From Conchocele bisecta (lineage: Eukaryota > Mollusca > Bivalvia > Lucinida > Thyasiridae), in the NCBI GenBank assembly GCA_029237695.1, contig JAQRGA010000165.1, forward strand, positions 1 through 64,000: a stretch of 64,000 bases of DNA, read 5' to 3'. Positions within the stretch are counted from its first letter, which is position 1. Every line of letters starts with the position of its first letter. The notes under the pieces were generated by a model. The model was not told the origin of the DNA, made no database searches, and was given only the letters and a program-made list of their open reading frames with translations. Shown here in pieces: positions 1-64,000 of the stretch. Position numbers and translations under genes: made by a program.

Positions 1-1730
1 ACACGATTGAGTGGGGAGCACTTCTCCCGAAGCACTTGTGTAAAAAAGTATGTTTTATCTGACTATGACAAAAAGAACGCGAAAATGGGCAACTGGCGAT
101 CACAAGACCCCTATTGCGACCCCTTAAGGGGAATGTGACGGCATGGACCCCCGTCTATGTTGTCTAGTATACATGTCTCAACAATAGGAACACACGATTG
201 AGTTGGGCACTTCTCCAGAAGCACTTGTAAAATAATATGTTTATCCGGGTATGACAAAAAATAACGCGAAAATGGGCAAGTGGTGACCCCAGGACCCCTA
301 TTGCGACCCCTTAAGGGGAATGTGACGGCATGCAACCCCGTCTATGTTGTCTAGTATGTATATTAGAATAATAGGAACACACACTTGAGTGGGGCACGTC
401 TCCCGAAGCACTTGTCAAATAATATGTTTTATCCTGGTATGACAAAAATAAAACGTAAATGTGCAAATGGTGATCTTAGGACCCCCATTGAGACCCCTTA
501 AGGGGAATGTGACGGTATGAACCCCGTCTATGTTGTCTAGTATATATTTTTGGATAATAGGAACAACCGATTGAGTGGGGCACTTCTCCCGAAGCGCTTG
601 CAATCTTTTTTTTATTTCATGCGGGTGTGATAAAAACAACTCATCAGGACCCCTATTGCGACCCCTTAAGGGGAATGTGACGGCATGAACCCCGTCTATG
701 TTTTCTAGTATATATATCTGATTAATATGAACACTATTGAGTGGGGCACTTCTCCCGAAGTACTTGTGCAAAAGTTTCATGCGGGTATGGAAAAATAACA
801 CGAACATGGGCAACTGGTGACATCAGGACCCCCATTGCGACCCATTAAGGGGAATGTGACGGCATGAACCCCCGTCTATGTTTTCTAGTATATATATCTG
901 ATTAATATGAACTCATGATTGAGTGGGGCACTTCTCCCGAAGCATTTATGCAAAAATATGTTTTATCCGGGTATGACAAAATAACTCGAAAATGGGCAAC
1001 TGGTGACCTCCAGGACCCCATTGCGACCCCTTAAGGGGAATGTGACGGCATGAACGCCCGTCTATGTTGTCTACTATATATATCTGAATAATAGGAGCAC
1101 ACGATTGAGTGGGGCACTTCTCCAGAAGCACTTGTAAAAAAACATGTTTATCCGGGTATGACAAAAATAACGCGAAAATGGGCAACTGGTGGGTATGTGG
1201 GTATGACAAAAAGATAACGAAAATGGGCAAATGGTGATCTTTGGAACCCCATTGAGACCCCTTCAAGGGAATGTGACGGCACGAACCTCCATCTATGTTG
1301 TCTAGTATATATCACAGAATAATAAGAAAACACGCTTGAATGGGGCACTTCTTCCGAAGCACTTGTAAAATAATATGTTTTATCCTGGTATGACAAAAAT
1401 AAAACGAAAATGGGCAAATGGTGATCTGAGGACCCCCATTGCGACCCCTTAAGGGGAATGTGACGGCATGAACCCCCGTCTATGTTGTCCAGTATATTTG
1501 TCTGAATAACAAGAACACACGGTTGAGTGGCGAGGCACGTCTCCCGAAAATATGTTGTATCTCCGGATATGACAACAATTAACGCGAAAATGGGCAAATG
1601 TATCCCTTAAGGGGAATGCGACGGCATGAACACCCGTCTATATTGTCGTTTTTATATGTCTGAATAATAGGAACACACTGTTTAGTGCGGCACTTCTCCC
1701 GAAGCACTTGTAAAGAATTGTTTTACATAG
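1..1730 (-). repeat. ~185 bp tandem array, minus-oriented block
   Basis: About nine diverged copies of a unit near 185 bp. Each carries a palindromic CCCCTTAAGGGG-type core (near 123, 311, 496, 663, 845, 1029, 1448) followed by AATGTGACGGCATG, a GAGTGGGGCACTTCTCC block and a TATCCGGGTATGAC block. ORFs read through it on the minus strand, but they repeat the same peptide every unit and hold no known domain, so they are treated as repeat translation. The array starts before base 1. The same unit occurs in opposite orientation from about 1735. Confidence 0.9.
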
Positions 1731-1734
1731 ACGG

Positions 1735-2300
1735 GGTGTGCTTCAGGAGACTGCCCACTCAATCCGTGTTCTTGTTACTCAGACAGTTAATGATATATAC
1801 TAGACACAAAAGACGGGGGCGTTCCCTGCCGTCACATTCCCCTTAAGGTGTCGCAATGGGGTCCTCAGGTCACCCATGTTCGTATTATTTTTTTCATACC
1901 CGGTTAAAACATGATATGTTACATGCGCGTCTGGAGAAGTGACCAATCATTTGTATGTTCTCCTTATTCAGCTATATATACTAGACAGCATAGACTAGGG
2001 TTCATGCCGTCACATTTCCCTTAAGGGGTCACAATGTGTCACAAGTTGCCCATGTTCGTGTTATTTTTGTCAACCACGCATAAAACAATATTTTGCAGGT
2101 GCTACGGGAGAAGTGCCCCACTCAATTATGTGTTTTTCTGTTATTGAGATGATTATACTAGACAATATAGACAGGGCTCATGCCTTCACATTCCCCTTAA
2201 TATGTCGCAATGGGGGATCCTGAGATCACACGTCCCATTCAATCATGTGTTCCTATTATTCAGATATATGTATTATACAACATAGACAGGGCTTCATGTG
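1735..2300 (+). repeat. ~185 bp tandem array, inverted block
   Basis: Three or so degraded copies of the 1-1730 unit in reverse orientation, with CACATTCCCCTTAAG near 1837, 2010 and 2189. The orientation switch lies near 1725-1740, where a TTTTACATAGACGGGG segment fuses the two arms. Copies here are more diverged than in the block at 3440-5185. Confidence 0.85.
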
Positions 2301-2820
2301 CTTGATTTAAAATGTCAGTTACTGTGCATGTAGAGAAAAAACACATATTGGATATTTGAGACATCATCTGAGACAGTCTCCAAGTTTATCTTGGAAGCAA
2401 ATTAAATTTGTTGAAACGACTGAGCATAAAAAGTACATAGGTAAAGATCATGGCTAGCTAAAAGTATAAACAATAACTTCATTTTCTAATATACACCGCA
2501 TTAGGTTATTGTGGTACAAGCTATAGTTGTTGCATTCTGTCAGAAGCGGGCTAACACAATACACAGGCAGATGCAGAGAAAGCACCCTTCAATATGTCTA
2601 GCAGTAGAATTCAAAAATAACAATGCTTGTTTAACGAGAATGGACCCCACTGGGACTCGAACCCAGGTCACTAGTACGAATACCAGTATGCTAGCCGCTG
2701 CACTACAAGGCCTGACACAACCGATAAACACAACATTGTTAAATCCAATACTATGTTCATTTTAATAAAGGGTCTGTAAAAAATGATTAAAGTTTGCCGG
2801 TAGATTACTATTGTCCATAA
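2300..2820. other. spacer between repeat blocks
   Basis: AT-rich single-copy-looking sequence that separates the inverted ~185 bp block from the 56 bp minisatellite. Apart from the tRNA-like sequence I see no coding, RNA or repeat signal in it. An 84-codon ORF here overlaps the tRNA-like sequence on the other strand and has no domain features. Confidence 0.5.
2642..2712 (-). tRNA. tRNA-like sequence, probable tRNA pseudogene or SINE head
   Basis: Read on the minus strand, this 71-nt stretch folds as a cloverleaf. The acceptor arms GGCCTTG and TGGGGTC pair with several G-T wobbles. The D arm is GTGC/GCAT, and the T arm CTGGG/CCCAG encloses TTCGAGT. It contains a good A box (TAGTGCAGCGG) and B box (GGTTCGAGTCC). 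The anticodon arm CTGGT/ACTAG leaves only a 6-nt loop, ATTCGT, one base short of normal, so the anticodon cannot be assigned safely (TCG or CGT are possible). This points to a pseudogene or a tRNA-derived SINE. There is no intron and no obvious T-run terminator directly after it. Confidence 0.55.
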
Positions 2821-3430
2821 TGTACAGGTCAGGAACACGGGAGGGGTACGGTACGTTGGTACAACTGTGATATGTTGTACATCACGGGGACAAGGGGGGG
2901 GGTGGCGGGTGGAAGGAGTGACGACTGAGTGTACATTATGTGACATGTTGTATATGTCGGAGACACGGTGACACGTTGTATATGTCGGCAACACGGAAGG
3001 AGTACGGCGCGCCGGTACACTATGTGACATGGTGTACAGGGCGGGGACACAGAAGGAGAACGGCGCGCCGGTACACTATGTGACATGTTGTATATGTCGG
3101 CAAACACGAGTACGTCCCGCCGGTACACTAAGTGACATGTCGTATATGTCGGCAACACGGAAAGAGTACGGTCCGCCGGTACACAATGTGCCATGTTGTA
3201 TATGTCCGCGACAAGGGGTCGGGGGGGGGGGGTGGGGGGGGGGGGTGGGGGGGGTACAGTACGTCGGTACTCTATGTGATATATTGTATATGTCGGCGAT
3301 ACGGGAGGAGTACGGTACGTTATTACACTACGTTATATGTTGTAAATGACGGGGACACAGGATAAGTATGGCCTGCCTGTACACTATGTGACATGTTGTA
3401 ATGTTGTATAGGTCGGGGACACAGGTGTGG
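2820..3430. repeat. ~56 bp minisatellite
   Basis: Roughly ten imperfect copies of a ~56 bp unit built from ACACTATGTGACATGTTG, TATATGTCGGCAACACGG and AAGGAGTACGGCGCGCCGG. The last segment contains the palindrome GGCGCGCC. The array is broken by a long G-run at 3211-3256. ORFs on both strands here are translations of the repeat. Confidence 0.9.
3211..3256 (+). repeat. poly-G tract within minisatellite, quadruplex-prone
   Basis: Runs of about 12, 10 and 8 G residues separated by single T residues, followed by GGTAC. More than four G3 tracts fit the sequence requirement for intramolecular G-quadruplexes. Part of the length could also be a sequencing or assembly artefact. Confidence 0.7.
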
Positions 3431-3439
3431 AGGGGGAAG

Positions 3440-5185
3440 TGCGGCCCATCGGGAGAAGTGCCCCAATAGTGTGTTCCTATTATTGAGACATATATACTAG
3501 ACAACATATACGGGGGTTCATGCCGTCACATTACCCTTAAGGGGTCGCAATAGGGGTCCTGGGGTCACCAGTTGCCAATTTTCGAGTTATTTGTGGCATA
3601 GCCGGATAAAACATACTTCTTTACAAGTGCTTCGGGAGAAGTGCCCCACTCAATCGTGTGTTCCTATTGTTGAGACATGTATACTAGACAACATAAACGC
3701 GGGTTCTTTCCGTCACATTCCCCTTAAGGGGTCGCAATAGGGGTCACCAGTTAGCCATTTTCGTGTTATTTTTGTCATACCCGGATAAAACATACCTGTT
3801 TACAAGTGCTTCGGGAGAAGTGCCCCACTCAATCGTGTGTTCCTGTTATTGAGACATGGATACTAGACAACATAGACGGGGGTTCATGCCGTCACATTCC
3901 CCTTAAGGGGTCGCAATAGGGTTCCTGGGGTCACCAGTTGCCCATTTTCGAGTTATTTTTGTCATACTCTGATAAATACATTTTTTACAAGTGCTTCGGG
4001 AGAAGTGCCCCACTCAATCGTGTGTTCATGTCTTGTTGGGACATGTTATACTAGACAACTTAGACGGAGAGTCATGCCGTCACATTCCCCTTAAGGGGTC
4101 CATATGTCCTACTGGGGTCACCAGTTGACCATTTTCGCGTTATTGTTTTGTACATACCCGGATAAAACATATTGTTTACAAGTCTCTTTGCATCGAAGTG
4201 CCCCACTCAATACGTGTTGTTCCTATTTGTTAGACAAATGTATACTAGACAACATAGACGGGCTTCGTGCCTCACCCCAATCTAGTTCCGCATAGTTGGG
4301 GTGCACATTCCCCTTAGGTCCGCATAGTTTTCGTGCCGGCACAATCTTAAAAGGTCGCAATTTAGTCCAGTCAACAGGGGTAGGCCATTTTCGAGTTATT
4401 TTTGTCTATACCCGGATACACATATTTGTTTACAAGTGCTTCGGTAGAAGTGCCCCACTCAATCGTGTGTTCCTATTGTGAGACATATATACTAGACAAC
4501 TTAGAGGGGGGTTCATGTCGTCACATTCCCTTAAGGGGTCGCAATAGGGGTCACCAGTTAGCCATTTTCGTGTTATTTTTGTCATACCCGGATAAAACAT
4601 ACCTGTTTACAAGTGCTTCGGGAGAAGTGCCCCACGCAATAGTGTGTTCCTGTTATTGAGACATATATACTAGATAACATAGACGGGGGTTCATGCCGTC
4701 ACATTCCCATTAAGGGGTCGCAATAGGGGTCCTGGGGTCACCAGTTGGCCATTTTCGAGTTATTTTTGTCATACCCTGATACATATATTTTTTACAAGTG
4801 CTTCGGGAGAAGTGCCCCACTCAATCGTGTGTTCCTGTTGTTGGGACATGTATACTAGACAACATAGACGGGAGTTTGTGCCGTCACATTCCCCTTAAGG
4901 GGTCCATATGAGGATCCTGGTGTCACCATGCAGTTGCCCATTTTCGCGTTATTTATGTCATACACGGATAAAACATACTTTTTTACAAGTGCTTCGGGAG
5001 AAGTGCCCCACTCAATAGTGTGTTCCTGTTATTGAGACATATATACTAGATAACATAGACGGGCGTTCATGCCGTCACATTCCCCTTAAGGGGTCGCAAT
5101 AGGGGTCCTGGGGTCACCAGTTGTCCATTTTCGATTTATTTTTTACTTACCCGTATAAAACATTAATTTTTACAAGTGTTTTGGG
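3440..5185 (+). repeat. ~185 bp tandem array, plus-oriented block
   Basis: About nine copies of the same unit as 1-1730, in inverted orientation, with the CCCCTTAAGGGG core near 3530, 3714, 3896, 4083, 4700, 4888 and 5076. Copies are well conserved (GTGCTTCGGGAGAAGTGCCC recurs) except near 4260-4380, where one unit has a local duplication and an insertion of GCATAGTT-containing sequence. The block stops abruptly in a half unit near 5185. Confidence 0.9.
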
Positions 5186-6200
5186 AGAGAGAATAAACTG
5201 TTATTGTGACCAAAAAAAAACACAGTAAGTATCTCGGCTAGGATACAGAAAGCATACAAGACAGATGAAGTAGTAAAAGTCTTATCCGTATAGCCAAGAT
5301 TATCTAAGAAACATTCAAATGGACTTGAACAAATCATGTCATTCATGACCTGCTTAAACCACATGGCCACTAAAAAAAGTTCATTGTATTCAACTTTTAA
5401 GTCAAAACGCATGCATTCACATTGTAAATCTTTAATGTGGGTTCAAGTGGATGGGGTAATATTTAGTGTTGCGATGTTACAATGTACCTGTGTCTTAAAC
5501 TGCTATACAACAGGATTCCAGACACTAATTTGATGAAAATGCTTTAACTTATTTATTAACTGAGTGAATATAATATTCAGTTAAACATTTATTTAGCTAT
5601 AGTTGGACATATTTGAGATATGTTCTGATAGTTCGTGCCACCATGCACATGTCATAATTTACAGGCCGATTTCGGGACGAACAGCGTCGGAATGACTTGG
5701 AACCTCATAAAATAAAAATATTATCTAAATTTATGAATAGTAAATGCTTAATAAAATATTAAAGTATCTATTTCTGTGTAATTATGTTGAACTTACATAG
5801 TGAAATGCTTGTAATACACCGATTTATGCAGAATATACAGTTCGCAATAATCATCATTGGTTCATTGTTGACGAAGGCAAACTGAATGAATAAAGCCGAG
5901 TAATCCGTACTACCGGAAAGAAACACGCTGAGGTACTCCGAAACTATCGTCGACTAGTTTGATTTCAGTACTCTAAGTGACATGCCCGGATATTGTGCGG
6001 CTATTTGTACGGTCGCTGGCTATCCCGGCATGCACGAGGGAATCAGTCAGATAATGTCTGTAGGCTTCAGACAGGTAATTGCCTGCTCGTACCACAGTTT
6101 GTTAGTCTTTCTTATTTGTGGTAAGTCAATAGTCTATATAGGTATTTACAGGTATCCGTTGGAAAACTGGAATAGTGCCATAGAGGCGACTTAGCAACGA
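5186..6200. other. unassigned intergenic sequence
   Basis: AT-rich DNA with no recognisable gene, RNA or tandem structure. Short ORFs at 5170-5412 (-), 5336-5533 (+) and 5982-6194 (+) lack domain signatures and are judged chance frames. Confidence 0.4.
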
Positions 6201-6371
6201 TCGCCAAGACCCTGTTGCCCTTCCATAGCGGTAAGTAGTCGAACCCGTTTATGATGGAGATGATGGATGAGAATTCTGCTCGCACGTTCCATGCTATCTA
6301 GGTCTGTTGGGCTGGTGATGCTCCATGATGGATCCAAAATAAGTTTGGTTAATGTCACTGGATTGTTTATA

Positions 6372-9300
6372 TCAATGCCATATGGTTTTATGTCTTCTAT
6401 CTTCGGTTCTGCGGAGGTAGTCTTCTCGCTCAGGTTGAAAGGACGTACACCCGGTCAGGAAGTGTTGTCTCGTCTCTGGCTCACTCTCGCAGAGTTTACA
6501 CACCGGATTCACTTTGTATTGGTTGAAGACCGCTCGGTTTCCCTGAAGATCATAGGTACCCGTCAGGAGTCTGCATTTCAGTTGGGCCATTCTGCTGTCG
6601 TGTATATTGTCACGTACAGTGCTCCATATTGGATGGGGTCTACCCACCCGCAGAATCTCTGGGTTGATATATTTCAAGAAAGGTTTTGAAGTTACATCTT
6701 CATACCAGGCGTTGGTAACTTCACTGTAGAGAGCACCGTTGACAGATTTCTTCCACGCAGGTTTTGACGGCGAGTTGGACAGTAGTTGATACGCGGTAGG
6801 AAGATCGTATTTATCAAGTATCATTTTAATTTGATTAAACCAGCTGTATTCATTCGGCGATTTCATTGCAAGTTGTCTTACTGCGATGTCGTATTCAACG
6901 GTTTCATGAACTTTAATTATCTTCAACAAATAACGTTAGCATGCTCTTATGAATAACCTTTTCAATTGGAGGAATACCAAGAAGAGCCAGTACCGCAGAG
7001 TTTGGCGTTTTATCAGGAAGCCCTTGGATTTGCTTGAGGCATTTTCTTTGAAAGCTTTCTAATTTTTCCATTTGCTTTAGATTCAGTTCAAGCGTTTCGA
7101 GTCCAAAAAGCATTCTCGGCAATACTTCAGTTTTCCATAGCTCGGCGCAGATTGACTGTTTCAGCCCGTTGCCACTGTGTAGTCCCGCTCCCATAAGAGA
7201 ATATGCTGCCTTTCTCCCTAAAGATAGCTTCTCATCAATGTCTGCTTTGTTATCTATTGTCCTATTGATCCCTAGATGTGTAGCCTGACTGACTTTTGGC
7301 AGTTCCTCACCCGACATGTAATATTGACTATGAGGAGCCTTAGGATTTGAGTTTTTATAAATTAATATGTTACTCTTTGTATGATTTATACAATAGCGTT
7401 CTCTGTTTGCAAAGTTGTCAACATTGTCTATCATTTGCTGCATTTCATTTGGAGAATGTGTAGTTAAGGCCAGGTCGTCTGCACAGGTAACGTGAGGAAT
7501 GTTAATATATCCAATTGTGGCGCCGGTAAAATTGTTTTCAATTTGGTTTGGAGTAATAGTGGGTTGTTGAAGCGTTTATAGTGCGTCGTTGATAGAACCC
7601 CACCCTGACGAACACCTTGTTTAATAGTAATAGGGTTTGACAGCATGTTTTCCATTTCACTACTGAAGTTAGATCGGTATACATGTCTTTCAGCAGGAGC
7701 CAATCATCTCCGCGTATTCCATCAAGGTATAGCTTCCTCAATAGTGAACTATGGTGAACAACATCAAAACGCTTTTTGCGCGTCCAGCGTAGTTACTATT
7801 AAGGGTCGTTTCATGTTTTTGGATTCTGCAATGACTTCCGACAGAATAAGCGCAGCATTTATTGAAGACTGTCCAGGAGTAAAGCTCTTCTGTAGTTTTG
7901 ACTGAGTTTTGTCCAAGATAGAGTTATGTCTCTGTTGATTATATGTTCAATATTTTCAATATTACCGACGTAACAGTGATCCCCCGATTGAAAATTTGAT
8001 GGGTTTGTGACATCCCCCTTCTTGTAGATTGGAGACAATAGGCCCTCTTTCAAGACCGGTGAGACAGATTTTGCTCTTGCCATGTAGTTGAGGAGATCGA
8101 CGAGGAAGACAGTTAGTGATTTACCGCCAAATTTCAAATGTTCACTAGTGAGATCCATAGAGTCTGCTGCTTTATTAGTGTTTAGACGTGTCAAGGCATG
8201 TTCCACTTCATCAGTAGTAATATGCGTCAATTGGATGTTCGTATGATTACAGATATTTTCAATGGAAGCTAAATCCTCTGCAAATGTATTTTTCATCGTC
8301 TCGTCGAACTTTTCGTTGTCGAGGTTCTCTGCCAGACTTTGAAAGTGTGATGCCCAACCTTCACATACCTGTTCATAGCTATCCAGGGATTCACCATTTA
8401 CAACTAGACATTTTACCGAAGCTTTTCCAGTTTTTCGTTGGTTACGTACGAGAGAGTGAAATTTCTTCACGTTATCCTTAATGCTCATTATATTTTCAAG
8501 TTTACTGACTTTTTGTGAATTTACATATCGTCTTTGTTCCTTTTTCAGTTGTCGTTTTACTTCAGTTCTACGTTTGACAGTGGGATGTTTCAACGAAGTA
8601 GGTTTTCCTGCAATCCTCCACTTCCACCATGCTTGCTTACTTTCTTTCATCGCTTTCGCAATTCTTTCATTCCATGGCCTGTTCTTACGACGCTTCACTG
8701 TATGATGGGTTTTGTGATTTGGTATACTGCTTTTGGTTGCTTCCTTTAGTGTTGTAGAGAGATGTCCCAAGGAGCATATCAAATCTGTACCGGACGCTGG
8801 CGGAGTAAAAGACTTCAGATTATTACTGATATATGAGGCATATATGTCTTTATTACACTCATCCCATTTCGGTTTAACTTTTCGAGTCTGTGGATTATTG
8901 TCTTTGCCTTTGAGTTTCACTTTCAGAGTCATCGTTACTGCTTTATGGTCTGAGGTGTTACTAGAAGACGAGCTGTCGTTTTCAACTGTGACATTCAGGA
9001 CTAGGACTTTAGCTCGGTCGCAGCAGAGAATGTAATCTAATTCCGCCGAATCTCTCCCGTTTTCATTCATGGAAAAACGTAGGCGTTCCACTTTGATGTG
9101 AGCTGAGATTATTCCTATTACAGAAGCTGGAGAGTAAAGAGTCCTGCTCATTACCAGCACGATTCTGGAGTGATGCGTTCATATCTCCTAATATAATCAT
9201 TGCGTGTGTATGTCTATATTTTTCAATGATTTCATCCAACTCTTCAATAACTTCAACGAAATGTTGCGAAGTTCGAGAGTTCCTTGAAGGCATGTAGACA

Positions 9301-9660
9301 TTACAAAGACAGATTGGCGTTTCAGTAAGAATTTCAGTGACGATTATTCGATTACTGCCGTCGTTACAGTTCTTAAAGATTAAGCTAGAGTCATTGCGTG
9401 TTAGTGTAGCAACACCCCCATACCCGCGTGGCTTCTGAACTGGTGGAATAGGATCATTATCGTCTACCGCTTTGGCAAAGCTGCTGAAGTCACAGTCTAG
9501 ATCATTCAATTTCTCTAGTTGGAACGAAAACAGCCACGTCTCCTGTAGGCATATAATATCGGTTTGTTTCAGTAAGTCCAGTACATAAAGATTGTTTGTT
9601 TCAACGTTTTTTACATTCAGGGTTGTACACTTTAGATGTCTGACATCTCCCTCGCAGTCT
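6372..9660 (-). pseudogene. LINE ORF2: APE endonuclease plus reverse transcriptase, broken
   Basis: The endonuclease starts in the 9500-9660 region (QETW motif), continues in 9063-9509 with LGDMNAS, and ends in 7859-9160 with LDYIL and SDHKAV. The reverse transcriptase follows: a finger segment with LLSPIYKKGD near 8030, motif A (TTLDAQKAF) near 7775 before a frameshift, RQGGVLS in 7464-7703, and the catalytic CADDLAL near 7480. After the thumb region (6913-7443) a Cys-rich CKLC...H...C motif closes the protein near 6480. Changes of frame at about 9100, 7750, 7600, 7455 and 6920 make it non-functional. It would nick target DNA and prime reverse transcription from it. Confidence 0.85.
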
Positions 9661-9714
9661 TTTGTGAGGCACGTCCGTTCTCTAAAAAAGACTGTGTGCG
9701 CGAAGATTCATCTA

Positions 9715-11936
9715 CTACATCTGCCACCGATTCATGATTAGATACTGCATGTTCAGGACTACATCCGAGTCTGGATGATGATTTATTGGAGGTGTATTAA
9801 GAGACCGTTCACCTTTATTCTCGGATACATCCGAAGTCGACTCGTCATCTGATATAACAACTACTTGCATCTCGGACTGTATCTCCGTAGGTGCCGGTCC
9901 TTTCAGAAACGAGGACGATGCGTTTGTTGTGATATTACATAATGGCGATTGGAGTGCAGAGACCTCGTTTGTAGTGGTGGTAGTATTCGTGTGCATCAGA
10001 TTAACTTCTGGTTGCGTGGGGTTCATGATAATCGGATGGCCCTGTAGTCGGTGATTCGGATTGACTGCTGGATTTATCTGGATATTTGGGTGTACGTTCA
10101 CCTGCTTGTTGCGAGCAGCGTATGGAAAAGTCTGCATTGGAGCACGGTACATATGAGGTACTGTAAACATTGTAGGTTGCCCATGTCTATTCAATTGTCC
10201 AACTTGATTATTATGGTACATATATGGTGGTGGTGGCGGCGGAGTTGTTCCCATATACTGTGGAGGTAGCGGGACAGCTCCCAAGTACGGAGGAGGTAGC
10301 GGGACTGCTCCCATATACGGTGGGACCGGTAGCGGATGGACAGGAAATGGTCCTACCGGACTTCCAAAATAGCGAGGAGGTGGTGGTGTTTGAGTGTGGA
10401 GTTGATTTTGAAGCATAGTTCTTTCAATCGAAGTGAGTCGTTGCCGCAGTGACTCCATCTCCAAGTTTTGAATTTTATATTTCGCTAGTCTAAGTTGCGC
10501 TAGTTCAGTTTCAGCCTGCGTATTCAGGTTACTCTGCATGTTTGACCAAGTGGGCTGTCCAGAAGTTAAAACGTGCGGAGAGTGCGGTTGTACTGATATA
10601 TGCTCATTTCTTTTAAAGGTATCAGAGCATTTCATTGAGTTCAGTTCAGCTTTGAGTACTTTGTTTGTGTTTTCCATATCGCTTAGCTTTCTTTCAAGAT
10701 TGTTTACTAATGATTTGGCCAGGTTTAACTGTTCAGATTCATCTGACTGTTGTACAGGTTTCTTTCTTTGGCGTTGTTTTGGCAAAGTAGTGGATTGGCG
10801 AGCCGGTGACTGCGGTTGTTGTGCATGTTCTCGAACGGTCGATTGTTGTTGAGTAGTAGCGGTTGTTGAGGATTGCGAGGACGGATGTTTGTTGTACATG
10901 ATCTGGATTTGACGTTTGTAGTTGAGTGTTGGCTAAAGTTGAGGTAGGGGGGCACTGTGTACGCCGCACATGTTCCTGAGTGGTCGTTTGTAGTGGAGTA
11001 GTCGCAGTTGGAGTTCCTGAGGATGGAACTTGCTGCAAACGCTCTCGTGGGGTTGGTGTAGTTGCAGATATTGGAGTGTAGGATATCGCAGGAGTTTCTT
11101 TTGCCACGACAGGTCTACGTGGAGCACTGGGAGATATTGGGTGCACCGATTGTGCATGAGAGTCCCTGACCCGCACAGCGAGGGTATTACACTTGTTTGA
11201 TTGAGTGTCACGTGGTACATGGGTATTCAAGTCTATGTGAGGTGAATCAATTTCATCATCACGTAGCAAGCTATCCGTCAGCGGGCAAAGGTCGTCGTTC
11301 AGGCTTTTGCATGAGAGACAGAAATACTCGGAGTCCTCGGTCAGTTCACTTGCTTCAATCCCTTCACAGCCATAGTGGTACAGCCACAGCACTTATCACA
11401 ACATACACCCTGCTCTCAAAATATATGACAATGTCGACATATGTCCAGTTTATCTGACGTAGGTTCGTTCATTACAGTATTTGATTTCAAGTTGGGCTAC
11501 CTTTTTTCCTGAAGTACTTTTATTTGTCTTCTTAATGTTAATATTCCCCAGTTGTTTTACTATGGATTTATGTAAATGTTTATCCAATTCTCAAGTTCAG
11601 AGGTTTTCATTATGTTACTTATTATCTTATATTGTCTGTGGAGAATGCACTGGTATTTCCGCCATTGGCCATGGCTCTGCTAGTTGTATGATACAAATTC
11701 AGCGTGTATTTGGATTTTCCACGTCCGTTTTGCGTCCGCTGATAAACTTTTATCTGCGATTCGACAACGGCATTTTGCTTATCATATATGTGTATGACTT
11801 CATTCACGGTTGTGCTATCTCCGCTCTTTGACTGCTGCTCATGGAATGCTATGACATTTGTCCTATATAGTTTGTAGAGGGCTGTAGAGAATGTAAATAT
11901 ACGGTCATTGTTGTTGTTGTAGATTTTGTGCCGCAC
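9715..11936 (-). pseudogene. LINE ORF1 with PHD-like finger and proline-rich tract, frameshifted
   Basis: Three frames make up this ORF1. The N-terminal part (11622-11936) has a basic RGKSKYTLNLYH stretch typical of LINE ORF1 starts. The middle (10739-11392) begins with remnants of a zinc finger: CCDKC in one frame, then WLYHYGCEGI and FCLSC in the next. This is a PHD-type arrangement split by a one-base shift near 11385. The distal part (9715-10899) has a predicted coiled coil around residues 55-80 and 130-160, then a run of proline-rich VPLPPPYLGA-type repeats. ORF1 proteins bind element RNA. Position directly upstream of the endonuclease ORF supports the assignment. Confidence 0.7.
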
Positions 11937-12129
11937 GAGCGTTACATGTAAACAAACCGCTGTCCCATTGACAGCCAGCCAAAATGTGCTATTTTCATTT
12001 TGCTCCCCAATCTATAATATTGCATTTTTTAAATCAAACTTACATTCATCTTTTGAAATCGACATTCATTTAGCGTTCATAAGTATAATTACACAGATCA
12101 CAGTGTACACATAAGTTTTTAAGCTAACT

Positions 12130-12230
12130 GAACGAGGATGGGTCTACGGTCACATGCATTCGGCGTGTTTCGGCTTTCATCGGTATAATTCTATATATAC
12201 GCCTAGTCTTCATTATGTGGGATGGGTATC
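12130..12230 (+). repeat. dispersed repeat fragment
   Basis: CATTCGGCGTGTTTC followed by GGCTTTCATCGGTATAA recurs with few changes at about 49950-49992, next to another element. No open frame. The two copies mark an uncharacterised interspersed family. Confidence 0.6.
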
Positions 12231-13780
12231 GACCTACGAACATTTCTGCTGCCACAGTCGCCAGGACATAACAATAATATTTGTATATCAACTTGATAAT
12301 TATTTTTGGAGGTATTTTTTATACAGGATCTAACCTAATTGATGTTTGTTAATGGTATATATTTTTAAGAGTTTAATTATTTATATCATAAGAAACGAGG
12401 CTAAGACGAGTTTTTTTTATGAAATCAGTAAATATCATATTTAATCTAAGCCATCACTCACTATGCCCCCTGCATATAAAGCATGTTGGGGGGTAGATCA
12501 TTTTTGGATTTTATCATCAATGATGTTTTCATTCTATAGCTGTTTTCATGCCCAAGATCAATTAAGGCCAATTAATATATGATGTGTCTAGTCAGACCAA
12601 GCAGCAACCAGGGATATTTGTGAGCCCCTGCTCACTTGCTCTATTGTTAAGGTTTCTAGTGTTGATATAAGCGTGGTATTTAATATTTTCATAAAATGTG
12701 TTCTGGTTTTACATTACTAAACACTGACGCCTAAAAGGAAACTATAACACTGCCTTGGTGCAGCTCATTTACAGATGTGTTTGCATATATGCAAAATCTG
12801 ATACATCACCCCCCCCCCCCCCCCCCCCCGAAAGGATGTTCCTCTCTCGGAGAAAGACCTGCTGTCAGCGCATGACAGATGCCCTCAAGCTCTGGTTGAT
12901 CAGTGCATTAATTGCAGGCATTTCTGTATGTACGCCAAAAAGTATGTTGCCGGAGACCAGGAGACATTGGCTGCGAGGTTCTTTTTTTTTTCACCAATCA
13001 TGAGAATTTCTTTGATAATTTAAGCCATACACATAAATATATGGTACATATTTTATTTAATACGCAAATACATGTGTATTTCCATACAAACTACAGTAAA
13101 TAGCCTATACACATATACAATTATCATCTTTTTGTGAGGTTGCTGCGTGTTTTTTATTGCATACATTCGCATTCCATTGTCTTACTACTGAAGTAAGTGG
13201 TCAATAATTTGTCTATATATTGTGTTCCAATTAATGGATTCATTACATACATGTAGCATGCTAGCTGGTTGTAACATAATTAGTTGCCAACATTGCTCTG
13301 ATTTCAATCAAACAAATTGTTAACACAAATTAACATCGTTCGTACCCAGAGACGGCCAGAGTTACGGTGCCCTCCATAGGTTTCCCTTGCCGAGTATGGA
13401 ATCACATCTCATTCATAATTTAGCTGTTAATCGTGACATGTTTTCTGTATTTTTCAATTGAAAGAAATGTCAGTATTGTAAAAAAACAAACTTGTAGTTC
13501 TGAAATACATTTTGTCATTTTAGTAAGACTAGAAAAATAAATATTGCCTTTCAAATGCAATCTACATCTGTAAATATATAACAGAGTTCAGAGGTATTGA
13601 AATATTTTCATTTCATAATATTAACATTCGTTTATGTGAAATACGTATAGAAAATGTAGCATAATCAACAGATAAAGTGTGAATAAGATCTGATTCGCTA
13701 TTCTACAGTACACATTGGTGCATGTGAAATCCCCACCTGAGGAATGTAATTCCATTGTGCGTCAAATTCTGTCTTAGGAC
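12231..13780. other. unassigned AT-rich sequence with poly-C run
   Basis: No gene or tandem repeat recognised. It holds one long run of about 22 C residues at 12808-12829 followed by GAAAGG, which could form a quadruplex on the other strand. The 82-codon frame at 12755-13003 crosses that run and is not credible. Confidence 0.5.
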
Positions 13781-13821
13781 TAAGCCTAGTGTTGAACCTT
13801 AAAACGGAATAAACCAATGTA

Positions 13822-15045
13822 AACTAGAAATGTGGCCTGTCGGCACACGAATACCCCCACTGGCAGCCAAAGAAAACGAGGGAATGTCGATAGGTTTGAC
13901 CTTTGACCTTCAACTGTGACCTTGACCTTGGACGTAGGTGCGTGGTTATTGATTGCGATACACCTTCTCATCATGAGAAACATTTGTGCCAAGCCATTTG
14001 ATAATCCATGCATAGGTGTAGAAGATAAAGAGCGCAAGGGAATTTCAATAGGTTTGACCTTTGACCTTCAACTGTGACCTTGACCTTGGACGTAGGTGCG
14101 TGGTTATTGATCGCGACACACCTTCTCATCATGAGAAACATTTGTGCCAAGCCATTTGATAATCCTTGCATCGATGTAGAAGATATAGAGCGGAAGGGAA
14201 TTTCAATAGGTTTGACCTTTGACCTTCAACTGTGACCTTGGACGTAGGTGCGTGGTTATTGATTGCGACACACCTTCTCATCTTGAGAAACATTTGTGCC
14301 AAGCCATTTGATAATCCATGCATCGGTGTAGAAGATAAAGAGCGGAAGGGAATTTCAATAGGTTTGACCTTTGACCTTCAACTGTGACCTTGACCTTGGA
14401 TGAAGGTGCGTGGTTATTGATCGTGACACACCTTCTCATCATGAGAAACATTTGTGCCAAGCCATTTGATAATCCATGCATTGGTGCAGAACATACAGAG
14501 CGGAAGGGAATTTCAATAGGTTTGACCTTTGACCTTCAACTGTGACCTTGGACGTAGGTGCGTGGTTATTGATCGCGACACACCTTCTCATCATGAGAAA
14601 CATTTGTGCCAAGCCATTTGATAATCCATGCATCGATGTAGAAGATATAGAGTGGAAGGGAATTTCAATAGGTTTGACCTTTGACCTTCAACTGTGACCT
14701 TGACCTTGGACGTAGGTGCGTGGTTATTGATCGCGACACACCTTCTCATCATGAGAAACATTTGTGCCAAGCCATTTGATAATCCATGCATCGGTGTAGA
14801 AGATATAGAGCGGAAGGGAATTTCAATAGGTTTGACCTTTGACCTTCAACTGTGACCTTGGACGTAGGTGCGTGGTTATTGATCACGACACACCTTCTCA
14901 TCATGAGAAACATTTGTGCCAAGCCATTTGATAGAGTGGAAGGGAATTTCCAACAGACCGACAGACCGATCGACCGACAAGCTGACTCCTATATACCCCC
15001 AACAAACTTTGTTTGTGGGGGTATAATAAAGTTTGTTGTATTTTA
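13822..15045 (+). mobile_element. Helentron-like tandem element, family A (152/158 bp units)
   Basis: Begins AACTAGAAATGTGG, carries a short 5' part with GAATACCCCCAC, then about seven ~155 bp units. Each holds TTTGACCTTTGACCTTC, GGTGCGTGGTTATTGATCG, TTCTCATCATGAGAAA and GCCAAGCCATTTGATAATCC. After the array come ACAGACCGACAGACCGATCG microsatellite-like sequence and a hairpin TATACCCCCA...GGGGGTATA near 14992-15026. 5' motif, tandem core, ACGG-like tract and terminal hairpin together match the layout of bivalve pearl/Helentron-associated non-autonomous elements. No protein is encoded; minus-strand ORFs just repeat the unit. Confidence 0.7.
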
Positions 15046-15325
15046 AAAGTTTCATCTGGAGCATGGCAACTCGTCCGATATATAACTTATGTATTTAGTC
15101 AACACGTCCACGAATTAGTTCGTCCCCATAGTGTCAACGTTGGCACGACGTTGTTGTTCGCACGTTGATGTACCAGTCAATGTGGCACCCTAGCTGGGAC
15201 ACTCTGCCATTACTGATTTAAAGCCAATCCATCTCATATATTTGACATATGGGTTTTCACATTATACGCTGCAAATGACCTACATCAACTATTCTGGAAG
15301 TCATAATTCGTCCATTTCGGCACCT

Positions 15326-17212
15326 GCAGATTAGAACTAGATTGGTCAGTAAGCGAGGCTTACGGAATACCCCCCGCGTGTGTGGGCTTGTGACCTTGAC
15401 TCTGGGATAAGCGGGAGCGGCATGAACGTGAATTTGTCACAGGGTGGTAGAGGTCCATTGGAGCAATGCGTGTGTGAAATGTGAAGCAGATCCGAGCAAG
15501 GAAATAGAAGTTATAACATATTTCTCTGATGTTAAGTTTGGTAAAGAGACTAAGTATGTGACCTTGGGATCAGCGGAGGTTGGACAGTCGTAGATTTGTA
15601 CAGCATGATAGTACAACCTTAGAGGAATGCAAAAGTGAAATAATAAGAATTTTCAAAGAAGGAAATAGAAGTAATAACTTATTTCTCTGATGTTAAGTTT
15701 TGTAAAGAGACCATGTATTTGACCTTGACCTTGGGATCAGCGGGGGTTGGACGGTCGTGTGTTTGGCACAGCATGGTAGTAGAGCCTTACAGGAATGCAT
15801 GTGTGAAATATTAAGCCTTTTAGATGAAGGAAATAGAAGTTATAACAATATTTCTCTGATGTTATGTTTTGTAAAGAGACTAAGTATTTGACCTTGACCT
15901 TGGGATCAGCGGGGGTTGGATGGTCGTGGATTTGGCACAGCATGGTAGTAGAGCCTTACAGGAATGCATGTGTGAAATATTAAGCCTTTTATATGAAGGA
16001 AATATGAGTTATAACAATATTTCTCCGATGTTAAGTTTTGTAAAGAGACTAAGTATTTGACCTTGACCTTGGGATCAGCAGGGGTTGGATGGTCGTGGAT
16101 TTGGCACAGCATGGTAGTAGAGCCATACAGGAATGCATGTGTGAAATATTAAGCCTTTTAGATGAAGGAAATAGAAGTTATAACAATATTTCTCTGATGT
16201 TAAGTTTTGTAAAGAGACTAAGTATTTGACCTTGACCTTGGGATCAGCGGGGTTGGACGGTCGTGGATTTGGCACAGCATGGTAGTAGAGCATTACAGGA
16301 ATGCATGTGTGAAATATTAAGCATTTTAGATGAAGGAAATAGAAGTTATAACAATATTTCTCTGATGTTAAGTTTACGGACTAAGATTTGACCTTGACCT
16401 TGGGATCTGCGGGGGGTTGGACCGTCGTGGATTTGGCACACCATTGTAGTAGAGCCTTACAGGAATGCATGTGTGAAATATTAAGCATTTTAGATGAAGG
16501 AAATAGAAGTTATAACAATATTTCTCTGATGTTAAGTTTACGGACGCACGGACGGACACACGGACAGACAACCTGACTCCAGTATACCCCCCCACAACTC
16601 GTTGCGGGGGGTATAATAATAAGAATTTTCAATGAAGGAAATAGAAGTTATAACTTATTTCTCTGATGTTAAGTTTTGTAAAGAGACTAAGTATTTGACC
16701 TTGACATTGGGATCAGCGGGGGTTGGACGGTCGTGGATTTGGCACAGCATGGTAGTACAGCCTTACAGGAATGCATGTGTGAAATATTAAGCATTTTAGA
16801 TGAAGGAAATAGAAGTTAGAACAATATTTCTCTGATGTTAAGTTTTGTAAAGAGACTAAGTATTTGACCTTGACCTTGGTATCAGCGGGGGTTGGATGGT
16901 CGTGGATTTGGCACAGCATGGTAGTAGAGCCTTACAGGAATGCATGTGTGAAATATTAAGCATTTTAGATTAAGGAAATAGAAGTTATAACAATATTTCT
17001 CTGATGTTAAGTTTACAGACTAAGTATTTGACCTTGACCTTGGGATCTGCGGGGGTTGGACGGTCGTGGATTTGGCACAGCATGGTAGTAGAGCCTTACA
17101 GGAATGCATGTGTAAAATATCAAGCATTTTAGATGAAGGAAATAGAAGTTATAACAATATTTCTCTGATGTTAAGTTTACGGACGCACGGACTTGTTGCG
17201 GGGGGTATAATT
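15326..17212 (+). mobile_element. Helentron-like tandem element, family B copy 1 (~169 bp units)
   Basis: Starts AACTAGATTGGTCAGTAAGC then GAATACCCCCCGCG, identical to the start of the copy at 44639. The core is about ten units near 169 bp, with TTTGACCTTGACCTTGGGAT, GGTTGGACGGTCGTGG, GGCACAGCATGGTAGTAGAG and ATATTTCTCTGATGTTAAG. A first terminus with GGACGGACACACGGAC and hairpin TATACCCCCC...GGGGGGTATA lies at 16530-16614. The array then resumes and ends in a shortened hairpin near 17190-17210, so two copies appear fused or one is nested. Non-coding. Confidence 0.75.
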
Positions 17213-17513
17213 ACCACATGTGGGAATCGGACCCTTTTCCTATAATTTGTTTTAACTCTTCAAACAAGATAATTTTGACCGTGTGGAAAAGTTTAATGGC
17301 ATAAATTTATCTAAAGTTTGATAATCACTTGATATAATTAGATGCCCATCTAGTGTTCAAATCATTCTGTTTTTTTTTTTTTTTTAATCAAATCAATTTT
17401 GAAATGGCTGATATTGCCTGTGAGACACAGCTATATAACGACAGAAAGTTGTGTTAAAGTGTTTTGCTAAGTCATTTGACCATTACGCCATTTAGTAATA
17501 TCTCAGTAGTAAA
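17213..17513. other. spacer
   Basis: About 300 bases of AT-rich sequence with a T-run at 17370-17385. I see nothing else in it. Confidence 0.5.
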
Positions 17514-17871
17514 GGGTGGCACTATGGCACGGTCATTTTGCATGTTCAATTTACATAGCCCCTTATGACACTAAGGCACGATTTTTCTTGGTGAAGTGAG
17601 AAGGTGTCTCCCGAGAAAAATCGTGCCATAGTGCCATAATCGTGCCATCATTTGTTTTTGACCGTGCCATAGTGCCACCCACGGCTATGTAAATTTAACA
17701 TGTAAAATGACCGTGCCATAGTGCCACCCAGGTTCATGGCTTTTTATGTTGCCCGAGAAAATCGTACCATAGTGCCATAATCGTACCATAATTTGACTAT
17801 AAAGCGTACCATAGTGCCACCCAGGGCTATGTAAATTTAACATGTACAATTAACGTACCATAGTGCCACCC
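17514..17871. mobile_element. MITE-like inverted repeat with partial duplication
   Basis: The 47 bp arm 17514-17560 (GGGTGGCACTATGGCACGG at its outer end) is repeated as its reverse complement at 17683-17729 with about two mismatches, giving a 216 bp hairpin-capable element. A direct copy of the inner half follows up to 17825-17871. In that half CGTGCC is consistently changed to CGTACC at each occurrence. The phrase GCCATAGTGCCA recurs throughout. No coding capacity. Confidence 0.75.
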
Positions 17872-18031
17872 AGTTTCATGGCTTTTTATTTACAACAGAT
17901 CCATGACTTATTTACAATTTGTATTAAACATCAAACAATAACAAGAATACATGTATGTACATATTTACAACAACTACGCATATATCAAATAGGACTAACG
18001 TCAGACTTTCGTTAACGTTACTGTGTCTCGT

Positions 18032-18608
18032 CTAGTTAGTCATATTTTGCCCATACACTGGTATAATCATATATGGAAAATGCATAGGCATGGCATGATG
18101 AACTTGTTGTGGTTTATTGACACTGATCATTTTTAGATTGTCTCTGTGATGCACTTTGGAGTCCCCCGTAGTGATAGTTGAACCATGTTGATGCAATATT
18201 GTCGGTTTTAAAATGATCATCTGTACTAAATGTTTGTTGGATACATCTGTGAATGTTTTTACCCCGGGCTGTAGCATCCAGAACGCACACAGTATTGTCC
18301 ACAAACCTGACCAAATGCTCCATGTAGTCTTTATTTTATTTTATTGTATTGTTTGTCAAGAATGACAAAACTTCTTTGTGTTGTGGTGATAGTCCATACG
18401 AATCAAAGTAGATGGCTTCATTCTTCTGGTCGAATACAATAGCAACCCAATGTTCTTCAGGTTCAACAGAGTTATCTGTATTTATTATGTATGCCATTAC
18501 ATCTGTAGATCTGTGTTTCGGTAATTTATCTTTCGGACATACATTTCCAGGGAGATTATTTAGCCATATCTCTTGATCCAGAATATACTGTAATTCGATT
18601 GTATCCAT
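18032..18608 (-). pseudogene. Polinton adenain-like cysteine protease, broken
   Basis: The intact first part (18336-18608, 90 codons) has the hallmark EEHWVAIVF segment with the catalytic His and the YFDSYG segment with the acidic residue, as in adenovirus-type maturation proteases. The C-terminal part, which should carry the catalytic Cys, is scattered over two frames at 18032-18323 and no clean C-G-x-x-C pattern survives. This protease class processes capsid precursors. The 5' ATG lies directly at the end of the upstream gene. Confidence 0.7.
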
Positions 18609-19057
18609 CTACTTCCAGGCTTGCTTAACCTGCGTCGCCAAGTCTTCTAACAAAGACTGAGATGGTCTGAATTTAATTTGGTTTTTTATATGTTCCCAAG
18701 GTAAATGTGCTTCCAACTTCTCTTGATCGTCCAATGCCATATCTTCGAGAATTGGATACCATTTTGACATAATTATATATGGATCCAATTTCCTCACAGC
18801 TGTAGATATAAAGAGATCTGTCTGTTCATCTTAATCTGTGAATAGGCATAGTTGGTGACGTACGTGACTGGGACGCTCAATCTGACACCCTTCACAGTTA
18901 TCATTTACTTCTTTTTGAATTAATGATTGAAGTTGTTCAACCATACATCTGTTGAATGTGTCATGTATGTCTTTCACCGTCGTGGTGGTGTTTCTCTGGA
19001 TTGTGTCACTTCACAAACATCAGTTTTTAACCACAGCGCGTAGTTATATCCAATCAT
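18609..19057 (-). pseudogene. Polinton-associated Cys/His protein, function unknown, broken
   Basis: Starts 3 bases after the capsid-like stop with MIGYNYALWLKT. A frameshift near 18980 leads into a frame with VEQLQSLIQKEV and the motif CEGCQIERPSH...C. An in-frame TAA near 18832 is followed by the last ~70 codons (LDPYIIMSKWYPILEDM). A short protein with a C-x2-C...H...C motif is common in this position in Polinton-like loci as I recall them; its function is not known to me. Confidence 0.5.
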
Positions 19058-19059
19058 TG

Positions 19060-20364
19060 TTAGTAGTCTGTGATCACTTCTCGTAGACTGTTTATTACAA
19101 TTTGATTGTCAAATTCTGCAAATACGATTATGTTGATGACCGTGTCGAGTGCATCGGCAAACTGAAGCTCAAGTCGCAGACTTCATGTTTCAATAGGATG
19201 TAGATGTCCATCTTCACTACTCTGATCAGGTGTCAAATCATATCCCCACAAACAATAACCATTTACATATTCATTCATCGTAATATCAAACGATTTATTT
19301 TGACCAAGTGACGACACAGCTTGGTACAAAGACATGTATGATTTGAGATACAGTTTTTGAGTAAAATTCGGTTCAAATGGGCGATTGTAAATTCCATGTC
19401 GGTTATAATTCACATCAATTTTTGATACATTGTAGTGGTGAAAGTTAAACGGATTTCAGCATATGCCCCATTGAAACTTGCATTATCAATTAAACCAATG
19501 AATATCCGTTTTGGTAACTGACCCTGAAAATGATGATCTTCTAGTTTTGATCGCAGACCTGCATCAATTGTGAATGTTTTAATTTCTTCTCTAAGTCGAG
19601 AAATTTTCATATTTTGTTGAGCTATTATTTTATTCAAATCAATAGCTATATGTGGTAATAGCTCAACAGTTCTCACATTGAAATTTACTGCTTCAAACTC
19701 AATTTTCGCATCTGGTGCATTAGTACCGCCAATTAAGCAACATTTGGTGAAGACCTATTAAGTCTAAGTCTGATTTCAATACCATTTGGCAAATATTTTC
19801 CTGTAAAAACAAATCGAGATGTAATCGGCCTGAGAGTTCAATTATTTTACTATTAGCGATTAAAGCATTTCTGCTTTTTAGACCGTCATTATTATCATCG
19901 ATATTTACTTCGTTATATTTTCCTGCTGTTTCTTTGATGCACATCTCACTAGCCGCTAATTGTGTTGATTTACATTCATTATTATAAGACAAAAGATTAT
20001 CTAGATATACTCTAAAAGGGTATGTATCTGAATTATTAGTTATCAATTTATTGTTAAGATATAAATCTATATTACTGAACATACTATGAAAAAAATTGTT
20101 AGTATCGTCCTCCAATGCAGAATTATCCAATTGTAAGATTTTAAATTTCATATACAAATATGATTGCGATAGATCTGTCCACTTTTCAGTTTGCGGAGGA
20201 ATTATAAATTTTAGTGGTGCATTATTATTAAGAGATGCTATTGGAAAATGTTCAGTACATAGACCTTCTTGCATAGCTGTCTTAGTTGGTGGCACAGATA
20301 GTACATCCAACTCTGATTTACTACATTCACAAGACCCATTTTGCATCATTTTGTTAGTCATCAA
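19060..20364 (-). pseudogene. Polinton major capsid-like (double jelly-roll) protein, broken
   Basis: The N-terminal half (19720-20364) contains the family pattern of a hydrophobic PLKFIIPP strand, a WTDLSQSYLYMKFKI strand, SMFSNIDLYLNNKLI and a YPFRVYLDNLLSY helix, followed by SGRLHLDLFLQ. The C-terminal half is in other frames: GQLPKRIFIGLIDNASFNG near 19500, a YMSLYQ region near 19330, and VINIIVFAEFDN near 19110, ending at the TAA at 19060-19062. Frameshifts lie near 19700 and 19410 and again near 19180. Total length of about 430 codons is normal for this protein, which forms the icosahedral shell of the predicted particles. Confidence 0.75.
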
Positions 20365-20391
20365 AAATGTCTAAGTCTCTCCTATTTTTTT

Positions 20392-20751
20392 TTATTTTCT
20401 TCTTTTCTGACCACGACCTTTTTTAACCAATTTAATTCTTTGAAGTCTAGGATGAAACTTATGTATATGTCCTTGTTTCTGTCCTTGTTTCTGTCTTTTT
20501 ATCCTTAAATTTTCATTGATATTTTTTCCTAAAGATTTCACAGTTTGTTTTCCATGAGAAAGAATTTTTTTTAGATTTTTATGATGAAGTAAAATATCTT
20601 GAGCAACATCCAGTCCTTGTTTTATTCCTTCATTTTTCAAATATTTTATAACCGGTTTTATATATGGTATATTAGTTCTAATAGCTGATTTGAATATTGA
20701 TCCCAAACCATGACCATATTGACGTGTAACTCCACGATATATTGGATACAT
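20392..20751 (-). CDS. small basic Polinton virion-type protein
   Basis: An intact 119-residue ORF that starts 4 bases after the penton-like gene and ends 27 bases before the capsid-like gene. It has a Gly-containing, weakly amphipathic N-terminal half and a strongly basic Lys/Arg/Gln-rich C-terminal tail (ending KKGRGQKRRK). Polintons usually carry a small basic or membrane-active protein at this point, comparable in style to adenovirus core proteins. The role here, genome condensation or membrane contact in the particle, is inferred from position and composition only. Confidence 0.55.
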   Translation of the reverse strand: MYPIYRGVTRQYGHGLGSIFKSAIRTNIPYIKPVIKYLKNEGIKQGLDVAQDILLHHKNLKKILSHGKQTVKSLGKNINENLRIKRQKQGQKQGHIHKFHPRLQRIKLVKKGRGQKRRK

Positions 20752-20755
20752 GTTT

Positions 20756-21657
20756 TTATTGACGTCTTCTGAAATGCAACTTTACCATTGACTTGCCATT
20801 AACAAAATGAATTTGATCACCAGAATCACCTATATATATATATATATATATATATATGAATTGAATCAAAGTCTGACTTTGAAACAGATAAATAATGTAA
20901 ATTTAGAAATTAATGGTGAATGTGTTGACTAAAATATCATTTTCAAATAAATTAGTTGTTTTGAATGGTAAAACTCTCAAATCTGGGACTGCATATGACC
21001 CACGATATAATATTCAACAACATCGGAATAAATGAACAAATGGTTGTATCCACAATTTAAATTTGGTACCTAAGGAAAGAAATTATCTATTCCATGGCTT
21101 GGAAAAAATGTTTGATCTACAAATTCTGTGTTTCCACCTAATTTCAAAAACAACTTTTCATTCAATTTCATTCCTGTTTTTTTTGCATAGAATAAAAACT
21201 AATTTTTGGTCTTTTCATTCCTGCTGAATAACCGATACGAAACTCTTGCCTACTTTTTGAAAATTTCACCAAATGTGTCTTGAATTATTTTATCAATTAC
21301 CTATAATAAATGAGTTGCGGAAGTATATGAATCATGTTGAAATTTAAATCGACATCTCCATTTTATTGGACTGCCATCGACGGCATGATATAAGACCGAT
21401 AATTTAAACGTTCTGCGCTTTAGGTCTAAGATTTTAATATACAAAGCAAAATCCGATGTTACGATATCAAATTCTGCATCTGACTCAATTATATTTAGAA
21501 ATTGTGACGGAACAACTAATTCTGCTAATGCCACCTCCCAATTTTACTTTTCTATATGTATTGTTTGTGGCAATTTGGTTTGAAAACAGCACTGTGTGTT
21601 TGTTGGATATATATCCTTCGAACTATCACTAGGTAATGTGATGTAAAATGATTTCAT
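20756..21657 (-). pseudogene. Polinton penton-like minor capsid protein, broken
   Basis: The start is chosen at the ATG at 21657 because the sequence from MKSFYITLPSD onward matches the usual N-terminus of the single-jelly-roll Polinton minor capsid protein. Upstream codons of the open frame do not fit. An in-frame TAA at about 21541 separates KLPQTIHIEK from NWEVALAELVVP, and further stops and shifts follow. Recognisable later pieces are LFIYSDVVE near 21030 and VKLHFRRR at the 3' end. A (TA)n tract at 20831-20857 disrupts the late part. The stop at 20756-20758 lies 4 bases before the next gene's ATG. Length (~300 codons) suits the family. Confidence 0.7.
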
Positions 21658-21785
21658 TTTTTCCCGTCTGTAAAATCGAATCCTTGTTGAGTTTGTTTGG
21701 TAAATTGTAAACCAGGACAGTAAAATGTATCCAAGAGAAGTACTTAAAAAATTGAGCCACAATTCACGATTAGGACTTTGGATGC

Positions 21786-22565
21786 TTAAATGAACGAGGA
21801 TGGCCGCGGCCCGCATGTCGAGCCTGCCGAGGCATTTGATGGTCTCAGAGTGTATTTATTTGAAGTTTGATGCCCAATAAGCATACAAAGTTTCAAGCAA
21901 ATCTGACTTACGGTTACAGAGATAGTAGGTATGTGAAAACTTTAATGCAAATTTTGACAGAAACTTTAACGCAAACTTAAGTCATTTGACCTTGACATAG
22001 GGGCACAGGGGCCGCATGAGTGGGACACAGAATGAATATATTGACGATGACTAATAAGTATATGAAGTTTCAAGTTAATGTGACTTAGGACTGCAGAGAT
22101 ATAAGGTATTTAAAAACTTTAACGCAGATTTTGGAACGCAAACTTCCAAGTCATTTGACCTTGACCTTGGTCACAGGGGCCGCATGAGTGGGATATAGCA
22201 TGAATATATGGATCATGACTAATAAGCATATGATGTTTCAAGTCAATGTGACTTAGGACTGAAGAGATATAAGGTATTTAGAAACTTTAACGCAGATTTC
22301 GGAACGCAAACTTCTAAGTCATTTGACCTTGACCTTGGGCACAGGGGCCGCATGAGTGGGATACAGCATGATGACTATATGGATCATGACTAATAAGCAT
22401 ATGAAGTTTCAAGTCAATGTGACTTAGGACTGCAGAGATATAAGGTATTTAAAAACTTTAACGCAGATTTCGGACGGACGGACGCACTGACGCACGGACA
22501 CACGGACACCCGGACGTCATTGTGATCACTATGTCTCGCTTTCCGCAAGCGGGCTCGACAACAAT
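21786..22565 (+). mobile_element. Helentron-like tandem element, family C copy 1 (~170 bp units)
   Basis: Starts near GATGGCCGCGGCCCGCATGTCG and carries about three units near 170 bp with CATTTGACCTTGACCTTGG, GGCACAGGGGCCGCATGAGTG, ATGACTAATAAGCATATG and TTTCAAGTCAATGTGACTT. It ends in GGACGGACGGACGCACTGAC, a stretch of ACGG variants and the hairpin-forming CGCTTTCCGCAAGCGGGC. It sits directly at the upstream edge of the Polinton fragment. Non-coding. Confidence 0.7.
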
Positions 22566-22687
22566 TGATGTGGTAACAATTGCTTATATTAGAACTATTT
22601 GAGAAATATATTGAGATCATTTTTTGATATTCGCTTACCCCAAAATGAAAACTCTTGTTTTTCTATTTTTTCCGTCATCTTATTCAT

Positions 22688-23865
22688 TCATATTATGTTC
22701 GATGTTGAAATCCAAGTACGTAGCACATTTGCTGTTTCATTTCTAATTTTCCTATATACAGTCCAATGAGTAGGGGAGTTTGTAGATTTCGCTTTACAGT
22801 GTGCTCGTTTACGTTTGCTTATTAATTTACGTAATACGTTGTGAAACCAGGGTGGATCTGTTAGTCTTACTCTTACAATTTTATTTGGAATATATTCGTC
22901 TGCGAGTTTTACAATGAAGTCAGATATATTATTAGCATATGTGTTTATGTCTTCATGCAAGAATACTGACCAATCTGTGTGAGTGAGTGTATCTCGAAAA
23001 CCATCATAGTTGCCATCATCATACCTCCACACCCGCCGTGTATATGTGCCCGCTTTCGGTTTCCTATAGTTAAATATGGTGAATACAGGACAGTGGTATT
23101 TAACTGGAAGGTCTAAGAAAGGTTCATCTACTCCACTATGAACAACGGAGTAAATCTTCCTTAAATGCATTATATCAATATGATCTAATGTTCCGTGTTG
23201 TGTGTTGGTTCAGAAATAACCTGTTGGAAACCATAGAGAAGAAACTGGAAACATGGAGAGTCCAACTTACGCCGCGTAGTGACAGCCAGAAAGTTGAGAT
23301 TTAGATCACCCGTGACGACGATATTATCGATATCAGTGTCAACAGCAAGGTCGGTGGAACGTTCTATAGCTCGAAAGACATCATGAGTTGAGTTCGGTGG
23401 TCTATAAAATACCCCAATGAGAAGACGTTTGCCATTCAACCGAAGTTCAACCCATACACATTCCAGTCCAAGTGATTCAAGGTCAGTCCTACGGATTGCA
23501 GGTATGGAGTTCTTCACATATACGATGACACCACCGTGCCTGTCTCCGCGCCTGTCATTACGGAAAGGAGCATGGAAGTTTGGGAACAGTATATCGCTAC
23601 TTCCGGTGTCGGCTGAGAGCAAAGTTTCAGAGAATGTGACAACATCAAAGTGTGATAGTTCAGCATATAACTGGTGCTTTCTTGGAAGAAAGCTTTGGAC
23701 GTTGTAATGTACAACTGACAGATTGTGCCGGAATAGAGACATGTCAAACTTTGACGAGTCGTCAGCAAAAGTATCAGAGTGCATACTGTCTGGTCCAGGG
23801 TTCGTTTCTATATCGCCGGATAAATGCAATCGGAGAACTGAAAGCCAACTATATGAGAAGTTCAA
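22688..23865 (-). pseudogene. CR1/L2-like LINE ORF2, 5' part, with N-terminal 2A-like peptide
   Basis: The first frame (23185-23865) starts with a hydrophobic leader and then SGDIETNPGP at residues 16-25, an exact match to the D-[VI]-E-x-N-P-G-P consensus of 2A ribosome-skipping peptides. It continues as an APE-type endonuclease: VVHYNVQSF, FSETLL, GGVIVYVK, GVFYRPPNS and VVTGDLNLNF. A frame change near 23180 leads to 22688-23170, the linker between endonuclease and reverse transcriptase (PWFHNVLRKLISKRKRAHC). The reverse transcriptase is absent: the copy is cut off near 22680, next to a Helentron-like tandem element. In this LINE group 2A-like sequences are known at the N-terminus. Confidence 0.85.
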
Positions 23866-24400
23866 AGCAGCTCAGATGCCTCACACCGGGAAACCTCAAA
23901 CCTCTGCCGTAGAAACCGCCGATACGCACACGGTGCGCCATTATCTCAACATTCATTGCAACCTATACGTTAACAACATGCAGTGCACCATGTGCTACCC
24001 CCGCAGCTACATATGGATACAAGTCCCAATGCGGCAGTGCTAAAATATAAGTTGCTGAAATATATCACTGGTATTACATGAAATGGTTGGGTCCGCGTGG
24101 TACATCAGACATGGTTCCTGTCAAACAGTAGTTGCGATAGTTACCAACAGAACACGACCCACACATTAGAAGTTGATGCCGAACAAAATCACATGAGTAT
24201 GATGAGAGGTGTATTGGGCTGATCATACGACTTATGTCAAGTACGTACATCCTAGATATCTGCAATGAAAAAAACGTGCCCGCCCGCTACCCGAACAGTG
24301 CAGCCCTGACTTGATTATACTTGACTGATACCGATCTTCCATGATATTTTAACGACTACGTATACTATACTATCGTATGTATAAATAGAATATACTTTCT
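23866..24400. other. upstream flank of LINE fragment
   Basis: Probably includes the LINE 5' untranslated region on the minus strand. The ORFs seen here on the plus strand are shadows or chance frames. Nothing else recognised. Confidence 0.4.
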
Positions 24401-25036
24401 GAAGTTTACATGATTATGTTATGTATGTCCTACGATATCAGGCAAAACGTGCTATATCCGATCAGTACGTCTCTAGCTTGGTTTAGATACTGTTTATTCA
24501 GGCTATTTCACCGACTACAGCGATTTGTGGAGATCCTGATCAGAACAATTGATGCTAACTGACCTGTCAGGGATACACTGGTCGCCAAACCAACGAGCAC
24601 CTTATCCCATGACACACGTATGGACAGTTCCTACTACACGTTGAAAATGAAACACATAGCGAAACATATCATGTTTGTACAGAATTCCAATACCTGGCAT
24701 GGCAAGCTAAATGTAGCGCTGTGACCGCCAACTTCACGATCAGCACATGTCTGGCTTGGTTAGATAATGTGTTATTTCAGAATATTTCACCAACTACAGA
24801 AACTGGGTAGATCCTGATCGGTAGCCGGTCAGAGTTGCACTGATCGCAAAACCAACGTGCACATTATCTCGCGACACACATTGGGCAAATCTACTACACG
24901 TTTCATAACGGACACGTGACGAAAAATAGAAAGTTTGTAAGTACTGTCAGTTGTGTTTGATAATGGTATGTACAACCTACATACCTGACATGAGACGCTG
25001 TGACCGCCAACCTGCCGACCAGCACAGTCCTGTCGG
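24400..25036. repeat. ~280 bp tandem repeat interrupted by a transposon
   Basis: At least two copies with period near 280 bp. CTACAG...GTAGATCCTGATC occurs near 24513 and 24794, TGATCGCAAAACCAACG-like sequence near 24575 and 24840, and GTGACCGCCAAC near 24722 and 25001. The repeat resumes right of the transposon at about 29915-30060 in the same orientation, so the 25037-29875 element was inserted into it. Confidence 0.75.
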
Positions 25037-25061
25037 GTAAAACACGGTAAAAGCGCCTTTT
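25037..25061 (+). repeat. left terminal inverted repeat
   Basis: 25 bp, outermost bases GTAAAACACGG, inner end GCGCCTTTT. It is perfectly complementary to 29851-29875. Identity stops right after 25 bp on the inner side. Confidence 0.85.
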
Positions 25062-25220
25062 GAGTTGCACTAGATGGCCAATTATCAACTTTGTAGAATT
25101 CATGCAAATTTATTTTTATCTGGAAGGTCGTCATATTAAGCCTCTAAATATATGATGATTTATTGGGGAACCATCTACAAATACTTTTTATTTTGTCTGT
25201 TTCAAGACTGGTCGAGTCTG

Positions 25221-26171
25221 GGTTACGGACACTACATAGGGTATATAACACACAAGTTAAAGACCAAGGGAATGGTGTAGCATTTAATAACTTGCTAATA
25301 AACCCTGCTGGGAACATCAAACATAGAAAACAGTAACTTTTTTCATAATTATAACATTGAACATAACATATTTTTTTAGCATTTATATAACAACTGCAGT
25401 CCAGTATTTTTTATCATTTGAAACTTAATCATTATTTTCAAAGGAAACCCCATTTTATCAACAATATTGCCAAGATATTACAGTTTGAGCACAGTAACAT
25501 AAAATAAATATAAATTATTCACTATGGACAGCATATAAAACCAGATAAAAGCAAACAATTTTGGACTGTAAAAATGGTTACGGACACTACATTTTCACCA
25601 AATAAGCAAAATCATTGTTTCCGGAGCATTTACAGTTGAACAGTAAGTAGTATGGTAATTTAACATAATTGGATGCATAATTAAAATTAAGAGTTTAATA
25701 AAATAAATAATCAACAAAATATTGCGAAATGCCCATATTTTTTCAAAACAATTAATAAAACTCACTTTGCAGTTATGTAAATTCAGCAATACTTATGTAA
25801 ATATACATGCGATACTGACAATAGTTCAGTTCCAACACATATGGAATGATAACATAGCTAACATAGCTCAGAGTTCATAAAAAAAATGAATGTATTGTTA
25901 TACTTTCCAAAAAGGTTACGGACACTACACTATTATCAAATTTAACAAAAGCATATTTTATATTAAATATTTGCAGTTAGACTGTCATCACTTGGAAATT
26001 ACCAGTTGTGGATTCATGAAATCAACGAGGTTCTTTGAAACATTCAACAAAATATCATTATTTGGAATAATGTAAATAATCACGAAGATTATCAATCTCT
26101 TGGATTGTTATATTAGAACATTATAAAGTAACTATTGAATTGATACTGAGAAAAATGTTACGGACACTACA
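25221..26171 (+). promoter_or_regulatory. left subterminal repeat cluster (4 x 16 bp)
   Basis: GGTTACGGACACTACA occurs at 25221-25236, 25576-25591 and 25914-25929, and with one mismatch at 26156-26171. All four are on the plus strand and spaced about 240-355 bp. Repeats of this type inside transposon ends usually bind the transposase. The assignment is inferred from position. Confidence 0.75.
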
Positions 26172-26239
26172 TCAAAAATTAATTACAATATTCTTGTCTC
26201 AGGTGTGATTAACTAGCTTTAAGTGCAAAAGTGTATACA

Positions 26240-28042
26240 CTACTTAAAGAACACCTGCTTGTGTATTTTCAGTTGTTGAGACTTGATTGTGCTGAGCTCA
26301 ACTTTACAAAATTTAAATTGTCCCCTCTCATTAATGAGTTCTGGCGCGGTGAGAGTCGCAACTAGATGTTGCATTGGCTCCAATGACATGTCCTGATCAT
26401 CTGGCCAGGTGTAAACACTCCCAGATTTCTTCATGTAACGCACTTGGCATTCAGTGCCCTCGACACTGACAATTTCAGCCAGAAAAATGTCTCCGGTACT
26501 TTTTGTCGACAGACAGACAGCAACAAATTCACCCGGCTTTAGTGTGGATACTGTGTCGGTCTGCAGCTATAGAGAATGTGGTTAAGGTTAAGGATCAACA
26601 TGATGTTATGCCTTTCATAATTATATCCAGTCAAATAATTAAAAAAAAGTTTGGTTCTTGGATTTATAATTGTCCTACAGACCTCACATAACCATACTGT
26701 ATTATGTATGCAACTGTATTGTATGGATATGTTGATCGGTTCACAGAATAGCAAATCGTGTAAACCATGATACGTAGGCAGATATGTGCAAGCAGATATA
26801 GAGCTATCCCGGTAACCAATTACAATTGTTAAGATACCTTTTCAATTTGTCAGCTAGCCCCCTATATTTTGGAAGTTGTAATTTATATATATATATATGT
26901 ATATTAAATGTTTAAGGATACGGATTGTGTTCTCACTGTTCTGCTCATTACTATGTGGTCCTTGAGTGCCCTCCTCGTCTTCGTCAAGCTGTGTTCCTTG
27001 TTTGTCTTTCTTGTCCTCCTCTTTGTAACTAAATGTTCTTTGTTCGTCTAACTGATCTTTCTGTTTCTGTTTGTTTAATGTTCTTTTCTCCCATCCGGTC
27101 ACGTACCCTTCATTTTCACACTTTTCTGAGGTTTTGTATATTCAACTGATAGTCAATTCCTACTGCTTTTACAGCATGTAGTTTCCGGATGCCTGCCAAT
27201 GTAGATACATTTGATTCTGATCTGTTTGTTTTTATGTCTTTGACCATAACAAATTTTCGCTTCGACATGAGCTGTTTCTTTGTCTCACTGTCTGTTGTCT
27301 GGCTTGTCAGTTTTTTCTTACAAAAGTTAAATACATCTTGCGCATTCCCGATGACATTTTGATTACTTACAACTGCTTGGTAACATGCATTTTTAACAGT
27401 TGCCCCTAATCCGTCGCATACGTTTTTGCCGTGACTTGTTTCAAAGTAATTCCTTATCACGTTTGGTTTTTTCCTAAGGCTTATTATATCTGCAAATGAT
27501 TTCTTTCCCTTGTACTGTGCGGCACATCCATCGCTCCATTCATGTACTTCCTTTACCTCTACACCAGCCTCCTCCAATACTTCATTAGCCTTGTTTTCAA
27601 ATTTAAGGACAGCATCAGAGTCGTGTTTTGTATCTTCTGTAATTCCTATAATAGCAGGTCTCATAACCGTTTCATTTCCAGATTCTGTGTTTGGCTTATA
27701 GTACGTCATCATGGGATGTGTCGTAACTTGATTTCTGTCGAAGAACCCTGACTGAACCTCACTTTGGAAAACACAGCCATAATTTTCACTGAAGTCCATA
27801 ACTAATGCCACTGATCCAGGCTGTAGATTTTCTATACACTTTGTCATCTGATTTTGCTGCCAGCTGGCTCTAAATGTATGTTGAGGATACACCTGCAGAT
27901 CTTTCTTCACCTCACAACGAAACTGGTCAAATGTTCCTTCTTTTGGTACACACGACACACAACGCTTCACACATTCATCTTTTGCAATGTCTACAGTTTC
28001 CCAATGGTACCATGACACGTTTACATTTTTGCTTTTGTCCAT
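26240..28042 (-). pseudogene. transposase-like gene of the 25-30 kb transposon
   Basis: The main ORF (27116-28042, 308 codons) has DFSENYGC around residues 83-90, WSDGCAAQYKGK near residue 170 and SHGKNVCDG near residue 203. These Asp-containing motifs and spacing resemble an RNase H-fold (DDE-like) core. I recall similar proteins as uncharacterised predictions in molluscs and cnidarians. Past a frame break near 27120 the next frame reads CENEGYVTGWEKR and a highly charged Lys/Glu/Gln region to about 26920. A last piece (26240-26565), preceded by a plausible CTGCAG acceptor, reads GEFVAV...FLAEIVSVEG and MRYMKKSGSVYTWP, a small beta-rich domain. The N-terminus appears short compared with homologues as I remember them, so this copy may be incomplete. 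Confidence 0.6.
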
Positions 28043-28199
28043 TATTGGCTGTAGAAGTTATTCTGAATGTCTGGATGATTCACCATTTATAATAGCTGTT
28101 GATGTATACCATTTATACTTACATGTATTTGTTTAGTAGATGTTAGATATCATTATGCAGACGATGTCTTCATTTTTGTTCCAGGAAATCGCGATATAC

Positions 28200-28378
28200 A
28201 TACGTGTATGGGACAATATAACATTATATTCAATAGTATTATTATTATTATTAATATTATTTTTAATGTACTGTATCCAAATTCACAATATAACATTGTT
28301 AGCTTTGTATTATTATTATTATTTTTATTATTAATAGAATGTACTTTATCCAAATGCACACTATAACATGGTCAGCTT
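28200..28378. repeat. local duplication with ATT-rich microsatellite
   Basis: Two ~95 bp direct copies, each with (ATT)n, a TCCAAATTCACAATATAACA-like stretch and a GCTTTGTA end. The second runs directly into the first minus-strand 16 bp subterminal repeat. Non-coding. Confidence 0.6.
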
Positions 28379-29286
28379 TGTAGTGTCCGTAACCACGTAC
28401 TTTGCATAACTCTGACATTTTGTTTGTTGAGTGTATTTGAAGATGGGTTTATGTATCAAGACTTGATGGTATAGATTCTACACGCATACATTAGTACAAG
28501 GGTATGACAGTCACTCATAATGAAGATGACATTTGAGGTACACTCATACATTTTCGCATTTTCAGTGCGAACGACATTAGCTTTTTGGTGCATGGATTCA
28601 ATTTCATGGCTAACATGATAAATTGAACATATTACATTAATAATAGAAGTAGGAACTTAATATCCTAACAAATCAATGATATTTAAATAATTATATGCTA
28701 ATACCCTATGATATGCCATAAGGCTCTGATGGGTTACGGACACTACACCAAATGATCGGTCCAGAAACTCGCTAATTTAAAACACAAACACCTGATTGGA
28801 ACACAAACTCCTTGTCTGCAGCATCAGTAAGTGTTCCTTCTGTCATTTAATATAATCCAAACATAAATTATCATCACCGGGATGTACTATTCACAAAAAA
28901 AATCCAAGTGATAATTTTCACAAATAGCAATGGCAATCTATAAGCTATATGCAACATAGTATGTGAAGGCTATTGTACAATTACAGCGATCAACAAACTG
29001 TGCTATAGGTATTTTATGTTTATAAAACTGAACATCAGATAATATGTCGATATAATTATTGAAATGCAGACAGGAAAATATAGCACATTTTAAGGGTTAC
29101 GGACACTACATGCTTTTTGTAGTGTCCGTAACCACATTTTGTCGCTCAGAGACGTGTTAGTATGAAATAATTCTGCAATTCTTACATTTTTTAGGTTCCC
29201 AACAGTGCACCTATAAATCATCATATATAAGAGTGTATATTTTCTATTGGAAGTGGAAAATTCCTGACCTGGTTACGGACACTACA
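28379..29286. promoter_or_regulatory. right subterminal repeat cluster (5 x 16 bp)
   Basis: GGTTACGGACACTACA on the plus strand at 28732-28747, 29095-29110 and 29271-29286, and on the minus strand at 28379-28394 and 29118-29133. The pair at 29095-29133 is a near-perfect palindrome with a 7 bp loop. The first minus-strand copy lies about 340 bp upstream of the gene's start and could double as a promoter-proximal site. Confidence 0.75.
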
Positions 29287-29850
29287 AACATTTTATGCAT
29301 TTTTATTTTCTCATTCTTTACAGTGCAAAATATTAACGTGATTCTTTTGCTCTACATTTTTTAGTTTTTACATATCACACATCCATAACCAAATATTTAA
29401 AAGGAAAAGACAAAACTATCAATTGACAGTGTACCTTATTTTTATATATAACAATGTCAAGGTCACTGAAGCAAAAAAATGCATAACGAAGCACATGTTG
29501 GATACTTTTGTTAAAAAATAAACCATTTGTTGACCGCCATCATTGATATATATATCATTTTTTTCGTCTTGAAATAGTCTTCAAGTATAGCAAGATTTAC
29601 TGGTTGTATTTTCATCCGAACGTACAACTGTTGCATTTTGCAAATTAGCATTTTTCAAAGTGCAACTACATAACGCTAAAAAAGACACTTATTGTTGAAT
29701 ACTTGTAGCCATTAAAAAAATATGCATGTAGCCAGAGCCTTGAAATTTTGGGTATATGTCAAGGATGAACCCCCCTTAGTTTCCCATAATAAGTATTACA
29801 TCTGTGTTCGAAAATGTGTTATCTAGGTCAATATAACATGCAAAATCAGG

Positions 29851-29875
29851 AAAAGGCGCTTTTACCGTGTTTTAC
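29851..29875 (-). repeat. right terminal inverted repeat
   Basis: Exact reverse complement of 25037-25061. The sequence inside it (upstream) does not continue the match, and outside it ACATGTATATC begins. Confidence 0.85.
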
Positions 29876-30490
29876 ACATGTATATCATGATCATGACGCT
29901 ATATGCTGTGGCCGGCCAGGATTGCACCGGTCGCAAAGTCAACAGGCACACCCGTCTCATGACACACTTATGGGCAGATTCTACCATATGTTGAACTTTT
30001 CAAGACAATAGATAGATGGTGGGTCAGGACTTCACTGGTCGCAGAAGCAACAGGCCTCGTTTGCTCAATCAGTGAACCACGTTGAAGTATTATCACTAGT
30101 TATGCAGGCTGATCTGGATATACAGTGATTGCAGACGATGACTTGTGATATGAAGGGTCAGGGTTAGTATTCTTGTATTGGTTTATCCCAATAACAATAT
30201 ATTTGTATACTATTTGTTTGGAAACAAATGTTGTCTGAATATTTAGGTTTATTATGGTAATTTCTCTCCCATATAATACCGGTAACTGATTTCATCAAAA
30301 TTGCTAAGTACACTTATCTACCTAAGTATAGATAGGTCATGGGTTGGAGCTTGACCTGAGACATGTGTCGTGTCAACGCTATGTGTTTCAGGGACCTGTG
30401 TGTCGTATACCCTGACTGGCTGTATGAAACCGCCCCCGCCTACTTCAAGAAGAAGAAACCCGGGGGTTGAGGGCGACGGACGACAGTTTA
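29876..30490. other. continuation of the 280 bp repeat, then unassigned
   Basis: 29915-30060 holds GCACCGGTCGCAAAGTCAAC and a second, weaker copy near 30030, matching the array left of the transposon. From 30060 on I see no gene. Short frames at 30318-30552 have no domain features. Confidence 0.5.
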
Positions 30491-30494
30491 GGAA

Positions 30495-30750
30495 TGTGAC
30501 ATGTCTACTTGAGGAATGTGACAAAGTACTTGCGGAATCAGACAATACTTGAGGACTGTGGCACGTCTACTTGAAGAATTGAGGAATGTGACAAGCCTGC
30601 TTGAGGAATGTGAAAAGTATACTTGAGGAATGTGACACATTTACTTGTGGAATGTGATAAGCCTACTTGACGAATGTGACACATTTACTTGAGGAATGTG
30701 ACAAGTCTACTGGAGGAATGTGACAAGTCTACTGGAGGAATGTGCAATGA
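30495..30750. repeat. ~24 bp minisatellite
   Basis: About ten copies of a unit of type ACTTGAGGAATGTGACAAGT, with variable last bases. It has the pattern of a simple minisatellite and no coding value. Confidence 0.85.
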
Positions 30751-32469
30751 CCATTTCCGTCTGTTGGGCAAGTTCTATTGACAGATTTCCACTGGCTGGT
30801 TGTAAACAGGACTGCCATGTTCAGTCCTACGGTCCGTTTCACTAAGCTTCATATGATAAAGGAGTAAGTGCAAAACGACGAGATGCCACTCAATTTTATT
30901 CAGAGCTATCTTTTATATTTCATCTACTGTCTGTTCCACATTTTCCTGCCGACAAACGTTTGGCTACTAAACACATTACATCTAAACAATATTTAAATGT
31001 AAATACTTTTTCAATAATAAGTAAAAAGTCATCCTCCCCAAATTTTTTTGTTGGATGAAATTCCATTAAATATTGATTTAATAGCGAAAAAACATTTTGG
31101 AAATTGACTCCGAAACCAGGCTAGATAGATTGGAAATGATGTAACTAAGAAAACAAAAGTTACATTTTGAAAATCGGTCCGCAATAAAAAAAATTATAAC
31201 AAAATAAATATTTTTAGCCCCCATGTTAAATTCCCATAGAGTGGGTAGGCCAATGCTCACGTATTTTGATCATATTTACGCATACATCAGAATGAGGAGA
31301 TAACATAATATTGATTTGTGTTGCTCCACCTTCATTTACTGGCATTTCAAGTTTTACTGTAATCACATGACTCCTTCATCCGTGTGCGGTCTCTAAGTTA
31401 GGGATGTAAATCAAGTCTGACCTGGGTGGTGGTCGGGCGAATGAGACGGCGTAAATTAACGGTATAGGTTCCTCCTTATAGGAATCACGATTTGCCTGGT
31501 TTGACCCTCATGTACGTGTTTATCTTTGGCTCTTTAGTTACCTGGGAGTTGAATTGGGTTATTACCCATTATAAAAGTAGTAAGATTATTACTGATTCAG
31601 TCTCGTCATTACGGTTGTATTGACAAAACGTACTTAGAATAGCACAATTCACTCTGGTCAAGAGGTTTATCGAAAGTTGTTTCCCCGAATATAATCACGT
31701 AGTTCTCCGTATGGCCTCATTGACTGACAGATACAGATGCTGACGTATGTGTTTGTTATATGATATTTCTCCCACATGAGTGTGTTGTGTGCTCGTTATA
31801 TGGTAATTATCCCACATGATTTTGTATCATTATATATACATATGATAATTAATACCATTTTATACACTGATATTCAAAGTGAATAGTAATAACATATTGC
31901 AGAAATAGCAACTGGGTGTATTACATGGATATGTCGGAAGGGTCCGGAAATATTATTTTATTCATTTAGTAATTGCACATACTTGTATGACGGTTTTGTA
32001 ACAAGAGTGGTCCATTACATGTACATGTCATATCCTATATGTATGCTTTTACATTAGATCTATATGCCCTCATACATTTTCGCATGTGGTCTCTTTTCGA
32101 GTATGAGTGTGGAAAAAGACGTACATGTATATGTATGCACACATCCGGCAACCCATACCAGGCTTCCATCTCGATCATACATGTACCTAGAAGGTGGAAA
32201 ATTGTCTGGAAAAAGGCTGAACAATTGCAAATCAATGGCGTATGCTGAAAGGATCTATACACACAATATACATGTATTATACTTGATGTTATGCTAATAC
32301 TACAACCTGAATGTCTGACGAATGTTATAAGTACATTTTAATTAATGAGCTATTCTCGTTTCCCAAATGAATACTATATGTGGCCCGCCACGAAATGGGT
32401 GGGGGGTGGGGGCTTAATGAGTGGTTTTGATCGGTGTGGTGAGGGGTCAAAATATTTTGTTAGAGACAT

Positions 32470-33300
32470 CAACAGTTTTTCATTAACTCAATAGCGAACA
32501 GCGTATGTTCTGATCGAGCGGCGCGAATGCGCATGCTCATCTGGGGCTACGCTGGCCGCGGAATTCAACAACTTTTTATCGTGGCGCGACACATATGTAC
32601 AGATTTGTTTAAGTATCTCATGTATAAAAATTACAGTTTAATTATGTGAATACTATGGCAGCAAAATCTTTCATGAGCATACTTTCGTTTGTGTTTCGGC
32701 CGCCGGCTGAGGAAACGAAGCGTACAACATTTTCAACAATTGTGTATCATGATCATCTTGCACAGTATGGTTATGGTCTAATAGTTTTACTGACGACATC
32801 AAGATTATTTTCAGTGGCATAATGGCGAACAACATAGGCCCCGATCAGACTGCGCATATGCACATACTGGTCTGGGGCTACGCTGGTCGCACACGTCGTA
32901 GGGTGCGTTTTTCTCAGTAGGTGGCCCATATACACGTTGTGCAGCCGATTTGAGATTATGTTATGATATCACTGACTGCTATGCTAATTCAAAAAAATTA
33001 GTTCTGTTATAGAGGAAACAGACATACTCACTACTGTAAATTGTAACGTGCGAATATACATGGGCCGCCGGGTGACAAAATGGACCTTATTTTAGCAATA
33101 ATTATTAAATTATTTTGCACATTTAGGCTATGCAGTGAGAATAGAATTAAATTACCAGAATATAATAATGATGTTAACGGCAGGTAGTATGAGCTCTCAA
33201 CTGATGTAATGGCGATCAAGGTAGGCCCTGACCGGACAGCGCGGATGTGTAAACTGATCTGGGGGTAATGCTGATAGCATGAATAGTAAGATCCATTTAG
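32470..33300 (+). promoter_or_regulatory. tandem monomers in LINE 5' region
   Basis: Three diverged units start near 32460, 32805 and 33185 (spacing about 345-380 bp). Each has a GGCGAACA- or GGCGATCA-type start, CCGATCAGACTGCGCATATG-like sequence and TCTGGGGCTACGCTGG. The CpG-rich part stands out in an AT-rich element. By analogy with rodent L1 promoter monomers this may be the internal promoter; that is inference. Confidence 0.6.
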
Positions 33301-33522
33301 TCAACAGGTGCCCACGTGTTTATAGTACACAATATCTGAATTGGTGACCCTCGTTCTTTTTTTACATGTCATTATTGTCTTCACGTGTTATCGTTGATGC
33401 AACTCTCACTTACTTCTATCATTTCTTTCTTTCTGTTCACATTTGGTGGACTCAACATCGTGGACCGGCGACGAATATGTATTGTGCTTGCTTTAGATAG
33501 ATCAGATTTCTAATACTACTTT

Positions 33523-36500
33523 ATGGAATTAAAACTAGGAAGCTTTAATGTTAAGGGTATGGGATCAAAACACAAACGGCTACACCTTTTTCAATGGATA
33601 AAAGACAATGATTACGATATATGTTTCATACAAGAAGCGCATTTCACAACAAGTGATAAAGCCCAGTGGGAAAAGGAATGGGGTGGTGATGGGTATTTTA
33701 GTGGGGAATATAGCAATAAAGAAGGTATATGTATTTTAATAAAACCGGGGCTTGATTATAGAATGAAACATTATGAACAGGTCATGACTGGTAGAATTCA
33801 ATCTCTTAAAATATGCATTTCTGAAAAAGATTATACATTAATCAATATATATGGTCCAAACGAAAACAGTCTAAGATTTTACCAAGATCTCGATACATAT
33901 ATAGAAACAGTGGAAGTAGATACTTTAATAATAGGGGGCGATTTTAATATAATTTTAGATCCAGATTTAGACAAGAAAAATGGCATAAGAGACACAAATA
34001 AGAATATAAGAGAGAAACTATTGTCAATAATTAATAAATATGAACTACATGATATCTGGAGAATTCTTAATCCTAATACAAGGAAATTCACATGGCATTC
34101 AAATACTAAACCACCAATATTCTGTCGTTTAGACTATTTTCTAATATCTGAAAATGTAATTAACAGAGTAACAAAAAGTAAAATTACTACATGGTTTAAG
34201 TCTGACCATTCTTTAGTATATTTTTGTTTACAGACTCAATCTAATGAAAGGGGTCCGGGATATTTTAAGTTAAATAATAGTCTACTTTTAAAAACGGAAT
34301 ACCAACAACTAATTAGACGAAGTATTTCTACCATTGCCGAAATCAACCAGCATGCTAATCCAAATACGCTTTGGGAGATAATTAAAGGCATAATACGAAA
34401 TGAAACGATAAAATTTGCGTCTACTGAAAAGAAAAAAGATTTAAAAATGGAAAATAAATTAATAGAGGAAATAGATAAATTAGAAGCAGACTACTCCAAA
34501 AAAATATCGGAAGATATTTTAATAGAATTAAACACCAAAAAAGATATGTTACAGTATTTATATGAACATAAAGTTAGAAGAATTATGTTAAGATCAAAAG
34601 CCGAATGGATTGAGGGTGGGGAAATGAAGAAAAAGAGTATTATAAAAAATTATATACGAAAAAAGAAGCTGAAAATACAAATCACAATTTTTTTTCAAAT
34701 GATAATGGAGTAAACAGATTATCACAAGAAAATAAAGAATTATGCGAAGGCAGCTTTTCAGAATACGAATGCAGTAACTCTTTAAAGGAAATGAAAAACA
34801 ATAAGAGCCCAGGCTCAGATGGTCTGACTGTGGAATTTTATAAAATATTTTGGAATGACATAAAAAGATATTATATGGATTCTTTTAAATTTTCATTAGC
34901 AAATGGATCACTAAGTGAATTGCAAAAACAGGGTGTAATAACATTAATACCAAAAAAGGATAGCGATTTATCTATACTTACGAATTGGAGACCTATATCA
35001 TTACTTAATGTGGATTACAAAATTGCATCAAAGGCCATAGCAAACAGAATTAAAAAGGTTTTACCAAATATAATAGATGATTCACAAACCGGATTTCTTA
35101 AGGGAAGGTACATCGGAGAAAATATTAGAACTCTATACGAATTAATGGACCATTTGAATGAAAATGAATTACCGGGTTTATTTTTCTTCGCAGATTTTGC
35201 AAAGGCATTTGATACTGTTGAACATTCTTACCTCTTAAAAGTTATGAAACATTTGCATTTTGGCAACGACATTCTAAATTGGATTAAGCTTTTTTACTCT
35301 GATGCAAAAAGCTGTGTTACAAACAATGGTTACTTATCGGATTTCTTTTCAATAAATAGAGGCGTACGTCAAGGCGGTCCTTTATCACCTTACCTTTTTA
35401 TTATCGCCATTGAAATACTATCCAAAGCAATTATTAATGAAAAAGATATAATAGGGGTAACAATTTATGATATAGAAATTAAAAACACAATGTTTGCCGA
35501 TGATGCAACTTTTGTGACAGATGGTACAAGAAAATCATTTGAAAAGTTAATATACATAATAGATGAATTTAGTAAAATATCTGCTCTCAACCTTAACACA
35601 AAAAAATCCACTGTAATGCGCGTTGGTGCCTTAAAAAAATGTAGATCTGATTTTCTGTCCGGATAAGAAATTCATTTGGACTTCTCTTAGTGCAAAAACG
35701 TTAGGGATTACGTTCTTAAATAATAATACAGATATCCACGAATATAACATCCTTCCTAAAATAGTAGAGTTTGAACAGTGTCTTGATAAGTGGAAACATA
35801 GAAACTTAAGTTTACTTGGAAAAATTACAGTTATTAAAACGTTTGCTGCTCCAAAATTAATATATCCATTAACAGTTTTACACGACCCTCCAGACAACAT
35901 GATCAAAAGAATTAAACAAAAATTATTCGATTTTTTATGGGACAGTAAGCCTGATAAAATTAAAAGAAACATCATCATCCAATCCTACGAAAAAGGGGGA
36001 TTCAAAATGTTATATATAGATAGTTTGATAGCATCAATAAGAGCATCATGGGTAAAACGAATATGTGACACATCAAACAGAGGCAAATGGAAACAACTTT
36101 ATGAAAAAAAACTTGAAAGATATGGTGGATTTTTTCTCTTTGAATGTAACATAAAAGCAGAAGATGTAAAACATATAGCGGAAGAAAATAAGTTTTTAAA
36201 TAATGTTTTAAAATCCTGGTCACATATTAACTATTCCTCCAGAAATGACACAGTATCAAAAGAAATACTTTGGAAAAATTAATTTCCAATTTAAAGCATC
36301 AAAACAAAACAATCTTTTTCAAAGATTGGTACAATAAAGGCATTAAATATGTTGAACATCTATATGACTACAGAGTAAGGAATTTTCTACGATTTACTGA
36401 TTTTACAGCAATATTCAATATACGTCAGGACGATTTTATAAAATATCAAAGTATTGTGAACAGCATAAGTCCATTATGGGCCGAGAAAATAAAAACAGAA

Positions 36501-37157
36501 AGCATCAACACAACTCCACAATCTACGTCGCTTATATCGAGAGTACAAGATAGCAAATATGTGAACAAATTACTATATACAAGACAAACAAACAAACAAA
36601 ATATAGAAGAAAAAAAATCTCAACAAAAATGGACAAATGAATTTTCTGATGATAATTTATGCTGGCAACAAATTTACACATTAGCTTTCGATTGTACAAT
36701 AGACTCAACATTACGCAATTTCCAGTATAGATATAATGCGTATCATTGGGACAAATAAACTACTCTATCGTTGTAATATAGTAAATAGCAGTCTATGTTA
36801 TTTTTGCTCTATGTATGTTGAGAGCATAAAACACATGTTCTGGGAATGTATGCATGTGCAACATTTTTGGTCACAGCTTCGAAATTATCTAAATGAAAAA
36901 GACTTAACATATGAAATAAATTTTCGAAGTATTTCTCTAGGAATAACAAATAAGGCACTGATGGTAAAACAATTGAATTTTATAATTTTGTTAGCGCAAA
37001 ATACTATATTTTCAAATGTAAATATGAAAAGCATGATATTACTTTCGAATCTTTTGTAAGTTACTTGAAAAATAGAATACATATAGAAGAAGAAATAGCG
37101 ACAATGAAAGACAAAAGAGAACAGCATATTATTAAGTGGGGCAGGTTTAATATATAA
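33523..37157 (+). pseudogene. Tx1/L1-like LINE ORF2: endonuclease-reverse transcriptase, frameshifted
   Basis: The endonuclease occupies residues 1-240 (SFNVKGMGS, FIQEAHF, LINIYGPN, IIGGDFNIIL, CRLDYFLIS, FKSDHSLV). After a frameshift cluster near 34615-34700 the reverse transcriptase reads NNKSPGSDGLTVEFYK, LIPKKDSD, NWRPISLLNVDYK, FADFAKAFDTVEH (motif A), RQGGPLSPYLF and catalytic FADDATF. Another shift near 35636 leads into the thumb/connection region, followed by shifts near 36280 and 36750. The C-terminus has CYFCSMYVESIKHMFWEC, a C-x2-C...H...C motif seen in L1/Tx1 proteins, and ends IIKWGRFNI at 37157. Total of about 1210 codons is normal for the group. Confidence 0.88.
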
Positions 37158-37975
37158 AGTTCTTATAGGCACCGCACGAAAAATCAAGCACAACATATCT
37201 CTATATTAAATATAAACTACACAACTACACAGGTCCAGCAGGTGTGAACACAGAGAAAGAAACCCTTACATTCTTCCTTCTTTTTCATGCTCTGTATATC
37301 TTAACTACTTTACTCTCCCATACATTTCACTTTTTAATATAGTATGTAATCATTGTATTTCATTTAGCTATATTCTCTTGTAAACTTTATAAAATGTACA
37401 TGTTGTATTTAAAAGTGGAAATAAACCATTTAATAACAAAAAAACAAAAAAAAAGATTATTACTGATCCTACTGATTTTGGGAGGGGCCAAGTGATTCTG
37501 GTGTGGCGAGGACCTGGCATCAGATCAGGATTATTCTGATTTCATGGCTGAATATATAGTTTTGTTATTGTAAATATTCAGTTCTGATTTTGGGATTTTC
37601 CCCCCATTTGTACATGTACTTTCGAGAACTGACTCGCAAAGGTTGTACATAGTTCCAAGTGAAATATCGCCTGCACAAAATGTCACATGATCTCTCTAAG
37701 TCGTACGACACTTGATCAAATATGGCGAAATGATGCATGCCTAAATACTTCAGTCACAAAACATAACAATGATGGTTTCAACATTAATTGGCCACAAATT
37801 GCAATAATGCGCGAGCATTGGCACTGCACGAGCGTTGGCATACCCACTCTAGGAAAATAGTTTTTTTCGCAATAAAATCAATTTTATTTTAACGGAATTT
37901 CATTAAAACAAATATTTTGGGGAGGGTGACTTTTTTGTTATTGATGAAAAAGTACTTTACTTTATTTTTTGTATT

Positions 37976-38395
37976 TATTGTGTTTAATGGCCAAAAGTTT
38001 GTCTGCAGCAAAACATGGAACAGACGGTTGTAACCGCCGCAAATTTCTTGCGCCGATTACCAGACGAACATGCATTTTTTATATTATGCAGTATCTTCTG
38101 CATGTAGCCGAATGGGAATTTGTCAGGAATCCGACACATTTTACGCCGTTTTGTGTTCATTATTATCCCCTCACCGATAAGCAGGAGGGAATATAGTGTT
38201 AGTCCATGTATGCGTGTATGTAAGTACATATACATGTAGGTTAGTAACACCTTTCATTTATGAACCACTTATGATTTTAATAATATTTGGCCACAATGTG
38301 TATCTAGGGATGGTGCTGTGTTTCGTATACACCCCACGTCTGAACAACTAGACATAGAAGGTAGATTACTGAGGACTTCACTGTCCCATCACGTA
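37976..38395. other. unassigned intergenic sequence
   Basis: No gene, repeat or RNA recognised. Short frames on both strands (around 37969-38250) are chance ORFs. Confidence 0.4.
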
Positions 38396-39215
38396 GTAAC
38401 TAGATGGCCGCGGCCTGCATGTCGCGCCTTGGGGCGAGGCATGGACACTAAAAAAAGAGATATAGTAGACGGAAAAACTTTAACCAAGACACTTTAACAG
38501 GACACACGTACGTATGTACGTACGGACGGACGGACGGACGGACGGACGGACGCCAAAGTGCCGACTATATCGCGCTTTCCGCAAGCGGGCGCGACAAAAA
38601 CTTTAACCAAAAACTTTAACCAAAAATTTAACCAAAGTAATTTGACCTTGACATTTGGCACAGGGGCCGCACGGGTGGGTGTAGTGGTAAGAATGAAAAT
38701 ATGGATGATGATAAACAGGCATGTAAAGGTTCAAGGTAATGGGCAAAGTAGGTGCATATATATAGTACATGAAAAAACTTTAACAAAAACTTTAACCAAA
38801 AACTTCAAAGTAATTTGACCTTGACATTGGGCACAGGGGCCGCACGGGTGGGGGGTAGAATGAAAATATGGATGATGATAAACACCCATGTGAAGTTTCA
38901 AGGTAATGGGCAAAGCAGTTGCAGAGATATAGTATAACGAAAAACTTTAACCAAAAAACGTTAACCAAAAACTTTAACCGAAAACTTCAAAGTAATTTGA
39001 CCTTGACATTGGGCACAGAGGCCGCACGGGAAAGGGGTAGAATGAAAATATAGATGATGATAAACACCCATGTGAAGTTTCAAGGTATTGGGCAAAGCAG
39101 TTGCAGAGATATAGTATACTTTAACCAAACACTTTAACCGGACACACGTACGTACGTACGTACGCCAAAGTGCCGACTATATCGCGCTTTCCGCAAGCGG
39201 GCGCGACAAAAATGG
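38396..39215 (+). mobile_element. Helentron-like tandem element, family C copy 2
   Basis: Starts AACTAGATGGCCGCGGCCTG, followed by a short array. The core is about three ~150-170 bp units with AACTTTAACCAAAAACTT, AATTTGACCTTGACATTGG and GGCACAGGGGCCGCACGGG. Two termini are present, at 38505-38598 and 39138-39207. Each has (ACGG)n or (ACGT)n followed by GCCGACTATATCGCGCTTTC and the hairpin CCGCAAGCGG within TCGCGC...GCGCGA. Two copies are therefore joined tail to head. Non-coding. Confidence 0.7.
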
Positions 39216-39229
39216 GATATAGGGATGCA

Positions 39230-40050
39230 AAAGTCATCTGTCCGTATGTCCATCACGTTTTCCATTCCGCTATAACTTCTTTACCGTACGACCGATTGGC
39301 TCATCACTTTATGTGCTTGTTCATCCATATTTTCATTCCCCACCCACCCATGCTCCCCACATGTCCAAGGTCAACGTCAAATGACTTAGAAATTTGCGTC
39401 CAGTAGATGCGTGCTCGTTTTTCCATTATCCTATAACCTCCTTATCTTATGACCAATTGGCTTGAAACTTGATGTGCATGTTTATTATCATCCCTATTTT
39501 CCCCCTCCCACCCATACTCCCAACATGCCCAAGGTCAAGGCCAAATCACATAAAATTACGTCCAGTATATGCGTGCGCGTTTCTCTAATCTAGTAGAACT
39601 TGTTTACTGTATGACCGATGGGCTTGAAACTATGTGTATGCTTATTTCCATCCATATTTTCCTTCCCGATCCCACCCATGCTCCCCCATGCCCAAGGTCC
39701 AGATCAAATAACTCTTAAATTTGCGTCAAATAGATGCGCGCATATTTCTACATTCTCCTACAACCTCTTTACTGTATTACTGATTGACATAAAACTTAAT
39801 ATGCATGTTTCTCATCATGCATAATTATGTTCATTCTCCACCCCAGCCAATCTCTCCTCCATGCCTAAGGTCAAATAACTTTGACATTTCTGTCTAATAT
39901 GTGCGTTTCCATTCTCCTATAACTTCTTTACTGTATTCTCTTAGCACTTAATGTGCAGGTTTTTCATCATCCATAGTTTCATTTCCAACCCCAGCATGCT
40001 CCCCTTTGCCCCACGTCAAGATCAACTAACTTTGAAATTCCCAGTTCAGT
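39230..40050 (-). repeat. ~160 bp tandem array, family D
   Basis: Five units with period near 160 bp, each with CTATAACTTCTTTACCGTA-like sequence, GACCGATTGGCT, CTTGATGTGCATGTTTATC, CCCACCCATGCTCCC and CCCAAGGTCAAGGTCAAAT. Fragments of the same family lie at 45860-45965 and 61540-61835. The period is in the range of described bivalve satellites; identity to any named one was not tested. Confidence 0.8.
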
Positions 40051-40399
40051 ACCATAATTCGTATATGTCACTATGTAATCCCGTGGGCTTTGCATGTTGA
40101 TTCTTGTTTCTTGTTATTTTTAATATTTTTGGCGTATTCCAAAAAAAATGACGGTGGGCGCCGTTTTTTTGGCCGCCATCTTGGATTAAAAATGGCCGCC
40201 TTAGCAACAATTGTTTTGCCAATAACTTCGCCAATAATCGTCGTAGAAACAAAATTCCGGTGTCTATACCCACATTATCAGGGTCAAGGTTGCTGATGGC
40301 ATAGTTAAAATTATGATATAACATTCGCCATCTTGAAATTCAAGATGGCCGCCATGGCACATTTTGTCGTAATATTATGATATAATATCACATGGACAA

Positions 40400-41055
40400 A
40401 GTTAGAGCAGATAGACCCACATTTAATTATATGTGCACCAAATTATGCGAATGTTAACAATTTAATTACGCCGTTTGCATGCAAACATGACCCTTTGGTG
40501 TAAAATGTGGCAAATAAATATACATACAAAATTTACAACTGTATTTATTGACTCAATTCAAGATTCTTTCCATAGACAAGGAACTGGCATCGTTCTCATT
40601 AGCTGAGGAGACAATATGTATTTCGATTGATTCAACAATGACATAAGTATGCAGATAAATGTATTCTTGTATTGTACTTATTAACATATACCTGCTGTCG
40701 AATATACCTTACTATGGTTGAGATCAACATAACAATAAACAACAGTTCAAGTGTCTCGCAATATACATTGTATGTATCCTGGTAAGAACATCATTACACT
40801 ATTCAACTCATTAACATATCGATGGTCTAGTGAATTGATGTTGTATGTGCAATACTTTATGTCGTTATGTATACCTGTACTGTGTGATCATTGAACTGAA
40901 GTAGACACATACAACAGATATTGACCAAAATCAATTATTATTGCACACATTTATATTAATGAGTAGAATATCAAAAGAATGTTGCTGACTACTATTAGCC
41001 CAATCCAAACTGATTATTTTCGAATATATAGCGAGTAACAATAACAGTATGTCCG
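40400..41055. other. 3' flank of the XPG-like gene
   Basis: AT-rich sequence inside the element, downstream of the minus-strand gene. No ORF or repeat recognised. Confidence 0.4.
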
Positions 41056-44000
41056 TTATTGATAATGGTTTCTACTGGACACGATCTTCTTCATTACTAT
41101 ACACTGAGTCAAACTAATTGTCATCATCGGTTGCCAATATGTCTGTGTTAATACACATATCGTCATTGGCACCACACCTGCACAGTTCTGTACAGGGAAG
41201 AAAGCTTTCCTTACATGAACATTTACCGGAGCATTTGCTAGCAACACAGCAACACCTGACCAGTTCAACGACAGCTTCCGGTGCTGGTAGAACCCGTGAT
41301 ACAACAGGAACCCAGTCTCCATCCTGCTGCGACCACCCAAGTGTGGCACGATCTAACACGGCTTTCTGGCTGGTTATGTCCAGTGCCCAGACATGAGCCT
41401 GCAGATGAGCACGGTTGACATGCTCAATCATGGCTCATTGCGTTGTCGGCAGCTTCTCCACGCCTTGGTTGCCTTTCAACTGTTTGAACAGGTGCCATCT
41501 CATGCCCTTGGCATTGCAAAATTTACTGTTGAATAGCTGGCATAAGAACTTTTCGCACCCAGCATGGACAGCCTGGGATGGAATCGATCCAACACCAAGC
41601 TCAGTAAGCGCACTTACCACATCGTCACTGGCCTTCACAAATGTTTTGAAGCAAGTCAGCTTACCCTTTCCATTTATATGACCAGTCGTGTCTGATCCAC
41701 TGAGCGCATGCAACCCTGGTAATGCGGTAGCCATTTCCGGTCCTAAAGCTTTATAGATGCCATTCAGTGGAACCTTTCCTCGTCTGTCCCCAGTGCCCAT
41801 AATAAAAACCGTTTCAGGACTTAGCAAAGGCACTCTACGCAAAGCCAGTACAAGTACATCCGTGTCTTGTGTGTATATGTGTACTGTATTTCCCAAGTTA
41901 CTCACTGCCACCGCGTATAGTATAGCAAGCGTATCAGCTTCCTCCTGTGTGCTCTCAAGTTTTACCATAGTATTCCCTGTTGACATCGCTCCCTTTCGCG
42001 TATGGGTTGTCACTGCAACCTTGCATTCATCGATGGACCTTTGTGCAAGATACAGCGTTAGCTGATCTTTTGTTTCCTTACTTGAAAGGAACGCTTTGAA
42101 GTCTTTGATTGGCGTTGCATCCTCTACTTTGTGACCCCTCTCTGAAGATCTCCCAGCCGTACGCAACATTCGTGTTTGGTCCTTGAGAGAGTCTTGTACA
42201 CTGTAGTCATCAAATATGATATACCCTTCCGAATATCCACGCGATTTGCTATCAATAGCCCGAACAAATGCGTCTGCCAAGTCGTTACATGTATGGATTA
42301 CGTGTTTATGTAAAACCATTTCATTCACCAGAGCCATCCCATCAACTATGATGCTCGCATCTGTCGTTTCATCTGACTCATCAATACGAGTTTGATCTGT
42401 CACCAAATCATCAGCTCATTGGCCAGCTTGAACGTATCAAGACATGGATAGAGGGAACCACTGCTGATAAGTCATGGTTTCCAATGACATCTTCAAGATT
42501 TACGTCCCTAGACGACTTGGCAACGACAAGAAGACGGACAAATAGAGAGTTTGTTGCCTTCAGAGTGAATTCTTCGGATTTGCCTTTCAGTTTTACAGTC
42601 TTGCAACCATCACCCCAATTAAGTTGCGTTCTCGTGTGCCACGTAGGAACTGCAGTAGGTTCATGACTTGCTTCATGTACATACGTGCCAATTTGTACAT
42701 CAGGTACTTGTCATAAGCACGATCGAAGTCATCCATGTGCTTAGTCAGATCCAGTGATTGTGTCAGCGTCAATAGCTTCTGCTGAACGCTATTAGCATCA
42801 CCACCATCTTTGAACACGTCTGTGAGCTCATGTAGGGCAACGTATATTGCTTGCCTTAATGTCGGTTGGTGTTCAAAGAAGACATCGATCTAGAGGTCAA
42901 ACAACACCTGCTGTGTTATCTGGTGCGCGTCTATGGCTCTGTTGTGGTGCTTCCCGTTTAGTATCTGGGCAACAGCAACGCTGCTATACAAGTCAGCATC
43001 TACCCATGCCTGGTCCAGGCCACTAGATTCCAAAGTAGCCACAATACACCGTAATCCACATAACACAGTGTGGAATTGGCCAGGACTCTCAATCGTCATC
43101 TCACTGAATTGAGGATCTAGGTATGGGATTTTGCGAGCTCGTTTGTACAGATCCATGTCCAACCAAGCTAGAACCGGGCCAGAGCAAATGGTGCCATTCA
43201 GATTGTGTAACTGTTCTAGTGCAGTGGTGAGTGACGGCCATTCATGAGCTGCAGCATTAATTAAAGGGAGTGTGTGTACCTTATCCGCTGCATTGCTTCC
43301 TTCAAGAGTTGCTTCACAAACAATCGAATTTTAAGCCGACCAGACCGGTATTTGTTGTGTTCTTACCTGTGTATCAGTAACAGACTGCGAACTTACTGTT
43401 GCTGGTACTTGTTCGCAAGATTGGCGATGAACAGAACGCGCTAGAAGCCATATGGTATCCTTCAGCCGCGAAGCAATAAGCTCGTCATCATTACTGCCGA
43501 TCTCAAAATTGGGGTAATGGGGAGAATTTTCTGGTTTAGGATTATCTGATATTTTACTTTGTACCAGCTGCACGACTGTTTTCGGAACATCAGTTAGAGT
43601 TCTTGACGTTGTACTGGACTTTGGCTGAGGGATGATAGAGAGGGGGAGAGGGTCACATGTACCATGAGTGATATGTTGCTGCTGATACATCGCCGTCGCA
43701 TGGAAAGAGTTATTTCCATCCGGAGTGTCTACATTAGCATCGATGTTGTCAATTGAAAATCGGAGCTGATTGTGGCGATGAAGTCCCGGTGGAATATAAA
43801 CACCACCATGGGACTCCATGTTTTGCTGCACGCCAGTAGCAATTTGTGTTACGCATTGCTTTACACGACTATATGGAACAACTACACCAGCCTGGGAAAG
43901 AAGATGTATAAACTTATAGCTACACCAAACATGCTCACAGTACAGTGAAATTACAAGTGTAATTGGGGTTTCAATAGTAGACCTAAACGTACTTCGCGAT

Positions 44001-44260
44001 TGCGAAGTAGGTTCATACAATATTTGACGGTTTGATTTGTGTGCTTGTACGATCTGCTGACTTATAGCATGTGTCGACCTGTCAATAGTATCTGCCCGTG
44101 TGTCTGTTTTGACCGAATGTACACCTTGTATTATCCATCTTATTAGGTTGTGAAGCACCCGTGGAATTCCACCATCACCACTATCTTCAAGGAATCCATC
44201 AAACACCCATGGGTCCGTTTTGGTTTTGACCCTGACCCCAAACACGTGACATTGACCCAT
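41056..44260 (-). pseudogene. transposon-type protein with XPG/FEN-like region and Cys-rich tail, broken
   Basis: Collinear pieces read on the minus strand. 43331-44260 (309 codons) holds VLHNLIRWIIQG, YSRVKQC, GVYIPPGLH, SIDNIDANVDTPDGNNSFHATAM and TLTDVPK. 42890-43162 holds ESSGLDQAWVDADLYS and LNGKHHNRA. 42593-42817 is helical. 41435-42406 (323 codons) holds STQEEADTLAILYA, YTQDTDVLVLALRR and LPGLHALSGSDTTG...GKGK, which resembles the acidic-cluster and helix-2-turn-helix layout of XPG/FEN nucleases. 41056-41431 ends in CCCVASKCSGKCSCK...CTELCRCG, a CXC-like Cys-rich tail. Stops or shifts separate the pieces. I recall similar proteins as unnamed predictions in corals and molluscs. Confidence 0.65.
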
Positions 44261-44638
44261 TTTTTTTCATCAAAAACCCAATTCATTGACACAACATTCA
44301 TTAATGCCTACACCTGAGACAACGACCAAAATATGTAATGCATTGGTGACCCAGATAACGATATTTGGGCGTTTTTTTATGGATATTTGACCTTGACATT
44401 GACTGCCAGAGCGTGACATTGAGCCCAAATCATTTTGAAACCACCACCAACATACTCAGCTACCTGAGAAACCATACAAACGACACCAAGTTTGTGAAAA
44501 TCGCACCATACGTTGCCGAGATATACCAATAACGAGATTTGTATGGCGGCCATTTGAATTCAAGATGGCAGCCAAAGTAATGGCGGGAAAAAATGGCGCC
44601 CACCCTCATTTTTTCGGGAATACCCCAAAGATATTAAA

Positions 44639-45793
44639 AACTAGATTGGTCAGTAAGCGAGGCTTACGGAATACCCCCCGCGTGGGCCCACGTACCCCTA
44701 AATATGTAAAATATTCCAAGTGTGGGCTTGTGACCTTCACTCTGGGCTTAGCGGGGTCGGCACGAACGTGAATGTGAAGCAGATCCGAGCAAGGAAATAG
44801 AAGTTATAACCGATTTCTCTGATGTTAAGTTTTGTAAACAGACTAGTATGTGATCTTGACCTTGCGATCAGCGGGGATATGTCACAGCATGATAGTAGAG
44901 CCTTAGATGAATGCATGCATGAAATATTAAGAATTGTAGATGAAGTTATAACATATTTCTTTCTGATGTTAAGTGTAAAGAGACCATGTATTTGACCTTG
45001 ACCTTGGTATCAGCGGGGGTTGGACGGTCGTGGATTTGGCACAGCATGGTAGTAGAGCCTTACAGGAATGCATGTGTGAAATATTAAGCATTTTAGATGA
45101 AGGAAATAGAAGTTATAACAATATTTCTCTGATGTTAAGTTTGGTAAAGAGACTAAGTATTTGACCTTGAACATGGGATCAGCGGCGGTTGGACGGTCGT
45201 GTATTTGGCACAGCATGGTAGTAGAGCCTTACAGGAATGCATGTGTGAAATATTAAGCATTTTAGATGAAGGAAATAGAAGTTATAACAATATTTCTCTG
45301 ATGTTAAGTAAAGAGACTAAGTATTTGACCTTGACCTTGGGATCAGCGGGGGTTGGACGTTCGTGAATTTCGCACATCATGGTAGTAGAGCCTTACAGGA
45401 ATGCATGTGTGAAATATTAAGCATTTTAGATGAAGGAAATATAAGTTATAGCAATATTTCTCTGATGTTAAGTTTACTTACGCACTGACGGACGGACGAA
45501 CGAACGGACGGACTGAGGACGGACGGACGGACGGACGGACGTTCTTACATTAGGGTACTTATGTGGCTTATCACATGTTAAATATTAGCCACATAAAACG
45601 ATTTTTAGCAACATAAAACGATTTTTTAGGTGGCTAATTATAACCAACCCTATCCTTTAACAAGTACATAACCCTGTGGGGCTAGCCACATAAGTACCCT
45701 AATGTGTGCCCGGACGGACGGACGGACGGACGGACGGACGGACAACCCGACTCCAGTATACCCCTCACAACTCGTTGCAGGGGGTATAATAAC
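44639..45793 (+). mobile_element. Helentron-like tandem element, family B copy 2
   Basis: Starts AACTAGATTGGTCAGTAAGC and GAATACCCCCCGCG as in the copy at 15326. It has about four ~169 bp units (TTTGACCTTGACCTTGG, GGTTGGACGGTCGTGG, GGCACAGCATGGTAGTAGAG), then a long (ACGG)n tract interrupted by a 159 bp MITE, and ends with the hairpin TATACCCCTC...CAGGGGGTATA at 45757-45788. Non-coding. Confidence 0.78.
45547..45705. mobile_element. 159 bp MITE inside the ACGG microsatellite
   Basis: Perfect 22 bp inverted ends (ACATTAGGGTACTTATGTGG at the left) at 45547-45568 and 45684-45705, with an AT-rich interior containing ACATAAAACGATTTTT twice. ACGG repeats lie on both sides. No coding capacity. Confidence 0.85.
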
Positions 45794-45859
45794 AAGAAAC
45801 TAGAATCATCACACAAAGCCCACGGGAGTTCTATAGCTTGCAGTATTACATATATTAAA

Positions 45860-45965
45860 TTCTGCTGTAACCTCTTTACCATACGAGTGATTCACTTGAA
45901 GCTATATATGCATGATTGTCATCATTCATACTTATTTTCATTCAGTAGATGCAGGTGTGTTCCTC
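45860..45965 (-). repeat. fragment of family D repeat
   Basis: A partial unit with CTGTAACCTCTTTACCATAC, GTGATTCACTTGAAGC and TGCATGATTGTCATCATTCA, matching the array at 39230-40050. It is cut by the MITE at 45976. Confidence 0.6.
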
Positions 45966-45975
45966 TATTCTCTTA

Positions 45976-46174
45976 CAGGGGAACCTCTCTAAACCGGACA
46001 CTCGGGGAAATGTAGATATTTACATTAGATGTGTTTCGCTGTTATGTATCCCTGATTGCAATGACCATGATTGCAAAACACTAGAATACGTCATGAAGTG
46101 CTCACATGTCTGATTTACAGTGAAACCTCTCCAAACCGGACACCATGGGTGTCCGGTTTGGAGAGGTTCCACTG
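45976..46174. mobile_element. ~200 bp MITE with three TIR copies (copy 1)
   Basis: Left end CAGGGGAACCTCTCTAAACC after a TA. The right part 46118-46174 is an almost perfect palindrome of two abutting termini (CAGTGAAACCTCTCC outward, centre CACCATGGGTG). Termini of the CAGTG..CACTG type next to TA point to the pogo/Tc1-mariner group. Non-coding. Confidence 0.7.
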
Positions 46175-46239
46175 TGCAACTTGTTTACCTCATCAATGTA
46201 CATGTTTGTGATTCGGTCACCACAGTGATGAGATACATA

Positions 46240-46264
46240 CCGTTGTGGGGGGGGGGGGGGGGGC
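46240..46264 (+). repeat. poly-G run
   Basis: About 21 uninterrupted G residues after CCGTTGT. It may form a quadruplex and may vary in length. No other feature. Confidence 0.7.
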
Positions 46265-46477
46265 GTTCTTGTTATCAAGGTTGCCAGCGAGGAGATTTGC
46301 TTCATCATAATGATGCCCTTATTTTAAATATTGTGGTTATACGATTGTTATTAATAAAATGTTATCGTTATAAAGCAAATGACAGTATTATGTCTGTATA
46401 TTTGAAAATCTCCATATATACCGGTTTTCACATTATGTAACATTCAGCCTTCTGAGACTGCAACCTTCACCATATTA

Positions 46478-46679
46478 CAGTGAAACCTCTCTAAACCGGC
46501 CACAAATCAATATTAGTTGTGCTTAATTTTGAAACGGTTTCAGGACATTTATCTCCGATGTCCATGTCTGTTCATGATCACAAACCACTCACATGTGTCT
46601 TGAAGTAGACAACTGCCTGATTTACAGTGGAACCTCTATACCGGACACCCGGTGTGTCCGGTTTAGGGAGGCTGCACTG
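46478..46679. mobile_element. ~200 bp MITE with three TIR copies (copy 2)
   Basis: Same family as 45976-46174. The left end is CAGTGAAACCTCTCTAAACC, and the right part 46625-46679 is a 55 bp palindrome of two termini with TA at both sides (46623-46624, 46680-46681). The interior ends in a GCCTGATTTACAG-type junction as in copy 1. Confidence 0.7.
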
Positions 46680-46739
46680 TACATTGAGGAAATGCGCTAA
46701 TTATAGTATTTGTGTTGTCCGCTCGTCAGTCAGTTAGTC

Positions 46740-47400
46740 AGGAGCCTTATTTACAAAACCATTTGGTGGAATAACTACACACAAATGCTTGTCATCAGAG
46801 GACGAACGACGACGCGTAAGACCCTGGGGCAAGTTTCACTAAACTTCTTGCGACTAAAATGTTCGCAAGCGCAAATTTAGGATCGTCTGGAAATTTCAAT
46901 CGATGGGTTTACATTTATTGAGCATATGCTAAACTGTGTTGATGTGCACTTTACAGACTATCATAATTTTGCACTTACAAACATTTTAGTCGTACGAAGT
47001 TTAGTGAAATGGCCCCCAGGTACAAAGTCAAGGTCACACTTGAAGGCCAGAATGAGAATAAAATATCCAAAACCGTTTGGTGGATTTTTGAATAGCTTCA
47101 CACAAATGTTTGTTATCATCAGAGGACAAACCACACATAGCATTTTCAAATAACTATGCAAAGAAGCTTGCCATGAAACGCAAGAACTGGGGGCCGTTTC
47201 ACTGAACTTCGCTAGCTCCATGGTAAAGGTGATACTTGGAGGTCAAAATGCATAGACAAAACCATTTGATGGGTTCTCGAATAACTACACATAAATACTT
47301 GCCATCATCAAACGTAATGGAGTATGCAAGATGAACATCCCTAGTTCCAATATCAGGGTCACACTTGGAGGTCAAAGTTCATTTGTTTCTTTTTAACAGC
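46740..47400. repeat. degenerate tandem repeat (~200-300 bp)
   Basis: Three diverged copies start near 46750, 47070 and 47260 with CAAAACCATTTGGTGG, AATAACTACACACAAATGC and TTGTCATCAGAGGA. Related phrases (GTTTCACTAAACTTC, GGTCACACTTGGAGGTCA) recur between them. Non-coding. Confidence 0.6.
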
Positions 47401-47559
47401 TATTGTATTCTAGATTTTCAGATAGCTATTGTGAGAATTTTCAGAAAGTGGCAACTGTTCAACAGCTGCATAGCAAGGTGGAATCCCGCAGTTCAGCTCT
47501 ACGGATGGGAAGTGGGAAATGGAACTTAGTATTTACATGTACATACAAAATATATATTC

Positions 47560-48210
47560 AACACTGAAATTAGAATAACCTCCAGAATGCCAGGTCCTCA
47601 CCACACCAAAGTCACTTACCCCAAACCCTGACAGTAATAGGATTAGCACTAATATTAATACTTATATAATGGTTATACCAATACTCAGATTAAATTCTCG
47701 CTTAGAAGAAAGCCAAAAATGTACCCGATGACCAAACCATGGATATTGTCATCTCCAGGAAAGATGGAACCCATCATGATATTACTGTTTGCATAATCCT
47801 AAACTGCCGCCACGATCCTTGCATTACAAGTACATGTTCAAGTACATGTATAACTGGGGCAAAAATCCCAAAAACAGAACTGAATATTTACAATAAAAAA
47901 ATATATATTCAGCCCCTGAAATCAGAATAATTCTGATCTGGTACCAGGTCCTCGCCACACCAGAATCACTTGGCCCCCTCCCCAAAAATAAATAAATTAC
48001 TACTTTTATATTGGGCTAACCCAATTCAACTCCCAGGTAACAAAAGCGTCAAAGATAAAAAAACGTATCTGAGGACCAAACCAGGCAAATCGTGATTTCT
48101 GTAAGGAGGAACCCCCACCGTTAATTTTTGCCGTCGCATTCGCCGGACCAGCCACCCACATACGACGTCTCATGTTGAGGTACATGTACAACTATACAAG
48201 GCGATCGCCA
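47560..48210 (-). repeat. dispersed element copy (uninterrupted paralogue of 31.0-38.0 kb)
   Basis: Reversed relative to the 31002-37975 element. It has CACCAGAATCACTTGGCCCC and CTACTTTTATATTGGGC next to each other, whereas in the other copy the LINE lies between them. It also holds ACCCAATTCAACTCCCAGG, GCAAATCGTGATTTCTG and AGGAGGAACCCCC. A related partial copy occurs nearby at 49110-49350. Confidence 0.75.
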
Positions 48211-48284
48211 ACGAGTGTCTCACCCACAAAAAATAGGTCATTGTCACACAAATGACACATGGTCAGCCATCAATGTGAGGAAAT

Positions 48285-48511
48285 TACCGTCTGTTTCACG
48301 AAACCTGCCCAAATTTTAAGGCCATATAAACAACGGAAAAACTATATTTTTTTTATTAAATTTTATCAAAATTTAGAATGAGCCTTCTCTTTTCATTTCG
48401 TGAAATTTGGTCAAAATTTTGCTAAAATTTAATGTTATAAAAAAAAAGAGATTATTTTTGCATTGTTTATATGGCCGTAAAATTTGGGCAGGTTTCATGA
48501 AACAGACAGTA
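48285..48511. mobile_element. 227 bp MITE
   Basis: Inverted ends of about 49 bp (TACCGTCTGTTTCACGAAAC at the left; reverse complement of 48463-48511 at the right) with few mismatches. The interior is AT-rich and itself partly palindromic, with CAAAATTT motifs. TA at both ends is compatible with a TA target. The 63-codon frame inside is not a gene. Confidence 0.8.
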
Positions 48512-48984
48512 GTGATGAAGTTTGGTAAAGATCCTGCCAACATGTCGGGAGACATTTTGACCAAAATTGTTGAATTATGACCGCTGTCCGACTATCCAAT
48601 AACGTGGGTGAAGCAAAAAATCAATCTATACAAAATGCAGCCTTTGAAACAGAATACAATTTGGAGACAATAGATAATTATACAGTACATGTATATATTT
48701 TTTTATATTTATGTTACAGAATCAAGCTATTACATCACAGTGGACAATATTTATGAATAAAACGAAACTGTTACAATAGGAACACCGTATGATGATGGTT
48801 TAGGCGTGCCATTGGTAGAGACAATGTTGATCTAGCATTGATACATGACTGGTAATAATGTATGTACAATATGTACATTCATGATTTCCAAAAATGAAAA
48901 TATGAGTTTCTAAATTATTATTTGAAAATATTTTGCTACCGAGTTGATGCATAAAAATACTTGGAAATTTTGATACCCCGTGAG

Positions 48985-49100
48985 GTTTGTTTGTTTGTTT
49001 ATTGGTGTTTAGCGGCCTATCAACAGCTAAGGTCATGTAAGGCCGGGCAAACAGGTTCGATCCCGTTTTAACCTGCTGCATTGGGGGGGGGGGGGGGGGA
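48985..49100 (+). repeat. dispersed repeat with TTTG microsatellite and poly-G
   Basis: TTTGTTTGTTTGTTTATTGG followed by GTTTAGCGGCCTATCAACAG and GGTCATGTAAGG resembles a short interspersed sequence I recall as common in bivalve genomes. It ends in a G-run of about 15 at 49085-49099. Confidence 0.5.
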
Positions 49101-49109
49101 AATCCCAAA

Positions 49110-49350
49110 ATCAGAACGGAATATTTACATCGAGATACAACATATTCAGCCCTGAAATTAGAATAACCTGACCTGGTGCCAGGTCCATACAGCACCAAAG
49201 TCACTTGGCCCCTTCCCCTATTTAAAAGTAATACCGGTATTAGGATTACTCTTATAAGGGGTATAACCAGATTCAACTGTCACATACAAAATGCCAAAGA
49301 CGTATGTGAGGAACCAGGTCTCCAGTCGGGATTCCGGTAAGGATGAACCC
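49110..49350 (-). repeat. partial dispersed element copy
   Basis: A shorter, more diverged copy of 47560-48210: CAGGTCCATACAGCACC, AAAGTCACTTGGCCCC, ATTCAACTGTCACATAC and CCGATCGTTAAATTACCC. Confidence 0.65.
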
Positions 49351-49384
49351 CGATCGTTAAATTACCCATCGCGTGCTCCCACCT

Positions 49385-49505
49385 GCCACCCACTACCCCG
49401 TGAGGTAGAGGGGTACCCATACCCCGTGAGGTAGAGGGGAACCCATACCCTGTGAGGTAAAGGGGAACCCAAACCCTGTGATTTAGAGGGGTACCCAAAC
49501 TGTGG
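49385..49505. repeat. ~27 bp minisatellite
   Basis: Four to five copies of a unit of type CCCGTGAGGTAGAGGGGAAC plus CCATAC, with increasing divergence to the right. Non-coding. Confidence 0.85.
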
Positions 49506-49509
49506 TTAA

Positions 49510-50013
49510 GCATTTGACAAGAAGTGTTTACAGAAACTACTGTTTATATAATTCGATACTTTTGTCTCCAATCACTAGAGCAAATTGTCCATCAACGGCA
49601 CCTCTAACACAGCTGTATATACAGGATAAACGCTCCGGAACAAGATAATTGGGGTCACCCCCATACAGCCATTTATTAACAGTTCAATCTGTCACCAATA
49701 CACTATTAACCCTTACACCGCTATCTTATTTTTTTGTCGTCTGCTGTTTATTTTCTATTTTTCATTTTTATCAGGCATTATCACCCGAGATAAATGACCA
49801 AGAAACCCATCAAGACGCTTTACCGGTTTATGATAGCATAGCACACAACTATGGCTCGAAATAATCAAATGCCTGATTGGTCCTACCATATGATACAGAT
49901 GGTCACTGATGGACATGAAATGATATGCTAACCATTTATACATAGGCACAGGCATTCGGCGTGTTTCAGCTTTCATCGATATAACTCTATATTTTTTTAT
50001 GAAGAACAAGGCT
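49510..50013. other. unassigned, with one dispersed repeat fragment
   Basis: 49950-49992 matches 12145-12195 (CATTCGGCGTGTTTC, then CTTTCATCGATATAA). The rest shows no gene or structure. Confidence 0.5.
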
Positions 50014-50385
50014 TCTAACTTTGGTCGGACATGACCTCGTATCATAACAAAATAACATGTTTAACATTGTAATTTGCTATGCTTTCTATGTATTTCTGCA
50101 GGATAATGATACTTCTCAAATGATCATATGAACTTGTCACTACAATATTGACGTTAGAGCCTTAAACACATTATTTCACTTGTAATGATACGAGGTTGTG
50201 TCCGACCTAGGAAAAGCAGCTGCAATTCGATATTCTTTGCATAATTATGTTCTAACTATGCTATTTTAGTAAGATAACAATAATTCTCAAATGAACATGG
50301 GCATTTTCTGCCAAAATATTCACATTAGCGTTAATAAAATTTTGGAATTTGTTATGATACGAGGTTGTGTCCGACCAAAGTTAGA
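50014..50385. mobile_element. 372 bp MITE with internal duplication
   Basis: Inverted ends of about 38 bp: the left reads TCTAACTTTGGTCGGACATG, and the right is its reverse complement with two mismatches. A third copy of the terminal segment (ATGATACGAGGTTGTGTCCG) lies in the middle at about 50190-50210, so the interior is a ~160 bp direct duplication. No ORF. Confidence 0.8.
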
Positions 50386-50779
50386 TCTCATGTACCGTCT
50401 GTGACGTCTGTCATCGGGGTTCATCGGTCCAGTTCGATCAGGAACCACTTGCCATTGCAAATAATTGTGGCAGTTTGACACAATTATCGTTTGTTTGTAC
50501 CTGCGTATATTTCTTGTGACTTCATCAGTTCTGGTGTATTTCATATGTCCAGTGGCAGTTTGCTACAAACGGACGGTGCTATTTCAGAATAAAATTTGAG
50601 GAAAAACATATTGTTGTTTTCCTTTTCATGTTGTGCTGGATTTAAATATTGGAACTTCTAGATCTATATAAATTATAATTTATTGAAAGGGTGACTATTT
50701 ACTGATATCTTTGATAATTTTTGCAATTTATATTTTGTCCCGTGCGGTATTTTGACGCGACTTGTACTTGTCAATCGAA

Positions 50780-52224
50780 ATGGTTGTAAATGTCAACACC
50801 GCGTCAGAAGAAGAGTTGCGAGTTTTGCCAGGAGTCGGTCCGAAGACAGCTGCAGTCCTTGTCCAGGTTCGGAATAAATATGGCCGCATGACCAGAGAAC
50901 TGTTTAGCATGGCGATCGGTGGGACGATGTCCCCTGCGCTACTTGAACTCGTTGTTTTTGAAGAGACTGTGACTTGGCAACAACAACAAGAAATAGTAGA
51001 CCGATTATCTGAAGATACAGATGCAGACTCAGGTACTGATGAAACAATAACATCTGAAGTTGACATAATGGCAGCTGTTAGGCCGAAGGATAAACAACAA
51101 AATACCGAATGTTCTTGGACAAAATCAGCACACCACGACAAATATAGTTGCGAAACCAAACAAAAGAAGATGGATCCTGAAGCAAAGTACAAGATGCACA
51201 GCAGACATGATAGCCGTAGTTCGTCTAGAGGTAGTTTACTTCGGTTGACCACTGCAACAGACAAAGGCCGATATAGTCGTCACAGGAAATCACATGGAAG
51301 TCGAAGTCACAGGCATGCACGCGACTAAGGTACTCACAAAGCATCGCGAGATAGGAGCGCAAGATAGGAGATAGGAGCGCAACCAGACTCCATCGTCATC
51401 AAAGAAAATCAAAGCACCACGAGTACCGAAAGTCAACTTATCGTCATAGAAGCCCATCATCCTCTGGTGGTAGTTTATCACCATCTCGCAGACATAGAAG
51501 GGATTCTAAAAGAAGCCGATCCCCATCTAGCTTCTCTAGATCAGTGTCCAGGCACAGACCAGACCGTCGCCCTCACCATGTTAGGGCATCGCGTCATCGG
51601 CAGCCTTCTCACTTTTATTACAATTCGAACTCAGATTCTGACAGTTTGTCGGATGATGATTTCTCGGATGATGCGCATGGTGATCCGCAACGATTACCGA
51701 AGAATTTACATTATGACGGTAGGACCAGCTGGCTGTCATTTAAACAAAAATTCAACAACTACAGGAAGGTGAACCGGTGGTCGGACAGTGAGTGCCGAGA
51801 TTATCTGAACTGATGTTTGGAGGGCAAAGCTCTCGATTATTTTACCATCGAGACACATATGGGCCAGAGCTATACATTTCGCGACATAATGCGAAAGATG
51901 GAGAGCCGGTTTGGGGCAAAGGAGTTACCTGAAACAAGTAGGGTGAAGTTCCAGCAGGCAGTACAAAAACCTGGGGAGTCCCTAGAAGATTGGGCTGACA
52001 GGGTGTTAACCCTAGCCACCCCAGCATTTCGAGACATGCCAGATTCATTTGGCCAAAGGGAGGCTATTTCAAAATTTTGTCAAGGTGGCCTTGATAGAGA
52101 AGCTGGAAAGCATGCTTGTTTTGAATGGCCCAGAACCATACAGCAGGCAGTTGATCTGGTGAGACACCACCAGTATGTTAGTCAGGTTGTGGATGGTAAA
52201 AAATCAAAAAATAAAGAAGTATGA
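50780..52224 (+). pseudogene. retrotransposon Gag with N-terminal helix-hairpin-helix, broken
   Basis: The ATG at 50780 is chosen because the track of similarity starts there; the frame upstream lacks an ATG. Residues about 5-45 hold ASEEELRVLPGVGPKTAA, a ComEA-like helix-hairpin-helix motif (LPGVGPKTA is the hairpin). A Ser/Arg/His-rich basic region follows to 51328. After a frameshift a second SR-rich stretch leads into the capsid-like region (51544-52224), with an in-frame TGA at 51811-51813 inside it. The capsid-like part shows WLSFKQKFNNYR, YTFRDIMRKMESRFG, FQQAVQKPGESLEDWADRVL and REAISKFCQGGLD, typical of Ty3/Gypsy Gag. HhH motifs bind DNA non-specifically; the role here is inferred. 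Confidence 0.75.
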
Positions 52225-52391
52225 TCAGGAAATCGCAGTAAATGCGGCACAAGCAACAGAAGACAGTCGGCTAGAGAAGTTAGAGAAGATGGTGGTGGAG
52301 CCCGGCGAATCAGCTTGAGGCCAGTTTGGCCTCAAGCAAAAATGAGAAATCTGGCGTTTCCCAATCATCCGGCCAGAGAACGCAGATGCGT

Positions 52392-52433
52392 TGCTTTTTC
52401 TGCAATGGATGGAACCACATGAAGAAAGACTAG
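52392..52433 (+). pseudogene. nucleocapsid zinc knuckle remnant
   Basis: Reads CFFCNGWNHMKKD and then TAG. This is C-x2-C-x4-H-x4 with the stop at the position of the last Cys of a CCHC knuckle. It lies between the capsid-like region and the protease, where Gag nucleocapsid motifs belong, but in a third frame, so more than one indel has hit this area. Confidence 0.6.
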
Positions 52434-52582
52434 AAAATACAAGCAGTTCCTAGACTCGATGGCAAGTAAAAGTCCTGAATCAACCAAGAGCCAGGAGCCT
52501 TTAAACGGGAACGGCCGGTGGTGTAGGCCGAAACCTCCAGCCCGTAGCCGTAAGAGGCCATTTAGACCCGCTAGTCAGCGGT

Positions 52583-55500
52583 ATGCAGCAGCAGGAACTT
52601 CAAGAGATGAAGCCAGTGACAGGGGCTGAGACGCAGCTTAGCGGCTCAGTTACCGCCAGCCAAGGGGAGACAATCGCAGTTCATGTCTTGAATGCGGGTT
52701 CGTCTATGGTTGATGTTGTAATAGGAGAACGTCCGGTAAAGGCAAGAATTGACTCAGGAGCGGAGGTTACAATTTTGTCTTCAGTTGTTTACGAACAGCT
52801 AAAGAGGAAACCGGGGAAGGTTGATGACATCAATATGCAATTGGCTGGCAAGGATTCTGTCCTGAAGGGATTTGTGACACAGCCCGTTAACATACGGTTA
52901 GGGACACAAACTTTCAATGAGCGGGTCTATGTGGAACCAATCTGTGATAACATGCTGCTGGGTCATGACTTTTTACATCATTTCAAAGCACTTCTGGACT
53001 TGCATTCAGATTGTTTGTGGGTCAACGGCGAACGCGTTCCTTTGACGACTACTTTCAAAAACAACAAGCCGCTGGTTGCACGGGTCATGGTCTCCAAGAG
53101 GACAGTAGTGCCCCCAAACTCAGAGGTCCGAATCAAATGCACCATGAATGGCGAGTTGGAAGAGTACTGTATTCAGCCATCAGATGGCTTGAAGCTACTA
53201 ATGCCACAAGTAGTATGTGCAGCGCATAGGGACCCAGTGGTGTGTTTGGTAAACCCCTCAAATGGTTTCAAAACTATTAAAAAGGGGACTATTGTGGGCA
53301 ACGCACACGAAATAGCAGCCATTTACGAAATGGAGGACGAGCAACAATCATATGCAAGTGACAGTGAGTGTCCGCTTGTTGGGTCTGTTAAACCCAATGG
53401 ACGGGCATTTCGTGACAATTTTGTGGATCCGTCAAGGGATATGGCAGGTTGCCATTCATCTTCGGAGGCGACGGGTTTAGCAAGAACAGCTTATGACAGG
53501 GATGGTTTTTCGGACAGATGCGTAGGTGGGGCAGGCGAAGCCAATGTGGTACCACACCATCTACAGGAAGTATTCAATTCGTCAATTGAGAAGCTGACAG
53601 AGGATCGGTCTAAGTCGCTAGCCAGAATACTCTGCGAATTTTCAGACGTATTCGCAGAAAACGAGGTTGACTTGGGCGACTTAACGGCCATAGAGCACGG
53701 AATAGATACTGGTGACGCAAAGCCTATAAAGCAGCGCATGAGACGCACACCTGCTTGTTTTGCAGGGGAGGAGGAGGCTCATCTAAAAAAGATTTTAGAT
53801 GCCGGCGTCATTCAGGAGAGTATTTTCGAGTGGGCATCTGCTCCGGTGTTGATTCGAAAACGTGACGGCACGGTGCGCTGGTGTATAGATTACAGAGCTC
53901 TCAATAATGTGACCGTCAAGGATACGTTTCCACTTCCTCTAGTCGAGGATTGTTTGGATGCGTTGTCGGGAAACGTATGGTTTTCGAAATTAGATGCCAA
54001 CGCTGCATATTGGCAGGTCAAGGTCAGACCTGAGGATAGGAAGAAGACTGATTTCGTCACAAAATATGGTCTGTTCGAGCATGTCAGAATGGACTTTGGT
54101 TTAACCAATGCCCCAGCAACATTTTCTCGGGTTGTTAACCTGGTGCTTCGGGGACTGACATGGAAGACCGTATTGGCGTTTTTGGATGACATTCTTGTCA
54201 TGCGGAAATCGTTCGATGACCATCTGAACAACTTGGCAGAGGCGTTCATTCGTTTCCGAGAGCATGGACTGAAGTTGAAACCACAGAAGTGCCTTTTCTT
54301 TCAACCGGAGGTGGAATTCCTAGGGAGATTAGTTAACGGCAGCAGCATGTCCATGTCTGACAAAGATGTACAAGTAGTTGCGGAGTCGCCAGTTCCTTCA
54401 AATTCCAAAGAGGTGGAACGGTTCCTGTGATTCGTGAATTACCATCGAGCCTTCACCAAAGACTTCGCGAGACTGGCACAGCCCTTGTATGCGTTAACCG
54501 GCAAGAATCAGTTCAGATGGGGTGATGAATAGCAGAGGGCGTTTGAAGCATTGCGAAAGAGTGTGGCTGAACCACCTGTGTTGGGGCTTCCAAACCATAC
54601 AGATCATTTCGTGCTAGATACAGATGCTTCTGATACAGCTATCGGTGGTGTGCTCAGTCAAGTCCAGAACGGTGTGGAAAGGGTTATCGCTTTCAGCAGT
54701 TTTTCATTGGTTCCGGAGCAGAAGCGGTACTGCACCACCAGGAAAGAGCTATTGAGTATAGTGAGATTCACTAGGCAGTTTAAATATTACCTGTTAGGTA
54801 AAGTCTTCACTGTTCGGAGTGATCATTCCAGTTTGGCTTGGTTATTGCGGTTCAAAGACCCCCAGGGGCAGTTAACGCGTTGGATGGAGGAGATGTCACA
54901 GTATCATACGATCGTGCAACACCGTCCTGGAGTGAAAAATGGAAATGCGGATGCATTGTCGAGACTACCAGATAATGTGGTACCATGTCCATCGTATGTC
55001 GCTGGTATTAAACCAGAGGATTTGCCCTGCGGCGGTTGTCACTACTGTTCCCGTGCCCATTCCCAGTGGGGTACCTTTAGGGAAGATGTAGATGATGTAG
55101 TGAATTTGGCCGAATCAGGTAGCCTGAAACTGGGTGTTGCAGATGATGTGGCCAAGTCAGTATCAGTTGTCATGGAGATGGCGACCGGGGCAGGTTGCTC
55201 CAGCGACTTTGTAGTGCAAATTTCAAATATTACAGCTGGAGATTTGCCAACAGCAGACAAGCAATATAGAGCGGATATCATGACCAGCCATGAACCACTG
55301 CTGCCGGAATCAGAAGCTGAAGACTCCGAGCCTGGGTCAGGAGCTTGGGGTGAAGATCATGGTCAGTTTGATCATGGTGTAGAACGGTCCAACAGTACGG
55401 TCGTGAACCATGCTTGTCAGTTTGACGAGGTGGAAGATGACCTCGGTGCCCTAGTATTTGAGCCAAGTGGGACCGCTGTTGATATAGGTATGAATGAACT

Positions 55501-57082
55501 TTCGGTCACAGTGTGTGATAGTGTAAAGCTGCCAGAAGAGGCCACGGAAGTGAACCATTGTTGCTGGGGCTTCTCATTTAAGGAACTGTGTGAGGCTCAA
55601 AGAGAAGATGGGAGTCTGAGTCTCATCTACTATTTTCTAAATGAAGGGAAGCAGCCAGAAGAAGGAGAGTTTTTCTTGTCCAGCCCGGAGGTGAAGTTCT
55701 ACTGGATCAACAGAGACATGTTTAAGCTGGTATATGGTGTGCTATTTCGAGTTAAGTCAGACTTAGCCGGTTCTGAACTGGTGGTGCCTACGTCGTTACA
55801 GCAACAGGCCATACAATGGCACCATGATATACCATATGCAGGTCACCAGGGCGTGTCGAGAACAAAGGAAAAACTCAAGGAAATATTTTTCTGGTATCAT
55901 CTTTCTAGAGACGTCAAGTCATACGTACTCAGCTGTGATGTCTGCAGTCGGAACAAGAAAAACAAGTGCTACGGTAAAGTCCCATTGACAGTGTACCAGG
56001 CAGGTGCACCCATGGAGAGAGTCCACGTGGATTTCTTAGGCCCCCTACCTAAGACAGCTAATGGCAATGAACATTGTCTTATGATGGTGGACCAGTTCAC
56101 CAAGTGGGTGGAGTGCGTGCCATTGCCTTCTCAGAAGGCAGGCATCACAGCTAAAGCAGCTATAGACACGTTCTTCACTCGGTTCGGGTGTCCATTTGAG
56201 CTGTTTTCCGATCAAGGTCGCAACTTCCAGAGCAAAGTGTTCGAGGCTGTTTGCCAGGCACTTCAGATCCACAAAGCCAGGACAACCCCTTATCGACCGT
56301 CGGCCAATGGCGAGGTCGAGCGGTTTAACAGGACTCTAATGGATGCTGTTCGGTGTTTTATCGGCAAGCATCACAACCGTTGGGACGAGCATATTCAGCA
56401 GATTGCAGGGGCCATTAGATCGTCGGTTAATCGTAGCACAGGCTTCACGCCAAACAAGCTGATGTTAGGTCGTGAAGTGAATACACCAGCACAGTTGATG
56501 TTCCCAAACGTGCAGGAAAAGCATGAGGACATGGAGGAGTATGTACAAAAACTCACAGGTTCCATGAAGGAGGCTCATCAGAGAGCTCGTAAAACACTAC
56601 AAACATCCGTGAAGCGGATGAAGAGAAATTATGACCTGAGAGTGTTGCTGCAGCCTTACAATGAGGGGGATATTGTGTACCTCATGGATACAGCTGTGCT
56701 GAAAGGGAAATGTAGAAAATTGTGTTCTCCGTGGAAGGGTCCTGCTGTCATTGTAAAACAGATTTCAGCCTATTTGTACCGGGTTAAACTAAAGAACGCA
56801 GTTTTTGTGGCCAATCACGACCGCATGATGCCCTGTCGAGACCGGAAGTTGCCTGCATGGATTACTCGGGGAAGTAATGAAACCACTTTGTATGAAGACG
56901 TGCAAGATGATGGGAAGCTGTACTGTGTCTGTCGGAAACCGCGGGAGGGTCGTTTTATGATTCAGTGCGACCACTGCAATGAGTGGTACCACGGGTCTTG
57001 CGTTAAAATTTCCGCGTCGGACGCGCTCGACATTGACAAGTACAAGTGCGTGGCTTGCCGCAGGCCACATGGTAATCAGTAA
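52583..57082 (+). pseudogene. Pol: retropepsin, RT, RNase H, integrase, PHD finger; two in-frame stops
   Basis: One frame of 1500 codons with stops TGA at 54428-54430 and TAG at 54530-54532. Retropepsin: RIDSGAEVTIL and LLGHDFL. RT: WCIDYRALNNVTVKD, SKLDANAAYWQV, LTNAPATFSRV and catalytic FLDDILV. RNase H: LDTDASDTAIGGVLSQ and RSDHSSLAWL. A ~230-residue acidic spacer follows. Integrase: HHDIPYAGH...CDVCSRN zinc domain, VDFLGPLP, LFSDQGRNFQS and PSANGEVERFNRTL (D, D, E). The C-terminus ends in a complete PHD finger: YCVCRKP, MIQCDHCNEWYHGSC, YKCVACR. The protein would process Gag-Pol, copy RNA and integrate cDNA. Confidence 0.92.
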
Positions 57083-57101
57083 TCTCTCATTTCAGGTCGA
57101 G

Positions 57102-59155
57102 ATGGCGGAAAACGACCAGCAGCATGTGGAACAGTTACTGAGCAAGCGTGACATATACAAGAACGCGGAACAGTTTGCCATGAACATTGGACTGCTGATG
57201 GGTACAGACAGGGAGAAAGCTATGAAGCTGCTTGAGGCCATGGTACAACTGGCTAGACACAAAGTGAACCATCGACGATGGCTAGTCCAGTTGTCTGTGG
57301 CTTTGGATGGGTTAGCACTCATGGATAGGAGCTGGATATCAAAGACTGTCCATCCGTTGTCAGAGCTGCCTGCTGCGAAGGAACAGACATATGATCCGGA
57401 GTCGGGGCGAAAAGATATAAGGTTGCAGGAAGATCCGTCCATTGAGAGGCTTTGTTTCGTGGGAGACGAACTAATAGACGAGGACAAGCTGCTTCGGTCA
57501 CCAAATGTCCATAGCAATACGCAGGACGATAGTGAGGATCTTGGGCCAGATCCAGACATTCTTTTGGGGACTCCTAGTCCGGTTAAATCAGCTCATGAGG
57601 AACGTATGGAGGCAGTTTGTCACACGGGTACGGATAATGCACCGGCTAAGAGTTGTAGCCCTGTTAGCAGCGACCCACCCAAAGAAAGATCAGAGCGGGC
57701 AGGTTGCTCCACTGTTCTAAGTGCTGAAATTACTACCCCTAAAACGAAGAGGGTGGAAAGGTTGACAGTTTGTCGCACCATTTCCAGCGAGTTCCGTAGC
57801 ACCTCGACTAGGCAGAGAATACCCAAGAATGAGAGCCAGCCCAGGATGGATATAGTCGAACGGCCAAGAACTATAGATAGAGATGCCAGGGCAGTTTGCC
57901 ATTCGGTTGATTTCTATGCTGGTGGTGACGACACGTCTAAGGCAAGGTGTGCAGATGAACACAGGACTGTTAGTGCGATTGGTGGTAAGAGAAAAACAGA
58001 GTGCGAGTGCAAGGACTTATTCAGGTGGCCACATGGCTGTTAGGAAGACCAGGATCCCTCCAGGAGTTACTGGACCTAGTTAATAGACAACATTGTCTGG
58101 AGGACTATGAACCTGTGACCACCACGTCATCGATGTGGGAGAGTATGAGAGCCTTCTGCAACTTCTTGGATCGGCCTGTGCCGCGGGAGTTTACCCTGGC
58201 ACCATTGAACTGCGAAGGTGCACTGTTACACTGGAGAGTTCTGTACATGTTGGCCGCCCTTCTGTCATCGGGAGACAGGGACTACTGGAGAGAAAGGTTT
58301 GCTCAACCGGGAGAAGTGAAGGCCCTGCCGGAGGCGGCAGACAGCCACTTCCATGCGGACCGACTAAGTCTAGCAGCAAAAGTGCCGAAAGGCAATATGG
58401 TTAAAGTGCTAGCGCTTGGTTCGGTGGACGACAGCCGTGAGGTTAACATTGTGGCAGCGGTTGCGAATTTCTGTGACCCCGAGACGTTCCCAAGAAAAGA
58501 GGAGTTGGCAAAATTTCCTCCAGAGGTTATTGTGTCTGAACGTATTCATCCCAAACATGCTAACAGGTCGCGGAGATACATTACTGACGCTTTAGACAGG
58601 TTGGGCAGTTTGCTCGCCTGTCCCCAGGTGGCAGAAGTTGGGGAAGTAGGCATTCATCACTCGACGCACGAATCAAGATGGGCAGATCAGATGAGCTTAA
58701 TGAGGAAGATACTGCCCCGTGTTCCTTCCGACAAAGTACTGGTCCTGCACTGTCGCAAGATTCCGGGCAACAATGGGATTGAGGCTCATCAGTTACTCCT
58801 GCACCTCCTGAAAGAAGTCCCCAGGTCCCAGAAAGTACACCTATACGCATTCAGTGGGAACAAGCTCATAGTGCAGTGGTGGCTGGAGGCCTTCCCAGGG
58901 ACTAAATTTAGCTTCAACAGAGGGGTATGACGTTTCGATGCCGATCAGGTGGCCGCCCTAGTCAGCTTGACAGAGACCAAACTTCTCTTGGAGACAGACG
59001 CACCGTACTTCTGCCGCAGGGACCAGGCGTTTTATGCCCCGCGAGAGTTATATGATGCGGCAGAGCTGGTGGCCAGGCACCGAGGCGTGACGGCAGAGCG
59101 GATCCTGTCTGTAACTAAAGACAACACTTTGCGGCTGTATGGGAGGTTGGCGTAG
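57102..59155 (+). pseudogene. retrotransposon ORF3 with C-terminal TatD-like nuclease domain, broken
   Basis: Starts 19 bases after Pol (MAENDQQHVEQLL). The first ~310 codons (to 58043) are helical, then low-complexity Ser/Thr/Arg-rich, with no known domain. A frameshift near 58001-58043 leads to a second frame (58001-59155) with an in-frame TGA at 58928-58930. That part matches a TatD-type metal-dependent hydrolase: DSHFHADRL (58336), AEVGEVGIHHS (58630), VLVLHCRK (58735), HLYAFSGNK (58845), LLLETDAPYF (58983) and a C-terminal helix with GVTAERILSVTKDN. Relative to the family, one metal-site His (expected before FSG) is Tyr, and the Asp after GEIG is His. No host gene is seen here, so the ORF belongs to the element by position. 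Confidence 0.75.
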
Positions 59156-59291
59156 GAGGGGTGCCTGAAGAACCAGGACTGGAGCAGACAGAACAGGACA
59201 GAAACCATATTCACCCATTCAACCAACTCCTTGTGGCAGGCAATTAGCCTGGTAATATTGACTCAGACACGACATTGGCAGGGGCCCCAAA

Positions 59292-59500
59292 AATAAAGAA
59301 GGGAGTAGTGTTGTGTGTTACGAAATGGTCGAGGGGCGAAGGGACGGGAGCTGGCGTTTCGGGACGAGATTTGGTAAGCACGAGGCTTCTCGGTGGATGA
59401 TGGCGAGAGAACAAGAATACGTTCTTGAGACGACCTGTGAATATCTGCCTATTATATTATAATCACCGATTGTTATATTGAGATTAAAGTTATGTTACAT
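59292..59500 (+). repeat. putative polypurine tract and 3' LTR start
   Basis: AAATAAAGAAGGGAGTAG (59291-59308) is purine-rich and is followed by TGTTGTGTGTTACGAAATGG, a TG start as expected of an LTR. The right end is not fixed because no second LTR is visible in the window. ATATTATAATCACCG and an AAGTTATG stretch near 59450-59490 are the last parts I would assign. Confidence 0.45.
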
Positions 59501-60400
59501 AGAGTAAGTGCTCATTGTTATGTACCCCATATATTACATTAGGACCGTAACAATGATAAAGTGTGTAACGTATGGGAAAATACTGAAACAAAGTGTAACA
59601 ATGTGCAACAGAGTTGTATTTCAAAATATCCTGCAAGTTACTTACAGAATTTCTCCATATTTTACATATTCCATTTCCTGGCATTTCAAGTTTCATCCAT
59701 TATGTATTTATATATTCTGCATATATCATTGCTACAATGGAACATATATTTTACTATATAATATATAATTCTGAATGCACATTTTAGTTATCCTTCAGTG
59801 GACCGTCATCCAGTGTGTAGCTGACATACCTGGTGTCAAAGTATAGCTAATATTAAATTAATAAATAAAAAAACACAGCAGTTCGGTGATAAGTTCGGTA
59901 GTAGATGTTTACTTGAATTTTGTTGTTGTTGTATGTCTGTAATTCAGGCGCTTATTTTTCGTCTCAATCTCTCTACAGCCACAAAGACTGCAAGAGCATT
60001 GTTTCGATTGCTCGACTTGATTGTGGGCTGTGGTTCTTGGTGTGTTTAGTACGACGATCAGTTTGTACCATACTACCTAGGCCCACAACAGTTAGTACCA
60101 ATTTTTTACCTTTAATGCGTTTCTCTATATAGCTTACGAGAAGTTTGAGGGGAAAGAAGTTAAAATGAGTGGGTGTAAAGGTACATGCACACTCAGTAGG
60201 CACAATCTGTTATTTAGGGGAATTAACTAAGTGTATAATTGCGTCACTATTCCACGAGTTCTAAAAATTACGAGTGCCCGTTATACAGATATATAACCAT
60301 TTAGTAATATTTATTTCAGGAAGCCCAGGTGTGGTGTCTGTGTCTTTAATGTGGCATCCCATAGTGTATCACTAGGTACAACTCCTTTGTATTACTCTTT
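59501..60400. other. unassigned AT-rich sequence
   Basis: No gene, tandem repeat or RNA recognised. Several 60-86 codon frames are chance ORFs. Confidence 0.4.
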
Positions 60401-60728
60401 CTAGACTAACTTGTCTAATTGTTTCAATATATAGTTCAAGTCTCCATCTGGACAGCTGACATCAAGCACTTTGACAATATTGGATATATACATCCACCGA
60501 TTTGGGAATTTTGCTGGTACATGTTTAATTGCCTGAATTGCCAATACAGGAAATAGCGGGCCGAACTGCACAGTTAATGACAATAGAAGATCATTTTCAT
60601 TGTTAATGTCACTTCGCTCAGTCTTCTTCATTAAGTCTCTGATATGTGTGAATTGGTTTTCCTTATTTGTCACTCGGCCTGGTGTAAATATCCGTCTTTT
60701 TTTGAAGGGTGATTCCATTGTCTGCTTT
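60401..60728 (-). CDS. hypothetical protein, candidate host last exon
   Basis: A 105-residue ORF from the ATG at 60718 to the TAG at 60401. The ATG follows a convincing 3' splice site: TTTATTTGTTTCAG ends at 60729, 10 bases before the ATG. Upstream codons of the open frame are therefore probably intron. The protein starts MESPFKKRRIFTPGRVTNKENQ (shortened motif: FKKRRIF, basic, nuclear-signal-like), then has a predicted helical C-terminal half with FGPLFPVLAIQAIKHVPAKF. Codon use and amino-acid mix look like a real protein and unlike the repeat ORFs. I do not recognise the family. It could equally be part of an unknown element. Confidence 0.4.
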
Positions 60729-60829
60729 CTGAAACAAATAAAATTCATTGTTGCCAGCAAGTTTAGCAATCCAAATCATCTTTAGCGCACATTCCGAAGG
60801 AATGAATGCTTATGGCATACACACGGCAT

Positions 60830-61265
60830 CGTAGTCCGCGTCTGTCCGACAAAAAGTTGACAAACTTAACTTTGGGGGAATTTTTTTATAATTTCTGTTT
60901 CCTTTCACCAAACGTTTTGATATTTCACACATGCCTTTCTCTAATGATTCTCTATCATGCTGTGACAAATACACGGCCCATCATACCCCTGCTAACCCCT
61001 ATGTCAAGGTCATGATATTAGTGCTTTCACAAACTTAACATTGGGGGAAATTTGTTATAATTTTTGTTTCCTTTCAACGCTCTTCTTGATATTTTACACA
61101 TCCCTTCCTCTAATGTTTCTCTATCATGCCCTGCCAAATCCATGACTCTCAGACCCCCGCTAACCACAAGGTCAAGGTCACAACCATAGCGCTTTCGCAA
61201 ACTTAACATTGGGCAAACTTTCTTTTAATTTCTGTTTTCTTTCACACACATTCTTGATATTCGTT
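60830..61265 (-). repeat. degraded family B-like tandem units, inverted
   Basis: Three diverged units of about 190 bp. AAACTTAACTTTGGGGGAA, ATAATTTCTGTTTCCTTTCA, CTCTATCATGCTGTGACAAA and ACCACAAGGTCAAGGTCACA are the reverse of family B motifs. More diverged than the copies at 15.3-17.2 and 44.6-45.8 kb. Confidence 0.65.
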
Positions 61266-61539
61266 AAACTAAAGTGCGCTTCACTGACTTCTCACAATTC
61301 CTGTTATCCCATCGTGTAGCGAAAATGGGAAATAGAACACCATTAGGGACGTCATTTGGAACGTCTTCGCTTTGTTCGTTTGGCATAACTTATTTTTGTT
61401 TGTTTGGCATCACGATGACGCATAATACGAATACGTAATAAGGGTGATGCAGCCAGCAAATCAAATTCAGTTGTTATAACATGCGTGTCACATAACATTT
61501 TTGAAATAGGTTGCAAAACGGAATAAAAAGGTTTTCATA
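61266..61539. other. spacer
   Basis: No feature recognised between the two repeat blocks. Confidence 0.4.
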
Positions 61540-61835
61540 TCATGAATTGTATTACCGATTGACTTGAAACTTCATGTGCATCTTTGTTCTCATCCATATA
61601 TTCATTCGCCGCCCATGCTCTCACCATGCCCAAGGTCAAATAACATAGAGATTCACGTCCAGTAGATGTGTGCGTGTTTCTCCATTCTCGTGTAACTTAT
61701 TTATTGTATGATTGATTGCCTTGAAACTTCATGTGCATGTTTATTATCATCCATATTTTATTCCCCACCCCACCCATGTTCCTGCCATGTCCAAGGTCAA
61801 GGTCAAATAATTTAGTTTCTCATACATGTAATTAG
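61540..61835 (-). repeat. family D tandem repeat fragment
   Basis: About two units with GATTGACTTGAAACTTCATG, GCCCATGCTCTCACCATGCC and CAAGGTCAAATAAC, as at 39230-40050. Confidence 0.75.
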
Positions 61836-61849
61836 CATTATTCATATTT

Positions 61850-62255
61850 TATACCCCCACAAAAAGTTGTGGGTGGTGGGTGGGTATACTGGAGTCGCGT
61901 TGTCCGTCCGTGCGTCCGTCAGTAATCTTAACATAAGATAAATATCAGATAAATAACTTCTATTTCCTTCATCGAAAATTATTATGCATGCATGCCTCTA
62001 TTAAGGCTCTACTATCATGATGTGACAAATACACGACTGTCCAACCCTCGCTGATCCCAAGGTCAAGATCAAGGTCACGTACTTAGTCTCTTTACAAAAT
62101 TGGTTATAACTTCTATTACCTGCTTCGAAATTTCTCAATATTTCACGCATGCATTCCTCTAATGTTCTACTATGATCATGCTGTCACACATCCACGAGTG
62201 TCCAACCCCCACTGGACCCAAGGTCAAGGTCACATATTTATTACCTGGTGAAATT
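61850..62255 (-). mobile_element. Helentron-like family B element, 3' part, inverted
   Basis: Starts with the reversed terminal hairpin TACCCCCACAAAAAGTTG...GGGTGGGTATA (61851-61889), then reversed CGTCCGTGCGTCCGTC microsatellite sequence and about two family B units (TTATAACTTCTATTACCTGC, CTACTATGATCATGCTGTCA, CCCAAGGTCAAGGTCACATA). The 5' end of the element is missing. Confidence 0.75.
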
Positions 62256-62524
62256 CTAAGTCCAAATTAGGTAGATAACCAATGGCGCAGGGTTTGAATA
62301 AAACAGTAAATTTAAATTTACGCATATACACTTTATAAGGAAACTACATACCTAGGTTGGTGCTAATAGTTTAAAATTAGTAGCCAAAATTAACTGATAA
62401 CACGAAAAAAAAAGAAAACAGTACAGTTTGACATTTCTGCCAATATTTGTAAAAGCATAGTACCTTTGAATATAATTTCTGAGTTCTGTATTAGTCAAAA
62501 TGTCTATTTATACTGAAATATTAG

Positions 62525-63870
62525 TAGCTAAGTGGTCGTTACAATATAAGAACTAACAGTGAGAAGGTTCAAATGGTGGTCACAATATGTGGGGAAATAA
62601 GAACTGTAACAGTGAGATGGTTCAAATGGTTATCACAATATGTGGGGAAATAAGAACTGTAACAGTGAGACGGTTCAAATGGTCATCACAATATGTGGAG
62701 AAATAAGAACTGTAACAGTGAGACGGTTCAAATGGTCATCACAAAGAACTGTAACAGTGAGACGGTTCAAATGGTTGTCACAATATGAGGAGAAATAAGA
62801 ACTGTAACAGTGAGATACGGTTAACAGTACGTTCATAGCAATATGTGGAGAATAAGAAACTGTAACAGTGAGATGGTTCAAATGTCGTTACAAGAATGTG
62901 GAGAAATAAGAAACTGTAAGTAACAGTGAGATGTTTAAATGGTTCGTTACAATATGTGGAGAAATAAGAACTGTAACAGTGAGATGGTTCAAATGGTCGT
63001 TACAATATGTTGAGGAATAAGAACTGTAACAGTGAGATGGTTCAAATGGTTGTCACAATATGTGGCGAAATAAGAACTAACAGTGAGACGGTTCAAATGG
63101 TCATCACAATATGTGGAGAAATAAGAACTGCAACAGCGAGACAGTTCAAATGGTCATTACAAGATGTGGAGAAATAAGAACTGTAACAGTGAGACGGTTC
63201 AAATGGTGGTCACAATATGTGGAGAAATAAGAACTGTAACAGTGAGACGGTTCAAATGTTCGTTACAAAATGTGGAGAAATAAGAACTGTAACAGACTAA
63301 CAGTGAGATGGTTCAAATGGTCGTTACAAGATGTGGAGAAATAAGAACTGTAACAGTGAGATGGTTCAAATGGTTGTCACAATATATGGAGAAATAAGAA
63401 CTAACAATGAGATGGTTCAAATGGTCATCACAATATGTGGAGAAATAATAACTGTAACAGAGAAACAGTTCAAATGGTTGTCACAATATGTGGAGAAATA
63501 AGAACTGTAACAGTGAGACGGTTCAAATGGTCATCACAATATGTGGAGAAATAAGAACTGTAACAGTGAGACGGTTCAAATGGTCATCACAATATGTGGA
63601 GAAATAATAACTGTAACAGTGAGATGGTTCAAATGGTCATCACAATAAATTATGTGGAGAAATAATAACTGTAACAGTGAGATGGTTCAAATGGTCATCA
63701 CAATATGTGAAGAAATAAGAACTGTAACAGTGTGACGGTTCAAATGGTTATCACAATAAATTATTTGAGAAAATAAAGAACTGTAACAGTGAGAAAGGTC
63801 ACAAATGAATGATAGGATGGTCAAATGAAAATATACAAATATGATTACAAAATGTGGGGACATAAGAACT
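62525..63870. repeat. 53 bp minisatellite, ~25 copies
   Basis: A unit of type GAAATAAGAACTGTAACAGT then GAGACGGTTCAAATGGTCATC and ACAATATGTG, repeated about 25 times with small indels. It is conserved enough to suggest recent amplification. No spacers, so it is not CRISPR-like. Confidence 0.93.
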
Positions 63871-63879
63871 GTAAGTGAA

Positions 63880-64000
63880 ACTGTTCAAGTCAATAAGGGG
63901 GACGATAAGGGATAGATAATCCATGACCCGGGGGTAGAAACCAAAATCAAAATAATTTTGCGCATCTACACGTCATAAGGAAGCTACAGACCAAGTTTCA
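63880..64000. repeat. flank resembling the sequence left of the minisatellite
   Basis: GCGCATCTACACGTCATAAGG and AAGCTACAGACC resemble 62320-62360 (ACGCATATACACTTTATAAGG, AAACTACATACC). The 53 bp array thus lies between direct copies of a longer unit or inside one element. The window ends here. Confidence 0.5.

Follow-up and report, generated by a model that had tools for sequence, protein, structure and literature searches.

A TatD-like nuclease gene as third open reading frame of Ty3/Gypsy retrotransposons in the bivalve Conchocele bisecta

Retroviral and errantiviral env genes are third open reading frames (ORFs) that lie between integrase and the 3' LTR and are expressed by splicing, and chromoviruses carry a chromodomain at the C terminus of their integrase. 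DEDDy exonucleases have a nuclease fold unrelated to TatD. LTR elements with enzymatic third ORFs are already known: in those of bdelloid rotifers, ORF3 is reported to encode a DEDDy exonuclease or a GDSL esterase whose invariant residues are described as intact (Rodriguez et al. 2017, PMC5408684). Orchid Ty3/Gypsy elements are reported to have captured an m6A demethylase domain (PMC9289625).

Among cellular TatD proteins, human TATDN1 and TATDN3 and the E. coli TatDs are reported to have AP endonuclease activity, the two human enzymes also 3' exonuclease activity, and class II members are described as having an HxH motif and two metals (PMC10085689). TATDN2 is reported to be an RNA exo- and endonuclease which resolves R-loops, and tatdn2 to be expressed in germ cells (PMC12709183).

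We describe here a Ty3/Gypsy lineage in which ORF3 encodes a class II TatD domain. It has the map position of env and likely its splicing, but it is a TatD enzyme, and simple hydropathy points to neither a signal peptide nor a clear membrane anchor. As in chromoviruses, the integrase ends in a domain of histone-reader type, which here is a PHD finger. The rotifer elements likewise have an enzymatic third ORF after pol, a nuclease included; theirs is described as family-specific and missing from the earliest branches (PMC5408684), whereas the TatD ORF3 spans two lineages and several families. The orchid elements are also Ty3/Gypsy elements with a captured enzyme and differ in being from plants, in the enzyme being an RNA demethylase and in a capture described as recent (PMC9289625). 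ORF3 shares the HxH, E, H, H, D ligands with TATDN2 and other class II TatDs, and TATDN2 is described as having a long disordered N terminus (PMC10085689, PMC12709183); what sets ORF3 apart is a clade of its own (support 100/99), a C2H2-like finger and its place in an LTR element. A TatD kept across families and two integrase lineages is apparently new, as we found no earlier report of TatD in an LTR element in the open PMC literature, searched mostly by title and start of abstract, with subscription papers and Repbase outside its scope.

The window (the whole 64,000-nt stretch analysed, positions 1 to 64,000 of contig JAQRGA010000165.1) contains one copy of a Ty3/Gypsy (Metaviridae) LTR retrotransposon, recognisable on the + strand between about 50386 and 59541 (Table 1). 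Pfam matches in the window and in the loci fetched from the genome give the Metaviridae pol order of protease, RT, RNase H and integrase; in the window copy, the two pol parts belong to one frame split by a stop. Homology to another copy, L011, begins at 50386. The original prediction placed the TatD-like ORF 19 bases after the integrase ORF and upstream of a purine tract and putative LTR, all of which is borne out: 57082 is the end of pol ORF2 and 57102 the position of the ORF3 ATG, and tract and LTR follow where expected. A purine or G tract directly 5' of the 3' LTR is also seen in the other loci with paired LTRs. Elsewhere in the window, a non-LTR retrotransposon with an endonuclease domain lies at 33523-36758 (+ strand), and an RT-like non-LTR retrotransposon, judged by eye, at 6372-9509 (- strand).

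Table 1. Parts of the retrotransposon copy in the window
Feature	Position	Strand	Evidence or remark
Inverted-repeat insertion	50014-50385		38-nt arms, 95%; adjoins 5' border of recognisable element sequence
ORF1 N-terminal part, helix-hairpin-helix domain	50762-51328	+	PF12836, E 1.2e-8
Gag capsid-like fragment	51817-52224	+	PF14893 1.6e-5, PF03732 3.1e-4; both below curated cut-off
Pol part 1, aspartic protease and RT	52583-54430	+	PF13975 1.3e-9, PF00078 4.9e-30
Pol part 2, RNase H, integrase (H2C2, rve) and PHD finger	54551-57082	+	PF17917 6.4e-30, PF17921 7.9e-18, PF00665 2.7e-13, PF00628 2.8e-10
PHD finger, integrase C terminus	56924-57058	+	PF00628; nearest PDB entry PHF2 PHD, 1.8e-16
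Splice-acceptor-like pyrimidine-rich tract and AG	57083-57095	+	Follows the pol stop and precedes the start of ORF3
ORF3 first part, N-terminal domain and variable region	57102-58043	+	Frame lost near deletion point at 57999
ORF3 second part, pre-TatD region and TatD nuclease	58001-58927	+	PF01026 7.5e-15, residues 114-306; ends at in-frame stop 58928
ORF3 end, C-terminal quarter of TatD	58931-59155	+	PF01026 1.2e-8
Polypurine tract	59295-59305	+	Read from sequence
3' LTR, 233 bp	59309-59541	+	91.9% match to L011 LTR; homology between close copies stops there

The TatD-like domain itself, proposed from a series of motifs and put forward for a profile search, was recovered by Pfam TatD_DNase (PF01026) in two pieces, profile positions 2-175 in 58001-58927 and 189-253 in 58931-59152, on either side of an in-frame TGA (58928-58930). 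They score 55.4 and 35.2 bits against a curated cut-off of 27, and the same profile reaches 92.6-129.7 bits in six other copies. The frame 58001-59155, first taken for ORF3, does hold TatD but is not the natural ORF, which starts at 57102: the window copy lacks about 240 bp at 57999/58002 that are present in L011, and because of this loss the TatD part lies in another frame. In the copy L009, the missing stretch holds a zinc finger. No second copy of the window LTR that could be the 5' LTR is found elsewhere in the 64 kb. The window copy is a dead remnant: its 5' LTR was not found, pol is interrupted by a stop, and ORF3 has both a stop and the deletion of about 240 bp.

In the window's own 1.89-Gb assembly, 142 entries were obtained with the window TatD as query (454 candidates, 128 scored) and at least 151 matches with PF01026 (420 candidates, 150 scored), those listed all being above the cut-off. 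After both sets were merged, and second and N-terminal pieces of places already listed were dropped, there were at least 188 TatD places, three of them bacterial-type (two on scaffold C895, one on C521). Scaffold C895, of at least 1.7 Mb, has two full-length bacterial 16S matches besides its bacterial-type TatDs, and a further 16S match lies on C676; both are probably bacterial scaffolds in the animal assembly. Bacterial contamination as the source of the element genes was rejected: the three bacterial-type TatDs among the places listed are on C895 and C521, the former with bacterial 16S.

Twenty of the best TatD places were fetched with their surroundings. Integrase with a PHD finger lies upstream on the same strand in 18 (L009-L018, L020-L027), most of which have RT, protease or gag still further upstream. 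The exceptions are L019, an internally deleted copy where LTR sequence is directly joined to ORF3, and L028, where TatD was found without any recognised element part. Paired LTRs with a 4-bp target duplication bound five loci of four families: L011 (100.0% identity between LTRs) and L009 (97.5%) of the window's family A, L017 of family B (97.4%), L022 of family C (99.5%) and L027 of family D (97.0%; here the duplication depends on reading the LTR end at TA). For L013 and L026, no LTR pair was found in the pieces fetched. The LTR termini of the five loci are TG...TA, against the TG...CA of the usual criterion, which we treated as variation and did not use to exclude membership. At least one insertion of this lineage is very recent.

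In all five, TatD stands between integrase and the 3' LTR, the arrangement that was to be looked for in intact copies. Enclosed as it is by paired LTRs with target duplications, TatD is no host exon next to an element, and ORF3 belongs to the element, as originally proposed.

Approached from the other side, among the 94 best matches to the integrase-PHD region (6102 candidates, 94 scored; 99 entries less five second pieces of split matches), 61 are followed by a listed TatD, 740-4957 bp further downstream on the same strand (median 1707). Follow-up found a downstream TatD for one more, and the nearest TatD of another is in opposite orientation. Inspection of 3.4-3.5 kb downstream of 11 seemingly TatD-less matches revealed TatD or a piece of it in eight (L029, L030, L032, L042, L043, L044, L046 and L047); in that span L041 and L045 have no TatD domain and only another part of ORF3, and L031, with no TatD downstream, runs into an inverted second integrase-PHD. 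TatD is thus seen in 70 of 94 and not in three others that were inspected, with 21 outside inspection; among the matches looked at, related elements without ORF3, which had been named as grounds against the idea, are rare. Many copies have a decayed ORF3, which dead insertions would be expected to show but which gives no sign that ORF3 is needed.

A second lineage, represented by L034 and L035, has an integrase 42-43% identical to that of the window, in which PHD gave no match, and further downstream an open TatD frame of 527 and 533 aa. Since this lineage also carries TatD, the capture is older than the split of the two lineages or happened twice. Between integrase and ORF3, L034 has an antisense PARP1-like ORF (3027-4220; zf-PARP, PADR1, BRCT) bordered by perfect 46-bp direct repeats.

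The metal ligands are conserved across families as judged by alignment of 34 sequences (33 loci and the window; eight of the 34 were themselves queries, and many copies are decayed), where the six positions are kept, in order, in 28/28 (H), 27/28 (H), 29/30 (E), 29/30 (H), 25/30 (H) and 29/30 (D) of the sequences that cover them. The N-terminal HxH, and not (G/A)xN, places the domain in TatD class II by its first and second histidines. All six ligands occur together in one or more open copies from every one of the five families (A-E) and in both loci of the second lineage, and a profile of nine copies aligns to YcfH (1yix, 3.5e-19) with HxH, E, H, H and D in register. The Tyr and His that had cast doubt on the metal site are present in the window copy and only there among the 34. 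At these two positions the usual residue is found in 25/30 and 26/30 covered sequences, the other exceptions being different changes, and a degenerate metal site as family trait was rejected.

Nine open TatD domains were compared in pairs. Each of the four pairs that set family D against family E has a dN/dS of 0.18-0.21 (dN about 0.30, dS 1.5-1.7), indicating purifying selection on the TatD domain between these families. Of the other 27 pairs between families, 13 have saturated synonymous sites and the remaining 14 lie at 0.16-0.45, and the five within-family pairs range from 0.16 to 0.65 on few changes. The integrase tree recovers B+C (87/88), D+E (100/100) and A with D+E (87/87); the TatD tree has the same B+C (98/98) and D+E (92/97), with family A unresolved and a warning about its long branch. 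Where the trees resolve, TatD has been inherited together with pol. Because of its stop, the window copy is in neither the TatD trees nor the dN/dS set.

Open ORF3s reach 765 aa in L009 (family A) and 750 aa in L022 (family C). Their parts are an N-terminal domain, a variable linker that is basic in places, a C2H2-like zinc finger, a stretch that by eye appears helical, and the class II TatD. The C2H2-like pattern precedes TatD in 7/7 ORF3s or parts examined from this genome and in 9 of 22 relatives (those of P0001-P0065 with at least 120 residues before HxH).

A pyrimidine-rich YAG lies 1-15 nt before the ORF3 ATG in all five families, with 11-13 of 15 pyrimidines, when the start is taken as the ATG adjoining the acceptor-like site. 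Only 3.8% of 3826 ATGs in the same loci reach 11 pyrimidines, a background that understates chance because the open frame has earlier in-frame ATGs in families A (two), D (one) and E (one), with none in B and C; nor are the five families, being related, fully independent. In the second lineage, L034 has 11/15, and L035 has 10/15 at one start and nothing at the other. Candidate splice donors in the five leaders were unconvincing, scoring at best 7 of 9, with none that good in two of them. From the acceptor-like sites we infer that ORF3 is probably made from spliced RNA.

The idea that ORF3 stands in place of an envelope gene holds for its map position only: in 16 sequences, many of them partial, neither a signal peptide nor a clear membrane anchor is seen by simple hydropathy. 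Over these, mean hydropathy of the first 60 residues is at most 0.77 and the best 19-residue value ranges from 0.78 to 1.93. An env gene is not supported by these values, but four of the 16 exceed 1.6, so that a membrane role retains some likelihood.

In a protein search by profile (8000 candidates sharing most words scored), 200 proteins were found at E ≤ 1e-5. The best 120 of these include named bivalve proteins from Mya arenaria (TATDN2), Ruditapes (TatD-like) and Mytilus coruscus (tatD), uncharacterised or hypothetical ones from Dreissena, Pinctada and Crassostrea gigas, and others from the urchin Lytechinus pictus and from MAGs of the lucinid symbionts Thiodiazotropha and Sedimenticola. 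Also among them, the nearest cellular relative named by its source is the TATDN2-like P0075 (2.8e-32), against 1.7e-19 for the best bacterial-named match, lucinid-symbiont MAG entries aside. The window TatD alone gave 0 of 4912 candidates at E ≤ 0.001, a single-sequence search of PDB led nowhere, and two viral contig scans (queries A1 and A4) had no confirmed match. One locus in a Bacillales MAG (genome contig scan, query A3; 27% identity) was taken as unrelated.

An unrooted tree of 32 TatDs (eight copies from this genome, ten chosen relatives, two TATDN2-like and 12 bacterial-type proteins; no TATDN1 or TATDN3) has a 100/99 branch that separates the eight copies and ten relatives, interleaved, from the bacterial and TATDN2-like proteins. 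The clade includes proteins of Mya, Ruditapes, Mytilus and Dreissena and one from a sea urchin. Within the same unrooted sampling it stands apart from P0075, called TATDN2-like by its source, and the unnamed P0076, which join each other at 100/98. The statement in the original prediction that TatD annotations are frequent in bivalves agrees with the relatives in Mya, Ruditapes, Mytilus, Dreissena, Pinctada and Crassostrea, of which the four placed fall in the clade.

Several relatives of ORF3 or of the integrase are filed under Candidatus Thiodiazotropha or Sedimenticola MAGs (P0003, P0004, P0009, P0011, P0012, P0014, P0033, P0084, P0128, P0155, P0186), and these probably represent host-clam DNA in the MAGs. 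It is probable that some mollusc genes annotated as "TatD" or "TATDN2", like TatD proteins filed under lucinid-symbiont MAGs, belong to such elements. In the giant squid, a TATDN2 gene is drawn next to transposon-like genes in the Hox region (PMC6962438) and may be a copy of this ORF3.

The window PHD finger is closest in PDB to that of PHF2 (Table 1), followed by BPTF, PHF8, DIDO1 and CXXC1, all of which we take to be H3K4me3 readers. It has the residues of the aromatic-cage pattern (Y...M...W). PF00628 was found in 114 of the best 120 of 686 relatives of the integrase-PHD region, a count biased by the query, which included PHD; these best 120 come from Nucella, Haliotis, Pinctada, Mytilus, Lytechinus and the crinoid Anneissia, among others. 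Pfam matches in the window at E up to 1 include no chromodomain after the integrase, where the PHD finger is found instead. The finger probably steers insertion to H3K4me3 chromatin, and a PHD-tailed integrase would allow a direct test of histone-mark-guided insertion in animals. By title and start of abstract, no report of a PHD finger at the integrase C terminus of such elements was found in the part of the open PMC literature surveyed.

As to function, a TatD third gene suggests that the elements use a nuclease of their own in their life cycle, and raises the question at which step of retrotransposition RT, RNase H and integrase have to be supplemented by a further nuclease. ORF3 is a captured class II TatD of an animal Ty3/Gypsy lineage, and we think it fairly probable that it is produced by splicing and acts in the nucleus on the element's own nucleic acids, a reading favoured because of the activities reported for TATDN1, TATDN3 and TATDN2. 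Spliced subgenomic RNA, with the acceptor-like site just 5' of the start as for env genes, would give a protein which enters the nucleus together with the integrase complex and, with Mg or Mn like other TatDs, may trim or resolve cDNA 3' ends or flaps and integration gaps. Alternatively, it could process the RNA of RNA:DNA hybrids, an activity reported for TATDN2. The main rival is counter-defence, in which ORF3 would cut host RNA or DNA structures (piRNA precursors, R-loops, cGAS-type substrates) and so help the element to escape germ-line silencing. The closeness to TATDN2-like P0075, the R-loop-resolving RNase activity and germ-cell expression reported for TATDN2 (PMC12709183) and the separate reading frame outside pol speak for it; the conserved place with pol and the co-inheritance fit a role in the element's own cycle equally well, and we regard counter-defence as unlikely.

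A non-catalytic use is less likely again. TatD would then have been retained to bind nucleic acids or for its structure, perhaps for nuclear escort or as an envelope stand-in, which would suit an ORF3 with a zinc finger, basic stretches and further domains, and a fourth histidine that is the least kept ligand; against it, complete ligand sets occur in every family and in both second-lineage loci. That a host TatD exon or retrocopy lies beside the element by chance, or that the assembly is at fault, could be imagined for a single locus, and two of the first 20 loci have no integrase. With many loci in two lineages, TatD inside LTR pairs with target duplications, and one of the two integrase-less loci an internally deleted copy, we give this practically no credence, and the five LTR-bounded loci led us to reject the host exon or chance neighbour. 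To return to the nuclease acting on the element's own nucleic acids, a wider form of it seems possible, if short of probable: a large, old and still mobile lineage, its integrase tailed by an H3K4me3-type PHD finger, would require a spliced TATDN2-like nuclease for transposition, with RNA:DNA hybrids, cDNA ends, or host guide RNAs or R-loops as targets, and part of the mollusc "TatD/TATDN2" genes would be its gene.

ORF1 starts with a helix-hairpin-helix (HHH) domain in families A, B and C, the match being at the cut-off in L017 (1188-1799; 4e-6) and just under it in L036 (1392-1763; 1.5e-5). One family D ORF tested is a gag with CCHC zinc knuckles and had no HHH match. The protein P0196 of Mytilus galloprovincialis is annotated as "COMPASS component SPP1", yet it has integrase domains and a PHD finger and is probably a misnamed element protein. 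Another protein, P0229, is a Ty3/Gypsy-type pol and has an RNA 2'-phosphotransferase (KptA/Tpt1) domain between integrase and PHD finger.
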